A DNA stretch of 55,317 nt from Synechococcales cyanobacterium S06 (GTDB taxonomy: Bacteria; Cyanobacteriota; Cyanobacteriia; Cyanobacteriales; JAABRE01), in assembly GCA_011391125.1 (NCBI GenBank), contig JAABRE010000028.1:1-55317 (forward strand), written 5' to 3'. A model generated the notes under the pieces. The model was not told the origin of the DNA. It saw only the letters and a program-made list of their open reading frames with translations, and made no database searches. A program made the translations under genes and the position numbers. Shown here one piece after another: positions 1 through 55,317 of the stretch. Every line of letters begins with the position of its first letter. The stretch's first letter is position 1.

Positions 1-771
1 TAAAAAGATGTCTTCTGTCAAAATATGCTGAATCATCATCTCCCTAACATCTTCTGTATTAATATTAGGATTAATCGACTCTTGACATAACTTTAAAAGA
101 GCGTTAAATCGTTGTTGAAATTCTTTGTTGCCCTCACCCCCTACCCCTCTCCCAGAGGGTGAGGGGAGTCTCCCCCCTCTCTCTGAGAGAGAGGGGGGTT
201 GGGGGGGTGAGGGGGTTAAAGTATTATCAATTAATTCCCGTAAAGTGGTTAAAATTGTCGGTAAATCTGTTTTAAAAGAATCAATTGCCTCCCGAAAATC
301 TTTAACCTCTGGTCGAGTATAATTGATAAAAGCATTAATTATGCTATCCAAATCCTCGGAATTTTTGAGAGAAACCCGCCTAGTTTCTTGACCATTTTGG
401 ATTAAAATTGCCGTCTGCGAATCCTCAAATAAAATATTATCATCGGGATAACCTTTCGCTAATTTATTCTCAATTTCGATATCTAACCCCCCCTGTATCC
501 CCCCCTTTAAAGGGGGGGAAGGGGGGGTTTTACTTTCCCAATAACCCCAATCTAATCTTAAAGCATCTTTGATTGTGCCGTCAGGATAAACGATTTTACC
601 AGATTTAGTGCGATAATCTAATTCAGGAATTAACAAAAAATCCCTTGTTTGACAATAACTATTTAATAGGTTTTGAAACGCTACTCTAATGGAGGTTTCC
701 TTTTTGCTACCACCATAGCTGATAATTTTATCGACTTCATTATGATATTGGGAAATTAATAATTTAGACAT
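1..771 (-). CDS. Type ISP restriction-modification enzyme, N-terminal part (partial)
   Basis: The reading frame opens at an ATG whose first base is 771 and stays open for 257 codons to the left edge, so only the N-terminal part is present. The start reads MSKLLISQYHNEVDKIISYG and is followed by segments such as PDGTIKDALRLDWGYWE and DNILFEDSQTAILIQNGQE. From family knowledge these resemble the N-terminal nuclease-like region of single-chain type ISP enzymes (nuclease, helicase/translocase, methylase and target recognition in one polypeptide). The later domains lie outside the window. Two dispersed repeats, at about 131-216 and 486-527, interrupt the family sequence but keep the frame. They encode the Pro/Gly-rich stretches TPSPPQPPSLSERGGRLPSP and TPPSPPLKGGIQGG. 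The palindrome at 797-860 lies just upstream. Confidence 0.8.
   Translation of the reverse strand, partial: MSKLLISQYHNEVDKIISYGGSKKETSIRVAFQNLLNSYCQTRDFLLIPELDYRTKSGKIVYPDGTIKDALRLDWGYWESKTPPSPPLKGGIQGGLDIEIENKLAKGYPDDNILFEDSQTAILIQNGQETRRVSLKNSEDLDSIINAFINYTRPEVKDFREAIDSFKTDLPTILTTLRELIDNTLTPSPPQPPSLSERGGRLPSPSGRGVGGEGNKEFQQRFNALLKLCQESINPNINTEDVREMMIQHILTEDIFL
131..216. repeat. Dispersed CCCTCACCCC/GGGGTGAGGG repeat, in frame in a coding region
   Basis: Two hairpin-forming halves, CCCTCTCCCAGAGGGTGAGGGG and a similar TCTCTGAGAGAGAGG block, are flanked by CCCTCACCCC and GGGGGTGAGGG. The same family occurs between genes at 19409-19452, 20074-20113 and 55242-55283. Here it is translated without a stop as part of the type ISP gene. 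Confidence 0.8.
486..527. repeat. Dispersed CCCCCCTTTAAAGGGGGG-type repeat, in frame in a coding region
   Basis: A C-run/TTTAAA/G-run palindrome followed by AAGGGGGGG. It is translated on the minus strand as TPPSPPLKGGIQGG within the type ISP gene. Related copies are translated in sufD (3014-3047) and in the shorter methylase gene (25625-25680). Confidence 0.75.
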
Positions 772-796
772 AAATTTAATTCTATATTTTATTATT

Positions 797-860
797 GTCG
801 GGTGCGTCAGATACACAATTTTGGCTTATATAATTAAGCGAAAAATCTGACGCACCCGAC
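797..860. repeat. Palindromic GGTGCGTCA element (copy 1 of 3)
   Basis: A perfect 16-bp inverted repeat: GTCGGGTGCGTCAGAT at 797-812 and its complement at 845-860, with an AT-rich 32-nt centre. Copies with the same GGTGCGTCA core lie at 52511-52568 and 53961-54019. It fills the gap between the start of the ISP gene and the end of sufS and could form a hairpin ending sufS transcription. No associated transposase gene is visible. Confidence 0.8.
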
Positions 861-863
861 TGA

Positions 864-2120
864 TTACATCGCACTATTGAAGAATTCAATAGTATCATTT
901 AAAGCGGTAATAAAAGCGTCGATTTCCTGATAGGTATTATAGAAATATAAGCTTGCTCGCGCACTACCAGAAGCATGGAAAAGACAGTGTAAAGGTTGGG
1001 TACAATGATGGCCAGCTCTAATAGCAAATCCCTCATTATCTAACATGGTTGCTAAATCACTTCCATGGATTCCTGCGATATTAAATGATGCTAAAGCGGC
1101 TCTATTTTTACCATCTTTTCTGTTAGTTGCACCATAAATTCTTAGATTAGGAATTGCCACTAATTTCTTAAATAAATAAGCAGTTAATTGCTCCTCATAA
1201 TGATGAATATTATCCATCCCCAAATTAGTTAAATAATCGATCGCCGCACCCAGGGCGATCGCCTCGCCAATAGCGGGAGTTCCAGCTTCAAACTTGTGGG
1301 GTAAATCATTATAGGTGGAATACTGCAAAAAAACCTCATCGATCATTTCACCACCACCAAGAAAAGGAGGCATTTCTGTTAGAATTGATTGCTTACCATA
1401 GAGAAAACCAATCCCCGTTGGCGCACACATCTTGTGTCCAGAAGCTACTAACCAATCACAATCAATATCTCGCACGTCAAGCTTTAAATGGGGGGCACTT
1501 TGACAAGCATCAATTAACACTTTAGCGCCAAAATTATGAGCTAAACTTGTAATTTCCTTAATGGGATTAATTACACCCAAAGTATTAGAAATATGGACAA
1601 CACTAACTAGCTTTGTTTTATCAGACAAAAGGGATTTAAAATGATCTAAATCCAATTCTTCTTCCTCAGTTAACTGCACATATTTTAAAACTGCACCAGT
1701 TTTTTTAGCGATAATTTGCCAAGGAACAATATTGCTGTGATGTTCCATCAAAGATAAAATGATTTCATCACCCTGAGTTAAATTGTTTAAACCCCAACTA
1801 TAGGCAACCAAATTAATCGCTTCAGTGGCATTTCTAGTATAAACAATTTCTTCCCTATTAGCATTAATAAAAGCAGCCACTTTTTCCCTAGCTGCTTCAA
1901 AAGCATCCGTCGCTTTTGAGCTTAAAAAATGCGCTCCCCGATGCACATTTGAGTTATATTCTTGATAGTAATTAAGCAAACAATCCAACACCTGTTTAGG
2001 TTTTTGAGAAGTGGCAGCACTATCCAAATATACCAAAGGTTTATCATGCACCTTCTGTTTTAAAATCGGAAAATCTTCACGGACTAAATCAGCAATACTT
2101 TTTTCTTGTAATAAATTCAT
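864..2120 (-). CDS. sufS: Cysteine desulfurase SufS
   Basis: Class V aminotransferase-fold, PLP-dependent enzyme that takes sulfur from L-cysteine for Fe-S cluster assembly on the SufBCD scaffold. The 418-residue length is normal for a group II (SufS/CsdA) desulfurase. Visible landmarks are [11 protein letters not shown] near residue 31, EHHSNIVPW around 126-134, the PLP-lysine motif [10 protein letters not shown] (K230) and the sulfur-accepting cysteine in RAGHHCTQP (C373). It is the last gene of sufBCDS. A 108-bp gap to sufD holds a dispersed repeat (2148-2219), and another palindrome (797-860) lies immediately after the stop. Orthology with cyanobacterial SufS is secure. Confidence 0.96.
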
Positions 2121-2147
2121 CTCAGTTATCAGTTAATAATTAACAAT

Positions 2148-2219
2148 TGTAGGGTGGGTTAGGCAGCCATGATTAAAGTATTCTCAACCCACATGGTAAA
2201 ATCAGCCGTAACCCACCTT
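2148..2219. repeat. GTAGGGTGGGTTA...TAACCCACC palindromic repeat
   Basis: Left arm GTAGGGTGGGTTAGGCAGCC and right arm ending in CCGTAACCCACC enclose an AT-rich centre. It lies between sufD and sufS inside the operon. Related elements are clustered at 20026-20364. Confidence 0.7.
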
Positions 2220-2228
2220 CAACATCCC

Positions 2229-3617
2229 TTAAAATGTGCGACACGCGACACATTGACCTAATCTTTCCTGTAAAGAAGGCACAGGAATACGTTGCAAAAT
2301 TTCGCCAGCAAAAGCATCCAGCAACAAATTGCGCGCTTGATCTTCACTTAAACCACGACTGCGCAAATAAAACAACTCATCCGGTTGCAGTTGACTAACT
2401 GTCGCACCATGGGCGCATTTAACATTATCCGCCGTAATCCCCAATTCCGGTTTGGTGTCCACCCTCGCTTTAGAAGATAAAACCAAATTGCGATTAAGTT
2501 GGACTGCGTTGGTCAGTTGAGCTGCCTTGGGGACAAAAACCTTACCGTTAAAGACACTGTGGGAGTAATCATCCACAATACATTTATGTAATTGATTAAC
2601 GACTCCATGAGGTTTCGTCAGAGACACCACACTATGAGTATCGCTTTCCTGACGATTCGCCAACATCGTCAACCCGTTGAGGGCTGTGTAGGTTTGCTCA
2701 CCCACCTGATTAACCGTTAAATTATGGCGAGATAATCTAGCACCCAAATTAACCTCATTGCAAGTATAACGGCTCGAACGCGCTTGGGCGATCGCCGTTT
2801 GCCCAATCTGAAAACCCTTACCCGACTCCCGTTGAATGCGGGTGTGGTTTACTTCGGCATTGTCCTCTAAATAGATTTCTGTGACTGAATTAGTCAAATA
2901 AGCCTGATTTGGGGCAGTATCCGAGCAACCTTGGGCTGTAGCGCCATAATACTCCACCAATGTCAATTTTGCGCCTCTTTGGGCCACCACTAAACACCGC
3001 GGTTGAATGAGCATTCCCCCCTTCTCAAGGGGGGTTAGGGGGGATTGTGTTGCCACAAATAACACCTGAATCGGTTGCTCGATCTCCACGTCAGCATTCA
3101 CCCAAACCGTTGCCACATCGCTAATTCCGGCGGTATTCAAGGCAGAAAAAACGTCACTTCCCCCCTGAGCAACAAGATTGGTAGTTTTATTCAGGTACTT
3201 GACAATTTGCTTACTTTGTGGTAAGGGCAGATTTGTGAGATTGCCAACATAAACACCTTGGGGTAAAGCTGAAACATCTGACAAAACAGGGGAAAAAATC
3301 CCATTCACAAAAACTAAGCAACTTTTGGCCATTTCTGGCAAGATAAAAGGGACAATATCCTGCTTTGTTAATTCAACGGCGGAAGCTAATTTGAAATCGT
3401 ATTCGAGGAGGGGTAAAAGGTCAAGAAAGCGCCATTCTTCATCCTTTTTGCTGGGAAAATTTTGGCTAGAAACCTCAAGGGAAGCAATTTGGCGTAATTC
3501 GTCTATAAATTCAGCATTAAAAACGGGTTTTTGCTGTTTAGATTGGGTTAATAAATTAGCCAAATAAATGTCAGTTTTGGAGACATTTGTAGGAGGGGAA
3601 ACGAGAGAAGAAGTCAT
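2229..3617 (-). CDS. sufD: Fe-S cluster assembly protein SufD
   Basis: SufD partners SufB and SufC in the scaffold complex that builds Fe-S clusters, the main assembly route in cyanobacteria. The 462-residue protein has the expected C-terminal SufBD beta-helix, with features such as DVKCAHGATVSQLQPDELF-type sequence (TADNVKCAHGATVSQLQPDE) and FYLRSRGLSEDQARNLL. Its ATG overlaps the sufC stop codon as TAATG, which suggests translational coupling. An oddity is the stretch SPLTPLEKGG just before IQPRCLVVAQ. It is encoded by a dispersed C-run/G-run repeat (3014-3047) and looks like a tolerated in-frame insertion of about ten residues. Confidence 0.95.
   Translation of the reverse strand: MTSSLVSPPTNVSKTDIYLANLLTQSKQQKPVFNAEFIDELRQIASLEVSSQNFPSKKDEEWRFLDLLPLLEYDFKLASAVELTKQDIVPFILPEMAKSCLVFVNGIFSPVLSDVSALPQGVYVGNLTNLPLPQSKQIVKYLNKTTNLVAQGGSDVFSALNTAGISDVATVWVNADVEIEQPIQVLFVATQSPLTPLEKGGMLIQPRCLVVAQRGAKLTLVEYYGATAQGCSDTAPNQAYLTNSVTEIYLEDNAEVNHTRIQRESGKGFQIGQTAIAQARSSRYTCNEVNLGARLSRHNLTVNQVGEQTYTALNGLTMLANRQESDTHSVVSLTKPHGVVNQLHKCIVDDYSHSVFNGKVFVPKAAQLTNAVQLNRNLVLSSKARVDTKPELGITADNVKCAHGATVSQLQPDELFYLRSRGLSEDQARNLLLDAFAGEILQRIPVPSLQERLGQCVACRTF
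3014..3047. repeat. Dispersed CCCCCC/GGGGGG repeat inside sufD
   Basis: CCCCCCTTCTCAAGGGGGG followed by TTAGGGGGGAT. This is the same layout as the in-frame repeats at 486-527 and 25625-25680. It encodes the Pro/Gly/Lys-containing stretch SPLTPLEKGG of SufD. Confidence 0.75.
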
Positions 3618-4393
3618 TATACACCTACCTCCACTAATTGTTGTTCGTCTAAGAAGTCATAACCAGTAGTTTCCAATTCTAAGGCCAATTCTTTACCACC
3701 ACTTTTCACTATTTTGCCATCATACATAACATGAACAAAATGAGGTTGGATATAATCAAGCAATCTTTGATAGTGGGTAATGAGGATAAAGGCATTATCA
3801 GAATTAGCGATGGTATTAACACCATGGGAAACAATTTTCAACGCATCAATATCTAAACCGGAGTCAATCTCATCTAAAATGCCTAAAGTTGGCTCTAATA
3901 AAGCCATTTGTAGGATTTCATTCCGTTTTTTCTCACCACCAGAAAAACCTTCATTTAAACTCCTTTCTAAAAAGCTAGGATTCATGGAAACAACTGACAG
4001 TTTCTCCTCAATTAAATCCTCGAAATCGAAAGTATCAATTTCCTCTAAACCTTGATATTTTCTGCGGGCATTATAGGCAACTCTGAGAAATTCAAGATTA
4101 CTAACACCGGGGATTTCTAAGGGATATTGAAAAGCGAGAAAAACACCTGCTAATGATCTTTCGTGGGGTTCTTTTTCCAGTAAATTTTCACCTTTATAAA
4201 TGACCTCTCCTCCTGTTACTTCATAATCAGGATGGCCGGTTAATACTTTAGAAAAGGTACTTTTACCAGAGCCATTTCTTCCCATGATTGCGTGAATTTC
4301 TCCCGCTTTTACCTCTAAATTTACCCCTTTGAGTATTTGTTGACCATCCACATTGGCGGTTAAGTTTCTGACTGATAAGATTACTTCGCTCAC
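3617..4393 (-). CDS. sufC: SufC ATPase of the Fe-S assembly complex
   Basis: ABC-type ATPase that drives the SufBCD scaffold; it is cytosolic, not a transporter. The 258-residue protein has Walker [10 protein letters not shown] around residues 38-46, the Q-loop in [12 protein letters not shown], the signature FSGGEKKR and Walker [13 protein letters not shown], followed by the H-loop in LITHYQR. It sits between sufB and sufD. The 85-bp gap to sufB contains an inverted pair of TAAA-loop hairpins (4422-4465). The downstream sufD start overlaps its stop. Confidence 0.97.
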
Positions 4394-4421
4394 TTTTTTT
4401 TCTCCTAATATAATGTTCGTT

Positions 4422-4465
4422 GTTGCGCTTTAGCGCACTCTAACTAGATAGCGCTAAAGCGCAAC
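4422..4465. repeat. Inverted pair of GCGC-TTTA-GCGC hairpins
   Basis: GTTGCGCTTTAGCGC (4422-4436) and its exact complement (4451-4465) form a 15-bp inverted repeat. Each arm is also a hairpin with GCGC stems around a TTTA or TAAA loop. Single arms recur at about 19246-19260 and 27611-27625, so this is a dispersed family. It lies in the sufB-sufC gap of an operon. Confidence 0.8.
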
Positions 4466-4478
4466 TACAAGCCTACTT

Positions 4479-5918
4479 TTAACCGACGGTTCCTTCTAAT
4501 TTTAAACTTAAAAGTTTGTCGGCTTCGGCGGCAAATTCCATGGGTAATTCGTTGAGAACATCTTTACAGAAACCTCCTACTAACATGGAGATGGCATTTT
4601 CTTCGGATATACCCCTTTGTGCGAAGTAAAATAGTTGATCTTCGCCGATTTTTGAGGTGCTAGCTTCGTGTTCAATAACTGCGGTTTTGTTATCGACTTG
4701 AATGTAGGGAAATGTGTTTGCTTCGGCGTTATCTCCGATTAACATGGAGTCACATTGGGAGTAATTTCTTGCTCCAGTTGCTTTGGATCCAATTTTAACT
4801 AAACCACGGTAACTATTTTTAGAGTTACCGGCAGAAATTCCCTTGGAAATGATGGTACTTTTTGTATTTTTACCAATATGAATCATTTTAGTTCCGGTGT
4901 CGGCCTGCTGCTTATTATTTGTTAAAGCAATGGAGTAAAATTCCCCGACGGAATTATCACCAATTAAGACGCAACTAGGGTATTTCCAAGTAATAGCTGA
5001 TCCAGTTTCAACTTGTGTCCAAGAAATTTTGGAATTGACTCCTTTACAAAGTCCTCTTTTGGTTACAAAATTGTAAATTCCACCTTTACCATTTTCATCG
5101 CCAGCATACCAATTTTGGACGGTGGAATATTTAATATCAGCATTATCTAAGGCTACTAATTCCACTACTGCGGCATGAAGTTGATTACTGTCATACATGG
5201 GAGCAGTACAACCTTCCAAATAACTCACTGAAGCCCCTTCTTCGGCGATGATTAAAGTACGTTCAAATTGACCCGTATCTCCGTTATTAATTCGAAAATA
5301 AGTGGACAATTCCATGGGGCATTTTACTCCCTTGGGAATGAACACAAAAGAGCCATCACTAAAGACCGCAGCATTAAGTGCCGCAAAGAAATTGTCCGCC
5401 ACTGGGACAACACTTCCCAGGTATTTTTTGATTAGCTCAGGATGTTCGTGCAATGCTTCAGAAATTGAGCAAAATATTACCCCATCTTTGGCCAATTTAT
5501 CCTTAAAAGTTGTCGCAATAGAAACACTGTCAAAAATAGCATCCACCGCCACATTACTGAGTCTTTTCTGCTCAGAAATTGGTATTCCTAATTTTTCAAA
5601 TGCCTCTAATAAAGTGGGATCAACTTCATCTAAACTCTTAATTTTTTCTTTATTTTGTTTCGGTGCAGAGTAATAGATAATATTTTGATAATCAATAGTA
5701 GGATAACTGACGTGAGGCCAAGTCGGTTCAACCATTTTCAACCATTGGCGATAGGCTTTGAGGCGAAATTCTAACATGAACTCAGGTTCATTTTTCTTGG
5801 ACGAAATTAGACGAACAATATCCTCATTGAGGCCTCTAGGAATGGTATCAGCTTCAATATCGGTAATAAACCCGTATTTATAGGGTTGGTTAACTAAGGT
5901 TTTAACAGAAGTATTCAT
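4479..5918 (-). CDS. sufB: Fe-S cluster assembly protein SufB
   Basis: Core scaffold subunit on which nascent Fe-S clusters are built. The 479-residue length is typical of cyanobacterial SufB. Conserved blocks include the N-terminal [20 protein letters not shown], the central [19 protein letters not shown] and [19 protein letters not shown], and the C-terminal [20 protein letters not shown]. It is the first gene of the minus-strand suf operon and is divergent from sufR. Two SufR-like sites and an A/T hairpin (5952-5982) lie in its leader, so repression by SufR when clusters are plentiful is expected. Confidence 0.97.
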
Positions 5919-5951
5919 TTTAATTGTGTTTTCTCTCTAAGTGTTTAATTT

Positions 5952-5982
5952 ACTCTTTTTTTGCTCTTTTAGAAAAAAGAGT
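5952..5982. promoter_or_regulatory. A/T-rich inverted repeat in the sufB leader
   Basis: ACTCTTTTTT (5952-5961) and AAAAAAGAGT (5973-5982) are exact complements around an 11-nt loop. On the minus strand it begins about 34 nt upstream of the sufB start, so it would lie in the 5' untranslated RNA. Whether it affects expression is unknown. Confidence 0.45.
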
Positions 5983-6029
5983 TTTCATCTGTGCTCTCCG
6001 TTTCACCATATACTACTATGGTAGTTAAA

Positions 6030-6043
6030 CAACTTTTTTGTTA
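6030..6043. promoter_or_regulatory. Probable lower-affinity SufR operator
   Basis: CAAC-TTTTTT-GTTA matches the SufR inverted repeat CAAC-N6-GTTG known from Synechocystis except at the last base. It lies on the sufB side of the divergent intergenic region, as in the characterised two-site arrangement. Confidence 0.65.
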
Positions 6044-6069
6044 CTAAAGTATATTCTATGGTACATTAG

Positions 6070-6083
6070 CAACTAAAATGTTG
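6070..6083. promoter_or_regulatory. Probable high-affinity SufR operator
   Basis: CAAC-TAAAAT-GTTG is a perfect CAAC-N6-GTTG inverted repeat. It lies 43 bp before the proposed sufR start and between the divergent suf promoters, the place expected for autoregulation plus control of sufBCDS. Confidence 0.8.
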
Positions 6084-6126
6084 TCAAACTAAAAAAAAAT
6101 TTGCTCAAGTTAATTTGGTGAATACA

Positions 6127-6780
6127 ATGACAACAAAAGAGATAAATTCGAGTAAAGAAGGGATTTTGACCTACCTACTCAAACATAATCAAGGAACAGT
6201 GCAAGAATTGGCCAAGGAGCTAGAAATCAGTCTGCAAGCGACTCGCAGACACTTAAAAGACTTGCAGGCAGAAAAATTGATTAAATATGAGGTAGTCCAA
6301 AATGGTATGGGAAGGCCAAATTATATCTATCAACTGAGTAACAAAGGAAAAGAGAAATTTCCGAATGCCTATGGTCCATTTGCCGTATCATTTTTAGACA
6401 CCTTGGCACAGACATTAGGGGAAGAGCAGCTCCAGACAGTTTTTAAAAAACAGTGGTCAAAAAAAGCTGATTCCTATCGAAAATATATGGGGACAGGAGA
6501 ACTAGAAAAAAGAGTCAATAAGTTACTGGAATTAAGACAACAAGAAGGCTACATGGCCGAACTACATTCCGTCAAAGAAGGAGAAGAATATCTACTAGCA
6601 GAACATCATTGTGCCATCGCAGAAGTAGCCGAATCATTTCCCAGTGTCTGTGGAAACGAACTGGAAATGTTTGCTTTTGCCCTTCCCGATTGTATAGTAG
6701 AAAGAACCCACTGGATTAACCACGGCGAACACCGTTGCGGCTATTTAATCAAAAAGAAATCCAGCCCACCCACAACGTAA
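6127..6780 (+). CDS. sufR: Fe-S sensing transcriptional repressor SufR
   Basis: DeoR-like winged-helix repressor that binds a [4Fe-4S] cluster and represses sufBCDS and itself. The N-terminal helix-turn-helix (VQELAKELEISLQATRRHLK) is followed by a dimer/sensor domain. The four cysteines in the C-terminal third are spaced CX12CX13CX14C, exactly the SufR cluster-binding pattern. The ATG at 6127 gives MTTKEINSS, similar to known SufR starts. In-frame GTG 6118 and TTG 6115 are possible but have no clear ribosome binding site. The gene is divergent from sufB with two operator-like repeats between them. Confidence 0.95.
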   Translation: MTTKEINSSKEGILTYLLKHNQGTVQELAKELEISLQATRRHLKDLQAEKLIKYEVVQNGMGRPNYIYQLSNKGKEKFPNAYGPFAVSFLDTLAQTLGEEQLQTVFKKQWSKKADSYRKYMGTGELEKRVNKLLELRQQEGYMAELHSVKEGEEYLLAEHHCAIAEVAESFPSVCGNELEMFAFALPDCIVERTHWINHGEHRCGYLIKKKSSPPTT

Positions 6781-6787
6781 AAACTAC

Positions 6788-6814
6788 CTTTGCGTCTTTG
6801 CGTCTTTGCGTGAT
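6788..6814. repeat. Dispersed CTTTGCGTCTTTGCG repeat
   Basis: Tandem CTTTGCGT words directly after sufR and before the ribosome binding site of the next gene. The same family (often TCTCACGCAAAGGCGC on this strand) recurs near 19267, 19326, 24392, 30330, 37881 and 39423. It is a common type of intergenic repeat in cyanobacteria. Confidence 0.75.
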
Positions 6815-6838
6815 CAAACCAATTTAGGAGTAAAACAG

Positions 6839-7081
6839 ATGAACCAAGCCGAATTTTTAACCGCAGAAGAATCCGCCGACGTTGAGGCCGCTTTATTGTC
6901 CTCACAGGAGAAATTTTTAACGCGACTGACCATCTCCTCCCTAAGATTATTAGGCAGAATTGCGGCCGATAGTGCGGTTAACCTCGAGGATTTAACCCAT
7001 CAACAGGTCATCGCTTGGATTGAAAAGGACAGTAAAATTAAACGAGAACAGGGAATCGAGGCCGCCGTGCTGAAATGGTAA
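6839..7081 (+). CDS. Conserved small cyanobacterial protein, function unknown
   Basis: An 80-residue soluble protein beginning MNQAEFLTAEESADVEAALL. It is preceded by a good ribosome binding site, AGGAG, nine bases upstream, which decides this start over an upstream in-frame TTG that lies within a dispersed repeat. The sequence is predicted mainly helical, ends in LKW, and has no cysteines, membrane segment or recognisable catalytic motif. It lies between sufR and the copper chaperone gene, 58 bp after sufR. No function can be assigned. Confidence 0.75.
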   Translation: MNQAEFLTAEESADVEAALLSSQEKFLTRLTISSLRLLGRIAADSAVNLEDLTHQQVIAWIEKDSKIKREQGIEAAVLKW

Positions 7082-7136
7082 AGAGAATATCCTATAATTA
7101 ATAAAAGTAAATTTTTATTTGGTGATAATATTAGTG

Positions 7137-7331
7137 ATGCTGATAACCTTAAATGTACCGAGTATTGCTTGCGAAGTATGTGCTCAAACTATTAAAGATG
7201 CTCTTGTCAAAAATCTGCCCTCCAGTATCGTCGAAGTAGATGTAACTAGCAAGATTGTGACCGTCGAAACAACAGCTTCAGAACAACAACTCCGAGACGT
7301 GATTGTCTCAGTCGGCCATGAACTAGCTTAA
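7137..7331 (+). CDS. atx1: Atx1-type copper chaperone (HMA domain)
   Basis: A 64-residue single heavy-metal-associated domain, beta-alpha-beta-beta-alpha-beta, starting MLITLNVPSIACEVCAQTI. The metal-binding pair is the CxxC in ACEVC. The pattern VPxIACExCA and the end ...VGHELA closely resemble cyanobacterial Atx1, which carries Cu(I) to the PacS/CtaA P-type ATPases; a His near the C-terminus, here in GHE, is a known ligand. The ATG at 7137 is preferred because the family starts at M-x-I-x-L. An upstream GTG at 7119 would add six hydrophobic residues. Confidence 0.88.
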   Translation: MLITLNVPSIACEVCAQTIKDALVKNLPSSIVEVDVTSKIVTVETTASEQQLRDVIVSVGHELA

Positions 7332-7368
7332 CAATCATTTCTGTAAATTATTTTAGAATCTTATTCCC

Positions 7369-9012
7369 ATGAACTCACTCCCGCAAAATACCCAACGTCG
7401 AATTAAAAAAATCCCCCAAACTCCTAGTGTCTGGGAGGGAGATCGCCGCGTCATCGAAGGTGTTGAACCCGAAATGGGATCGCCCACCGATGGGGAGTGT
7501 ATTATTTGGATTGACGGGTCAGAGGGGATCGTCAGAGCCATGGATATGGTATCTTCTGAACAAGGACCAGAAGCAATTGTCAGAACTTTAATTAAGGCGA
7601 TCGAAAATCCCCATAGTCCAGCTAAACCAGGTCGTCCACAGAAAATAGTCGTCAAAGATCGCGAAATTCAGTTTTTTTTAAGAGGGGCCTTACAAAATTT
7701 AGACATTAATATTGATTATGCTCCCCAATTACCCTTAATTGATGAGTTATTTCGTAGTTTAGAAAATACCTACAGAAAGAGAACTCCCCAAATTCCCCCG
7801 GATTATGAAAAATCCCTCAATGCGTTAGCTCTAGAACTCTGGGAAGATGGTTTATGGGACACTTTGACTGATTGTGATATTATTGCCATAGAAATCGACC
7901 AAGCCGAACCCATTAATATCTATGCTTCGGTACTGGGAATGTTAGGTCAAGAATATGGGTTTATTATGTATCGGTCCTTAGAATCCCTGAAACGTTTTCG
8001 CGAAATCGTCCTCCAAGAAAAATCAATGGAAAAGCTAGAGAGTGCTTTTCTGTCTCAAGATTGTTGGTTTTTAAATTTTGAGGCCAATGATTTTGAACCC
8101 GACTACGAAGATGATGATTTTGATTTGCAGGAATTAGACTCGGAACAAATTCAACCTATTTTTGGTAGTCTTCACCCATTTGAGGGAATGCGGCCTTTTT
8201 TAGATGAGGAAGAAGCCCTCACGGTTTATTTGAGTTTAGAAGCATTAAAACGCTTTTATTGGGATTATATAGACGAGTTAGGCGAAGAAATTCCCGAAGA
8301 CATTAGCAAAACCTATCAAGTTGAGTTACCAATTCAAGGTAAAAAATCCTCGAAAAAAAAGGCTACCACTGCGGTTAAGGTTTCCACTTTACCGGATTTA
8401 ACCTCCCAATTGAGGCAAATGCTCGAAGAAATGGAGGATGACGATGACGACGATGACGACTCCACTTTTCGTGTTCCCATTGAAGATGATTTAATCCCCG
8501 AAAATTCTTTCATTAAATTTAGTCTGATTCCTTGGGAGACCATGGAAATCTTTAAAGAAAATTCCCGCATTTACTACGCTGATGAAGGGATCATTCCTAG
8601 CGGTGAAGCCATGCCCGCTATTTTGATTCAAACCTCAAGGCCAAAAGGTGAAGTAATCATCGAAAAATTACAAGAAGAAAACGGAATCAAGGGAATTTGT
8701 TTTAATCCGGGGGAAAATCCCTTTACTGAGGAGAAATTTTGTTTAGGTCTTATTCAAACCGAAGCAGGTAGTTTATATCTTCTCTCGGAATTTGACTATG
8801 AGGATCAACGAATTTTAGACTGGCAAAAAGTATGTCAGAGTAATAATGATTCCTTTGTGGTGATTATTGCCATGGGGGTTACGGGAGCAAGTAAAGGAAA
8901 ACCCCAACCAAATCATATTTTAGCTCTCTTTGAAACCAAGATACTCTCGACCAAGGATTTAGGAATGGGGGTGTTGAAAGTAATGCCTCAATTTGATTTT
9001 GAAATGGAATAA
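7369..9012 (+). CDS. Large conserved cyanobacterial protein, possibly DUF6930-like
   Basis: A 547-residue soluble acidic protein. The N-terminal ~130 residues (SPTDGECIIWIDGSEGIVRAM..., GRPQKIVVKDREIQFFLRGA) are a conserved cyanobacterial module that I associate tentatively with DUF6930. Acidic linkers follow, one encoded by a GAT/GAC microsatellite near 8436-8459 that gives eight consecutive Asp. The C-terminal ~150 residues form a second globular region. No signal peptide, membrane segment or catalytic motif was recognised. Its 3' end overlaps the convergent caspase-like gene by 25 bp. The role is unknown. Confidence 0.75.
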   Translation: MNSLPQNTQRRIKKIPQTPSVWEGDRRVIEGVEPEMGSPTDGECIIWIDGSEGIVRAMDMVSSEQGPEAIVRTLIKAIENPHSPAKPGRPQKIVVKDREIQFFLRGALQNLDINIDYAPQLPLIDELFRSLENTYRKRTPQIPPDYEKSLNALALELWEDGLWDTLTDCDIIAIEIDQAEPINIYASVLGMLGQEYGFIMYRSLESLKRFREIVLQEKSMEKLESAFLSQDCWFLNFEANDFEPDYEDDDFDLQELDSEQIQPIFGSLHPFEGMRPFLDEEEALTVYLSLEALKRFYWDYIDELGEEIPEDISKTYQVELPIQGKKSSKKKATTAVKVSTLPDLTSQLRQMLEEMEDDDDDDDDSTFRVPIEDDLIPENSFIKFSLIPWETMEIFKENSRIYYADEGIIPSGEAMPAILIQTSRPKGEVIIEKLQEENGIKGICFNPGENPFTEEKFCLGLIQTEAGSLYLLSEFDYEDQRILDWQKVCQSNNDSFVVIIAMGVTGASKGKPQPNHILALFETKILSTKDLGMGVLKVMPQFDFEME

Positions 9013-11126
9013 CTCAAGGAAAAACTCGCCCAATTGTGCACATCCAAGGCATAAAATTCGGGGTTACTTCCTCCTAAGTCACGACTTACAGCACTTGCTG
9101 TATCTAGGTCTTCTAAAAGGGAGTTAGCGACTTTGACGGGGTCGGAAATTTCCAATAATTTTTCGACTCCTCCTTGAAATTGTTTCATTTGACCTAAAAC
9201 CGTTAAAGTTTCTTGAAAAGGTGCTTTACTAAAGATAATCGTAGTTTGAGTGATTCCTTCTCGGCCAGAGATTCTCCAATCAAAGGCCTGTTCTGGTTCG
9301 GGAAAAATCACGGTTTGACTCGGAGAAATTAAACCAAAATCTTCGGGGTTTTCGGGGAGATAAATACTAAAAGGATGGCCTTTGGAATTGATTCCAACTA
9401 ATAGAAAATAGAGGGAATCATTGCTATAATTTTCGAGACGATACTGTATTTTTGTCCCGGTTTTTAATGTATTTGAACGGGAATTAAGAGAAGAAGATTG
9501 AGTATTAGAATTTAAAGAATTAGGGGAATAACGTTTAGTTTGTAATTGTAAAATTGTTTGTTTATCAGGTTCAATAGTTTCTAAAGATACCTTTACTCCT
9601 AAACAAGAAGAGTTATTATTAATAGTTAAATTCCATATTTTAGCTGCCAAAAGATTGTTTAAATTACTTTCTAAACGTTTGACTGCTAATTTTACTGCTT
9701 CATTAGCTACTCCGAGGGTATTTGGTAATGAAACACCATTAATATCTAAAATTTGATAATTTTGACCATTGGTTTTGGTGAAAATACAATCGGCGAATTG
9801 TTCACCTTTATTTACCACTAAAGAAACTGCATCAATCACCGAAAAAGCACTGGTGGAATCGACTTTTTCTATGCGACTTAATTCGGAATCTAACGCAACA
9901 GTTAAACTGATATTTTTCGGGATCATTCTAATCCATTCTTGGACAAATTTTCCCACTAAATTAGTAGTTTCACCTTCTACTTTTGCCGAGAAATTTAATC
10001 CGAATTGAGACTGAATTTGCAGTTTTTCTGCTGAATTTAATACCGTTAACCAGGAGTTAATTCCGTAATTTTGGATCAGATTATGGGGTAATCCTAGTAA
10101 TTTGACTTTTACGATATTCTTATCTTCTAATTTGGTAATAATTCCCTCTGCTCCTTCTTGTTGTTCGGGTAAAAGATAGTAGGTAAAGATGGCCGATTGA
10201 CTATTACCTATAAGTTGACAAGATTGAGTATTATTAGTTATTTTCTCGATTTGGGAATTAACTATTTGATAAGTTGTCTGAATAGTGCTAGCTGTGGAGA
10301 TTTGCCATAAATATTGGCTTAAATAATAGGTAAATAAACCGGCCGAAGTTCCCTTTAATTCCATTTCTCTAGCGACTTGATTTTCTTGGGCGGAAATTAA
10401 CCTGATTCCGGGGAAAACTGACTGTTGTTTATTCGATTTTTGGCGCTCTAATGTATTATTATTAATAAGTTCTGTTAACCAGCTAAGTTCGTCAGGATTA
10501 AGATTATTGGCCGGAGGTAGATTAAGCGATCGCCCTAACAGAATTCCCTTATTTAAGGATTCATTTGCTTGAAAACTGGTATCAAAAACCATGGTTAATT
10601 TATTAGTTAAAAGTGAGCGACCTAATAGTGCTAAAGTAGTTAATAATATATCATTGGCCAGATCTCTATTATTACTATCTACGGGAACTAAACTATTAAC
10701 TAATTGCTCATTATCGGGGTTATTTAAGTCAGGAAAATTTACTTGGCTACCATAACCACTAAAATGAAAAACCACCACATCGCCGGATTTTGCTTGTTTA
10801 ATAAGATGTTCATTAAAGGTGGTTTCAATCTGGTTACGAGTCGCTGATTTATTTGTTAAAGTAATAATATCTTGGGGCTGAAATCCAAAACGATGAATTA
10901 ACAATTCCCGTTGCAATTCCACATCCGTTAAACATCCTTTTAAAGAGGGAAAAGAACCATAATTATTAATACCAATTAATAAAGCTAATTTTCTGGTGGT
11001 TGGTTCTGCTAAAGTTTGGTAATATTTTGTTAATTTAGGATTTTTAACCAAAGAAAAGTCACCAATTCCTAAACTTAATAATCCGAATCCTGCTCCTTGT
11101 AAAAAAGTTCGTCGTTTAATCTTCAT
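8988..11126 (-). CDS. Caspase-like (orthocaspase/metacaspase family) protein, catalytic dyad missing
   Basis: The 712-residue protein starts with a twin-arginine-like signal (KRRTFLQGAGFGLLSLG), so export to periplasm or thylakoid lumen is likely. Residues 45-290 match the p20 caspase fold: RKLALLIGINNYGSFPSLKGC, then DVVVFHFSGYGSQV. The usual His of HxxGHG is Tyr125 (HFSGYGS). The usual Cys of DTCYSG is replaced in FDTSFQA (Ser184). Such Tyr/Ser variants are known among cyanobacterial orthocaspases and should be proteolytically inactive. The remaining ~400 residues are a cyanobacterial extension, partly DUF4384-like (LYFLLVGINSKGHPFSIYLP). A binding or signalling role is inference. Confidence 0.88.
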   Translation of the reverse strand: MKIKRRTFLQGAGFGLLSLGIGDFSLVKNPKLTKYYQTLAEPTTRKLALLIGINNYGSFPSLKGCLTDVELQRELLIHRFGFQPQDIITLTNKSATRNQIETTFNEHLIKQAKSGDVVVFHFSGYGSQVNFPDLNNPDNEQLVNSLVPVDSNNRDLANDILLTTLALLGRSLLTNKLTMVFDTSFQANESLNKGILLGRSLNLPPANNLNPDELSWLTELINNNTLERQKSNKQQSVFPGIRLISAQENQVAREMELKGTSAGLFTYYLSQYLWQISTASTIQTTYQIVNSQIEKITNNTQSCQLIGNSQSAIFTYYLLPEQQEGAEGIITKLEDKNIVKVKLLGLPHNLIQNYGINSWLTVLNSAEKLQIQSQFGLNFSAKVEGETTNLVGKFVQEWIRMIPKNISLTVALDSELSRIEKVDSTSAFSVIDAVSLVVNKGEQFADCIFTKTNGQNYQILDINGVSLPNTLGVANEAVKLAVKRLESNLNNLLAAKIWNLTINNNSSCLGVKVSLETIEPDKQTILQLQTKRYSPNSLNSNTQSSSLNSRSNTLKTGTKIQYRLENYSNDSLYFLLVGINSKGHPFSIYLPENPEDFGLISPSQTVIFPEPEQAFDWRISGREGITQTTIIFSKAPFQETLTVLGQMKQFQGGVEKLLEISDPVKVANSLLEDLDTASAVSRDLGGSNPEFYALDVHNWASFSLSYSISKSN

Positions 11127-11203
11127 ATTTTTGAGAAAATATCTTTTTCATTTCTTATTTTTCCACCATTGTTCATGGTCAATTGTCAATTGTCAATTGT
11201 TTG

Positions 11204-12109
11204 TTAATAGCTAATTTCATCGGATTGATAATTGGGCGGTTCTATATGAATTAAGGTTCTAACAGGCGCAAAACGTTGTTGTAAAATAGTTTCCACATCT
11301 TCGGTAATTTGATGGGCGGTTTCCACATCACCAGCTTTAACAATCAAGTGCATTTCGATAAATACTTGTCTTCCCAACATTCCACGAGAAGCAATATTAT
11401 GACAGTTTACCACTCCGTTAACTTCCATGACCACTCGATGAATGTCCTCGGGAGCAATGGCCATTTCATCCACCAACCAAGGTAAATTTTCTCGTAAGAC
11501 TTCCCAACCACTTTTAAACACCAAAATAGCCACTGGAAAGGCTAAAATTACGTCTAACCATTGTAATTGGGGTATATTTAAAACTCTAGCTTGCCAAAGT
11601 CCGATTAAACCGGTTAAAACCATGATAGTTACCCACACATCACTCATGGTATGTTTAGCATCCGCAATTAAGATGGGACTACCCAATTTTTGCCCCACAT
11701 TTCTCTCATAAAAAGCGACAAAAATATTAACTCCTAATACCATTAATAAAATCCATAATTCACCGGGATTAATATTAACTACGGTAATACCATTTAAAAT
11801 ACGATCAATCGCACCTTTTAAAATTTCAAAACAAGCAATGCCTAAAAAAGCACTAATACCTAAAGCGCCCAAAGCTTCAAATTTTTGATGGCCATAGGGA
11901 TGATCTCGATCAGGTTGAGGAGAAGAAAAACGCATAGCGACCAAGCCTAAAACATTATTAGCACTATCGGTAACACTATGCAAAGCATCAGCTTGTAAAC
12001 TTAAAGCTCCTGTGGCTAATCCTACTACCCATTTTAAAATCATCACAAATAAATTAAGTAGTAAAGTAATAATTAAAACTTTATTTACCTCAGAGCGAAT
12101 ATCCTTCAT
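11204..12109 (-). CDS. Cation diffusion facilitator (CDF) metal transporter
   Basis: An inner-membrane divalent metal/proton antiporter, about 301 residues, with six predicted membrane helices and a C-terminal cytoplasmic regulatory domain (residues ~210-300). Metal-site residues are visible in TM2 (ADALHSVTDSANN, HxxxD) and TM5 (ADAKHTMSDVW). The motif DHPYGHQKFE between TM2 and TM3 is classic for the family. The ATG at 12109 (MKDIRSEVNK) is preferred over an in-frame TTG at 12121. Zn, Fe, Mn or Co specificity cannot be decided from sequence alone; the HD-HD layout suggests Zn or Fe. Confidence 0.92.
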   Translation of the reverse strand: MKDIRSEVNKVLIITLLLNLFVMILKWVVGLATGALSLQADALHSVTDSANNVLGLVAMRFSSPQPDRDHPYGHQKFEALGALGISAFLGIACFEILKGAIDRILNGITVVNINPGELWILLMVLGVNIFVAFYERNVGQKLGSPILIADAKHTMSDVWVTIMVLTGLIGLWQARVLNIPQLQWLDVILAFPVAILVFKSGWEVLRENLPWLVDEMAIAPEDIHRVVMEVNGVVNCHNIASRGMLGRQVFIEMHLIVKAGDVETAHQITEDVETILQQRFAPVRTLIHIEPPNYQSDEISY

Positions 12110-12221
12110 AATAGACAGCAAGTTAAATCAGTGTTATCTAATTTTAAAAGATTTAGGTTATAATTTGCTTAACTAATGTTGTTTAAATTAGATAATAAGT
12201 TGTTTGAAAAGTAGAAAAATT

Positions 12222-13196
12222 ATGAACAATAATACAGAAGAAAAAGCTTGGTGGAATCGTCCTTTATCTGGTCAAGATAGTCTTTGGGATCTAGTTTTTA
12301 GTCGTCAGGAGAAAGTAGAAGTACCTGAAGATGCACTCACTTTGCATAAAAATTATATGGCGGAATTTAAAAATATTGCCGTAATGTGCAGAAGTTTAGA
12401 TTCGCAAAAATTCAATGGAGCTGACTTTTTATTTTTATTGAAAATAAGAAGTTTTTTAATCAAAAATGTTGGCGATTATCAAGGATTACAAAATAGTGCT
12501 GATCTTTTAGAAGTTGCTATTAAAGCTAAAAATAGCTTTTTGGCCATTGACCAAGCAGAATTACAATATCGTGGACTAAGTCAGCAAAAGTTTTATGAGC
12601 GCATAATTACACTTTTAAGTAGGAATTTAGAAAGGGAAGAATTTAAGACCGAAGTTAAACAGGAATTAGAACGTATTTTACCAGACGTAAAATCAGATGA
12701 AGGTCAAGAAGCCTTACACAATTACGAAAAACACCTTGAACTATTATCTGAAAATGATTTAGGTCTCAAACTTCTATCTTTATTTAAACAGTATAGCCTG
12801 GCTGACTATTCTATTCTTAATCGGGTGGTAGAAATCATGGCGACATTGGAAAAAGAAACCTTAACTGATAGCCAACTATTAGTTAGTTTGGTGGAAAAAA
12901 ATTATGATGTTTTTGAAAAATTAGCGCCCATTATTGGGATTCAAGGAAGCAAACTGAACCAGAAAACTTTTGTCAGAATCATTCAATATCTGGCTTTAAA
13001 AGATAGACATGGAGATTCCTATAAACAATTTGAAAGCTTAATTATTACCCTCAAAGATTGGAAAAAAGCTTACGATTGTGTTAGTTTACTTCGTGGACAA
13101 TATTCTCCTGAAGAATACAATCTTCCACCGGAATTTAAACAAGATTACCCTGCACTTGATATTTACAGAAAGTATGAAAATTACCTAGAAGAATAG
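12222..13196 (+). CDS. Conserved hypothetical protein, soluble member of a tandem paralogue pair
   Basis: A 324-residue protein starting MNNNTEEKAWWNRPLSGQDS, predicted almost entirely alpha-helical. It has no signal peptide, and a short helical-repeat character is possible. It is clearly paralogous over its full length to residues ~130-451 of the next gene, sharing WWNRPL, FLKIRS, KNSFLAIDQ, LGLKLLSLF, KLAPIIG, RHGDSYKQ/RHRDSYRE and LKDWKKAYD. The pair looks like a tandem duplication in which only the downstream copy carries an N-terminal membrane module. Function is unknown. Confidence 0.75.
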   Translation: MNNNTEEKAWWNRPLSGQDSLWDLVFSRQEKVEVPEDALTLHKNYMAEFKNIAVMCRSLDSQKFNGADFLFLLKIRSFLIKNVGDYQGLQNSADLLEVAIKAKNSFLAIDQAELQYRGLSQQKFYERIITLLSRNLEREEFKTEVKQELERILPDVKSDEGQEALHNYEKHLELLSENDLGLKLLSLFKQYSLADYSILNRVVEIMATLEKETLTDSQLLVSLVEKNYDVFEKLAPIIGIQGSKLNQKTFVRIIQYLALKDRHGDSYKQFESLIITLKDWKKAYDCVSLLRGQYSPEEYNLPPEFKQDYPALDIYRKYENYLEE

Positions 13197-13206
13197 ATTG
13201 CCGAAT

Positions 13207-13238
13207 CATTTATGGATTGGTTTATAAATCCATAAATG
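13207..13238. terminator. 12-bp hairpin after the first paralogue
   Basis: CATTTATGGATT (13207-13218) and its complement AATCCATAAATG (13227-13238) form a perfect 12-bp stem with an 8-nt loop, eleven bases after the stop. There is no uridine tract directly behind it, so its use as an intrinsic terminator is tentative. Confidence 0.4.
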
Positions 13239-13334
13239 AAGCAAAAAAAATTTTACTGAAATAAATTAAAAAAACTGCATAAATTATTATTTCTGTCAGG
13301 ATAGATCAGTAATCCATTTCTTGAGATTTGATCT

Positions 13335-14690
13335 ATGAATACTAATTTGGCGAAAATGCTTGTGATTGCTAGTGTTTCGGTGGTTGGCTTAACTGTTGGG
13401 GAAGGAAGTTTGGCAAAATCATCTGATCTAATTGCCCAAAATAAGGACATTGAAGAATTAAAACAGCTTGACCAAGAGAAAAGAAAGCAACAGGAAGATT
13501 TAAACAAAAAATTAGAGGTACTTGACAAGATAAATAAATCACCCACAGAAAACCCAAGTAAATCACCCACTTTGGCCGATATAGCCGAGGAAAGTCCCTC
13601 TAATTGGCTGTTAACTTTAGCCATCATGGGGGGCTCTGGAGTTGCGGGAATTGCCGGTTTATCGTTATTTCGCACTGTCCTAATCCACTTACTGGTCAAC
13701 AAAGAGGAACAGGCCAAGTTGTTAAAACTAGCCGCACACGAACAACCTTGGTGGAATCGTCCTTTACTTGGTCCGAATAGTCTTTTCGATTTTGTTTTTA
13801 CAGGCAAGAAAGCCTATGTGCCGGATGATGCAATTACCCTCTATAAAACGTATTTGGGAGAATTGAACAGTATTGGGGCGATCGCCAAATCCCAAGATTT
13901 AGAAAAATTTAATAGTCAAGATTTCCTTTCTTTCCTGAAAATTAGGAGTTATTTTCTCAAAGATGAGGGAGATTATGAGGGGTTAAAAGAGAGTACAGAT
14001 TTGTTAGATGTGGCAATAAAATCGAAAAACAGCTTTTTGGCCATTGACCAAACCGAGTTACGTTATCAAGGTCGCAAACAACAGGAATTTTATCAGAATG
14101 TTGCGAATTTATTGGGTCAAGAATTAGACAAAGAGAGCTTTATTATTAAAGTTCAAGAACAATTAGAATTAGTGTTACTGGAGGTAAAATCAGAAGAAGG
14201 AAAACAAGCATTACAAAATTATCAAGAAGAGTTAAAAATTCTCTCTGAAGCTGAACTAGGATTAAAACTTCTCAGTTTATTTAAAGCTTATAATTTAAGT
14301 GACTTTAACATTCTAATTCGAGTCTCAGAAATTCTAGATCCTTTAGAAAAATCCGTCTTAACTGATACTAAAGAGTTAATTATTCCGATTATGAAAGATT
14401 ATCAAATCTTTGAAAAATTAGCACCAATTATCGGACTTCCTAAAAACAAAGTTAATCCCAAAATTTTTGCTATTATTCTTCAATACATTGCTTTACAAGA
14501 CAGACATCGGGATTCCTATCGGGAATATGCCAATTTAATTAGAACTTTAAAAGATTGGAAAAATGCCTATGATTCTCTTATTTTAGTTCGTGAACAATAT
14601 CACACAGAAGAATATAAAATACCTGCCGAATTTAAAGAACAATTAGTAGGTGAGGAGATTTATAATAAATACAAATTTTACTTAGATTAG
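13335..14690 (+). CDS. Conserved hypothetical membrane-anchored paralogue
   Basis: A 451-residue protein. Residues 1-28 look like a signal or signal-anchor (MNTNLAKMLVIASVSVVGLT). Residues ~40-65 are a charged coiled coil (IEELKQLDQEKRKQQEDLNK), residues ~88-117 contain a hydrophobic segment (WLLTLAIMGGSGVAGIAGLS), and residues ~130-451 are the helical domain shared with the preceding gene. The arrangement suggests an envelope-anchored version of a soluble neighbour. No catalytic motif was recognised. It lies 138 bp downstream of its paralogue with a hairpin between them. Confidence 0.75.
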   Translation: MNTNLAKMLVIASVSVVGLTVGEGSLAKSSDLIAQNKDIEELKQLDQEKRKQQEDLNKKLEVLDKINKSPTENPSKSPTLADIAEESPSNWLLTLAIMGGSGVAGIAGLSLFRTVLIHLLVNKEEQAKLLKLAAHEQPWWNRPLLGPNSLFDFVFTGKKAYVPDDAITLYKTYLGELNSIGAIAKSQDLEKFNSQDFLSFLKIRSYFLKDEGDYEGLKESTDLLDVAIKSKNSFLAIDQTELRYQGRKQQEFYQNVANLLGQELDKESFIIKVQEQLELVLLEVKSEEGKQALQNYQEELKILSEAELGLKLLSLFKAYNLSDFNILIRVSEILDPLEKSVLTDTKELIIPIMKDYQIFEKLAPIIGLPKNKVNPKIFAIILQYIALQDRHRDSYREYANLIRTLKDWKNAYDSLILVREQYHTEEYKIPAEFKEQLVGEEIYNKYKFYLD

Positions 14691-14702
14691 TTAAATTTGT
14701 GG

Positions 14703-14721
14703 AGCAGGCATCTGGCCTGCT
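14703..14721. repeat. AGCAGGC-ATCTG-GCCTGCT hairpin
   Basis: A perfect 7-bp stem (AGCAGGC/GCCTGCT) with a 5-nt loop directly after the preceding stop. It may act as a terminator or be a small dispersed palindrome; a T-rich stretch starts about 10 nt later. Confidence 0.5.
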
Positions 14722-14761
14722 GTATAATTAAATTGTTATTTTTAATGAGAAAATTTTGCTT

Positions 14762-15097
14762 ATGTCACCATTAACAATTAATTTACTTCAAGGAGCAGTT
14801 AGTTTCAGTTTTACTCCCGAAGCTGCTGAAAAATTGCAAGGAGAAATTGCCATCTTAATGAATAGTTTAAAAGCAATTGCCGTCCATGGTGGAGGTCGTC
14901 CCACTCCTCAAAAAGCGATGGAATATCGTTATACTGGAGATGTTTTTTTAGAAGTTTTTTGTAATCCGAATATTTATGCTAGTCCTTTTGCTGCTAAAGT
15001 TTTATTGACGATTAGAGACGAGCGTCTAAAAATTACCACCGAAGCAGAATTAACCCGGTTAATAGAAGATTTATCAACTTATTTGGCACAATTTTAA
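14762..15097 (+). CDS. Conserved cyanobacterial protein of unknown function
   Basis: A 111-residue soluble protein beginning MSPLTINLLQGAVSFSFTPE. The middle carries KAIAVHGGGRPTPQKAMEYR followed by TGDVFLEVFCNP and a C-terminal helix-rich TIRDERLKITTEAELTRLI. I recognise the style of a conserved cyanobacterial family but no named domain. The ATG at 14762 is chosen over an in-frame TTG two codons upstream. It stands alone between two hairpin-containing spacers. Confidence 0.7.
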   Translation: MSPLTINLLQGAVSFSFTPEAAEKLQGEIAILMNSLKAIAVHGGGRPTPQKAMEYRYTGDVFLEVFCNPNIYASPFAAKVLLTIRDERLKITTEAELTRLIEDLSTYLAQF

Positions 15098-15202
15098 GTA
15101 AAAACAAGCTCTTAATTTTTAATTATTAACTAAGATCAATTAAGTTAATGTTTTAGTTAATAATTTAAAGCTTATTCTTTTACTTATTACTTTTTACTTC
15201 CA

Positions 15203-15430
15203 TTAATCATTATCCCATTTTTGACAACCAATCAAATCGCAAATGCGATCTCTTAATAAATAATCCCATTTTTCTAATTCATTTTCCACCCATTGCCACT
15301 CACGGGCTGGAATATAATCACAAAGGGTATAAATATGCTGTTGAAGACTTATTTTCCCTTTATCTACCAGTTGTCTTGCTTCATCTTGGATAATTTCGAT
15401 GGAATAAGGATGCAATGTTGCTGTAGTCAT
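15203..15430 (-). CDS. DUF4327-like small protein, copy 1
   Basis: A 75-residue protein with the pattern IQDEARQLVDKGKISLQQHI...LCDYIPAREWQWVENELEKWDYLLRDRICDLIG. It resembles a small cyanobacteria-specific family that I identify as DUF4327. It is a close paralogue of the gene 98 bp upstream on the same strand, with more than half of positions matching by eye and the same end WDND. Function is unknown. GGAGAC just before the ATG is a plausible ribosome binding site. Confidence 0.78.
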   Translation of the reverse strand: MTTATLHPYSIEIIQDEARQLVDKGKISLQQHIYTLCDYIPAREWQWVENELEKWDYLLRDRICDLIGCQKWDND

Positions 15431-15527
15431 GGGAAGTCTCCTTCTGATTAATAAGACTTGGTTAATAATTCGTTAATCCTAATTTTTCTAACTAAATTTA
15501 GATTCAATTGGTGAAATAATTTCTTTT

Positions 15528-15767
15528 TTAGTCGTTATCCCAGTTTTGATTGGGAATTAAGTCACTAATCTGATCTCTTAATAAAAAATCGGATTTTTCC
15601 AATTCACATTCCACATACACCCACTCACGAGCAGGGATATATTGACATAATACATAAATGGGCTGATGACGGCTTACTGTGCCTTTTTCTACCAGTTGAC
15701 GTGCTTCATCTTTAATCATGGTGATGTCGTAATGGGCTTTGGGTGCTACTAATGTTGTTGATGACAT
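15528..15767 (-). CDS. DUF4327-like small protein, copy 2
   Basis: A 79-residue protein beginning MSSTTLVAPKAHYDITMIKD and sharing EARQLVEKG, IYVLCQYIPAREW and LLRDQISDLI with the downstream copy. The ATG at 15767 fits the family length; an upstream in-frame start would add eleven unrelated residues. The two genes form a tandem duplication, probably transcribed together. About 240 bp lie between this start and the next gene, with no feature I can identify. Confidence 0.8.
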   Translation of the reverse strand: MSSTTLVAPKAHYDITMIKDEARQLVEKGTVSRHQPIYVLCQYIPAREWVYVECELEKSDFLLRDQISDLIPNQNWDND

Positions 15768-16010
15768 GAACTTTAACCTTTTAAATGTGCTTATGAACAA
15801 TATAACTGAAAAAACCAGAATAGTGACATTTTTTTGCAGTATATTTAGTTACATTTTTCCATAATTCCCCTTAAAGACATCTATCCTAGGGAAGAAACTC
15901 AGAAAAACTACTTATTGTCTTAATCTCTTACAAACTAGCTCAAATCCTTAAGAAATAAAGGTTATTGTTCTTTCTTTGAGGATTATGTCCAATTTAATGG
16001 AGTTGGTTCT

Positions 16011-17597
16011 TTACATAAATTCTCCTGGGTGTAAGTCAGAAAATCTTGACACACCGAATAGGGTTTCCAGTGCTATGGTTTGAGCTTGCTCCATTTGACC
16101 AAAGGTAAATACCCACGGTATTTCCAGCGAAATTTCCCCTTTTAACCAATCCAAAACATAAGGACTACCATAAACCACTAATCCCTTAATTGCAACCTTG
16201 TCTAAGGCTTTTTTGAGCCATTGCTGGGTATTTTTACTTAATCCTGCGCTGCCCCGAAAAGGATTACCCCTCGTAAATAGTTGCAAAAGACCGATTTCTT
16301 CTAGGTTTTCTGGGACTTGATTTTGCTCTCTGACTTGCATTTGATAGCCTAATTTTTGTGGTATGGCAATAGCTGGGCAGGAAGGGGCAAGAAAGTCACA
16401 TTTTAGCAAATCATCGATCAAAATCAAATTAATGGGCAAAACAGGGCTTATAGGTGGAGATATAGGCACATTTAAACTGGTCTGCACCCCTTTTTTTATG
16501 ATTTCGGCTGCCGTGTGGACAGCTTCAGGTTTAGCAATTTGATCAAGATCTATTTTCTGTTGCTGTATTTTTCCTTTAGCTTGCCAAATCCGTTGTAAAG
16601 ATTGATCAATACGATCTTTGCTGATTCGACCGGAGCAAACTGCTTCGTAAACTGAGTTTAGCGCCATTTCCGGATCAGCAGGCATTAATAAAAGATCGGC
16701 TCCAGCCTCGATCGCCATGACGCTAATTTCGGTTAAACTGGCATAATTGGCGACTCCGGCCATAATCAAAGCATCTGTAACAATCAACCCCTGAAAACCT
16801 AATTTTTCCCGAAGTTGACCCGTTAAACAGGCATGAGAAAGAGTTGCCGGGCGTTGATCATCCCAGGTAGATATGATTAAATGTGCCGTCATAACGCTAT
16901 CAACGCCAACGGAAATCGCTTTTTGGAAGGGTGGCAATTCAACCTTGGCGAGGCGATCGAGATCGTGGGGAATAACAGGTAAAGTTAAATGGGAATCGGA
17001 GGCTGTGTCACCATGGCCAGGAAAGTGCTTGGCGGTGGTTAAAATAGGGTAAGATTGGGTACCCTTGATAAAAGCGGCGCCCAATTCGCCTACCAGGTCA
17101 GGAGTATCCCCAAAAGCGCGAATATTGATGACGGGGTTTTCAGGATTATTATTAACGTCAACAATTGGTGCTAAAATCCAGTTAATCCCGATCGCCAACG
17201 CTTCCTGAGCCGTAATTGCGCCCATTTTCCTAGCATATTCTAGCGCCTTTGTCAAGTCTTTCTTGGCAATTGCCCCGATGTTCATTGGTGGTGGAAACCA
17301 AGTTGCGCCCGCAAATCTTTGTCCGACTCCTTCTTCAATATCCGCCGCAAAAAGAAGGGGAATATTACTCCATTGTTGCAGCTTTTGAGTTCTCAAAGAG
17401 ATTTCCGCGGCACTTCCTCCGAGTAAAATTACTCCCCCAATTTTAAGGTCTTCTAACCAATATTTTAACTGAGAATTGCTTGCTTCCCATACCGGATAAC
17501 GCCTTTGATGGTCGAACCAATGACCCGTGGCACGCACTACGATCATTTGTCCAATTTTTTCCTTAAGAGTCAGACTGTCTAAAGATGGTAATACCAT
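16011..17597 (-). CDS. Glycoside hydrolase family 3, beta-N-acetylhexosaminidase-like
   Basis: A 528-residue GH3 enzyme. The N-terminal TIM barrel (residues ~8-340) contains the NagZ-type loop KHFPGHGDTASDSHL (190-204), whose His is the general acid/base in NagZ enzymes, and the nucleophile Asp in VTDALIM (D275). A C-terminal Rossmann-like domain of ~180 residues follows, as in longer GH3 members. The likely role is removal of N-acetylglucosamine from peptidoglycan fragments; other beta-glycosides cannot be excluded. No signal peptide is evident. It starts 3 bp after rbfA and must be co-transcribed with it. Confidence 0.9.
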   Translation of the reverse strand: MVLPSLDSLTLKEKIGQMIVVRATGHWFDHQRRYPVWEASNSQLKYWLEDLKIGGVILLGGSAAEISLRTQKLQQWSNIPLLFAADIEEGVGQRFAGATWFPPPMNIGAIAKKDLTKALEYARKMGAITAQEALAIGINWILAPIVDVNNNPENPVINIRAFGDTPDLVGELGAAFIKGTQSYPILTTAKHFPGHGDTASDSHLTLPVIPHDLDRLAKVELPPFQKAISVGVDSVMTAHLIISTWDDQRPATLSHACLTGQLREKLGFQGLIVTDALIMAGVANYASLTEISVMAIEAGADLLLMPADPEMALNSVYEAVCSGRISKDRIDQSLQRIWQAKGKIQQQKIDLDQIAKPEAVHTAAEIIKKGVQTSLNVPISPPISPVLPINLILIDDLLKCDFLAPSCPAIAIPQKLGYQMQVREQNQVPENLEEIGLLQLFTRGNPFRGSAGLSKNTQQWLKKALDKVAIKGLVVYGSPYVLDWLKGEISLEIPWVFTFGQMEQAQTIALETLFGVSRFSDLHPGEFM

Positions 17598-17600
17598 AAT

Positions 17601-17990
17601 TTACTCAAGGTGATCGACTAACTGCTCTTTTTCTTTCTCCTGCTGGCGAATTTGATTAATTAGGTGGATCATGCGATCGCCTCTTTCCAGGGAAGTATCT
17701 TCAACAAATCTAATTTCCGGTGTGTGACGGATTTTAATTCTTTGCCCTAATTCATGGCGCACAAAACCAACAGTCGATTTTAAACCTTCCATGGTTTGGG
17801 CTTTGGCTTCGGGTGTACCATAAATACTGACGAATATTTTGGCGTGTTGCAAATCGCCGGCTACTTCCACATCCGTAATACTGACCATTCCAGCACCTAC
17901 CCGATCATCTTTGATACCGCTAATCAACATTTGACTAACTTCTCTCTTGATCTGGGCGGCGACACGCGAAACTCTACGATTATCGGCCAT
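17601..17990 (-). CDS. rbfA: Ribosome-binding factor A
   Basis: A 129-residue KH-like protein that binds the 30S subunit and helps mature the 5' end of 16S rRNA. It begins [20 protein letters not shown] and has the conserved [20 protein letters not shown] and [20 protein letters not shown]. The order rbfA then GH3, with the DUF751/Ycf33-like gene upstream on the same strand, is a familiar cyanobacterial arrangement. An HIP1 octamer (GCGATCGC) lies near its 3' end. Confidence 0.96.
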
Positions 17991-18115
17991 AATTGCCCCC
18001 TTTAAAATTGAATAAAATTGTTACTTTGTGGTGATAAAAGTTCCGCTAAATAATTGATAATAAACCCTAGATTACCTGGTTAACACAAATTATCAACTAA
18101 AATAATTATCAATGG

Positions 18116-18310
18116 TTAAAAACCTAACATAGCTCGTAAGGTAAAAACAAGAAACGTGAATCCTCCTACCAGTATGCCAATTAAGGCGATGGCTGTCAAG
18201 GGTTTGCGAAACAGTGGTTTAATTTTCTCAAAAAGAGCAAAAAAGATGCCTAAAATTAAACTAATTAAATAACGGGGATAACGAGCTACATTTTCAAAAA
18301 ATTCTTGCAT
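18116..18310 (-). CDS. DUF751 family (Ycf33-like) small membrane protein
   Basis: A 64-residue protein with two hydrophobic segments (residues ~13-25 and ~38-60) and the opening FENVARYPRYLISLILGIFF, characteristic of the Ycf33/DUF751 family of cyanobacteria and red-lineage plastids. Function is unknown. It lies upstream of rbfA on the same strand with a 125-bp gap. Confidence 0.85.
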   Translation of the reverse strand: MQEFFENVARYPRYLISLILGIFFALFEKIKPLFRKPLTAIALIGILVGGFTFLVFTLRAMLGF

Positions 18311-18455
18311 GGTTTTTAAATATTATTTACTTTATGCTAATCAGTTATTTTTATATAGCATATTTTTGGTCATAAGTCAAGAATTGCCCCTTAACTTTAT
18401 GTTAGGGTAAGCAAATTATGAACTTAAATATGGAAGTTAACCTTTTAGAGAAAAG

Positions 18456-19226
18456 ATGAGTGAAACTTGGTTAATCTTGGGAATTGGTGGTTTAGTCAGT
18501 GGACTGTTAGCCGGTTTATTAGGAATTGGGGGAGGCACACTTTTAGTGCCCATATTAATTAGTTTAAATTATACTCCTGTTCAAGCTGTGGCGACAAGTA
18601 GTTTAGCCATTGTAATTACTTCCCTTTCTGGAAGTGTGCAGAATTTTCGCATGGGTTATCTTAAATTTAAACCCGTATTTTACTTAGCAATTCCCTCTTT
18701 AATTACCGCTCAAATAGGGGTTTATTTTGCCAACAAAGTCGCTGATTATATTTTATTATTCAGTTTTTCAATTTTGCTAATTTTTAATATATTTCTCACT
18801 AATTTCAAGCAAAAACTTAGTGAAAAAGAAGATAATCAGCTTAAATTTGATCCTTTTTTTTCCCGTTTATTAACAGGAGGAACAGCGGGTTTTTTAGCGG
18901 GTTTTTTTGGAGTAGGAGGAGGAGTAATTATGGTTCCTTTACAAATGTTATTATTAGGCCAAAAAATTAAGGTTGCGATTCAAACCAGCTTAGGTGTAAT
19001 TGTAATTACATCAATTTCCGCTACCATCGGTCATTATTATAGCGCAAATGTGCTATTTTTTGAGGGAATTATATTAGGAATTGGTGGTTTAATTGGTGCG
19101 CAAATTAGCACGAGATTTTTACCAAAATTACCAGAGGAAACTGTTAGTTTAGCTTTTAAAACCTTATTAATTTGTCTTGCTATTTACTTCTTTTTACAAG
19201 GAGTTTTGCAATTAATAAGTAAGTAG
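18456..19226 (+). CDS. TSUP/TauE-SafE family membrane transporter
   Basis: A 256-residue protein with about eight membrane helices in two homologous halves. Each half begins with the family's glycine-rich motif: GLVSGLLAGLLGIGGGTLLVPIL near the N-terminus and FLAGFFGVGGGVIMVPL near residue 147. The family moves sulfur-containing or organic anions such as sulfite, taurine or sulfoacetate; the substrate here is unknown. It stands alone, and a repeat-filled spacer follows. Confidence 0.92.
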   Translation: MSETWLILGIGGLVSGLLAGLLGIGGGTLLVPILISLNYTPVQAVATSSLAIVITSLSGSVQNFRMGYLKFKPVFYLAIPSLITAQIGVYFANKVADYILLFSFSILLIFNIFLTNFKQKLSEKEDNQLKFDPFFSRLLTGGTAGFLAGFFGVGGGVIMVPLQMLLLGQKIKVAIQTSLGVIVITSISATIGHYYSANVLFFEGIILGIGGLIGAQISTRFLPKLPEETVSLAFKTLLICLAIYFFLQGVLQLISK

Positions 19227-19242
19227 TCAGAAATAAAGGTTT

Positions 19243-19452
19243 GTTGTTGCGCTTTAGCGCTATCTTGATTATCTCACGCAAAGGCGCTAAGAAGATTTTG
19301 GGTTTGGGTATTCAATTTAACACTTGATTATCTCACGCAAAGGCGCAAAGGCGCTAAGAAGACGCTAAGTTAGATTGTAGGGTTGGTAATCAGTGCTAAA
19401 ATTCAACAACCCTCATCTAACCCCCTCACCCCTCTCCCACCGGGTGAGGGGG
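19243..19452. repeat. Composite intergenic block of dispersed repeats
   Basis: The 378-bp gap between 19226 and 19605 contains, in order: a GTTGTTGCGCTTTAGCGCTATC TTTA-loop hairpin (19243-19264), two copies of TTGATTATCTCACGCAAAGGCGC (about 19264-19293 and 19324-19369), and a CCCTCATCTAACCCCCTCACC block with GGTGAGGGGGAT (19409-19452). Each is a member of a family seen elsewhere in the window. No gene was found in the gap. Confidence 0.7.
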
Positions 19453-19604
19453 ATATCTGCCAAGGCGATCGGCTTAAATAGATGTTTCCAGCTTGCTTGA
19501 CAAGATTTTAATTTCGTGCATTTAATGATAAATTAAGAAAAAAATGGGGAATAATTTTAAAAGTTCCCGCGTTTTTATAAAGATTGTAACTAGGAGTTTA
19601 ACCC

Positions 19605-20021
19605 ATGTCTGTAATGATTGAGCAGGATTTGAATGAATATTTGGACCAGAAATTTTCCAATTTTGAGAACAAATTTGAGGAAAAGTTTGAACAAATTGAC
19701 AAAAAAATAGATAAGATTGACCAAAAAATAGATAAATTTGCTAATGAAGTTAAAACTCGTTTTGACAAAGTTGATGAACGTTTAGGTAAATTGGAAATTG
19801 GTCCAACTCGTTTGGAGGGTGAACTTAAACGGGTTGAGGAAAAATTAGAGGCACAAGGCACGCAAATTAAAACGGAAATTCAAAGTTTTGAGAATAAAGT
19901 TGACGGTATGGGTAAACGAATTGAATTTCAGGAGTTTATCAATAAAAGTGTGGTTGCTGGTTTTATTATTACTATTTTGGGTAGTTTCGCCAAATTATTT
20001 GGGTTGATTGGCAATCCTTAG
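19605..20021 (+). CDS. Coiled-coil protein with C-terminal membrane segment
   Basis: A 138-residue protein. Residues ~8-105 are a charged heptad/hendecad coiled coil built on repeats of the type FEEKFEQIDKKIDKIDQKID. Residues ~108-138 are IEFQEFINKSVVAGFIITILG..., which ends in a hydrophobic segment. Layout and tail motif (EFIN/EFVN followed by a membrane helix) match the minus-strand gene at 54825-55121, so both belong to one family. This resembles small coiled-coil accessory proteins often found as multigene families in cyanobacteria. Function is unknown. The start MSVMIEQ has a nearby TAGGAG ribosome binding site. Confidence 0.75.
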   Translation: MSVMIEQDLNEYLDQKFSNFENKFEEKFEQIDKKIDKIDQKIDKFANEVKTRFDKVDERLGKLEIGPTRLEGELKRVEEKLEAQGTQIKTEIQSFENKVDGMGKRIEFQEFINKSVVAGFIITILGSFAKLFGLIGNP

Positions 20022-20025
20022 ATAA

Positions 20026-20364
20026 GTAGGGTGGGTTAGGTGGCGAAAATTCCGCAACCTCCAAGGGGATTGTACCCTCACCCCCCGGCCCCCACGGACC
20101 ACGAGGTGAGGGGGAGGTGGTCAATTGTAGGGTGGGTAATCGGGGCAAAAATTCCGCAACCATCACCCACATTGAACAATCCACCGTAACCCACCAGATC
20201 AGGGCTGGTGGGTTACGGCAAGTTTGATGATTTGGGTTGGGCCTCCTAGCTTGTTGGCTGCCTAACCCACCCTACGAGATAAGTAGCTCTGGGCTGGTGG
20301 GTTACGGCAAGTTTGATGATTTGGGTTGGGCCTCCTAGCTTGTTGGCTGCCTAACCCACCCTAC
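20026..20364. repeat. Cluster of GTAGGGTGGGTTA/TAACCCACC repeats with a 74-bp identical duplication
   Basis: The gap between 20021 and 20368 is almost entirely repeats. It has a GTAGGGTGGGTTAGGTGG element (20026), a CCCTCACCCC...GGTGAGGGGG element (20074-20113), a second GTAGGGTGGGTAAT element ending in CCGTAACCCACC, and a 74-bp sequence present twice without visible differences (20202-20275 and 20291-20364). That sequence runs from GGGCTGGTGGGTTACGGC to CCTAACCCACCCTAC. No gene fits here. Confidence 0.85.
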
Positions 20365-20367
20365 AAA

Positions 20368-21336
20368 TCAATTGACAATTACATCTAAAGGTAAATTAAT
20401 TTCTTCTACTTCCATGGTGATTAACCATTTGCCATTTTTTAGCTGTTTTGGTGGTTCGATTATTAAGCCCTGTTTTTGGTTTTCTGGTGGGAAAAAATTA
20501 TTAATTAAAACTATGTCTCCTTGATAATATATATCAGATATTTGAGGAGGTTTTTCGGTTTTTTGTTGGTTTTTCCAAGGATGTTCTCCAGTTACTTTTG
20601 CTTCGGTTTCTGCTTCTATTTCTACTTTTTTGATCGCCATTTCTGGAGGTAAGCCTCGTAAATTCCATCGATATACTTTGGCTAAATAACTATCATTTCC
20701 CTGCCAATTTTTGAGGATTTTTTCTTGATTTTCTGGGGTAATTAATTGCTCAAGTTGTCTGATTTTTTTATGGGAATATTCATCATATCCTGATTTTAGG
20801 TTAAGATAATCTTGTAATTTTGCTTTATTTCCTAGTTTAATTAGGTTCGCAATATCTGGTTTTATTCCTGGAATATCCTCCACTTTTGGCTCATTTTTTA
20901 ATCCTTCACCTTGCTTTTTATCCATGGCAAAATTAGCCGCTTCATCTGCTAATTTATTTTGTTCTCTCGGAATCCATTTAATCGTATAAGAAAAATTTTT
21001 AATTAATTGTTTTGCTTGATGATAATAATTTTGTAAATTGGGACTTTTAACTTGCCAATTTCCTTGTATTTGATTAACGACTAAGTTACTATCTCCTTGT
21101 ATATTTAACTGTTTAATTCCTAATTCTTTGGCCTTTTCTAAACCGACAATTAATCCCGTATATTCGGCCTCATTATTAGTAGCAAAGTTAATATATTTAC
21201 TAGCACTATGTTTACTACCATCAGGCATGACTAAAACAGCAGCACCTGCCGCTTTACCAGGGTTTCCCCTTGAACCGCCATCAAAATAAAGAATCGGTAG
21301 GTTATTATTTTCATTAGAGTTATTTTTTCTGATCAT
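20368..21336 (-). CDS. Ribonuclease HI domain protein with cyanobacterial C-terminal extension
   Basis: A 322-residue protein. Residues ~12-140 are an RNase HI domain with the catalytic acids in place: LYFDGGSRGNPG, NNEAEYTGLIVGL, IQGDSNLVVNQ and NKLADEAAN. It should cut the RNA strand of RNA:DNA hybrids. The remaining ~180 residues (DIPGIKPDIANLIKLGNKAK..., YLAKVYRWNLRGLPPEMAIKK) form an extension I associate with cyanobacterial RNase H proteins, possibly binding nucleic acid. It is divergent from msrA; a 74-bp repeat lies immediately after its stop. Confidence 0.88.
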   Translation of the reverse strand: MIRKNNSNENNNLPILYFDGGSRGNPGKAAGAAVLVMPDGSKHSASKYINFATNNEAEYTGLIVGLEKAKELGIKQLNIQGDSNLVVNQIQGNWQVKSPNLQNYYHQAKQLIKNFSYTIKWIPREQNKLADEAANFAMDKKQGEGLKNEPKVEDIPGIKPDIANLIKLGNKAKLQDYLNLKSGYDEYSHKKIRQLEQLITPENQEKILKNWQGNDSYLAKVYRWNLRGLPPEMAIKKVEIEAETEAKVTGEHPWKNQQKTEKPPQISDIYYQGDIVLINNFFPPENQKQGLIIEPPKQLKNGKWLITMEVEEINLPLDVIVN

Positions 21337-21471
21337 AGATAAATCTTTAATAAGTTGTCATAATTTTGTCAAATAATAGCTCATTTTTTAAAATTATTAT
21401 TTATTCTTAACACAATTTAATTTAAACTGATTATTATTAAGTAATGTAACAAAATTTGGGATTTTAAGATT

Positions 21472-22116
21472 ATGGTTTTATTTGGTTTATTTGGCAAAAA
21501 AGGCGAGATGCCAAAACCCGAAAACGCCCTGGCAGGTAGATCAACGCCTCTGAAAGTTCCGGCCAGTCATTATGTAAATGGCAATCCCCTCAAGCCACCT
21601 TTTCCCGTCAATATGGAAATGGCGATTTTTGGTCTGGGTTGTTTTTGGGGTGCTGAGAGAAAATTTTGGCAACTAGAAGGAGTGTTCACCACTGCGGTGG
21701 GTTACGCTGCTGGTTATACCCCCAACCCCACTTATCAGGAGGTTTGTAGTGGTTTAACTGGTCATAATGAGGTGGTTTTCGTAGTATATGATCCATCTAT
21801 CATTAGTTATGAAAACCTCTTAAAAGTATTCTGGGAAAGTCATAATCCTACCCAAGGAATGCGTCAAGGAAATGATGTTGGTACTCAGTATAGATCTGGT
21901 ATTTACTGTTATAATGATACTCAGAAAAAACTAGCTGAAATATCAAAAGTAACCTACGAAAATGAGTTAAAAAAAGCGGGTTATCAGGAGATTACCACGG
22001 AAATTATTGATGCTCCCGAATTTTATTACGCTGAAGATTATCATCAGCAATATTTAGCCAAAAACCCTAACGGTTATTGTGGTTTAGGTGGTACAAAAGT
22101 CTGTTATCCTAACTAA
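21472..22116 (+). CDS. msrA: Peptide-methionine (S)-S-oxide reductase
   Basis: Repairs methionine S-sulfoxide in proteins. The 214-residue length fits MsrA with an N-terminal extension of about 45 residues. The catalytic motif is [13 protein letters not shown] (Cys near residue 57). The substrate pocket sequence [22 protein letters not shown] and the DPTQG-type stretch [20 protein letters not shown] are present. A possible resolving cysteine lies in the C-terminal [11 protein letters not shown]. It appears monocistronic, facing a convergent minus-strand gene pair. Confidence 0.95.
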
Positions 22117-22142
22117 AATTATGGTGGGAATTTCCCACCTTT

Positions 22143-22538
22143 TTAACATAAAGATTGAGTGTTTTTATATTGTAAAAATTCCGCAAACTTTTTCACTTCT
22201 AAAATATTATCTTCTGATAATTTTTCTAATAATGATAATAATTGTGCTCTCACTCCCACGGTTTCCGAAGCGGGTTTTATCAAAATTAATTGGTTAGGTT
22301 TGATAGTTTCAACTCCCCTTGTTTCCAGAAAAGAATTAGGATCATTTTTGTTAGTTTCAATAAGATTATTTTCACTGTCATATTTAACCCATTTACCAAA
22401 TAATTCTACTTCATAAGCTTCACCATTATTATAATTTTCGACAATGACACCAATGGTATTAAGGGGAGCAATTTCACCATTAAATAAGGTAATTTCTTCT
22501 GTTAATTTGACTGTGTCAAATAGGTTAAATTTATTCAT
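22143..22538 (-). CDS. DUF4926-like protein with C-terminal helical tail
   Basis: A 131-residue protein. The N-terminal ~60 residues (MNKFNLFDTVKLTEEITLFNG...GTIGVIVENY-type barrel, EAYEVELFG) match the small beta-barrel DUF4926 pattern. The C-terminal ~35 residues (LLSLLEKLSEDNILEVKKFA) resemble the short DUF2281 helical motif of some antitoxin-like proteins. It follows the DUF6883-like gene by 2 bp, and such pairs are suspected toxin/immunity-type modules. The functional claim is inference. Confidence 0.7.
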   Translation of the reverse strand: MNKFNLFDTVKLTEEITLFNGEIAPLNTIGVIVENYNNGEAYEVELFGKWVKYDSENNLIETNKNDPNSFLETRGVETIKPNQLILIKPASETVGVRAQLLSLLEKLSEDNILEVKKFAEFLQYKNTQSLC

Positions 22539-22540
22539 AT

Positions 22541-22879
22541 TTAATTAGGTTTTTTATGTTCAGGAATTGCGGTAATAAAACGAGCAGTATTTTCACCAAA
22601 ATTAACCAACCAAATTGTTAAAATCGGACGAGATTCTCCCGATTTTGTAATAATATTAATACTAGCAGTATAACGATCTCCAAATTGATGTTTACCTTGG
22701 GGTTGTAAATTAGAAATAGAAACCGAAGTTAAAATAGCTTCGCGAATAGCTTCTGCCGATTTAAAACCTAAAATATTCTGCCAATAATTCTTTTTATCAC
22801 CTCCTTCGCCCGGTTCAGCAACACGAGTTAATAAATATTCAGCTTTAGCGAGAGGAAAATCTAATTTATTAATAGTCAT
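22541..22879 (-). CDS. DUF6883-like protein
   Basis: A 112-residue protein beginning MTINKLDFPLAKAEYLLTRV and continuing KKNYWQNILGFKSAEAIREA and RPILTIWLVNFGENTARFIT. This organisation matches DUF6883, found as a stand-alone or as the C-terminal domain of polymorphic toxins, usually beside a DUF4926 partner. The partner gene indeed follows 2 bp downstream. No catalytic residues can be named. The family assignment is from memory of the sequence pattern. Confidence 0.7.
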   Translation of the reverse strand: MTINKLDFPLAKAEYLLTRVAEPGEGGDKKNYWQNILGFKSAEAIREAILTSVSISNLQPQGKHQFGDRYTASINIITKSGESRPILTIWLVNFGENTARFITAIPEHKKPN

Positions 22880-23004
22880 TTACTAGAATTTTGGTTAGTA
22901 AATCCCAATTTATTGTCAAAGTTAAAGGTTAATAATCTCTGATTTTTGATCTAAAATTTTTGCTGTTTATCAGGGGGAAATTTATTAATTTTCCCCCCCA
23001 TAAA

Positions 23005-24228
23005 TTAAGGAGCTAACGCATTTCCTCTGAGTAAACTACCGAGGGTTTTCGCAGTAATTTTCAATTGAACTAAGGGATTGGCGGGTACAACAGTTTTATA
23101 TAAGTAACTGTCGAAGGTGAGTTTCTGTACGTCAATGTCGGCGCACATTTCCACAAACGCTTCCCTAGTTGCGTCGGAGCGGTAAAATACGGTTTGTAAG
23201 ATGTCCAAAACCTTGTAGGTTAAGCCATATTTCTTATCCCAACGTTGTAAATAGACTTTTAAGTCGCTTTCCGTGGGGACTTTTTGCCCATTGTTGGATA
23301 ATTCGACGATGGTTTCCGCGCACATTCTACCAGATTTGGCCGCAAAGTAGATTCCTTCGCCACTGGACTTGGTGACATAACCTGCTGCGTCGCCTACCAA
23401 AGCAACTCGACCAACTACTCTACGAGGACGGGGATGTTCAGGGATGGGGTGTGCCTCAACCTTAATGATTTTGCCACCTTCTAAGCGTTTGGCTGCTCTA
23501 GTGCGAATTCCCGCTTGCAATTGTTTGATAATCGCTTTATTTACCTTCATTGTACCAGTTCCCACGGCGACGTGGTCATATTTGGGGAATACCCACGCGT
23601 AAAAATCGGGGGATACGTCAGTACCTACGTACATTTCCGCCAAGTCATGGTAGTAAGCCATTTTGTCTTCGGGTAAGCTAATTCTTTCTTGGAAGGCGAT
23701 CGCGTAGTTGTAATCGCCAGCATTGATCGCCTTAGCTACTCTGGAGTTGGCGCCATCAGCACCGATTACCAAGTCAACCTTAAGGGTTTTCATCACACCT
23801 TCGGTGCTACCGTTGGAATGGTCAGCATAGTGCAGGGTATAAGGTTCAGATTTATTGCTAGGAATGTCTAATTGATACATTGTACCATTAATGACAGTTG
23901 TGCCTAATTTTTCAGCTCGTTCGCGTAAAAAGCCATCAAGAACTTCCCGACGACACATTCCGATATATTCATCTTTTTTCAGGGTTTGACCGATGTCCAC
24001 TTCAATATTAGAAGGTGAAATCATTTTCATATTGCGGACTTTACGGTCAATAATTTCGGGGGGAATATCAAATTCTTCCACCATACATAAAGGAATCGCG
24101 CCACCACAGGGTTTGGCGTTATCTAATTTACGCTCGAATAAGAAGGTTTCAATACCTGCTTTGACTAAAACTTCTGCGGCGGAACTGCCAGCAGGACCTC
24201 CTCCCACAACTGCTACCCTTAATACCAA
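23005..24228 (-). CDS. chlP: Geranylgeranyl diphosphate/chlorophyllide reductase ChlP
   Basis: FAD-dependent reductase that saturates three double bonds of the geranylgeranyl chain to give the phytyl tail of chlorophyll a and tocopherol. The 407-residue protein has the N-terminal dinucleotide motif VAVVGGGPAGSSAAE, KPCGGAIPLCM, the second FAD motif RVALVGDAAGYVTKSSGEGI, and the conserved C-terminal half. Its start sits 10 bp after AGGAGAAAAG. Codon use is more GC-rich than in neighbouring genes, as expected of a highly expressed gene. Confidence 0.97.
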   Translation of the reverse strand: MVLRVAVVGGGPAGSSAAEVLVKAGIETFLFERKLDNAKPCGGAIPLCMVEEFDIPPEIIDRKVRNMKMISPSNIEVDIGQTLKKDEYIGMCRREVLDGFLRERAEKLGTTVINGTMYQLDIPSNKSEPYTLHYADHSNGSTEGVMKTLKVDLVIGADGANSRVAKAINAGDYNYAIAFQERISLPEDKMAYYHDLAEMYVGTDVSPDFYAWVFPKYDHVAVGTGTMKVNKAIIKQLQAGIRTRAAKRLEGGKIIKVEAHPIPEHPRPRRVVGRVALVGDAAGYVTKSSGEGIYFAAKSGRMCAETIVELSNNGQKVPTESDLKVYLQRWDKKYGLTYKVLDILQTVFYRSDATREAFVEMCADIDVQKLTFDSYLYKTVVPANPLVQLKITAKTLGSLLRGNALAP

Positions 24229-24389
24229 GGCTTTTCTCCTAAAATTTATCTCTAACTACTGTGTTTTAAATTAACATTATTTTCTTGTTTGTTGTTACCT
24301 TTTGGCGGACAATTTTCCTTTTTTGCAATAATCCTTAACATTTTTGTAACAAAAATATATAGACACTATTGACAATTATCAATGATTTG

Positions 24390-24422
24390 ATTATCTCACG
24401 CAAAGGCCTAAAGGCGCAAAGG
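24390..24422. repeat. Dispersed TCTCACGCAAAGGC repeat
   Basis: TGATTATCTCACGCAAAGGCCTAAAGGCGCAAAGGG-type element, related to those near 6788, 19267, 30330 and 39423. It lies in the 381-bp spacer between chlP and the toxin-antitoxin pair. Confidence 0.7.
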
Positions 24423-24450
24423 GATTAATGGGTGGTATGGCTGCTTAAAT

Positions 24451-24573
24451 ATGTCACCAAAGGGGATTAAAATCGCCTATAATGCCATTGATTTTGGTTT
24501 TAGTGGTTTTTTGGGGTTGGTTATGGCGCTGGTGGCGTATCTATCTAATTTGTCAGTTCAAGGGAATTTGTGA
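24451..24573 (+). CDS. Possible 40-residue membrane peptide (uncertain)
   Basis: An open frame MSPKGIKIAYNAIDFGFSGF followed by a hydrophobic LGLVMALVAYL and a short polar tail. It sits just upstream of the toxin-antitoxin pair. There is no clear ribosome binding site, and a TATAAT hexamer at 24478-24483 lies inside it. The region may therefore be the promoter of the downstream operon rather than a gene. Confidence 0.2.
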   Translation: MSPKGIKIAYNAIDFGFSGFLGLVMALVAYLSNLSVQGNL

Positions 24574-24609
24574 TAAGATAAAAAAAATTAATAGCAAATA
24601 ATCCTCAAG

Positions 24610-24876
24610 ATGGCCAAATATTTAACCCTTAATGAAGCAAAAGAGCAATTTTTTAGTTTGCCCGAAAAATTGACTACAGGTCCTGCAATTATTACCAAAG
24701 AAGGAAAACCTGTCATGATTACTTTTAAGATTGAACAGTTTGAATCTTGGTTAGAAACTTTAGCAATTATGGCAGATTCAGAATTAATGGCCGATTTAAA
24801 AGAAGGTATTAAACAAGTAGAAAATGGCGAAACTATTACTTTAGAAGAATTAGAATCAGAATTAGGATTCAGTTAA
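24610..24876 (+). CDS. Type II toxin-antitoxin antitoxin, Phd/YefM family
   Basis: An 88-residue protein with the Phd/YefM N-terminal fold: LTLNEAKEQFFSLPEKLTTGPAIITKEGKPVMITFKIEQFESWLET (positions 5-50). This part dimerises and binds DNA. The acidic C-terminal tail (DLKEGIKQVENGETITLEEL) would wrap the toxin. It is the first gene of a two-gene operon with the RelE-like toxin 27 bp downstream. Autorepression of the operon is expected from the family. Confidence 0.9.
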   Translation: MAKYLTLNEAKEQFFSLPEKLTTGPAIITKEGKPVMITFKIEQFESWLETLAIMADSELMADLKEGIKQVENGETITLEELESELGFS

Positions 24877-24903
24877 ATTTTTAATAGATAATAATAATTT
24901 TTC

Positions 24904-25236
24904 ATGTCAGAATATCAAATAATTCTCAGCAAAAATGCTCAAAAACTTTTAACCAAAATTAAGGATCGTCGCGAACAACAACTAATTTTAACAAGGTTAA
25001 CACAATTAAAACTAGAACCTGAAAAACAAGGGAAACCTTTACTTAAAAACTTAAAAGGTTATCGTAGTATTCGGGCGATTGGTCAACGTTACCGTATAAT
25101 TTATCAAATTCAAGAAGATAAAGTCATTGTTTTAGTGGTGGCCATAGGTATTCGTAAACAAGGAGATCAACAAGATATTTATGAAATCACAAAACAAATA
25201 ATTTCTAACTTAAATCAGGAAGAAGATGACCTTTAA
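24904..25236 (+). CDS. Type II toxin, RelE/ParE superfamily
   Basis: A 110-residue basic protein with the RelE fold pattern: YQIILSKNAQKLLTKIKDRR, the central PLLKNLKGYRSIRAIGQRYR and the strand IIYQIQEDKVIVLVVAIGIR. RelE members are ribosome-dependent mRNA interferases; ParE members poison gyrase. The residues visible here (R/K-rich strand, RYRIIYQI) favour the RelE branch, but this is not certain. It follows its Phd/YefM antitoxin. Solitary TA modules next to restriction genes are common in cyanobacterial defence regions. Confidence 0.88.
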   Translation: MSEYQIILSKNAQKLLTKIKDRREQQLILTRLTQLKLEPEKQGKPLLKNLKGYRSIRAIGQRYRIIYQIQEDKVIVLVVAIGIRKQGDQQDIYEITKQIISNLNQEEDDL

Positions 25237-25377
25237 TTTATAAATACGAACGGGTATGGAAGGGAAACAAACAACTTTAGTTTTTGTAAGGTGGCACTTA
25301 AAACAAAAAATCAAAAGATATTACCATATTTAGTGATTAGGTGGCAATTTAGATTAATATTTTTAATTCTATTAGTT

Positions 25378-25404
25378 GGTAAGGTGGGCAATGCCACCCT
25401 ACCC
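25378..25404. repeat. GGTAAGGTGGGCAATGCCACCCTACC palindrome at a gene end
   Basis: An imperfect palindrome, related to GTAGGGTGGG repeats, overlapping the end of the shorter methylase gene. On the minus strand its GGGTAGGGTGG supplies that gene's TAG stop codon. A similar element is at 46754-46777. Confidence 0.65.
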
Positions 25405-27555
25405 TAAATTCATTTCTAACAGTTTCGCTAAAATATCATCACTGGATTGAAAGCCATAAACTTGCATTACTAAATTATCTAATTCATGATGTAATTTAGC
25501 TAATTTGCTAGTCGGTTCATGGAAAAACTGGTTATATAACTGAGTGATTCCCCATTGTTTAGCTAACATTTGTTCACTGCGATATTCATGTAAATTTACC
25601 ATCGTTTCCCTTATTTTTTCGACAATCCCCCCTTGCTCCCCCCTTACTAAGCAGGGTTGGGGGGGATCAGAAAGGGGGGTTGGAAAGGGGAAGGTTTCAA
25701 AACAGGTATTATGGGTATATCTGATGGTTTCACCTAATGTGGAACATTGTGATTCTATCCATAAACGGTGAATTTTTGAAGTTAATATTCCTAAGATATA
25801 AAAATCATCTAAGGCCACAATTACGGTTGAATCACCGGGTAACCATTCTTTTTTAGCCGGTAAAAATATAAACCATTTAGACACTCTAGGAATACAAAAA
25901 TAATAAGGTAAATTATTAATTTTATCTCTCATTTCTGGACGAGTTCGAGGAAATTGCCACCAATATTCTTTTGTTTTTTGATCTTTATTTTTATCCCTTT
26001 CAGGTTTAACATTTTCCTTAATATATTGAAAAGGTAATTGATAATTGGCAGCTTCTTCTAAACTCATGGTATTAAAATCAATGATCCATCTTTCAGGTTT
26101 TCCTAAAGGATTTTTTGCGAGATCATTTGCTCCTAAAAATGGTTTAATAATATCGTGGTTTTTACTATCTTGATCTAACCATTTTTTAGCTTGAACTTCT
26201 GTGAGAATAAAACCTTTTCCGGTGGGTTGAACACCTTTAAAACAAGTATTAGCGTTAACTTTTAACTTTTTAGCTTGGGAAACATCTGTTAAGGAAGTCA
26301 AGGAAGAATTTACGGAATTTACTTGTTTATTATCTAAAAAATAAGCAGTTGGTTTTTCTTTTGTCCAGTTGACAATACTAACAAAAACAGCAGCTTGTCC
26401 TGACCATTCTTGACTAGAAATTGCGTCATGAATATAGCCATTATTATTAGTAATATAATCTAAAGATGCTGTTCTTGATAATCCTTGACTAATGGAATTT
26501 GTACCAACTAAGCCAACTCTACCTTTGTCGTTAATATTATCATGGGCTAATCTAAACCAATAAATACAAAAATCCACCTTATCTTTAACCTCTGAAAATT
26601 TAGTAAAGACATTTTTGGCATATTCATCTCCTAATTCAGTTCTAATTCTATGACCTCCTAAAAAAGGTGGATTTCCGATAATTGCATCTGCTTTAATCCA
26701 ATCAGAAAAAAGTGCATCTTGACACACTATATTATTATCTAAACTGTCCAAAGGTAAGGGAGACTCTGTTAAATTGTACCTGTCAATGGCCACTTTTCTA
26801 GCAATCATTAAAGTTACTTTGGCCAATTCCACAGCAAAGGGATTAATGTCCATCCCAAAAAACTGATTTGGGGTGACAAAACTCATCAAAATTTGTGATT
26901 TATTCTCGCTAATTTTCTCTAGCAAAATTTGTTCAATGCGTTTTAATTCTTGATAGGCCACATAGAGAAAATTACCACTTCCACAAGCAGGATCAAGAAC
27001 TTTATAATTAGCTAATTCCACTTGTAATTGACTTAATTCTTTAACTGTAGTTGCTGATTCTGCCTTTGCTTCCCAATATTTACTAATGGTTGGCCGAACA
27101 ATTTTCATAATATCAGCTTCAGTAGTAAAATGAATTCCATATTGATGACGTTTTTTGGAGGCGATCGCCTGTTCAAAAATATTACCAAAAATAGTAAAAT
27201 TAATATAATTCCAGTCAAAATCAGAGCATATTTTTAATAGTTGTAACTCATAAATAGTTAAATGTAAAGGAGAAATTATCGCCAAGAAACCCTTAATTTG
27301 TAACTTATTTAATTGCTGAGATAAATTACTAAAAATCTCAGCATTATTACCAGTAATTAAAGCTTGATTAATACTATTAATCAACAGTTTAGCTGGTAAA
27401 AAACCGAGGTTTTCATACCAGAAAAGTAACATACATTGGAGGACAAATTTTTGGCAAATTAAACCATTGTTTATCCTTTCTTTTAATAACTGAAAGAATA
27501 AACCAAGATGTTCGGCCGCTTTTTTTGTGATTAATAATTCCTTGTTTGTTGACAT
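25399..27555 (-). CDS. Nuclease-less adenine methyltransferase paralogue (type IIL/MmeI-like)
   Basis: About 718 residues starting MSTNKELLITKKAAEHLGLF. It contains a helical spacer, the AdoMet motif VLDPACGSGNFLYVA, the catalytic N6-adenine motif GNPPF and a C-terminal target-recognition domain. Compared with the tandem upstream paralogue it lacks the first ~155 residues, i.e. the PD-(D/E)XK nuclease. The ATG at 27555 is chosen because further upstream frame runs through a 30-bp palindrome (27574-27603). The methylase core is nearly identical at DNA level to its neighbour, while the spacer and recognition domain differ. A repeat at 25625-25680 adds the in-frame stretch SDPPQPCLVRGEQGG, absent in the paralogue. 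It probably acts as a methylase only, with its own specificity. Confidence 0.85.
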   Translation of the reverse strand: MSTNKELLITKKAAEHLGLFFQLLKERINNGLICQKFVLQCMLLFWYENLGFLPAKLLINSINQALITGNNAEIFSNLSQQLNKLQIKGFLAIISPLHLTIYELQLLKICSDFDWNYINFTIFGNIFEQAIASKKRHQYGIHFTTEADIMKIVRPTISKYWEAKAESATTVKELSQLQVELANYKVLDPACGSGNFLYVAYQELKRIEQILLEKISENKSQILMSFVTPNQFFGMDINPFAVELAKVTLMIARKVAIDRYNLTESPLPLDSLDNNIVCQDALFSDWIKADAIIGNPPFLGGHRIRTELGDEYAKNVFTKFSEVKDKVDFCIYWFRLAHDNINDKGRVGLVGTNSISQGLSRTASLDYITNNNGYIHDAISSQEWSGQAAVFVSIVNWTKEKPTAYFLDNKQVNSVNSSLTSLTDVSQAKKLKVNANTCFKGVQPTGKGFILTEVQAKKWLDQDSKNHDIIKPFLGANDLAKNPLGKPERWIIDFNTMSLEEAANYQLPFQYIKENVKPERDKNKDQKTKEYWWQFPRTRPEMRDKINNLPYYFCIPRVSKWFIFLPAKKEWLPGDSTVIVALDDFYILGILTSKIHRLWIESQCSTLGETIRYTHNTCFETFPFPTPLSDPPQPCLVRGEQGGIVEKIRETMVNLHEYRSEQMLAKQWGITQLYNQFFHEPTSKLAKLHHELDNLVMQVYGFQSSDDILAKLLEMNLG
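25625..25680. repeat. Dispersed C-run/G-run repeat inside the methylase gene
   Basis: CCCCCCTTGCTCCCCCC... followed by GGGTTGGGGGGGATC and AAAGGGGGG. It translates in frame to SDPPQPCLVRGEQGG. At the same position the paralogue (27625-30234) reads ENPNQKL, which shows the block is an addition. Confidence 0.8.
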
Positions 27556-27573
27556 AATAAGTTGCTTGTTGGG

Positions 27574-27603
27574 TGTAGGGGTGAACGGCCGTTCACCCCT
27601 ACA
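27574..27603. repeat. Perfect 30-bp palindrome
   Basis: TGTAGGGGTGAACGG followed by its exact complement. It lies between the two methylase genes. A related element with TGTAGGGGTAA arms is at 44684-44713. Confidence 0.85.
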
Positions 27604-27610
27604 TAAGATA

Positions 27611-27625
27611 GCGCTAAAGCGCAAC
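27611..27625. repeat. GCGC-TAAA-GCGC hairpin at a gene end
   Basis: GCGCTAAAGCGCAAC, one arm of the element family seen at 4422-4465. It abuts the stop codon of the longer methylase gene; on the minus strand GTAGTTGCGC supplies TAG. Confidence 0.7.
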
Positions 27626-30234
27626 TACAAACCTAAATTCATTTCTAACAGTTTCGCTAAAATATCATCACTGGATTGAAAGCCATAAACTTGCCTTACT
27701 AAGTTATCTAATGACCGATGTAATTTAGCTAATTTGCTAGTCGGTTCATGGAAAAACTGGTTATATAACTGAGTGATTCCCCATTGTTTAGCTAACATTT
27801 GTTCACTGCGATATTCATGTAATTCGAGCATTTTTTGTCTTATTTTTTCGACTAACTTTTGATTTGGATTTTCTGGAAAGGGGAAGGTTTCAAAACAGGT
27901 ATTATGGGTATAAGCAATATCAGCTTTGAGGGTAGATTTTTGAGCATTCATCCAAATTCGATGAATATTTGAAGTTAATATTCCTAATCTGTAATAATCT
28001 TCTGATGCAACTACTACGGATTTATCACCGGGTAACCAATTAATATCAGCTGGAATAAATATCGCCCATTTTGATACCCTTGGTACAGTAAAATAATAGG
28101 ATAAATTGCTAATTGCTCCTCTCATTGCCGGCCGAGGAGCGAAAAATTCCCACCAATATTCCCTTGCTTTTTTTGCTCGATTTTGTAATCTTTCTGGTTT
28201 CACATTCTGTTTAATATGTTCAAAAGGTAACACATAATTACTAGCTTCTTCTAAACTCATTTCATTAAAATCAATGATCCATCTTTCTGGTTTTCCTAAC
28301 GAATTTTTAGCTAAATTTGCACCCATAGAAAATAACTTTAAAACATCTTTGTTTTTTTCATCTTTGTTAATCCATTCTTGGGCAATTTTTTCGGTAATAA
28401 TAAACCCCATACCAAGAGGAATTACACCTTGAAAACACATATTTAAGTTAGCTTTTAATTTTTTAGCTTGGGAAACATCTGTTAAAGAAGTCAAGGAAGA
28501 ATTAATAGAATTTACTTCTTTATTATCCAAAAAATAAGCAGTTGGTTTTTCTTTTGTCCAGTTGACAATACTCACATGAACATTTGCTTCACCTTCCCAT
28601 TTTTGCGTAGAAATTGCGTCATGAATATAGCCATTATTATTAGTAATATAATCCAAAGATACAGCTCTACTTTTACCTTGACTAATGGAGTTTGTTCCTA
28701 CTAATCCGACTCTACCTTTTTCGTTAATATTATCATGGGCCAACCTAAACCAATAAGTACAAAAATCCACATCTTTAGGATATTTAGTAAATATTTGCTC
28801 TGCGTAATCATCTCCTAAATTTAAGCGGATATGTTTACCTCCTAAAAAAGGTGGATTTCCGATAATTGCATCTGCTTTAATCCAATCAGAAAAAAGTGCA
28901 TCTTGACACACTATATTATTATCTAAACTGTCCAAAGGTAAGGGAGACTCTGTTAAATTGTACCTGTCAATGGCCACTTTTCTAGCAATCATTAAAGTTA
29001 CTTTGGCCAATTCCACAGCAAAGGGATTAATGTCCATCCCAAAAAACTGATTTGGGGTGACAAAACTCATTAATATTTGTGATTTATTCTCGCTTATTTT
29101 GTCGAGCAAAATTTGTTCAATGCGTTTTAATTCTTGATAGGCCACATAGAGAAAATTACCACTTCCACAAGCAGGATCAAGGACTTTATAATTAGCTAAT
29201 TCCACTTGTAATTGACTTAATTCTTTAATAGTAGTTGCTGATTCTATCTTTGCTTCCCAATATTTACTAATGGTTGGGCGAACAATTTTCATAATATCAG
29301 CTTCTGAAGTATAGTGCATTCCCGAAGCATGGCGTTCATTTGCGTTAGCAGTACCCTCAAAAATGCTCCCAAAAATAGCAGGACGAATCTTGCTCCAATT
29401 CTGTCTAGCAGCCAAATCTAAAAATTCCAATTCCTTTTTAGTAAGCTCAATGGGATGAATAATTGAAAATAAACCACCATTAAAATAATCTACTCCTTTA
29501 TACTTACCAGTTGGGGTAATTCCTATCGTATTCATCTCCCGAAATAGACCACCAATTACATCGTAGGAATTAGCACCTTTTAAACATTCCTGCACACAAC
29601 TAACGAATAAATCACGGGGTAACAAACCCCGATCTTCCGCAAACATTGCTAACACACATTGCAAGATAAAATGTTGTGCGGTTAAATCAGTAAAGCCATC
29701 TTTTTTTGCTCTTTGTTGTAGAACTTTAAATAATTCACCCATTAAAAAAGCCACTTTTTTTGTGACTTCAATCTGATTATTTTTAAATACAGGAGTGCGA
29801 TTTTCTCGCGTCATAAAAGAGAAAGCTGACGCTCTATCTGGTAACTCTTTTAACGTAATAATATCTACAGGTTCATCCAACTGAATATCAAAGTCAAAAA
29901 TCCAAAACTCGTCGAAATTGCATAAGATTACATAACGTGGGCGATCGGGAACTAAGCTAGTCCAATAATCAAAGGCCTGGGGATAATGTTTTAATAGATT
30001 TTCTCCCCTTTTTTTCATTTCAATTAATAATCGAGGTTTCCAAACTAAGTCAGCAAAACCAGTTTTTTTGTCCGTTTTTTTTATCGCTTCCTCATAGGTT
30101 GCTCCAGCTTCCAATGCTCCTTGATAACCAAAAGCTTGAAATAGGCGATCGAGGAAAATTTGCGCTTCTTTGCGTTCTTGTCCGGTAATATATTGCTCAC
30201 AGAAATTAACAAAATTTTGCAGATTTTGAGACAT
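27625..30234 (-). CDS. Type IIL (MmeI-like) restriction-modification enzyme
   Basis: An 869-residue single-chain enzyme. Residues ~20-160 are a PD-(D/E)XK nuclease with ADLVW (D62) and IEMKK (E72, K74). Then come a helical spacer, the AdoMet motif VLDPACGSGNFLYVA near residue 350, the catalytic GNPPF near 466 and a C-terminal target-recognition domain. Such enzymes methylate one strand of an asymmetric site and cut at a distance. The downstream paralogue (25399-27555) shares long, nearly identical methylase DNA but not the nuclease. The gene stops inside a dispersed hairpin. It forms a defence cluster with the TA pair. Confidence 0.92.
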   Translation of the reverse strand: MSQNLQNFVNFCEQYITGQERKEAQIFLDRLFQAFGYQGALEAGATYEEAIKKTDKKTGFADLVWKPRLLIEMKKRGENLLKHYPQAFDYWTSLVPDRPRYVILCNFDEFWIFDFDIQLDEPVDIITLKELPDRASAFSFMTRENRTPVFKNNQIEVTKKVAFLMGELFKVLQQRAKKDGFTDLTAQHFILQCVLAMFAEDRGLLPRDLFVSCVQECLKGANSYDVIGGLFREMNTIGITPTGKYKGVDYFNGGLFSIIHPIELTKKELEFLDLAARQNWSKIRPAIFGSIFEGTANANERHASGMHYTSEADIMKIVRPTISKYWEAKIESATTIKELSQLQVELANYKVLDPACGSGNFLYVAYQELKRIEQILLDKISENKSQILMSFVTPNQFFGMDINPFAVELAKVTLMIARKVAIDRYNLTESPLPLDSLDNNIVCQDALFSDWIKADAIIGNPPFLGGKHIRLNLGDDYAEQIFTKYPKDVDFCTYWFRLAHDNINEKGRVGLVGTNSISQGKSRAVSLDYITNNNGYIHDAISTQKWEGEANVHVSIVNWTKEKPTAYFLDNKEVNSINSSLTSLTDVSQAKKLKANLNMCFQGVIPLGMGFIITEKIAQEWINKDEKNKDVLKLFSMGANLAKNSLGKPERWIIDFNEMSLEEASNYVLPFEHIKQNVKPERLQNRAKKAREYWWEFFAPRPAMRGAISNLSYYFTVPRVSKWAIFIPADINWLPGDKSVVVASEDYYRLGILTSNIHRIWMNAQKSTLKADIAYTHNTCFETFPFPENPNQKLVEKIRQKMLELHEYRSEQMLAKQWGITQLYNQFFHEPTSKLAKLHRSLDNLVRQVYGFQSSDDILAKLLEMNLGL

Positions 30235-30327
30235 AATAAAAATAGATGAATAAAATTAATAATAATATTAGCATCAAAAATCTTTGCGTACTCAAAAACC
30301 AAAAACTTTGCTACTAACAGATAACCC

Positions 30328-30360
30328 CTTTGCGTCTTAGCGCCTTTGCGTGAGATAAAA
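30328..30360. repeat. Dispersed CTTTGCGTCTTAGCGCCTTTGCG repeat
   Basis: CCCCTTTGCGTCTTAGCGCC...TGAGATAAA, in reverse orientation to the copies near 19267. It sits in the 210-bp gap between cofH and the restriction gene, which holds no convincing gene of its own. Confidence 0.65.
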
Positions 30361-30444
30361 AAGCCAAAGATTGTGTTACTAACAGATAAACCTTTTTGCA
30401 CCTTTGCAAGAGGTCTAATAAAACATATAAAAAATCGGATTTTT

Positions 30445-31575
30445 TTATGAATAAAGGGTCGTGCGTTGCTGATAAGGGCGACCTAGAGAGGCGATCGCCC
30501 CTTGCAAAGATTTAACGCTCATAAACGTGCCTCCTTGAGCTCCGGCCATGGAGGTAATATGCTCCTCCATAAGAGTACCTCCAATGTCATTACAGCCCCA
30601 TTTAAGAGCCTCTGTAGCTCCTTTTAAACCGAGTTTCACCCAGCTAGGTTGATGATTTTTGATCCAGTTACCTAAAAAGATACGACTAACCGCAGTTAAC
30701 AATAAAGTATCGGCTAAATTTGGTTGATCTCGATTTACTCGGCGACGCAGGGGTAAAGGAGCTTCTTGACCAACAAAAGGTAAGATAATAAATTCAGTTA
30801 TTCTAGCAGAATATTGGTGATCAATTGCTTTTTTTTGGAGCGCTCTTAACTGAGCTAAATGGGCAATTTGCTGCTCTGGTTTTTCAATATGACCTGATAA
30901 CATAGTGCTAGTGGTAAACATCCCTAAACTATGAGCTAAACTGACAATTTCTAACCAAGTTTCACTATTAATTTTTTCGGGACAAATAATCTTTCTAATA
31001 TTATCGTCCAAAACCTCGGCTGCTGTACCGGGTAAGGAGTCAACTCCGGCATTTTGTAAGGCAATAATTACCTGTTTATAACTAAGATTATCTTCCCGGG
31101 CAATAAACTGTATTTCTTGAGGGGAAAATGCGTGTAAATGTAACTCTGGATATTCAGATTTAATGGCGTTAATGATGTCTAAATAATAGGCCAAAGAAGT
31201 TCCATTTTTCTTAGCTTTAGTATTTAAACCACCTTGCATACAAATTTCGGTGGCTTCTCTTTCAACAGCATCCTTAACTTTAGTCATAATTTGGTTAATA
31301 TCTAACCAAAATGCGCCATTTTCTCCTTCATCTCGACGAAAAGCACAAAAACTACAATGTTGTTCACAAATATTAGTGAAATTTAAGTTACGATTAATCA
31401 CATAAGTTACTGTATTTCCTACCTGTTTTTGTCTTAAAATATCGGCAGTTTCCCTAATATTTTCGATAAGTTCTGCATCGGTTTGGGTTAACAAAATTAC
31501 GGCTTCATTAACAGAAATATCTGCTCCAGAAAGCGCTTTATTTAGAATAGATTTTATGGGTTGAATTTTATTCAT
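30445..31575 (-). CDS. cofH: FO synthase subunit 2 (CofH)
   Basis: A radical-SAM enzyme that joins 5-amino-6-ribitylaminouracil to tyrosine; together with CofG it makes FO (8-HDF), in cyanobacteria the antenna of DNA photolyase. It has the CX3CX2C cluster motif CEQHCSFC near residue 71, followed by [15 protein letters not shown] and QGGLN. The C-terminal [18 protein letters not shown] is typical. The ATG at 31575 is preferred to a GTG two codons earlier. cofG is not in the window. The downstream end is marked by an HIP1 site near 30490. Confidence 0.93.
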
Positions 31576-31600
31576 ATTCACTCAAAAATAATGACATTAT

Positions 31601-32287
31601 TTAAAATATATCATTATTTTGATCTTTTAAATTATTACTTTTCTTAACTTGTCTTGATTTTCGATACCAAGTGGCAACTCCCACTAACATTCCCGTTAGA
31701 AATAAAGCAAATAGTAAGGGAAAAAAATCACCAGTTTTGAGCGCAGTAACTCCCGAACTTCCTATCATGACAAAAGGTAAAATACCAGGAATAACTCCTA
31801 AAGTTGTTCCGATCATATAATCCTTAAAAGTAAGAGAAGTTAAACCAGCGACAAAATTAACTAAACCGTAGGGAAGAATGGGTAAAAGACGAATCGCAAA
31901 CATATAAAAAATACCACCTTGGGTAATCTCAGAATTGATTGCTTCCCAAGGGCCGGCAAATTTTTCTTTGACTATTTCTCGGCCGATGGTACGGGTAAAA
32001 TAAAAAGCGATAACTGCGGCAATTAAAGCGGCTAAACTTGTCCAAATTGTGCCAAAAACTGTGCCGAAAATTGCGCCTCCACTTAAATTTAAAGGTGTGG
32101 AAGGTAGCAATAAAATAGTTGCAATTATATAAAGAAAAATGTAAACAATGGGAGCGAAAATACCGGCTTTATTCAGCCATAATTGTAACTTTTCTTGGTC
32201 AATTCCGCCTAAAATATAAATGCCTAAAACCGTAAAAACTAGACAAAAAATAATTAAATAAATTAGATTTTTTTTTGAATTAAACAT
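31601..32287 (-). CDS. TVP38/TMEM64 (DedA/VTT-type) membrane protein
   Basis: A 228-residue protein with five to six hydrophobic segments and the VTT-domain core: GGAIFGTVFGTIWTSLAALI followed by FYFTRTIGREIV and RLLPILPYGLVNFVAGLTSL. Relatives are putative lipid scramblases or proton-coupled carriers. It lies 26 bp upstream of cofH on the same strand, so the two are probably co-transcribed; no functional link is known. Confidence 0.9.
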   Translation of the reverse strand: MFNSKKNLIYLIIFCLVFTVLGIYILGGIDQEKLQLWLNKAGIFAPIVYIFLYIIATILLLPSTPLNLSGGAIFGTVFGTIWTSLAALIAAVIAFYFTRTIGREIVKEKFAGPWEAINSEITQGGIFYMFAIRLLPILPYGLVNFVAGLTSLTFKDYMIGTTLGVIPGILPFVMIGSSGVTALKTGDFFPLLFALFLTGMLVGVATWYRKSRQVKKSNNLKDQNNDIF

Positions 32288-32438
32288 GGGGAGTTCTTAG
32301 TAAGTTATGATGGGTTAATAGGAATAAGTATATTTTAGAGTGGAAACATCGGCTTAATTTTTCTTAAAACTGTCCCGCCGGCCGTTAAAATTAATATAAT
32401 ACTTTTAGTGTCTAAAAAACAAAGATTAAATAATAATT

Positions 32439-32675
32439 ATGGAAGCTTTTAACCCAACACCACCAAGCTGGACTAAAACAGCGACTCATGCCTTAACTTT
32501 TTGTTGCCCAAGTTGTCGAGGTACTCCAGACTTGGCACAAAATGTTTGGATCAATCGCTTTGCTCCGGTGATGAGTGAAGATTATCGCCGCAAATGGCAG
32601 GAATTTTACCATTGTGAATGTGGTCAAGTTTGGTGGGCTTGGAGCAGCGATCGTCAACATGAGGAGGAGGAATAA
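32439..32675 (+). CDS. Small zinc-ribbon-like cyanobacterial protein
   Basis: A 78-residue protein with two cysteine pairs, FCCPSCRG (residues 22-29) and HCECGQVWWAW (58-68), spaced as in a treble-clef or zinc-ribbon fold. A middle helix (SEDYRRKWQEFYHCEC) and an acidic tail (EEEE) complete it. I do not recognise a named family. It stands alone, convergent with the beta-helix gene 26 bp away. Confidence 0.75.
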   Translation: MEAFNPTPPSWTKTATHALTFCCPSCRGTPDLAQNVWINRFAPVMSEDYRRKWQEFYHCECGQVWWAWSSDRQHEEEE

Positions 32676-32701
32676 ATCATTAACAATTAATGAGCCATTA
32701 A

Positions 32702-34318
32702 TTACCGAACAATTAGGCCACTAATACCAATTTTGTTAATGGTTTCTAATACTTGTTCGGCCTTATATTGGTCTTGAAAAGAAGCAATTTGCCACAAAGA
32801 TTGACCATTATAAGTAGTAGCAAAAGCTTGGGGATAAAGTTGTTTTACTTCTTCTTTTTGTCGCTCATTTAAAGGATCAACCATTACTCGATAAACGGGG
32901 ATTTGCGGTGGTTGTTCTACCAAGGGAATTTCCTCGGTAATTGGTACGGGAATTACGTCATTTTTAAAGGTTGGTTGTTGGTTTCTATTGTTATTAAAAT
33001 TGGGATTTACTGTTATTAATTCCTCTAATTCTTGACGATTAGGATTAACATTGGTGACGGGAATCGGGGGCTGATTTAAAGTTGCTGAGGAACTAGGAGG
33101 CGTGATCAAATCAAGGCGAATTGCTCCCGTTTGATTATTATTAATAGTGGGAGGAGGAGGTAAAGTACCATATTTATTAGGAATAATGGGAGTGGGAGCA
33201 TTGACAATCTCATTTTCGGGAGCAAGTGTCACCGGTTGTAAATCTGGTAAGGGACTTCTTACGGCAATTTGATTAGTAGGATTGGTTGTTAATAATGGTT
33301 TAATGGGAGTTGTGACAATGGGTTCAATCCGATTACTATTACCCGCTAAATCTATTTTACCGATTGTATTTGAGCTAAATTTATTGCCAAAAGCGGGGAT
33401 AATTTGTTCTTGAGAAAGATTACGAATATCTACCCCTTTATTCCCAGCAAAAATGTTATTACCTGCTTCGTTATTTTTACCTAAATTTACCCAAGAATTA
33501 CTAACAATAACTACTCCATCTTCGCTGGAAAACTCGATCAGATTATCCCGTAAAATTGCTTGAGAATTATTTTGTAAAATGACACCGATACGATTTTCAC
33601 TGATACGATTACCGATTAAAATTGGGGCTGAATCTTGTAAAATACTAACGCCAAAACCCGTTTTCACAAATTCATTATTTTTAACTTGGGGTTGGGATTT
33701 TCCATAGACAACTAAACCGTTACCCTGAATATTATAAAAGTAATTATCTATGATTGTTGGCGTACTTTCTCCATTCACCGAAACTCCCCCATTTCCTGAG
33801 TTAATAAAACTATTATTATTAATTTTAGGATTAGCAGATTCGATCCAAAGTCCGTATCCTTGATGATGGGGATTAATCACTGTTATTCCACTAATTGTTC
33901 CCGCTTTTTCGGTGGCCACTATGGTTACGTGTTGACCAGCAGAAGTGGGACTAATATATGTACCATTTCCCTCAATGATAATCTCTTTTCCTTTATTCTT
34001 TATATCTCCTTGAATTGTGATATTTCTCTTGATAATTAAAGGGAAATTTTCCCCACTTTCTTTGCTATAATTCCCCGGTGCTAATTTAATTACTGCTCCT
34101 GATTTTGCTAACATTAATGCTTGAGTTATAGTTTTAAAAGGAAGCCGATCGCCTCCGTCGCCTTTTTGGTCATTACCCGTTTGCGGGTTAACATAAATAA
34201 CCTGATTTTCTTGGACCATTGTTGACGGAGTTTGTGCTTGTACCATGGGATTAGCTAAACTCATTGTACCTAAAAAAAGCCCGAACAATAATGATAATTG
34301 TAGTTTTGAGCTAGTCAT
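32702..34318 (-). CDS. Exported right-handed beta-helix protein (DUF1565-like)
   Basis: A 538-residue protein with a signal peptide (residues 1-28, ...MSLANPMVQAQ). Next is a DUF1565-type segment (VIYVNPQTGNDQKGDGGDRL, ITQALMLAKSGAVIKLAPGN) leading into a parallel beta-helix of NxxxxN/G-rich rungs (residues ~100-320). A Pro/Asn-rich linker follows, then a C-terminal ~65-residue domain resembling SPOR (YRVMVDPLNERQKEEV..., ASFQDQYKAEQVLETINKIG). SPOR domains bind denuded peptidoglycan, so an envelope location is inferred. Carbohydrate binding or cleavage is possible. Confidence 0.85.
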   Translation of the reverse strand: MTSSKLQLSLLFGLFLGTMSLANPMVQAQTPSTMVQENQVIYVNPQTGNDQKGDGGDRLPFKTITQALMLAKSGAVIKLAPGNYSKESGENFPLIIKRNITIQGDIKNKGKEIIIEGNGTYISPTSAGQHVTIVATEKAGTISGITVINPHHQGYGLWIESANPKINNNSFINSGNGGVSVNGESTPTIIDNYFYNIQGNGLVVYGKSQPQVKNNEFVKTGFGVSILQDSAPILIGNRISENRIGVILQNNSQAILRDNLIEFSSEDGVVIVSNSWVNLGKNNEAGNNIFAGNKGVDIRNLSQEQIIPAFGNKFSSNTIGKIDLAGNSNRIEPIVTTPIKPLLTTNPTNQIAVRSPLPDLQPVTLAPENEIVNAPTPIIPNKYGTLPPPPTINNNQTGAIRLDLITPPSSSATLNQPPIPVTNVNPNRQELEELITVNPNFNNNRNQQPTFKNDVIPVPITEEIPLVEQPPQIPVYRVMVDPLNERQKEEVKQLYPQAFATTYNGQSLWQIASFQDQYKAEQVLETINKIGISGLIVR

Positions 34319-34483
34319 AAAATATCCTCCTAGTGATAAAAAGTAAGAAATAATAAGTAATAAGTCGTCTAAATTAACAATTTTCCCTGCTGATGGGGGA
34401 GGCTCTCCTTTTTTTGCAATGAACTAAAAAGTGGATAATTAACAATTAAAAAACGTTAATTATTAATTGTTAATTATTAATTG

Positions 34484-34759
34484 TTAATCGACTTTTTCCA
34501 ATTGCCAAAGAATTTGATTACCTTCTCGTCTAACCCGAGAAACTACCCAATTACGCCATGACCAATGATCTCCTCTGCTGGTAACGGCACTGGCATTAAT
34601 GTCCATTAGATCAGCTAACTCGGAACTACTGATTAAATAACCCTTGGTGGCTATTTCTTCAGCGATCCTCAAAGTTTGAATTGTGTTTTCTAGTTGAGCA
34701 ACTCTCACTTCTCTAGGTAGGTAAAGCTCTTCGGTTACATTATTAGATAATTCTGTCAT
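34484..34759 (-). CDS. Conserved cyanobacterial protein with HTH-like segment
   Basis: A 91-residue protein. The central part (GYLISSSELADLMDINASAV) reads like a helix-turn-helix, followed by a wing-like basic segment (WRNWVVSRVRREGNQILWQL). It could therefore bind nucleic acid, but no family was firmly recognised. It sits between the TPR gene and the beta-helix gene, all on the same strand. The 165-bp spacer after it contains AT-rich TTAATTATTAATTGTTAAT repeats only. Confidence 0.7.
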   Translation of the reverse strand: MTELSNNVTEELYLPREVRVAQLENTIQTLRIAEEIATKGYLISSSELADLMDINASAVTSRGDHWSWRNWVVSRVRREGNQILWQLEKVD

Positions 34760-34867
34760 GGTTGTTTTCGGGTTAAGAAGTTGTTTATGTTAAATAAGCT
34801 ACAGTTTAAATAATTATTAAACTGATAAGCAGATTACTTTAATCCTAGCTATTTTCTTATTTTTTAG

Positions 34868-35833
34868 CTAATCTGTCTTAGTTTTTGTAATTTCTTCTTT
34901 GGTTTTAATTCTAATTAGGGCGGGTTCAAAATCTGGTTGAATTTCTAAAGCTTTTTGATAACTGGCGATCGCCTGATCATCTTGATCTAAATATTCTAAA
35001 GCGCAACCACGATTATACCAACCTTGATAATGATCGGGGCTTAATTGTAGTAATTGATCCCAAGTTGCCACAGATTGTTCCCATTGCTCCAACTGATATA
35101 AGCAAAAAGCCTTATCCTGCAAGGTTTCTTGGGCATCGGCTTTTATTTTGAGTGCTTCATCAAAACAGGCGACAGCTTCTTCAAACTTGTTAAGTTGACC
35201 AAAAGCAGCACCTCGGTTATGCCAAACCGAATCTAAATTGGGGTCAATTTTCAAAGCTTCATCCCAAGAGGCGATCGCTTCGGCCAACATTCCCCCATCA
35301 GCTTGTTGCAATCCCAATTCAAACCAGCCCGCCGCATCCGAGGGCAATTCAGGCGGAAGATTGACAGGAGTAAGGGAGGACTCAGTTTCGGTTAAAGTAG
35401 CATCAGGACCGGAATATTCCCAAATTTCTGGGGTAGCTTGATAGGTTAAAATAGCTCTACCAATCTGATAGGATTTATCGCCTAATTCAGCGAGGGAAGA
35501 AACAGATTGGACTTGTTCCCCAAATCGCATCATGATCGCCCCTAATTGCTGATTGTTGGCCGCATTCGGCATCACTTTTTCTCTAAAGCGATCTAGCCAT
35601 TCCCGCCAATCTTTTTCCTGAGTGCGATCGCTCAATTGGTCAAAAAACTTAACGATTCTACCTTCTTGCCAACCATGACCAACTCCCACCAACAACTGAT
35701 TAAATAAAAACTCATAATCCAAATCAGTTAAAGGGACAAATTCAGGTGCCGTTTTTGGTTTATATTTAGCCTTACCAGCAGAAAATAACCCTTGTAATAA
35801 TTGTTTGAACCATTGCCAAATTTTCTTAAACAT
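34868..35833 (-). CDS. TPR-repeat protein
   Basis: A 321-residue protein. The N-terminal ~150 residues are a helical region of a type seen in cyanobacterial TPR proteins (MFKKIWQWFKQLLQGLFSAG, LDYEFLFNQLLVGVGHGWQE). Residues ~165-310 hold four tetratricopeptide repeats (AAGWFELGLQQADGGMLAEA, DSVWHNRGAAFGQLNKFEEA, AQETLQDKAFCLYQLEQWEQ, YQGWYNRGCALEYLDQDDQA). It probably scaffolds protein contacts; partners are unknown. Two HIP1 octamers lie in the gene. Confidence 0.88.
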   Translation of the reverse strand: MFKKIWQWFKQLLQGLFSAGKAKYKPKTAPEFVPLTDLDYEFLFNQLLVGVGHGWQEGRIVKFFDQLSDRTQEKDWREWLDRFREKVMPNAANNQQLGAIMMRFGEQVQSVSSLAELGDKSYQIGRAILTYQATPEIWEYSGPDATLTETESSLTPVNLPPELPSDAAGWFELGLQQADGGMLAEAIASWDEALKIDPNLDSVWHNRGAAFGQLNKFEEAVACFDEALKIKADAQETLQDKAFCLYQLEQWEQSVATWDQLLQLSPDHYQGWYNRGCALEYLDQDDQAIASYQKALEIQPDFEPALIRIKTKEEITKTKTD

Positions 35834-35958
35834 TTCTATTGATCCTTAAAATTTAATCTAACTTAAAACCTTGCTAAATTATTTTAGTTGATACTTGACA
35901 ATTAACCGTTGTTCTCAAAACTACCCTCTTACTTTTTACGAATTACTTTTTAAGAATT

Positions 35959-37866
35959 ATGTACCAACCCTTACACCATAAATATCGTCCCCAACTTTTT
36001 GCTGATTTAGTCGGTCAAGAGGCGATCGCCACCACCCTAAGTAACGCTTTAACCAACGACAAAATTGCCCCGGCCTATTTATTCACCGGACCAAGGGGAA
36101 CGGGGAAAACCTCAAGTGCGCGGATTTTTGCCAAATCCCTCAACTGTTTAGCCAGTGCCTCCCCAACCCCCACACCTTGCGGAGAATGCGCCGTTTGTGT
36201 TGGTATCACCAACGGTTCAGCCTTAGACGTAATCGAGATTGACGCAGCAAGTAACACCGGTGTTGATAATATCAGAGAAATCATCGAAAGAGCGCAATTT
36301 GCACCGGTACAATGTCGCTACAAAGTCTATGTAATCGACGAGTGCCATATGTTGAGTACGGCCGCATTTAATGCCCTCCTCAAAACCTTAGAAGAACCCC
36401 CCAATCGAGTAATTTTCATTTTAGCAACAACAGATCCTCAGCGAGTTTTACCAACCATTATTTCTCGTTGTCAAAGATTTGATTATCGTCGAATTCCCCT
36501 AGATTCCATGGTAAATCATTTAAAAAATATCGCCACAAAAGAGAATATTAATATTACTTTAGAAGCGCTTACCATCGTGGGACAAATAGCAAATGGAGGG
36601 CTAAGAGACGCAGAAAGTTTATTGGACCAACTAAGTTTACATTCAGGAGAAATTAACATTGATCGAGTCTGGGATTTAGTGGGAGCAGTACCTGAACAAG
36701 ATTTATTTACCTTATTAGAAGCGATTCGAGCTGATAACTCAGAAAAAGTTTTATCCCAATGTCGAAACTTAATGAATCGGGGAAAAGAACCTTTAATTCT
36801 CCTGCAAAATTTAGCCTCATTTTATCTTAATTTATTAATCGCCAAAACAGCACCCTTACGTAATGATTTAGTCGCAGTTACGACTCCAACTTGGGAAAAA
36901 TTATGTCTGGAAGCAGAATATTGGCAGGTTAACCAAATTATTACGGGACAACAAAACTTAAAAAGTAGTGAAGTTCAAATCAAAAACACAACTCAACCTC
37001 GTTTATGGCTAGAAATTACCCTATTAGGATTATTACATTCGGCCTTAATCACACCCAACATAGTAATTACTCAAACTCCTGCTCCCACGGTAACTCCACC
37101 CATCGCGAATAATCCGCCATTTCCTGTTCCAACTACTACAAAAACCCCGGATAATGTAATTCCCATTAATAAGAATAAAGAAGAACCTCCTGTTAATAAT
37201 AAACCTCCTGTAACCGAAGTAAATCAAGAAAATATTTGGCAAAATTTACTTAATCAAGTACAACCCTATACCACCAAAGCATTTTTAGAACAACAATGTT
37301 ATTTAATTAGTTTTAACGGTAATTATCTGGAAATTGCGGTTAAAAATAAGAATCTTTTAAAAATTGCTCAAAGTAAAGCAGTTAATGTGGAAAAAGCACT
37401 TTTATTCCTGACTGGCCATCAAGTAAAAATAGATTTTCAAGTCAGAGATTCTGAGGAAAAAAAAAATAATTACCCCCTAAAAGAGAGTAATTCCTATTCT
37501 GAAACCCCTTTGAGGAGTAAGACTCCTCCCCCTCCTCCTCCTTCTCAACCCCAGACAAGAAAAACTCCTCCTCCCCCAAATTCTGAAACCAAAATTAGTA
37601 ATAAAATTAATCCTACTAATAATGAAATTCAAGAAACTGACATTTTAAATCTCCCAGAAAAAGATACGAACGGTTTTTTTAATAAAGATGAAGAAATTGG
37701 TCTTGATACTGAAAATATTACCGAAAGAATCTTTCAAAAAACTGTCGAAAAATTTACCTATTATTTTAAAGGTGTAATTATTGATTTAGATGATCTATCT
37801 ACACAAATTAAACCCATTTTTACCGATGAAGAATTAGATTTGATACCAGAAAATGATGATCATTAA
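35959..37866 (+). CDS. dnaX: DNA polymerase III subunit gamma/tau
   Basis: Clamp-loader ATPase; the tau form also tethers the polymerase. The 635-residue protein has Walker A GPRGTGKT (residues 44-51), a zinc site with CGECAVC, Walker B VYVIDECHM and sensor motif LATTDP. A long Pro/Thr/Asn-rich linker (~370-420, again 515-545) precedes the tail. A run of ten A at 37457-37466 (codons 500-503) is a candidate slippage site that would yield a ~503-residue gamma form (see the slippage feature). No intein is visible. Confidence 0.95.
   Translation: MYQPLHHKYRPQLFADLVGQEAIATTLSNALTNDKIAPAYLFTGPRGTGKTSSARIFAKSLNCLASASPTPTPCGECAVCVGITNGSALDVIEIDAASNTGVDNIREIIERAQFAPVQCRYKVYVIDECHMLSTAAFNALLKTLEEPPNRVIFILATTDPQRVLPTIISRCQRFDYRRIPLDSMVNHLKNIATKENINITLEALTIVGQIANGGLRDAESLLDQLSLHSGEINIDRVWDLVGAVPEQDLFTLLEAIRADNSEKVLSQCRNLMNRGKEPLILLQNLASFYLNLLIAKTAPLRNDLVAVTTPTWEKLCLEAEYWQVNQIITGQQNLKSSEVQIKNTTQPRLWLEITLLGLLHSALITPNIVITQTPAPTVTPPIANNPPFPVPTTTKTPDNVIPINKNKEEPPVNNKPPVTEVNQENIWQNLLNQVQPYTTKAFLEQQCYLISFNGNYLEIAVKNKNLLKIAQSKAVNVEKALLFLTGHQVKIDFQVRDSEEKKNNYPLKESNSYSETPLRSKTPPPPPPSQPQTRKTPPPPNSETKISNKINPTNNEIQETDILNLPEKDTNGFFNKDEEIGLDTENITERIFQKTVEKFTYYFKGVIIDLDDLSTQIKPIFTDEELDLIPENDDH
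37457..37466 (+). promoter_or_regulatory. dnaX: A10 slippage site in dnaX
   Basis: Ten consecutive A in frame GAA-AAA-AAA-AAT. Insertion of one A gives GAA-AAA-AAA-AAA-TAA; loss of one A leads to TAA four codons after the run. Polymerase slippage at A9 is the known way Thermus dnaX makes its short gamma protein. Confidence 0.55.
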
Positions 37867-37898
37867 TTTTGGTTTGTTTTCACGCAAAGAAGCAAAGA

Positions 37899-39137
37899 TC
37901 ATACTTTTATTTTAATTATTGTGACAGGATTTAAGGGAGATAAACGAGTTAAGTTGGCTACGGAAACCGAGCGGGATATTTGTATTTGTAATAATTGATA
38001 TTCATGATTTTTTTCTGTCAACCAGTTGACAGCAGTTGCGATATTTTCTAAGGTGGCTAATGCTAAGACAATAATTCCCTTTGAGTTAATTTTTTCTACA
38101 CAGATTTCTAAAATTTCGGCTAATTTTCCACTACTCCCTCCAATGAAAATTCGGTCTGGTTTTGGCAATTCTTCTAAGGTTTCTGGTGCTTTTCCCTGTA
38201 TCGCAATTACGTTTTTAACATTTAATTTAGCGCAATTTTTCTTGATTAAACTATTACCTATCGCCGTCTTTTCTAGGGCGTAAATTTGCGAATCTTCACA
38301 CAATCTTCCCATTTCTAATGATACACTTCCTGTACCTGCTCCTATGTCCCAAATTATCTGTTTTGTGCCTAATTCTAACTCCCCTAATACTAAGATTCGG
38401 ATTTCTCTTTTAGTCATTAATCCGGGGCGATCGCCAAAACTGTCAAATACACAATCAGGTAATCCGAATAAGGGCAAATTTTCCCGGTCTAAACTATTAG
38501 ATTCCTCTATTTTTATCAAAATTACAATGTTAAGATTAGCAAAGTTTTCTGACTCTAATTTAGCTAATTTTTCTCCAGTAAAACAGCTAATTTTTTCCGT
38601 ATTTTCATCCCCTAAATTTTCACATACCCAAAATTGATAATTAGTTGGTAAATCCAGCGATAAATACAATTTGGCGATCTCAATGGGATTATTGTTAGTA
38701 TCAGTCAATAAGCCAATTTTTTCTTTACCCTGTTGTAACAAAGGAATTAACTGCTGTAAATCTCGGCCATGTAAACTCATAATTTGAGCATCTTGCCAAG
38801 GTATTTTTACTCGATTAAAAGCCAACTGAATTGAGCTAAAATGGGGATAAAAAGATAATTTAGCTGCGGATATTTCCGCTAATAAATATCTACCTAAACC
38901 AAAAAATAAGGGGTCTCCACTGGTTAAAATAACGATATTTTCCGTCTCAATTATATCTTTAATTTGCCCAATTATCTCCTGAAAATTGCCTAATTTTAAT
39001 TGCTTGGCGGGATGTTCTGCAAAATAACTTAAATGTCTTTCTCCTCCGATTAAAATAGTGGAATTTGCGATAATTTTCCTAACATTTAAACTCAAACCTT
39101 CCACACCATCCAAACCAATTCCTACCACATTAATCAT
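37899..39137 (-). CDS. cobL: Precorrin-6Y C5,15-methyltransferase (decarboxylating), CbiE-CbiT fusion
   Basis: A bifunctional enzyme of the corrin ring pathway. Residues ~1-205 are the CbiE tetrapyrrole methylase (MINVVGIGLDGVEGLSLNVR, TSGDPLFFGLGRYLL, SLHGRDL). Residues ~225-410 are the CbiT methyltransferase/decarboxylase (MTKREIRILVLGELELGTKQ, IWDIGAGTGSVSLEMGRL, PDRIFIGGSSGKL). It methylates C5 and C15 and decarboxylates the acetate at C12. cobH lies 365 bp upstream on the same strand. The spacer holds three ACTGTSACAGT motifs but no B12 riboswitch that I could recognise. Confidence 0.94.
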   Translation of the reverse strand: MINVVGIGLDGVEGLSLNVRKIIANSTILIGGERHLSYFAEHPAKQLKLGNFQEIIGQIKDIIETENIVILTSGDPLFFGLGRYLLAEISAAKLSFYPHFSSIQLAFNRVKIPWQDAQIMSLHGRDLQQLIPLLQQGKEKIGLLTDTNNNPIEIAKLYLSLDLPTNYQFWVCENLGDENTEKISCFTGEKLAKLESENFANLNIVILIKIEESNSLDRENLPLFGLPDCVFDSFGDRPGLMTKREIRILVLGELELGTKQIIWDIGAGTGSVSLEMGRLCEDSQIYALEKTAIGNSLIKKNCAKLNVKNVIAIQGKAPETLEELPKPDRIFIGGSSGKLAEILEICVEKINSKGIIVLALATLENIATAVNWLTEKNHEYQLLQIQISRSVSVANLTRLSPLNPVTIIKIKV

Positions 39138-39248
39138 TGTTATTATTATCTCTTGAAAGTTGCTAAAAATCCAATTTTTGAATTAATTAATATTTTTACT
39201 TTTGGGAGTTTTCCTAATTGATCCAAGAGCATTTTTCGCTATCTAATA

Positions 39249-39359
39249 CTGTCACAGTTGCTATTGCTCATTATCCCTAAAAATAGCTTATAACCTATAT
39301 CAGACAAAGCTTTGAGTCACTGTCACAGTTTTAGCGATTTTCCTTAATTGTGACAGTTG
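39249..39359. promoter_or_regulatory. Three ACTGTSACAGT near-palindromes upstream of cobL
   Basis: CTGTCACAGTT at 39249-39259, CTGTCACAGTT at 39320-39330 and TTGTGACAGTT at 39349-39359 (inverted version of the same near-palindrome). They lie 112-222 bp upstream of the cobL start in the cobH-cobL spacer and could be operators. The remainder of the spacer holds a TTTGCG repeat at 39423-39462 and nothing else recognisable. Confidence 0.4.
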
Positions 39360-39419
39360 AATATTTTATCATGTAATGGTGGTTGAAAAATTAGTCTGTA
39401 TTTAGATTCCTAAAAATCA

Positions 39420-39462
39420 ACCTTGCGCCTTCTTTGCGCCTTAGCGCCTTTGCGTGAGAAAG
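39420..39462. repeat. Dispersed CTTTGCGCCTTAGCGCC repeat
   Basis: ACCTTGCGCCTTCTTTGCGCC followed by TTAGCGCCTTTGCGTGAGAA. Same family as the copies near 6788 and 30330. It lies directly after the cobH stop. Confidence 0.7.
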
Positions 39463-39502
39463 AAACCTTGAACTTAAGCCTTGACATTTGCACAAAAATA
39501 TG

Positions 39503-40123
39503 CTATGAAGCCGCCAAAATTAACAGGGCATTGAGGATTGCCGAAGCAACGGGCGAACCTCCTTTGCGCCCTTTCACCAATATTTGTGGTATGGCTGTAT
39601 TTGCCAAAATCCGCTTCGATTCTTCAACCTTGACGAAACCAACAGGAGCGCCAATAATCAAAGTTGGCTTAAGAGCCGATACCTCGACTTGCTGACAGAG
39701 AGCAATTAAAGCCGTGGGAGCATTGCCGATCACATAAACAGCTTGGGGATATTGCTGAAAGCATTGCAACATACCAGTTTCAGTACGAGTTTTTCCCGGG
39801 GATGCAGTGGAAATGTTTTCCACCGCGGCGATGATGGGGTTGTGGAAAGTTTTGCCAACGAGGGTGGCAATCCCTTGTCTGACCATTGTCACATCAGTAA
39901 CAATGGGGATACCTTGACGGAGGGCATTTATACCAGACTCGATCGCTGTATGACTAAACTGTAATAAATTGAGATAGTCAAAATCAGCACTTGCGTGAAT
40001 AACTCGACGAATGATGGCATATTCTGAGGGGGGAAAATTACTTTTTATTTCCCCAATTTCCGCATCAATAATGGCAAAACTTTCCTTAACAATGGGATGA
40101 TTTAGTGTTATTTTGCTGACCAT
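39503..40123 (-). CDS. cobH: Precorrin-8X methylmutase
   Basis: Moves the methyl group from C11 to C12 to form hydrogenobyrinate/cobyrinate, a step near the end of corrin ring synthesis. The 206-residue protein has HPIVKESFAIIDAEIG at the start, the catalytic-His region RRVIHASADFDYLNLL, and the substrate loops TDVTMVRQGI and IGAPVGFVKVEESKR. Its start overlaps the end of the upstream 2H-phosphoesterase gene by 16 bp, indicating co-transcription. cobL follows after a 365-bp spacer. Confidence 0.95.
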   Translation of the reverse strand: MVSKITLNHPIVKESFAIIDAEIGEIKSNFPPSEYAIIRRVIHASADFDYLNLLQFSHTAIESGINALRQGIPIVTDVTMVRQGIATLVGKTFHNPIIAAVENISTASPGKTRTETGMLQCFQQYPQAVYVIGNAPTALIALCQQVEVSALKPTLIIGAPVGFVKVEESKRILANTAIPQILVKGRKGGSPVASAILNALLILAAS

Positions 40124-40890
40124 GTTATTTTAGGATAACTGTGATCCCAGTTATAGGTAATCATGTCTTCAAATTGACGCAATTCCACTCGATTAATCGT
40201 CAGAGAAGGGGACTCTTTTTCGATCCATTGTTCGTTTAGCTCATCTAAAATTGAGAGGAAAGATTCCTTATCTAAACTATCAGGAATTTCGCCGAAATAA
40301 CCTAAACTAATGTGAGCAGTAAAATCATATTGTTGCTCGATTCCTAGGGCAACCAAACTAGGATTTTGGTAAATGCAACGGCGTAATGACATAATTTGAT
40401 TATAATTAAATTCATGATCTGGTACAAGGGAAACCACGATTGCTCTGGGGAAAACTGTTAATCCTAATAATTGGAATTTAAGAGGATAAACAGTGGAAAA
40501 AGAGCTGGTATAATCTTCAAAACTCTGGGCAATATTTGCCTTTAATTGAGTAGAAAATTCGGGGTTATTATTAACAACTTCCCGATAGTCATTATCCCAA
40601 ATTAAATCAGCAATAGTTAGGTGAAAAGTTGACGGGGGTAAAGGAATAAGTAAACCGGAGGGCAACTTTTCTAATAATTGTTGTTGTAATAACTGTAATT
40701 GTTGATAAAACTGATTATTTTCTTGGTCATGTTCCCAAGTGGGAGTCATAACAGTATAACCAGGAAAAGATACCGGTTTTTCCCCATCAAATTTAGCGGA
40801 TTTACAAATATTTTCTAATTGTTGTTGATGGGTTTTTGGGAGAATAGTTGGTGCTACTCTATTAATATAATTTTGATAGTTATTGTCCAA
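40108..40890 (-). CDS. DUF1868-type 2H phosphoesterase superfamily protein
   Basis: A 260-residue protein with the two HxT/S motifs of the 2H (LigT-like) fold: TFHLTIADL near residue 107 and FTAHISLGYF near residue 192. These would hydrolyse 2',3'-cyclic or related phosphodiesters. Overall pattern matches DUF1868. The start appears to be TTG (MDNNYQNYINRVAP) with AGAGGT eight bases upstream; the next ATG, at residue 48, would cut into the conserved domain. It is divergent from holA with only 23 bp between start codons. Confidence 0.82.
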   Translation of the reverse strand: MDNNYQNYINRVAPTILPKTHQQQLENICKSAKFDGEKPVSFPGYTVMTPTWEHDQENNQFYQQLQLLQQQLLEKLPSGLLIPLPPSTFHLTIADLIWDNDYREVVNNNPEFSTQLKANIAQSFEDYTSSFSTVYPLKFQLLGLTVFPRAIVVSLVPDHEFNYNQIMSLRRCIYQNPSLVALGIEQQYDFTAHISLGYFGEIPDSLDKESFLSILDELNEQWIEKESPSLTINRVELRQFEDMITYNWDHSYPKITWSAK

Positions 40891-40913
40891 TGTAAATTTA
40901 CCTCTTAATAATT

Positions 40914-41888
40914 ATGCCAATTTATTTTTTTTGGGGCGAAGATGATTTCGCCATTTCCCAAGCTGTTAAGGAGCTAGAAAAGTCAACACTTGATCCGAAT
41001 TGGTTGCAATTTAACTATAATCGCATCGACGGAGAACAAGGGACGGCGGTAATTGAAGCTTTAAACCAATGTATGACTCCCGTTTTTGGTATGGGAGGGC
41101 GTTTAATTTGGTTAGCTGAAACTAGCTTATGTCAGACTTGTCCAGATGATATTTTAGCGGAATTAGAGCGCACTTTACCCCAAATTCCCGAATTCTCCCA
41201 TTTTTTGTTAACTTCGGCGAAAAAGCCAGATGGAAAACTTAAATCAACAAAATTATTGACTCAGTATGGGCAGGTTAAGGAGTTTTCGCCAATTTCGCCT
41301 TGGAATACGGAAGCAATTTTAAAACGAGTCAAGGAAGTGGCCACGGAAATGGAAGTCAAGTTGACTCCGAGTGCGGCAGAATTATTAGCGGAGTCTGTGG
41401 GTAATGATATTCGGCAATTATGCAATGAATTGGAAAAATTGAGCCTTTTTAGCCCAAATCAGACTATTGACAGGGATGTAGTTGCCAACTTGGTCAGGTG
41501 TAACACTCACAATAGTTTACAGTTAGCCGGTGCTATTCGTCAAGGAATGTCCTCGGAAGCGTTGACTTTAGTTCAGGATTTAATGACCCAAAATGAGCCA
41601 GCTTTAAGGATTATAGCCACTTTGGTGGGGCAGTTTAGAACTTGGACAATTATTAAATTGATGCAGGAAGCAGGGGAAAAAGACGAAAAGGTCATTGCTG
41701 CGGCAGCTGAATTAAGCAATCCCAAACGGCTGCATTTTTTGCGTCAAGAAATTAATCACCTTTCTTCGCGACAATTATTAGCTACTTTGCCCATATTATT
41801 AGAGTTGGAAGCTAGTTTAAAACTAGGAGGTGAACCTATTTCTACTTTACAAACAAAGGTGATTCAACTTTGTCAAATTTGTCGTTAA
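40914..41888 (+). CDS. holA: DNA polymerase III subunit delta
   Basis: Clamp-loader delta subunit that opens the beta clamp. The 324-residue protein shows the N-terminal family signature MPIYFFWGEDDFAISQAVKE, the beta-binding region GMGGRLIWL, the central SAAELLAESVGNDIRQLCNE-like segment and the C-terminal collar domain NPKRLHFLRQEI. Only 23 bp separate it from the divergent DUF1868 gene, so its promoter probably lies inside that gene. dnaX lies 3 kb away. Confidence 0.93.
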   Translation: MPIYFFWGEDDFAISQAVKELEKSTLDPNWLQFNYNRIDGEQGTAVIEALNQCMTPVFGMGGRLIWLAETSLCQTCPDDILAELERTLPQIPEFSHFLLTSAKKPDGKLKSTKLLTQYGQVKEFSPISPWNTEAILKRVKEVATEMEVKLTPSAAELLAESVGNDIRQLCNELEKLSLFSPNQTIDRDVVANLVRCNTHNSLQLAGAIRQGMSSEALTLVQDLMTQNEPALRIIATLVGQFRTWTIIKLMQEAGEKDEKVIAAAAELSNPKRLHFLRQEINHLSSRQLLATLPILLELEASLKLGGEPISTLQTKVIQLCQICR

Positions 41889-41937
41889 AGGGGAACTTTT
41901 TATCGTGACAATACTTCACATAAATTACAGTTAAATT

Positions 41938-42423
41938 ATGGCCAAAAAAATGATGTTATTAACTAGAAACTTGTCTCACCAATTAACCCAGATTACCTTA
42001 ACAACTACTTTAGCAATTACTGGAATGATGATGGGAATTATTCCCGAATTTGATCACAATTTTGCCCGCTTAAATTGGGGTTATCAAGTAGTAGCTCAAA
42101 CTATTACCAATGAAGAAATTGATAATTATGCCAAAGCAGTTTTGAACATAGAACCATTGCGACAACAAGCATTTAATGATATAGAAAAAATCATGGGCAC
42201 AAATAGTATTAATAATATTACCTGTGACCAACCTCAATCTTTAAATAGTCTAAATCGAGATGCGAGATCAATTGCTCAAGATTATTGTCAATCTTCTCAG
42301 AAAATAGTCGAAAATACGGGGTTAACTGCTAAAAAATTTAATGAAATAACCCAAATCGCCCAATCAAATCAAGACTTACAAAGACGGATTCAAAATGCCA
42401 TGATTCAACTAAGAAATAAGTAA
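41938..42423 (+). CDS. Exported DUF4168 protein
   Basis: A 161-residue protein with an N-terminal signal (residues ~1-52, hydrophobic TTTLAITGMMMGIIPEF, then VVAQTITNEE). The mature part is a helical DUF4168-like domain (EEIDNYAKAVLNIEPLRQQA..., NRDARSIAQDYCQSSQKIV, LTAKKFNEITQIAQSNQDLQ). Two cysteines in it could form a disulfide. The location is probably periplasm; function is unknown. It ends 4 bp before ureE. Confidence 0.85.
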   Translation: MAKKMMLLTRNLSHQLTQITLTTTLAITGMMMGIIPEFDHNFARLNWGYQVVAQTITNEEIDNYAKAVLNIEPLRQQAFNDIEKIMGTNSINNITCDQPQSLNSLNRDARSIAQDYCQSSQKIVENTGLTAKKFNEITQIAQSNQDLQRRIQNAMIQLRNK

Positions 42424-42427
42424 ACTT

Positions 42428-42901
42428 ATGTTAGTATTTGAACAAATTTTAGGCAAAGAAAAAGATGCTTATTTCTCTTTACAAGACCTTCTAACTGATG
42501 AGAAAACAAGGGAAAATATCTTAATATTATCCCTGAAAGCCGAAGATAGAAGTCGCACTCGGTATCGCTTTCAGAGTGATGACGGGCAGGATTTATGTCT
42601 TAGGTTGGCGAGAGGAACTGTCTTAGATGATGGGGATTTATTACAGGCCAATACAGGAGAATATTTAATCATTAAAGCTAGGGCTGAAGATGTTTTAACT
42701 ATAACGTCACCGGATTATTTACAACTAATTAAAGCTGCTTATCACCTGGGTAATCGTCATACTCCCTGCGAAATTACTCCTATTTATTTAAGAATAGGTT
42801 TTGATCCCATTTTAGCAAAAATGCTGGCCGAATTAGGCTTGGAAATTACTCAGGAAACTGTGGCTTTTTATCCACAAAAAGGAGCTTATCAACACCCATG
42901 A
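42428..42901 (+). CDS. ureE: Urease accessory protein UreE
   Basis: Nickel metallochaperone for urease. The 157-residue protein has the peptide-binding N-terminal domain and a C-terminal metal-binding domain with AYHLGNRHTPCEI, whose GNRH motif is the family hallmark. The His-rich tail of enteric UreE is absent; only QHP remains, as is usual outside enterics. It overlaps ureF by 4 bp (ATGA). Urease structural genes and ureG/ureD are not in the window. Confidence 0.94.
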   Translation: MLVFEQILGKEKDAYFSLQDLLTDEKTRENILILSLKAEDRSRTRYRFQSDDGQDLCLRLARGTVLDDGDLLQANTGEYLIIKARAEDVLTITSPDYLQLIKAAYHLGNRHTPCEITPIYLRIGFDPILAKMLAELGLEITQETVAFYPQKGAYQHP

Positions 42902-43575
42902 TTTCCTCAGAAAAACTGTTAGTTTTATTGCAATTAGTTAGCCCCGGATTGCCCATCGGAGCTTACAATTATTCCGAGGGATTAGAAACATTAATTAGCC
43001 AGAATGTTATTGACAAAAAACAAGATTTGTGCTCTTGGTTAACATCAGAATTGCGCTATGGTTCTATTAGGGTAGAAACGGCAATTATTCCGCGAATCTA
43101 TCACAGTTTAAACACCGGAGAATTGGCGAAATTAACTTACTGGAATAATTGGTTATCTGCTGCAAGAGAAACCCGAGAATTACGAGCACAAAATTGGCAG
43201 ATGGGACAATCTTTTCTCAAATTACTGTTAAATTTAGAACCAAAAATAGGCGATATTTCTTTAGAGTTAAAACCTCCTTATAATTATGTGGTTATATGGG
43301 CGATCGCTGTTTATGTTTGGCAAATTGACCCAAAGATTGCCGTAATTAGCTATCTCCATAATTGGACGGCTAATTTAGTCAATACGGGAGTAAAACTGCT
43401 GCCATTGGGGCAAACTTCAGGGCAACAAATCCTCTTTGAACTAAATAAAATTATCCCAGAAATAAGCGAAGAAATCTTACAATTAGAGGATGATAATTTA
43501 AGTAGTTGTAATTGGGGATTAGCTTTAGCAAGTATGAATCATGAAACCTTATATAGCCGTTTATTCAGAAGTTAA
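42898..43575 (+). CDS. ureF: Urease accessory protein UreF
   Basis: All-helical 225-residue partner of UreD and UreG in nickel insertion into urease. Conserved SPGLPIGAYNYSEGLE near residue 18, the ETRELRAQNWQMGQSF stretch and the C-terminal LALASMNHETLYSRLFRS are present. Its ATG overlaps the ureE stop. A membrane transporter gene follows after 3 bp. Confidence 0.94.
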   Translation: MISSEKLLVLLQLVSPGLPIGAYNYSEGLETLISQNVIDKKQDLCSWLTSELRYGSIRVETAIIPRIYHSLNTGELAKLTYWNNWLSAARETRELRAQNWQMGQSFLKLLLNLEPKIGDISLELKPPYNYVVIWAIAVYVWQIDPKIAVISYLHNWTANLVNTGVKLLPLGQTSGQQILFELNKIIPEISEEILQLEDDNLSSCNWGLALASMNHETLYSRLFRS

Positions 43576-43578
43576 TTA

Positions 43579-44688
43579 ATGCTCTATATAGCTAATCAAA
43601 TTGTTACTATTTGTGGTTTAATTTTGATAGTTTTTATCTTAAATTATGCCGGATATTTAGAGCAAATAGTAAGATTAATTCTTAAGATTTCTGGCAAAAA
43701 TACCAATTATTTAACGGGAATAATTATCTTAATTACCATATTTTTTAGCTTAATTGTTAGCAATTATTTTGCGGTTTTAATCTTATTTCCCCTCATCCTG
43801 AAACTGAGAAAAAAATTAAGCTTAACTCGGCCAATTATTCTAAGTTATTTATTAATAATCGGATTTATGGCTGATACTAGCAGTTTAGTCAATAATTCCC
43901 TAAATAGGATAACTAAAGAATATTTTAATTTGTCTAACTTAAGATTTCTCTTAGTTATAATTCCTTTAAATATTCTGGTAATTTTAATTAGTATTGCCGT
44001 AGTTTGGTTTTATTTTCGTCGTTATTTACCTAAAGAATTAGACACAGAAAATCTCACAATTTCAGAATTTAACTTTACAGATCAACGCATTTTTTATCTT
44101 TTATCTGTCTTGATTTTCAATAACTTTTTTCCTCAGTTTTCTAGTTTAATTACCGTAACAGTGGGTTTAATTTTGCTCAAAATAACACCAAAATTAAAGC
44201 GCAAATTTAGCCTAGTTAAACATATTCCCTGGGGAATAATTGGCCTGATTTTTAGTCTTTATGGAATAGGAATTAGTTTCGGTAAAATTGGATTAATTGA
44301 GCTAATGGCCGGAATTTTTGTTAATTTATCTCAGTGGGGAATCACTTTTGCTAGTATTTCTACGGGAATATTAGCCGGTTTTGAGTCAATTTTGCTTACT
44401 AATTTTGTCGCTATTACTAACAATAACTTGGCAATTAATCAAGCAGAAATTACCGATTCAACCATTAAAGAAACCATGATTTATGCTAATTTAATTGGTT
44501 GCATAATTGGCGCAAAAATTACCCCCCTAGGTAGTCTATCAACTTTACTTTGGTATGGTAATTTAAAAAAATGGCAATTAGGATTACATTGGTTAAGATA
44601 TTTAATGATTAATTTGGCATTAACTTTACCTGTATTATTTATTAGTTTGTTATGTTTAGCAATTTGGTTACCTTGGTTAATTGTGTAG
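43579..44688 (+). CDS. ArsB/NhaD-type ion transporter superfamily membrane protein
   Basis: A 369-residue, very hydrophobic protein with about ten membrane helices. The C-terminal IGAKITPLGSLSTLLWYGNL closely matches the re-entrant motif of ArsB-like carriers (G-x-x-x-TPxGSLATLLW). IVSNYFAVLILFPLIL is the expected N-terminal counterpart. Substrate is unknown. It starts 3 bp after ureF, so it is probably co-transcribed with urease maturation genes. Its TAG stop lies inside a dispersed palindrome (44684-44713). Confidence 0.82.
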   Translation: MLYIANQIVTICGLILIVFILNYAGYLEQIVRLILKISGKNTNYLTGIIILITIFFSLIVSNYFAVLILFPLILKLRKKLSLTRPIILSYLLIIGFMADTSSLVNNSLNRITKEYFNLSNLRFLLVIIPLNILVILISIAVVWFYFRRYLPKELDTENLTISEFNFTDQRIFYLLSVLIFNNFFPQFSSLITVTVGLILLKITPKLKRKFSLVKHIPWGIIGLIFSLYGIGISFGKIGLIELMAGIFVNLSQWGITFASISTGILAGFESILLTNFVAITNNNLAINQAEITDSTIKETMIYANLIGCIIGAKITPLGSLSTLLWYGNLKKWQLGLHWLRYLMINLALTLPVLFISLLCLAIWLPWLIV

Positions 44689-44713
44689 GGGTAATTCCAC
44701 ACTTACCCCTACA
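44684..44713. repeat. TGTAGGGGTAA palindrome between convergent genes
   Basis: TGTAGGGGTAA (44684-44694) and its complement (44703-44713) form an 11-bp stem with an 8-nt loop. It lies in the short space between two converging genes, overlaps one stop codon, and could serve as a terminator in both directions. Confidence 0.75.
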
Positions 44714-44715
44714 TT

Positions 44716-45132
44716 TTAATTAAATAATTGAAACACTTGACGACAAAAATTCTTTAACCTATCTTCTACCTCTTGAGTTGGTTGATAATTGCCCTCAATT
44801 TGCCACTTTTCTACTGTGGATAAACGCCAAGCAATTCCTTGATGATTAAAGCCAGTAGTGTCAATACCAATTAATTTGCGTTTAGTTTCCACGGTATCGG
44901 TATAAAAACGAACTTGGACTAACATACTACGACATTGACAACGACGACTCCAGCCCGGAAAATGGAATCCAATATCAAGGGAATCAGGATCACTAAATTC
45001 TCTGGTATTCGGGTCATTTTGCCAAGGTTTTAAGTCGGCTTTTGCGTCAGGAAACTCGATTTTAAACAAGTTAACAATCGCAGCAATTTTGCTGGTGAAA
45101 TCCAATCCCATGGCTTGTTCTGAGGCATTCAT
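44716..45132 (-). CDS. Conserved cyanobacterial protein of unknown function
   Basis: A 138-residue soluble protein: MNASEQAMGLDFTSKIAAIV, then DPDSLDIGFHFPGWSRRCQC, FYTDTVETKRKLIGIDTTGF and a helical C-terminus (QEVEDRLKNFCRQVF). The CQC near residue 73 is the only cysteine cluster. No family name can be given with confidence. The following 269 bp to the divergent hydrolase gene hold nothing recognisable beyond AT-rich DNA. Confidence 0.72.
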   Translation of the reverse strand: MNASEQAMGLDFTSKIAAIVNLFKIEFPDAKADLKPWQNDPNTREFSDPDSLDIGFHFPGWSRRCQCRSMLVQVRFYTDTVETKRKLIGIDTTGFNHQGIAWRLSTVEKWQIEGNYQPTQEVEDRLKNFCRQVFQLFN

Positions 45133-45401
45133 AGTTTATCTCCTGGTTATGCTATTTTTAAGTTATGTTAAAGTATTTTTTGTTGGGCTTTATTTCTGGA
45201 AACGTTTTTTCAGGCAAACTAAGCTCAGAAAGTAGAGTGTCCCAATTTTAAGATTATTATTCTTATTTTTAATTAACTTTTTTGTCCACTTTATACAATA
45301 ATTAAATAAACAGTAAAAGTAGACCAGCTAAATTATTAATAATTACTATTTTATTAATATTATTTGGAAAATCCCAGCCCCATTTTAGGAAGTTAGTAAA
45401 A

Positions 45402-46247
45402 GTGTCAATTAGCGAAAATTATTTACAAGTTGGTGAGTTAAACTGGTTTTATCGCCAAAATGAAGCAGAAGGAGATGACAAAAAATCTCCTGTTGTTTTA
45501 TTACATGGTATTCCCTCCCAAAGTTATAGCTGGAGCGGGGTGATGACTAAATTAGAGGAACGAAATTTTAAGGCGTTCGCCCCCGATTGGATTGGTTTTG
45601 GCTTTTCAGACAAGCCTCCCGCTTACCTATTCAAGTACAATCCAGACGCGTATATTAAGGCTTTAGACGACTTTTTGACAAAATTAGAGGTAAATCGTTT
45701 TTCCTTGGTGGTACAGGGCTTTTTAGGTAGTGTAGGGATACAATTTGCCCTCAGATACCCCAATAAAATAGACCGCTTAATCATTGTCAATGCGCCCTTG
45801 TCTCCCCAAGCAAAATTACCGGGGAAAATGAAACAATGGGCTATACCCTTAGTGGGGGATATGCTGACTCAAGACCCAATTTTAGTCGATCGCACCTTGG
45901 AGGGAGGAAGTGGTTTTGTCATCGAGGATAGCAAGTTAAATGTATATAGAAAGCCATTTTTAACCTCGTCGGGAGCAGGAAGAGCGTTAGTTGCTGTTAC
46001 AAAAAACTTAAAATTAGCTGAATCAACCAAAGAAATCAGCGCTGGATTACCAAAATTTAGTCAACCAACTTTAATTATTTGGGGAAAACTTGACCCTTGG
46101 TTAGATATTTCTGAAGCGGAAAATTTGGTAAAAGGTAGTAAAATCGAACTAGAAACCTTAGCCGAAGCTAAACATTATCCCCAAGAACATTGGCCGCAAG
46201 AAATAAGCGAAATAATGTTAAACTTTTTGCGTCGCCAAATTTTGTAA
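45402..46247 (+). CDS. Alpha/beta-hydrolase-fold protein lacking the nucleophile
   Basis: A 281-residue protein with the alpha/beta-hydrolase fold: oxyanion region LLHGIPSQSYSW, FAPDWIGFGFSDKP and LDDFLTKLEVNRFSLV. At the nucleophile elbow, where relatives read HDWGG or GxSxG, the sequence is VVQGFLGSVG, so Ser/Asp is replaced by Gly. The acid (GKLDPWL) and His (AKHYPQEHW) regions remain. I believe this QGFLG form recurs in a cyanobacterial subfamily, so it may be a non-hydrolytic member. Starts at GTG 45402 after TAGGAAG. Confidence 0.8.
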   Translation: MSISENYLQVGELNWFYRQNEAEGDDKKSPVVLLHGIPSQSYSWSGVMTKLEERNFKAFAPDWIGFGFSDKPPAYLFKYNPDAYIKALDDFLTKLEVNRFSLVVQGFLGSVGIQFALRYPNKIDRLIIVNAPLSPQAKLPGKMKQWAIPLVGDMLTQDPILVDRTLEGGSGFVIEDSKLNVYRKPFLTSSGAGRALVAVTKNLKLAESTKEISAGLPKFSQPTLIIWGKLDPWLDISEAENLVKGSKIELETLAEAKHYPQEHWPQEISEIMLNFLRRQIL

Positions 46248-46298
46248 AAGCGCAATTCTTGAGCAAATAACTATTGTCTCTTAAATAACAATAAAACT

Positions 46299-46745
46299 AT
46301 GCCAAAACTACGTTCCATTCTGTCATTAATTTTAGTGCTAGTCACTACCTTTTTAGTAAGTTGTTCTGGACCGAGCACTGCTGTTGCTCCTCCTACCTAT
46401 ACCCCGGAAAAAATCGCTCAAATTCAGGTTTTATATACACCTGTAGCAGAAGCGAGAGAAAGAATGTCGAAATTGGGTGAATTTATTGAAAATCGCAATT
46501 GGGTGAACACTGGTTCATATATTCACGGTCCTTTAGGAGGCATTCGTCACGATATTCGCTATCTTAACGAAAGTTTGTTAGTTAAAGACCAAAAACAAGC
46601 TGCTGAAACGGCTAAACAGTTATTTGCTGACTTGGAACAAATTGACACAGCCGCCAAAGAACAAAATTATAGCCAAGCTTCTGTTCAATATAATCAAGCT
46701 TTGAAACACTTTGATGCTTACATTGATTTAATTCCTCAAGGATAA
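46299..46745 (+). CDS. psbQ: Photosystem II protein PsbQ (CyanoQ)
   Basis: A lumenal lipoprotein of the oxygen-evolving complex that stabilises PSII. The 148-residue precursor has a signal peptide ending in the lipobox LVSC (Cys22). The mature four-helix domain contains RERMSKLGEFIENRNWVNTG, YIHGPLGGIRHDIRYLNESL and a helical tail. Length and motifs match cyanobacterial PsbQ. A small palindrome (46754-46777) follows. Confidence 0.95.
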   Translation: MPKLRSILSLILVLVTTFLVSCSGPSTAVAPPTYTPEKIAQIQVLYTPVAEARERMSKLGEFIENRNWVNTGSYIHGPLGGIRHDIRYLNESLLVKDQKQAAETAKQLFADLEQIDTAAKEQNYSQASVQYNQALKHFDAYIDLIPQG

Positions 46746-46753
46746 TTATAATG

Positions 46754-46777
46754 GTAAGGTGGGCATTCCCCACCCTA
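46754..46777. repeat. GGTAAGGTGGGCATTCCCCACCCTAC palindrome
   Basis: A stem of GGTGGG with CCCACC around a short loop, related to 25378-25404. It lies after psbQ and just before the ribosome binding site of the oxidase gene. Confidence 0.65.
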
Positions 46778-46797
46778 CTTCTTTTTACTTTCTCCTT

Positions 46798-47901
46798 ATG
46801 ACTAAAATTACGATTATTGGCGCAGGTGTCATTGGTAGTGCGATCGCCTACGAACTAAGTATAAATACTCAAAACGAAATCACCATTATTGACGAAAAGT
46901 CTCCCGCTCAGGGTTGTAGTTGCGCCGCTTTAGGTGTTTTAATGGGTATTATTAGCCGCAAAACTAAAGGCCGAGATTGGAAACTTCGACAAACAAGTAT
47001 TAGCAGATATCAAACTTTAATTACGGAATTAGAGCAATTAACTGGGGACAAAATTGCTTATAATAATCAGGGAATTGTTAAGTTATTATTTCCTGAAGAT
47101 GACCTAATAAAATTGCAAAAACTGTTAGTAACTAGGAAAAGACAAGGTTGGGAATTGGAAATTTGGGATACCGTAAAATTAAAGGAACAATTACCCCAAA
47201 TAGAAATTTTTAATAATAATATTACAGGTGCAGTTTATTCCCCCCAAGATGGGCAAATTAATCCCACGCAACTAACAGCAACTTTAAGGAAAGCCGCCCA
47301 ATTAAACGGGGTTTCTTGTCATTTTGGCTACAAAGTTCAAAAAATAGAGGCAATGCCCTTAAATGAGTCTAACAGTGGGCAATCCTGTAGGATTTATACG
47401 GAGGGTGCAGAGTTTGAAACGGATATTTTAATCATTGCCACAGGATTAGGAACAACTTATCTAACAAATTTATTGGAACAACCAGTAGATATTCGGCCAG
47501 TTTTAGGGCAAGCATTACAATTAAAATTAGAAAATAGTTTAGGAAATAGTGACTTTCAACCAGTAATTACCGGTAACGATGTTCATATTTCACCATTAGG
47601 AAACAATGAATATTGGGTCGGAGCAACGGTGGAATTTCCTAACGAAAAAGGGGAGGTTTTTAAAGAGGAGAAATTATTAGAAGAAGTGAGACAACAGGCG
47701 ATCGCATTTTGTCCCCAATTAAATTATGCTAAAATCATAAAAACCTGGTCAGGCCAACGTCCAAGACCAGAAAATCAAGCAGCACCAATTATTAAAAAAT
47801 TAGAAGGATATCATAACATTATATTAGCCACCGGACATTATCGAAATGGAGTCTTATTAGCACCCGCTACAGCCTTAAAAGTCAAAGAAATGTTAACCTA
47901 A
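46798..47901 (+). CDS. FAD-dependent amino acid oxidase, ThiO/DadA-like
   Basis: A 367-residue flavoenzyme starting MTKITIIGAGVIGSAIAYEL, with the dinucleotide-binding GxGxxG (residues 8-13). The DAO-fold substrate domain shows HFGYKVQKIE..., IRPVLGQALQL and the C-terminal TGHYRNGVLLAPAT, typical of glycine oxidase ThiO, which supplies dehydroglycine for the thiazole of thiamine. Other amino acid oxidases of the family are possible. The ATG at 46798 is preferred; the upstream frame runs through the palindrome at 46754-46777. Confidence 0.85.
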   Translation: MTKITIIGAGVIGSAIAYELSINTQNEITIIDEKSPAQGCSCAALGVLMGIISRKTKGRDWKLRQTSISRYQTLITELEQLTGDKIAYNNQGIVKLLFPEDDLIKLQKLLVTRKRQGWELEIWDTVKLKEQLPQIEIFNNNITGAVYSPQDGQINPTQLTATLRKAAQLNGVSCHFGYKVQKIEAMPLNESNSGQSCRIYTEGAEFETDILIIATGLGTTYLTNLLEQPVDIRPVLGQALQLKLENSLGNSDFQPVITGNDVHISPLGNNEYWVGATVEFPNEKGEVFKEEKLLEEVRQQAIAFCPQLNYAKIIKTWSGQRPRPENQAAPIIKKLEGYHNIILATGHYRNGVLLAPATALKVKEMLT

Positions 47902-47917
47902 AAAAGAGAGATAAAAA

Positions 47918-49150
47918 ATGTTTTCCTGGTTAAGAAAAATCACCAATAAATTTGTCAATAAAACCACATCTCTTGATCAAGAACCGTTAAATAAAGTTAG
48001 TATAGTTATCATAATAATACTGGATATTTTCGTCTTATTTAACGTATTTAGTGGATTAGATAGTATGGTAAAATGGCCACTTAATCCCACAGAAGAAATA
48101 GCCTGTTATTCCCCATATCAAACCTATCAAACCGCCACAAATAAAGGAAGTTTTGAACTAAACGCCATAACCATAGAAAATATAATCGAAAAACATAAAT
48201 TTAGCCAAGAATATATAGAGAATAAAGAGAAAAGATTAGGCAAAATTTACCCACTTTGTACAGCATATCTTAGCTTAGAAAAAGCCTTAGATATACCAGA
48301 AAATAAACAGATAAAAACCGAAATAGATAGTTTAAGACAAAACATTGCCATACTAGAAGAAGAGATAAAAACCTTAAAAAGTCAATATGATTCAACCTTA
48401 ATAGAAAAGATAGCTGGGCAAAGCCAAGATAAATCCATCAACCTAGCAACAGCTGATAATATCAAGGAAAGAATCGAATTTAAAAAATTAGAAATAGAGC
48501 AAATAAAATTAGAAATTAAAGAGAATCAAAGCAAATTAATTAATAATAGTAACGCCCAAAAATTAATTGAGTTATTAAATAAAGAAAGTGATTATAAAAA
48601 TATAGAAAAAGCCTATAAAAGTGCGGATTTTTGGTATCCCAACAAACAATTGTTATTACAGGGCCTATTTTTATTACCCCTAATATTAGGAGCTTATTTT
48701 TGGCATTCCTGGGCTTTGATTCATAATCAAAACCTACAGATATTAATTAGTTGGCATTTATTACTCATATTTTGTATTCCCTTAATTATCAAACTATTTG
48801 AATTTATCCAATTTGGCAACCTAGTTAAAATAGTAGTAGAATTTATTACAACCATATTAGGAGGATTGCTATTTTTAGCGAGTTATGTCTATATAATAAT
48901 AATTCCCCTACTTGGTTTTGGCTTAATAAAATTCCTTCAAACTTTTGTCTTTAACACACAAATACAAGCAAAAAAAAGGATTCAAAAAGTAAGATGTCTC
49001 CAATGTAATACCAAACTACGATTAACTGATAAATTTTGTTCAAACTGTGGTTGTAATCAGTTTAGAGAATGTCCAAACTGTCACGAAAAAACCTATAAAT
49101 ACACAAACTTTTGTCACCAATGTGGATATAACATTTATAATCATAGATAA
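47918..49150 (+). CDS. Membrane protein with coiled coil and C-terminal double zinc ribbon
   Basis: A 410-residue protein. A first membrane helix lies near residues 27-45 (VSIVIIIILDIFVLFNVFSG). A charged coiled coil spans ~110-230 (IDSLRQNIAILEEEIKTLKS). Three or more helices span ~245-345. The C-terminus carries two zinc-ribbon modules with four CxxC pairs (CLQCNTKL, CSNCGCN, CPNCHEK, CHQCGYN). Ribbons of this kind occur in scaffold and quality-control proteins; the role here is unknown. It starts 16 bp after the oxidase gene. Confidence 0.8.
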   Translation: MFSWLRKITNKFVNKTTSLDQEPLNKVSIVIIIILDIFVLFNVFSGLDSMVKWPLNPTEEIACYSPYQTYQTATNKGSFELNAITIENIIEKHKFSQEYIENKEKRLGKIYPLCTAYLSLEKALDIPENKQIKTEIDSLRQNIAILEEEIKTLKSQYDSTLIEKIAGQSQDKSINLATADNIKERIEFKKLEIEQIKLEIKENQSKLINNSNAQKLIELLNKESDYKNIEKAYKSADFWYPNKQLLLQGLFLLPLILGAYFWHSWALIHNQNLQILISWHLLLIFCIPLIIKLFEFIQFGNLVKIVVEFITTILGGLLFLASYVYIIIIPLLGFGLIKFLQTFVFNTQIQAKKRIQKVRCLQCNTKLRLTDKFCSNCGCNQFRECPNCHEKTYKYTNFCHQCGYNIYNHR

Positions 49151-49169
49151 GTTAAAAACTACCCCTTAG

Positions 49170-49188
49170 CGCCAAGCGCGACTTGGCG
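49170..49188. terminator. CGCCAAG-CGCGA-CTTGGCG hairpin
   Basis: A perfect 7-bp stem 19 bp after the zinc-ribbon gene stop. It is followed by A-rich rather than T-rich sequence on the plus strand, so terminator function is uncertain. It lies 36 bp beyond the group II intron 3' end. Confidence 0.4.
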
Positions 49189-49267
49189 TGAAAAAAACAC
49201 AAGTCTGGTCAAGCTATTGACATTATTAGAGTCGATGGGTATGTTACCATACCACACCTCTCATCCG

Positions 49268-49300
49268 AAACCGTGCATGAACCTTTCAGCTCACACGGCT
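49268..49300 (-). ncRNA. Group II intron domain V
   Basis: The 33-nt catalytic hairpin AGCCGTGTGAGCTGAAAGG...CATGCACGGTTT. Lower stem AGCCGTG pairs with CACGGTT (one wobble); the upper loop is GAAA-like. It starts within the ORF stop codon region. Confidence 0.85.
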
Positions 49301-51293
49301 ACTCAATTAACCTATCTTGTCTCTGAGACTTCTTATCCCGTAAGACTGGGCTGTTCCGTTCTATAGCTATAAGGTCGAGTTTATCTGGTTTATAGCTTTT
49401 TATTTTAGCCTTATCCTTGTTGGTATGCTTGTTATTAGAACTATCAATCTTTTCGGATTTCTTGGTACAACTACCATCTGTAGCGGTTTTACTGTCGTGA
49501 CAATGTCCGTGTAACAATTGTAAGTTGTCATACCTATCTAAGCCTCCTAGGCTTAATGGTATGATGTGGTCAACCTCCATAATGTCACTTTCTGTAAAAT
49601 ACAACCCGCATTCCTGACATCTTCCTTTCTGTCTCTTAAGCAAGTTAAGTTTCCTAGTCGATAATTCAGGATGGATTAATAAACGTTTATACCAGTATTT
49701 GAGGTCTCCATCATAAGGACTTTTATTCCTTTTGACTTTGACATATTCTGTACTACTGCAATGAATGTCACCGTGGTATGCAATATGACCTATAGCTTTT
49801 ACACTATCAGCCCATTCCATACGATAGCTTTCCTTACCATTTAACATAATGTATTTACGTTTATGGTAATAACGGTTTAACCCGTCATTTACAGTGCCAC
49901 AACTTCTCTTTGCCCAACTTCTGAGTTTGGAATACATCATTTTGGTCTGTTTACTACTAATACCTGCTGTTTTAATATCAGAGTATTGGTAGTAATTAGA
50001 CCATCCTTTAATGACAGGATTTAACTGTTTAATCAAAGCTTCGATTGGTTTTGATACTAGTTTACCTATAATCTCTCCCAATTTTTCCTGATGATTCTTT
50101 TGACTCTTTTCGCTGGGTGTTATTAAAGTTTTATAACCAGTAAGTTTCTTTTGTAGATTTTTACTACACTTATGTTTACCTGTTTTATGTTGCTGTATAT
50201 GAAATCCTAAGAAGTCAAAACCTGCAACCTTATCCTCGGATAATTCAGGGTATAACGTGTGAGTTAGTCTGGTCTTCTCTGGTTTTAATTCTAAACCGAT
50301 GTCTGATAACCATTGGTTGATTGCTTCTTTGCATTTGAGGATTATTTTTTTATCTTTGTGCATGACAACAAAGTCATCTGCATATCGGATAAAGTTTAAT
50401 TCTTTTTGTGCAGTTTGGTTTTTGTTGACACATTCTCTTACTATAGTTTCCATACCGTGTAAGGCAATGTTAGCTAGTAAAGGTGATATTACTCCTCCTT
50501 GAGGTGTGCCACTTTCAATCTTTTGGAATACTCCATCTTCCATTACTCCACTGGTTAACCAAGCTTTCACTTGTTTTCTTAAATTACCTTTAAGTCCAGT
50601 TTTCGTGAGTAATTTCTGGTGGTCAATGCGTTCAAAACATTTTGCTATATCAGCGTCTAAGACGAATTTAGGTTTATGCTGTATGCTTAATTTGATTTGT
50701 TGTATTGCATCTTGACATCGGCGAGCAGGTCTAAACCCATAGCTGTTAGGCTCAAATTTAGCTTCCCACTCTGGCTCTAAAGCCATTTTGACTAGCGCTT
50801 GTAAAGCTCGGTCATACATTGTTGGTATTCCAAGTGGTCTCTTTTCCCCATTAGATTTTGGTATCCAAACTCTTCTGGTTGCTTTAGCTTTATGGCTAAG
50901 TTTAAGTGATTCTACAAGTGTAAATCTCTGACTGGCTATGACTGATTTAATTCCGTCAATACCTGCCGTCTTTTTACCTTTGTTATCTTGGGTAACACGT
51001 CTGACCGCTAGTAATTTGGCTTTATAGCTCCTTAATAACATTTTCTGGTATTTACGCATTTTACAGATGTCATTATCCGCAGAAGCCTTATAGATTTTCT
51101 TTTGCAACTTGAATACGTCCTTCTCGATTTTTCTCCAAGGAATCATACTCCATGTCACTTCAGCAGATTGTTCCTCTTCACTGAGAATCTCGAAAGTTTC
51201 CCCGTTCTTAGTAACCATATTCCGCTTAGTTTTAACTTTATCCATTGCTAATTGAAACTCCACAAATCGGTTAACTGCGGGGTACGTCTGCAT
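49299..51293 (-). CDS. ltrA: Group II intron reverse transcriptase/maturase with HNH endonuclease
   Basis: A 664-residue multifunctional protein that splices and mobilises its host intron. Residues ~105-370 are the reverse transcriptase: KKTAGIDGIKS, RRVWIPKSNGEKRPLGIPTM, SYGFRPARRCQDAI, GTPQGGVISPLLANI and the catalytic IRYADDFVV. The thumb/maturase X domain (NPVIKGWSNYYQYS, RSWAKR) follows. The C-terminal HNH nuclease has GRCQECGLYF, EVDHIIPLSLGG and GHCHDSKT. All key residues appear intact. The start at 51293 is the first ATG of the frame; an internal ATG (MDKVKTKRN) 16 codons later is possible. Confidence 0.95.
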   Translation of the reverse strand: MQTYPAVNRFVEFQLAMDKVKTKRNMVTKNGETFEILSEEEQSAEVTWSMIPWRKIEKDVFKLQKKIYKASADNDICKMRKYQKMLLRSYKAKLLAVRRVTQDNKGKKTAGIDGIKSVIASQRFTLVESLKLSHKAKATRRVWIPKSNGEKRPLGIPTMYDRALQALVKMALEPEWEAKFEPNSYGFRPARRCQDAIQQIKLSIQHKPKFVLDADIAKCFERIDHQKLLTKTGLKGNLRKQVKAWLTSGVMEDGVFQKIESGTPQGGVISPLLANIALHGMETIVRECVNKNQTAQKELNFIRYADDFVVMHKDKKIILKCKEAINQWLSDIGLELKPEKTRLTHTLYPELSEDKVAGFDFLGFHIQQHKTGKHKCSKNLQKKLTGYKTLITPSEKSQKNHQEKLGEIIGKLVSKPIEALIKQLNPVIKGWSNYYQYSDIKTAGISSKQTKMMYSKLRSWAKRSCGTVNDGLNRYYHKRKYIMLNGKESYRMEWADSVKAIGHIAYHGDIHCSSTEYVKVKRNKSPYDGDLKYWYKRLLIHPELSTRKLNLLKRQKGRCQECGLYFTESDIMEVDHIIPLSLGGLDRYDNLQLLHGHCHDSKTATDGSCTKKSEKIDSSNNKHTNKDKAKIKSYKPDKLDLIAIERNSPVLRDKKSQRQDRLIE

Positions 51294-52229
51294 ATCTGGG
51301 TCATTACAACCTAATCCTTTTCAGAAAACCTTGTTAATTCAAGGTCAGCGTTAGCTTCTTACCCCATCTCTCCTTGATTGACCATACGGTCTGACTACCT
51401 ACCAAGTTATCGACCTTACTTGGAGAATCAATCTAGGTTACTTCGTTCCTCAATCACTTATTTATATCCTTAGAGGGTATCTATCCACGGGCGGTTTGGT
51501 TAGTACAACATTTCAGAAGCAAGTCTTAATGTAACCTACGCTTGTACCTGTGTTTTGGTACGCTGGGATTGCTTCGTGATGAAGCGTCTATCTATAATCC
51601 CAACTCATGTTTAGCCATGGCTCAACGATACTTTGTTTACTCTCCTCATAGATATATTGGCTAACAATGCTGACCACGACAAGATAGTTAGTGCGCTATT
51701 GTATTATCTCCCGCTTTACCAATTTGATAGTCAGTCTCTTTGGTAGGGAAAACTCAATTAATTGCTTAACCAAGTTTGCTGATTGCCGTCACATTTGTAC
51801 TGAATGGGTAGGATTCCTGATATTATAAAGTTACTTTTTTGTATTAGTGAGCTAAGGTCAACATTACTAATTGTTTTAATAATTAACAAATATGACTTTA
51901 AGCTAACTACTTTTCTTACATTTCATTGAGACTTGTTTTGGCTAATCCTGTTTGTAACCTGTTCGGTTATTCTACACAGCTAGTTTCTTCAAGGGGTCTT
52001 TTAGGGACTCATTCTGTATCATGTGATACAGAATCTCTAGTGAAGATTCAGTCACCTACAAGTGATTGAAGTTGTCCCCCATACAGGATTTTAAGCGATA
52101 CTCAAGGCGTAAATGCCTTACTGTATAGGGTCTAGGGGTTATAAGTTAGTCTATTGACTTTCTACTTCGCCCTAAACGAATCGCACTTACCTGAACATGA
52201 TTTCAGAAAAACCGCTTAAAATGTAAACA

Positions 52230-52354
52230 TTAAGTTTTGTAACAATTATTTGACAAAATTATAGTTTTATGTATATGACATTGGGCTGGTGGGCAGAAAG
52301 GATAATTAATCAAGGGTTTTGTCATTAAAATAGTTGCCGTTTTGCCCATTCTAC
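52230..52354 (+). repeat. ~125-bp direct repeat, left copy
   Basis: From TTAAGTTTTGTAACA through TTGACA, GTTTTATGTATAT, TTGGGCTGG, GATAATTAATCAAGGGTTTT to GTTGCCGTTTTGCCC. It aligns closely with 54688-54815. It contains TTGACA-N16-TATATG, a plausible sigma-70-type promoter reading toward the RTX gene. The remaining 52355-52510 holds no gene that I can see. Confidence 0.75.
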
Positions 52355-52510
52355 ATACTACCTTTAAGTTTATCTATTTTTGTGATTTTTGACAAATAAA
52401 AAACCATATTTACCCGTGAGTATTTACTCCCAATTCCCTTCACAAAAATTAACGAAAATTTCCGCTGCATTTTGAAAAAAAAAACAAATTGTATTATAAT
52501 CCTAAAGTAG

Positions 52511-52568
52511 GGTGCGTCACACAAATAACTTAATTAATCAAATAATTAATTGAAAAATGTGACGCACC
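52511..52568. repeat. Palindromic GGTGCGTCACA element (copy 2 of 3)
   Basis: GGTGCGTCACA (52511-52521) and its complement (52558-52568) flank an AT-rich centre. It lies 24 bp upstream of the RTX gene start, so it would be in the leader RNA. The matching copy at 53961-54019 follows the same gene. Confidence 0.8.
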
Positions 52569-52592
52569 TTAGACAATTTTAGGAGTAAAACA

Positions 52593-53951
52593 ATGAGTAC
52601 AACTATCACTGTGAATGGTTTTGATGTCCAAGTCTTCGATTTTAAGAATAATTCCTATGCCTATATCCCCAATGAAAACAGCATCGCCTGGAGTGTAGCA
52701 AAAACCCAAGCTGAAGGAGTGTTCTTTGAGGGGGTTGCTGGTCATTTAGCCACTGTAACCTCCGCAGAGGAAAATGGTTTTATTGTGGAGAATATTTTAC
52801 CCTTTGCGCAGGCAGAAAATCATTATTGGGTTTTTTTAGGTGGTACAGACGAAGAAAAAGAAGGTACTTGGAAATGGATTACTGGTGAAACTTGGACTTA
52901 TCAAAATTGGCAAGCTGACGAACCAGACAATACTACTTCCTATAACAATTTGGCTTATTATACTTCTGAGGGCCTTTGGTATGATTTTTACAATAGTTCT
53001 ACTGAATACGGATACATCATCGAATTTGAAGGGACAGGCACACCTGATGATAACATCGTAGGTACAGATAAAAACGACACCCTTGACGGAGGAATCGGTA
53101 ATGATAACATTGCAGGTTGGGTTGGTAATGACTCCCTTTTAGGTGGTAAAGGTGAAGATACCTTAAGTGGTGGTTTAGGAAACGACATTTTAAAGGGGGG
53201 AGACGACAACGATGATTTATTAGGCGGTGCGGGTAAAGATCAATTATTCGGTGACGCAGGGGATGATATTTTAATCGGCGGTGCTGATAATGATACCCTT
53301 AATGGTGGACTCGGTAGTAATATTTTAATCGGTGGACTCGGCAACGATACTTATATGATAGATTCACTGACAAATATTCTCATCGAAAAAGCCAATGGTG
53401 GAGTTGATATTATTAAAGCTTCTGTTAATTATACCCTCGATAATTACATCGAAAACCTCACTTTAACAGGTACAAAAGCTTTAACAGGAACTGGTAATGA
53501 ACTTAATAATATTATCACAGGAAATGCTGTTAATAATCTCCTCAAAGGAGAAGCAGGAAACGATAAATTATTAGGAGGAAATGGTAACGATACCTTAATC
53601 GGTGGTTTAGGAAAAGATACCCTTACAGGAGGAGGGGGTAACGATCAATTTATGTTTGAATCGAAAGCTCAAGGAATCGATACGATTACCGATTTTAATA
53701 ATATCGCGGATAAAATTGCCATTAAAGCTAGTGGTTTTGGTGGTGGTTTAACAGCTGGAACTTTAGCCGCCGAAAAATTTGCAATTGGAGGAGTTGGAAC
53801 TGTTGCTAGTAGTGCATCACACCGTTTTATTTATAATAGCGATGGTAAACTATTTTTCGATGCAGATGGCAATGGTAGCGCTGCTCAAACCCAAATTGCA
53901 ATCTTTAATAATCCTCCCTTCCTTTCTAACAGTAATTTCGTGATTATTTAA
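52593..53951 (+). CDS. C-type lectin-like / RTX calcium-binding exported protein
   Basis: A 452-residue acidic protein. Residues ~10-148 are a C-type-lectin-like domain: GHLATVTSAEENGFIVEN, FLGGTDEEKEGTWKWITGET and WQADEPDN, which carries the usual EPDN calcium/sugar motif. Residues ~155-270 and ~315-355 hold RTX nonapeptide repeats (GGxGxDxLx) that bind calcium. The C-terminal DTITDFNNIADKIAI segment is typical of type I secreted RTX proteins, which lack a signal peptide. Surface adhesion or S-layer-like roles are plausible. The start follows AGGAG by eight bases. Palindromic elements flank it on both sides. Confidence 0.92.
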   Translation: MSTTITVNGFDVQVFDFKNNSYAYIPNENSIAWSVAKTQAEGVFFEGVAGHLATVTSAEENGFIVENILPFAQAENHYWVFLGGTDEEKEGTWKWITGETWTYQNWQADEPDNTTSYNNLAYYTSEGLWYDFYNSSTEYGYIIEFEGTGTPDDNIVGTDKNDTLDGGIGNDNIAGWVGNDSLLGGKGEDTLSGGLGNDILKGGDDNDDLLGGAGKDQLFGDAGDDILIGGADNDTLNGGLGSNILIGGLGNDTYMIDSLTNILIEKANGGVDIIKASVNYTLDNYIENLTLTGTKALTGTGNELNNIITGNAVNNLLKGEAGNDKLLGGNGNDTLIGGLGKDTLTGGGGNDQFMFESKAQGIDTITDFNNIADKIAIKASGFGGGLTAGTLAAEKFAIGGVGTVASSASHRFIYNSDGKLFFDADGNGSAAQTQIAIFNNPPFLSNSNFVII

Positions 53952-53960
53952 TGGCAATTT

Positions 53961-54019
53961 GGGTGCGTCACACCGATAATTTATGGGTTTAATAATTAAA
54001 TTTAAAATGTGACGCACCC
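53961..54019. repeat. Palindromic GGGTGCGTCACA element (copy 3 of 3)
   Basis: GGGTGCGTCACA (53961-53972) and its complement (54008-54019) with an AT-rich 35-nt centre. It begins nine bases after the RTX stop codon and could be its terminator hairpin. Confidence 0.85.
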
Positions 54020-54038
54020 TACAATATTAAGCTATAAA

Positions 54039-54680
54039 CCACCTCGAAATGAATTTCGAGGAAACCAACAGCAGAAGTTTGCTAAAGCAACTAGGGTTGG
54101 TAAATTAGTCCCTTTAGGAGACTTGCACTGTTGGTTTTCTTGTCACAAATAACAAGGCGATTGCTTATTCATAGCCAAGATGTTGGTGAGGTATAATAAC
54201 CCACCTCGAACTAAAGTTCGAGGAAACCAATAGCAGAAGTTTGCTAAAGCAACTAGGGTTGCTAAATTAGTCCCTTTAGGAGACTTTCGCTCTTAGCTAT
54301 GAAATTTATTTCATAGCGATTTCTGATTCACCGCCAAGATGTTGGTGAAATCTCATGGTTCACCTCGCTAAAAGGCTACGATCTCAGGTCCACCTCGAAC
54401 TAAAGTTCGAGGCTAATAGCAGAAGTCTGCTAAAGCGACTAGGGTTGGTAAATTAGTCCCTTTAGGAGACTTGAGCTGTTAGCTATGAAATTTATTTCAT
54501 AGCTATTGCTTATTCATAGCCAAGATGTTGGTGAGGTATAATAACCCACCTCGAACTAAAGTTCGAGGCTAATAGCAGAAGTCTGCTAAAGCGACTAGGG
54601 TTGGTAAATTAGTCCCTTTAGGAGACTTGCGCTGTTAGCTATGAAATTTATTTCATAGCGATTTCTGATTCACCGCTTCG
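54039..54680. repeat. Four tandem ~160-bp structured repeat units
   Basis: Units start at 54039, 54201, 54390 and 54546, each with CCACCTCGAA; a 30-bp partial piece (CACCTCGCTAAAAGGC) precedes the third. Each unit carries: H1 (CCTCGAAC-TAAA-GTTCGAGG in units 2-4; CCTCGAAAT-GA-ATTTCGAGG in unit 1), P2 (AGTYTGC-TAAA-GCRACT), P3 (AGTCCC-TTTA-GGAGACT) and, in units 2-4, H4 (GCTATGAAA-TTTA-TTTCATAGC). A stem P1 enclosing P2 and P3 is AAACCAACAG/CTGTTGGTTT in unit 1 and GCTAATAGC/GCTGTTAGC in units 3 and 4. H1, P1 and P2 show compensatory changes. No ORF of note is present. Confidence 0.85.
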
Positions 54681-54687
54681 CCTTATG

Positions 54688-54815
54688 TTAAGTTTTGTAA
54701 CACTTGCTTGACAATATGATAGTTTTATGTATATAACCTTGGGCTGGCGTGCAATCGCGATAATTAATCAAGGGTTTTCTGAGCAGATTAATTGCCGTTT
54801 TGCCCCACCCTACAA
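54688..54815 (+). repeat. ~125-bp direct repeat, right copy
   Basis: Partner of 52230-52354 in the same orientation, with TTGACA-N16-TATATA and ending GTTTTGCCCCACCCTAC. It lies between the structured repeat array and the convergent coiled-coil gene. Confidence 0.75.
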
Positions 54816-54824
54816 ATCACTTAT

Positions 54825-55121
54825 TTAGGTAAGAAGATTAGGGAATAAATATTTGGCCATGGCCAATAATAATCCCAAGATTAAACCACCAAAAATAGTA
54901 CGATTAACAAATTCGATATTATCTAATCGTTTATCAATACCGTCTAATTTGCCTTCTATTTTTCCTAATTTTCCCTCCATTTTCAACTCTAATTGCATCA
55001 CAGATTTTTCGACATTATCAATTTTGGTTTCTAATTTCTCAAATTTTTTGTCAAACTTTTGATCTAATCCTTCGATTAAGTCTTTAATTTCCTGTAATTC
55101 ACTTTGGGTTACTTTGCTCAT
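54825..55121 (-). CDS. Small coiled-coil protein with C-terminal membrane segment
   Basis: A 98-residue protein: residues ~5-70 form a Lys/Glu/Asp-rich coiled coil (LIEGLDQKFDKKFEKLETKI, KMEGKLGKIEGKLDGIDKRL), then NIEFVNRTIFGGLILGLLLA, a membrane helix. Organisation and tail motif match the protein at 19605-20021, marking a multicopy family. Function is unknown. The right direct repeat ends 9 bp after its stop. Confidence 0.72.
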   Translation of the reverse strand: MSKVTQSELQEIKDLIEGLDQKFDKKFEKLETKIDNVEKSVMQLELKMEGKLGKIEGKLDGIDKRLDNIEFVNRTIFGGLILGLLLAMAKYLFPNLLT

Positions 55122-55241
55122 GGTATGATCCTTTTATAATAAGTTTTTTGAGGTAGTGTTACTAACACTACTTTTAAGTTTATCTAAATTGTATTTTTAT
55201 TTCCCAAATATAGCACTTGCCAAATTTATGAGGACTCTTTT

Positions 55242-55283
55242 CCCCCTCTCCCTTTGGGATGAGGGGGGTAGGGGGGTGAGGGG
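55242..55283. repeat. Dispersed CCCCTCTCCC/GGGTGAGGGG repeat
   Basis: CCCCCTCTCCCTTTGGGATGAGGGGGG followed by TAGGGGGGTGAGGGG. This is an intergenic copy of the family that is translated in frame at 131-216. Confidence 0.8.
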
Positions 55284-55317
55284 TTGTATCTCATTTAATC
55301 TGAAAATGCTATATATT

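Follow-up and report, generated by a model that had tools for sequence, protein, structure and literature searches.

Organization of the repeat array

The window, that is, the whole 55,317-nucleotide stretch analysed here (contig JAABRE010000028.1 of Synechococcales cyanobacterium S06), carries a tandem array of structured elements 3' of an RTX gene. The sequence-only reading of this DNA had placed four units at positions 54039-54680; these are present, with start-to-start spacings of 162, 186 and 156 bp, and the stems P1, P2 and H1, together with their coordinates, had been correctly described. Each unit proved to be an inverted pair of a monomer of ~54 nt, and the four pairs at 54038-54662 comprise 4 plus and 4 minus monomers, one of the minus copies being degenerate (Table 1). 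Read in order, the monomer consists of a YCCG tag, hairpin H1 (8 bp, 4-nt loop), the linker CTAATAGC (8 nt, CT(A/C)ATAGC) followed by 2 nt, and hairpin H2 (6-7 bp, TAAA-type loop). The inner spacer of the pairs is always 10 nt long, either GGTTGGTAAA or GGTTGCTAAA, and the outer spacers between units measure 39, 68 and 38 nt. Because the unit is an inverted monomer pair, P1, originally taken for an enclosing stem, corresponds mainly to the linker paired with the inverted linker of the partner; the pairing itself stands, and only its description is refined.

Table 1. Elements of the array in the window
Feature	Position	Strand	Remarks
Unit 1 plus monomer, H1-linker-H2	54038..54094	+	R1 33.1 bits; linker AAACCAACAGC, consensus + 3 nt
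Unit 1 inner spacer GGTTGGTAAA, H2 to inverted H2	54095..54104		sequence
Unit 1 minus monomer, degenerate	54105..54160	-	H2 TTAGTCCCTTTAGGAGACTT intact, H1 altered; under R1 threshold
Outer spacer, units 1/2	54161..54199		sequence
Unit 2 plus monomer	54200..54256	+	R1 39.7 bits
Unit 2 inner spacer GGTTGCTAAA	54257..54266		sequence
Unit 2 minus monomer	54267..54320	-	R1 59.5 bits
68-nt variant of the units 1/2 outer spacer	54321-54388		sequence
Unit 3 plus monomer	54389..54442	+	R1 64.2 bits
Unit 3 inner spacer GGTTGGTAAA	54443..54452		sequence
Unit 3 minus monomer	54453..54506	-	R1 55.2 bits
38-nt near-copy of the units 1/2 outer spacer, between units 3/4	54507-54544		sequence
Unit 4 plus monomer	54545..54598	+	R1 65.4 bits
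Unit 4 inner spacer GGTTGGTAAA	54599..54608		sequence
Unit 4 minus monomer	54609..54662	-	R1 58.1 bits

Several other features of the window deserve mention. The RTX gene is flanked, at 52507-52571 and 53960-54024, by palindromes (GTAGGGTGCGTCACA...TGTGACGCACCCTAC) that resemble GTAG-tagged cyanobacterial REPs. After the array, at 54676-54745, lies a conserved stretch with a TTGACA and a TATAA-like box, which recurs inside the second array of this genome, on contig C8 (L022 1950-2050, 2190-2250, 2420-2480 and 2690-2750), and looks like a promoter copy carried along with the arrays. A group II intron domain (RF00029) at 49225-49303, on the minus strand, adjoins a 664-aa ORF (49299-51293, minus strand), and a perfect 89-bp tandem duplication of 1.8 copies occupies 20202-20364.

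Conservation of the fold

When compared with shuffled sequences, each unit of the window folds with z = -4.9 to -8.2, none of 200 shuffles being as good, and the units fold well on both strands. Covariation is weak if judged from the four window copies alone. The sequence-only reading had looked to a larger alignment for this signal, and there it is strong: in an alignment of 71 monomers drawn from 23 genomes, both sides have changed in 14 of 15 pairs, the share of paired cells is 86.9% versus 65.1% in shuffles, and the covariation score is 0.609 versus 0.217, whereas sliding the partners makes the pairing collapse. Since the 71 monomers, from which the covariance model R1 was built, had been selected by a folding filter, we retested covariation on copies captured by the linker alone. 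In these 296 copies, to which no folding filter was applied, 84.3% of cells are paired versus 63.9% in shuffles. Moreover, near-identical copy pairs that differ at exactly two stem sites differ at partner sites in 78 of 112 cases (70%; 3.4% expected), and at one orthologous site, shared by two species of a single genus, two base pairs of H1 have changed with compensation and nearly all of the element outside these H1 changes is identical. The compensated changes in the 71- and 296-copy sets and at the orthologous site thus argue for a fold that is either kept by selection or renewed by conversion.

A transposase beside the second array

In the 4.8-Mb genome (168 contigs), R1 has 23 matches. 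The second array spans C8:1888-2687; outside the two arrays there are at least five further occurrences, each a single copy or a pair. The tyrosine transposase genes of the host genome, which the sequence-only reading had suggested looking for, include an intact Y1 tnpA at C8:2774-3202, on the minus strand and ~100 bp from the second array. Its product, a 143-aa Y1 transposase that starts with MALWRLYYHLIWATKERQPLI, has an HUH pair (DHIH) and the motifs WQ and Y---Q--HH; all of these are also present in its homologues, with a few members carrying N for D. The protein scores 93 bits against the NCBIfam IS200/IS605 model NF033573 (cutoff 55) and 31.5 bits, below the cutoff of 80, against the REP-transposase model. 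The nearest solved structures are those of IS608-type transposases (2a6m, 2vhg).

TnpA_Y1 subclass 1.2 is characterised in the literature by the motifs DH[IV]H, WQ and Y---Q--HH, a low copy number and occurrence in Cyanobacteria and Bacteroidota; its REP entry reads 'no', and typical secondary structures at the termini are generally lacking in the published account (Quentin et al. 2018, PMC6006769). Judged by its motifs and model scores, the C8 transposase is an HUH/Y1 enzyme of TnpA_Y1 subclass 1.2 and not a RAYT (class 2). Genes of this subclass occur in 33 of 120 genomes, at 1-2 copies per genome, and the homologues returned by the protein search come from cyanobacteria plus a few other organisms. 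Among the options raised by the sequence-only reading was a non-autonomous element moved by a RAYT/IS200-605-like enzyme. This option is supported, because the repeat adjoins an intact IS200-type tnpA of the HUH kind at C8 and homologues of it at about 100 other loci; its RAYT half does not hold, as the enzyme is of another class and the GTAG tag is missing.

Association of the repeat with the enzyme

The repeat accompanies subclass 1.2 tnpA. R1 matches it at 24 of 24 subfamily-A tnpA loci, at 0 of 6 sister-subfamily tnpA loci and at 0 of 8 other Y1_Tnp loci, the latter in the own genome and in the relative G022. Matches around tnpA are concentrated close to the gene, with 61 of 122 within 250 bp and only 3-4 per bin beyond 1 kb. 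Because many of the 24 loci had supplied training monomers for R1, we assembled an independent set of loci through protein matches in GTDB genomes; in this named set, which includes some of the species used for training, strong R1 matches are present at 73 of 80 tnpA loci, among them loci of Nostoc, Microcoleus, Fischerella, Cyanothece and other cyanobacteria. The set also holds repeat and tnpA together in Parabeggiatoa, Marithrix and a Chloroheliaceae bacterium, apparently as a result of transfers. At the Desulfobacteraceae and Desulfamplus loci, R1 matches are weak or partial, the two-hairpin plan being kept and the linkers differing, and at two of the 80 loci (L157 and L163) the flanks read contain no repeat.

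Building a covariance model and searching relatives with it, as had been proposed, revealed that the repeat is widespread in cyanobacteria. A subfamily-A tnpA is carried by 25 of 119 relatives (22 intact, one partial and two decayed), and all 25 contain the repeat, 24 of them in 10 or more copies, compared with 24 of the 94 relatives that do not carry the gene (Fisher 7e-11 with kinship ignored, a value that overstates independence because the genomes are related). For the repeat-bearing, enzyme-less genomes, of which G022 is the clearest case, we assume loss of tnpA or gaps in the draft assemblies. REPs without their enzyme gene likewise occur, through gene loss.

The type of repeat matches the enzyme subfamily. 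The six sister-subfamily transposases, which are 36-43% identical to the own enzyme and also carry the subclass 1.2 motifs, are in all six cases encoded next to a different two-hairpin repeat, with the linker CTACACAAACAAA or a close variant of it, which reaches 151 copies in one genome. Inverted hairpin repeats also border the subclass 1.2-like genes of two Bacteroidota plasmids, an observation limited to these two loci.

At the sister tnpA loci (L119-L125), this different repeat, whose linker is also read as GGCTACACAAACAAA, constitutes a second two-hairpin family of very high abundance with its own clade of subclass 1.2 transposases.

Dispersal of the repeat and alternative explanations

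Copies that match the linker pattern number from 0 to 173 per genome among relatives, against control counts of at most 3, and the R1 genome search recorded counts of up to at least ~48 per genome. Copies are dispersed and also tandemly amplified, and they are tied neither to RTX genes nor to one gene class. In dispersed copies of G000 and G022, H1 is innermost, whereas in other genera it is H2, so that more than one boundary is conceivable for the mobile unit. An empty-site search in one genus returned orthologous filled sites and one non-informative site but no clean empty site, and in one orthologous-site comparison neither insertion nor excision was seen. A genome-wide GTDB scan with one over-strict repeat pattern gave no match, and the plasmid collection held no DNA match to the repeat.

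Other repeats are interleaved with this one. At L026 2757-2914 (contig C87), a GTAG-type palindrome (GTAGTTGCGC...CAACAACAAAC) interrupts a hairpin arm of one copy, a site that reads as a nested insertion between two repeat families. A separate repeat with the ends CAGGGTGTTTTCA...TGAAAACACCCTG has imperfect flanking duplications of 8-9 bp and encloses one or the other repeat family (L024 2480-2720, L061 1474-1790 and L090 around 1336-1520); its ends have >200 matches in G022. We considered this shell as the carrier of the repeat and set it aside as a separate nested repeat. We abandoned a first reading as a ~155-bp MITE with TTAGTC ends, which single copies in G000 and G022 had suggested: most genera show the other phase, with H2 innermost, and the unit that the copies have in common is the monomer.

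We consider it quite probable that the four window units form a BIME/REPIN-like cluster, and that the two-hairpin DNA repeat composing it is non-autonomous, itself REP/REPIN-like and processed as single-stranded DNA by the single-copy subclass 1.2 TnpA. The low copy number of the enzyme, its conserved catalytic residues and the stem pairing kept through compensatory change would also suit protein- or nucleoid-binding sites that the host keeps, with the enzyme as a domesticated nuclease, e.g., in repair, that mobilises nothing. The wide range of linker matches among relatives, and the dispersal combined with tandem amplification, fit a spreading repeat instead, which makes such host-kept sites unlikely.

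A structured RNA is improbable, whether as a repeated ncRNA or as mRNA 3' end, processing or termination elements whose linkage to the transposase would be a by-product. It could account for the stable RNA folding, for terminator-like matches (5 versus 0.9 in shuffles) and for the position of the window array 3' of the RTX gene. However, folding is good on both strands, and the repeat has no Rfam match at the gathering threshold and only chance-level ones (E of 0.5 or more) at a permissive threshold. The inverted pairs, the lack of a single associated gene class and the clustering at one transposase subfamily likewise speak against it, as does the number of sites that match the linker, which reaches about 170 in a genome. 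The two RNA options of the sequence-only reading, a repeated ncRNA and a 3' processing element of the RTX mRNA, are accordingly not borne out, although by analogy with some REPs a secondary RNA role is possible. Finally, a classical MITE with terminal inverted repeats that a DDE transposase moves, and for which the HUH neighbourhood would be a mere landing site, has little probability: inverted monomer pairs do resemble terminal inverted repeats, and in G000 and G022 many copies sit within the MITE-like CAGGGTGTTTTCA shells with their imperfect 8-9 bp flanking duplications, but in other genera most copies have no such shell, the dimers themselves show no evident target duplication in G022, and a landing site explains neither why repeat type follows enzyme subfamily nor why the repeat is absent from other Y1 loci.

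Proposed mechanism and significance

Under the preferred reading, a repeat processed by subclass 1.2 TnpA, the DNA strand would become single-stranded, for example as the lagging-strand template, and H1 and H2 would fold. TnpA would recognise both hairpins in their folded state along with the linker and the tag, which stay unpaired, and would cut and rejoin near the hairpins, whereby the repeats would spread and amplify locally while the tnpA gene stayed put. We infer cleavage, joining and mobility of the repeat by TnpA from the analogy with IS608/ISDra2 and E. coli TnpA_REP. Candidate guide sequences are the linker and the YCCG tag, which lies at the foot of H1 and whose positions are conserved at 51-74%, with the bases beyond less conserved. 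A REPtron-like system of this kind is the most economical account, and the repeat family was probably spread by the subclass 1.2 transposase.

A more far-reaching proposal, which we advance tentatively and hold to be somewhat short of an even chance, is that subclass 1.2 as a whole, across Cyanobacteria, Bacteroidota, some Desulfobacterota, Beggiatoaceae and Chloroflexota, might represent a third kind of single-strand transposition system, in which one IS200-type enzyme would read a two-hairpin substrate through a co-evolving linker and would have spread several independent repeat families (the CTAATAGC type, the CTACACAAACAAA type and others).

A transposase subclass that was published without a DNA partner is now given a specific candidate substrate, one present in many cultured cyanobacteria, including Nostoc, Microcoleus and Fischerella, and this would at the same time account for a kind of unannotated intergenic repeat that is very common in them. 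Matched pairs of enzyme and repeat provide material for understanding how HUH transposases choose hairpins, and bear on how an insertion sequence enzyme turns REP-type.

Comparison with known systems

The sequence-only reading knew no named family for the unit, and this holds within the literature searched, which was mostly open-access; an earlier description under another name is possible. None of the papers among the matches listed for the linker strings concerned repeats of this kind. Elhai et al. reportedly described small dispersed repeats of cyanobacteria in 2008.

The closest parallel is found in REP/REPIN (BIME) sequences and their TnpA_REP (RAYT) enzymes, which share with the present system short palindromes arranged in inverted pairs and clusters, an intergenic and dispersed distribution, a single-copy HUH/Y1 gene flanked by repeats and a repeat type that tracks the enzyme type. 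Nevertheless, the enzyme here belongs to class 1, subclass 1.2, whereas RAYT is class 2, and the monomer consists of two hairpins and a conserved 8-nt linker. GTRG occurs near the foot of H1 in 5 of 311 copies and in the linker in 0 of 311, and CGTC in 6 of 311, with YCCG in their place. Lacking a GTRG/CGTC tag and paired with a class 1 enzyme, the repeat is by definition not a REP/REPIN.

IS200/IS605 elements (IS608 and ISDra2, subclass 1.1) encode a homologous HUH transposase, and hairpins are recognised as single-stranded DNA in that family. Unlike in these elements, where one left-end and one right-end hairpin delimit the gene, several inverted monomers flank it here, and the gene, at 1-2 copies per genome, appears not to move as a unit. 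With a single-copy gene far outnumbered by the repeats, this is not an ordinary IS200/IS605 element.

The GTAG-15, GTAG-16 and GTAG-12 REPs are also cyanobacterial palindromic repeats from partly shared genera, but are defined by a GTAG end tag that is missing here (Di Nocera et al. 2013, PMC3733652). With the published subclass 1.2, the present enzymes share the motifs, the low copy number and the occurrence in Cyanobacteria and Bacteroidota; what sets them apart from that account is the presence of cognate paired hairpins at nearly every gene examined here (Quentin et al. 2018, PMC6006769).
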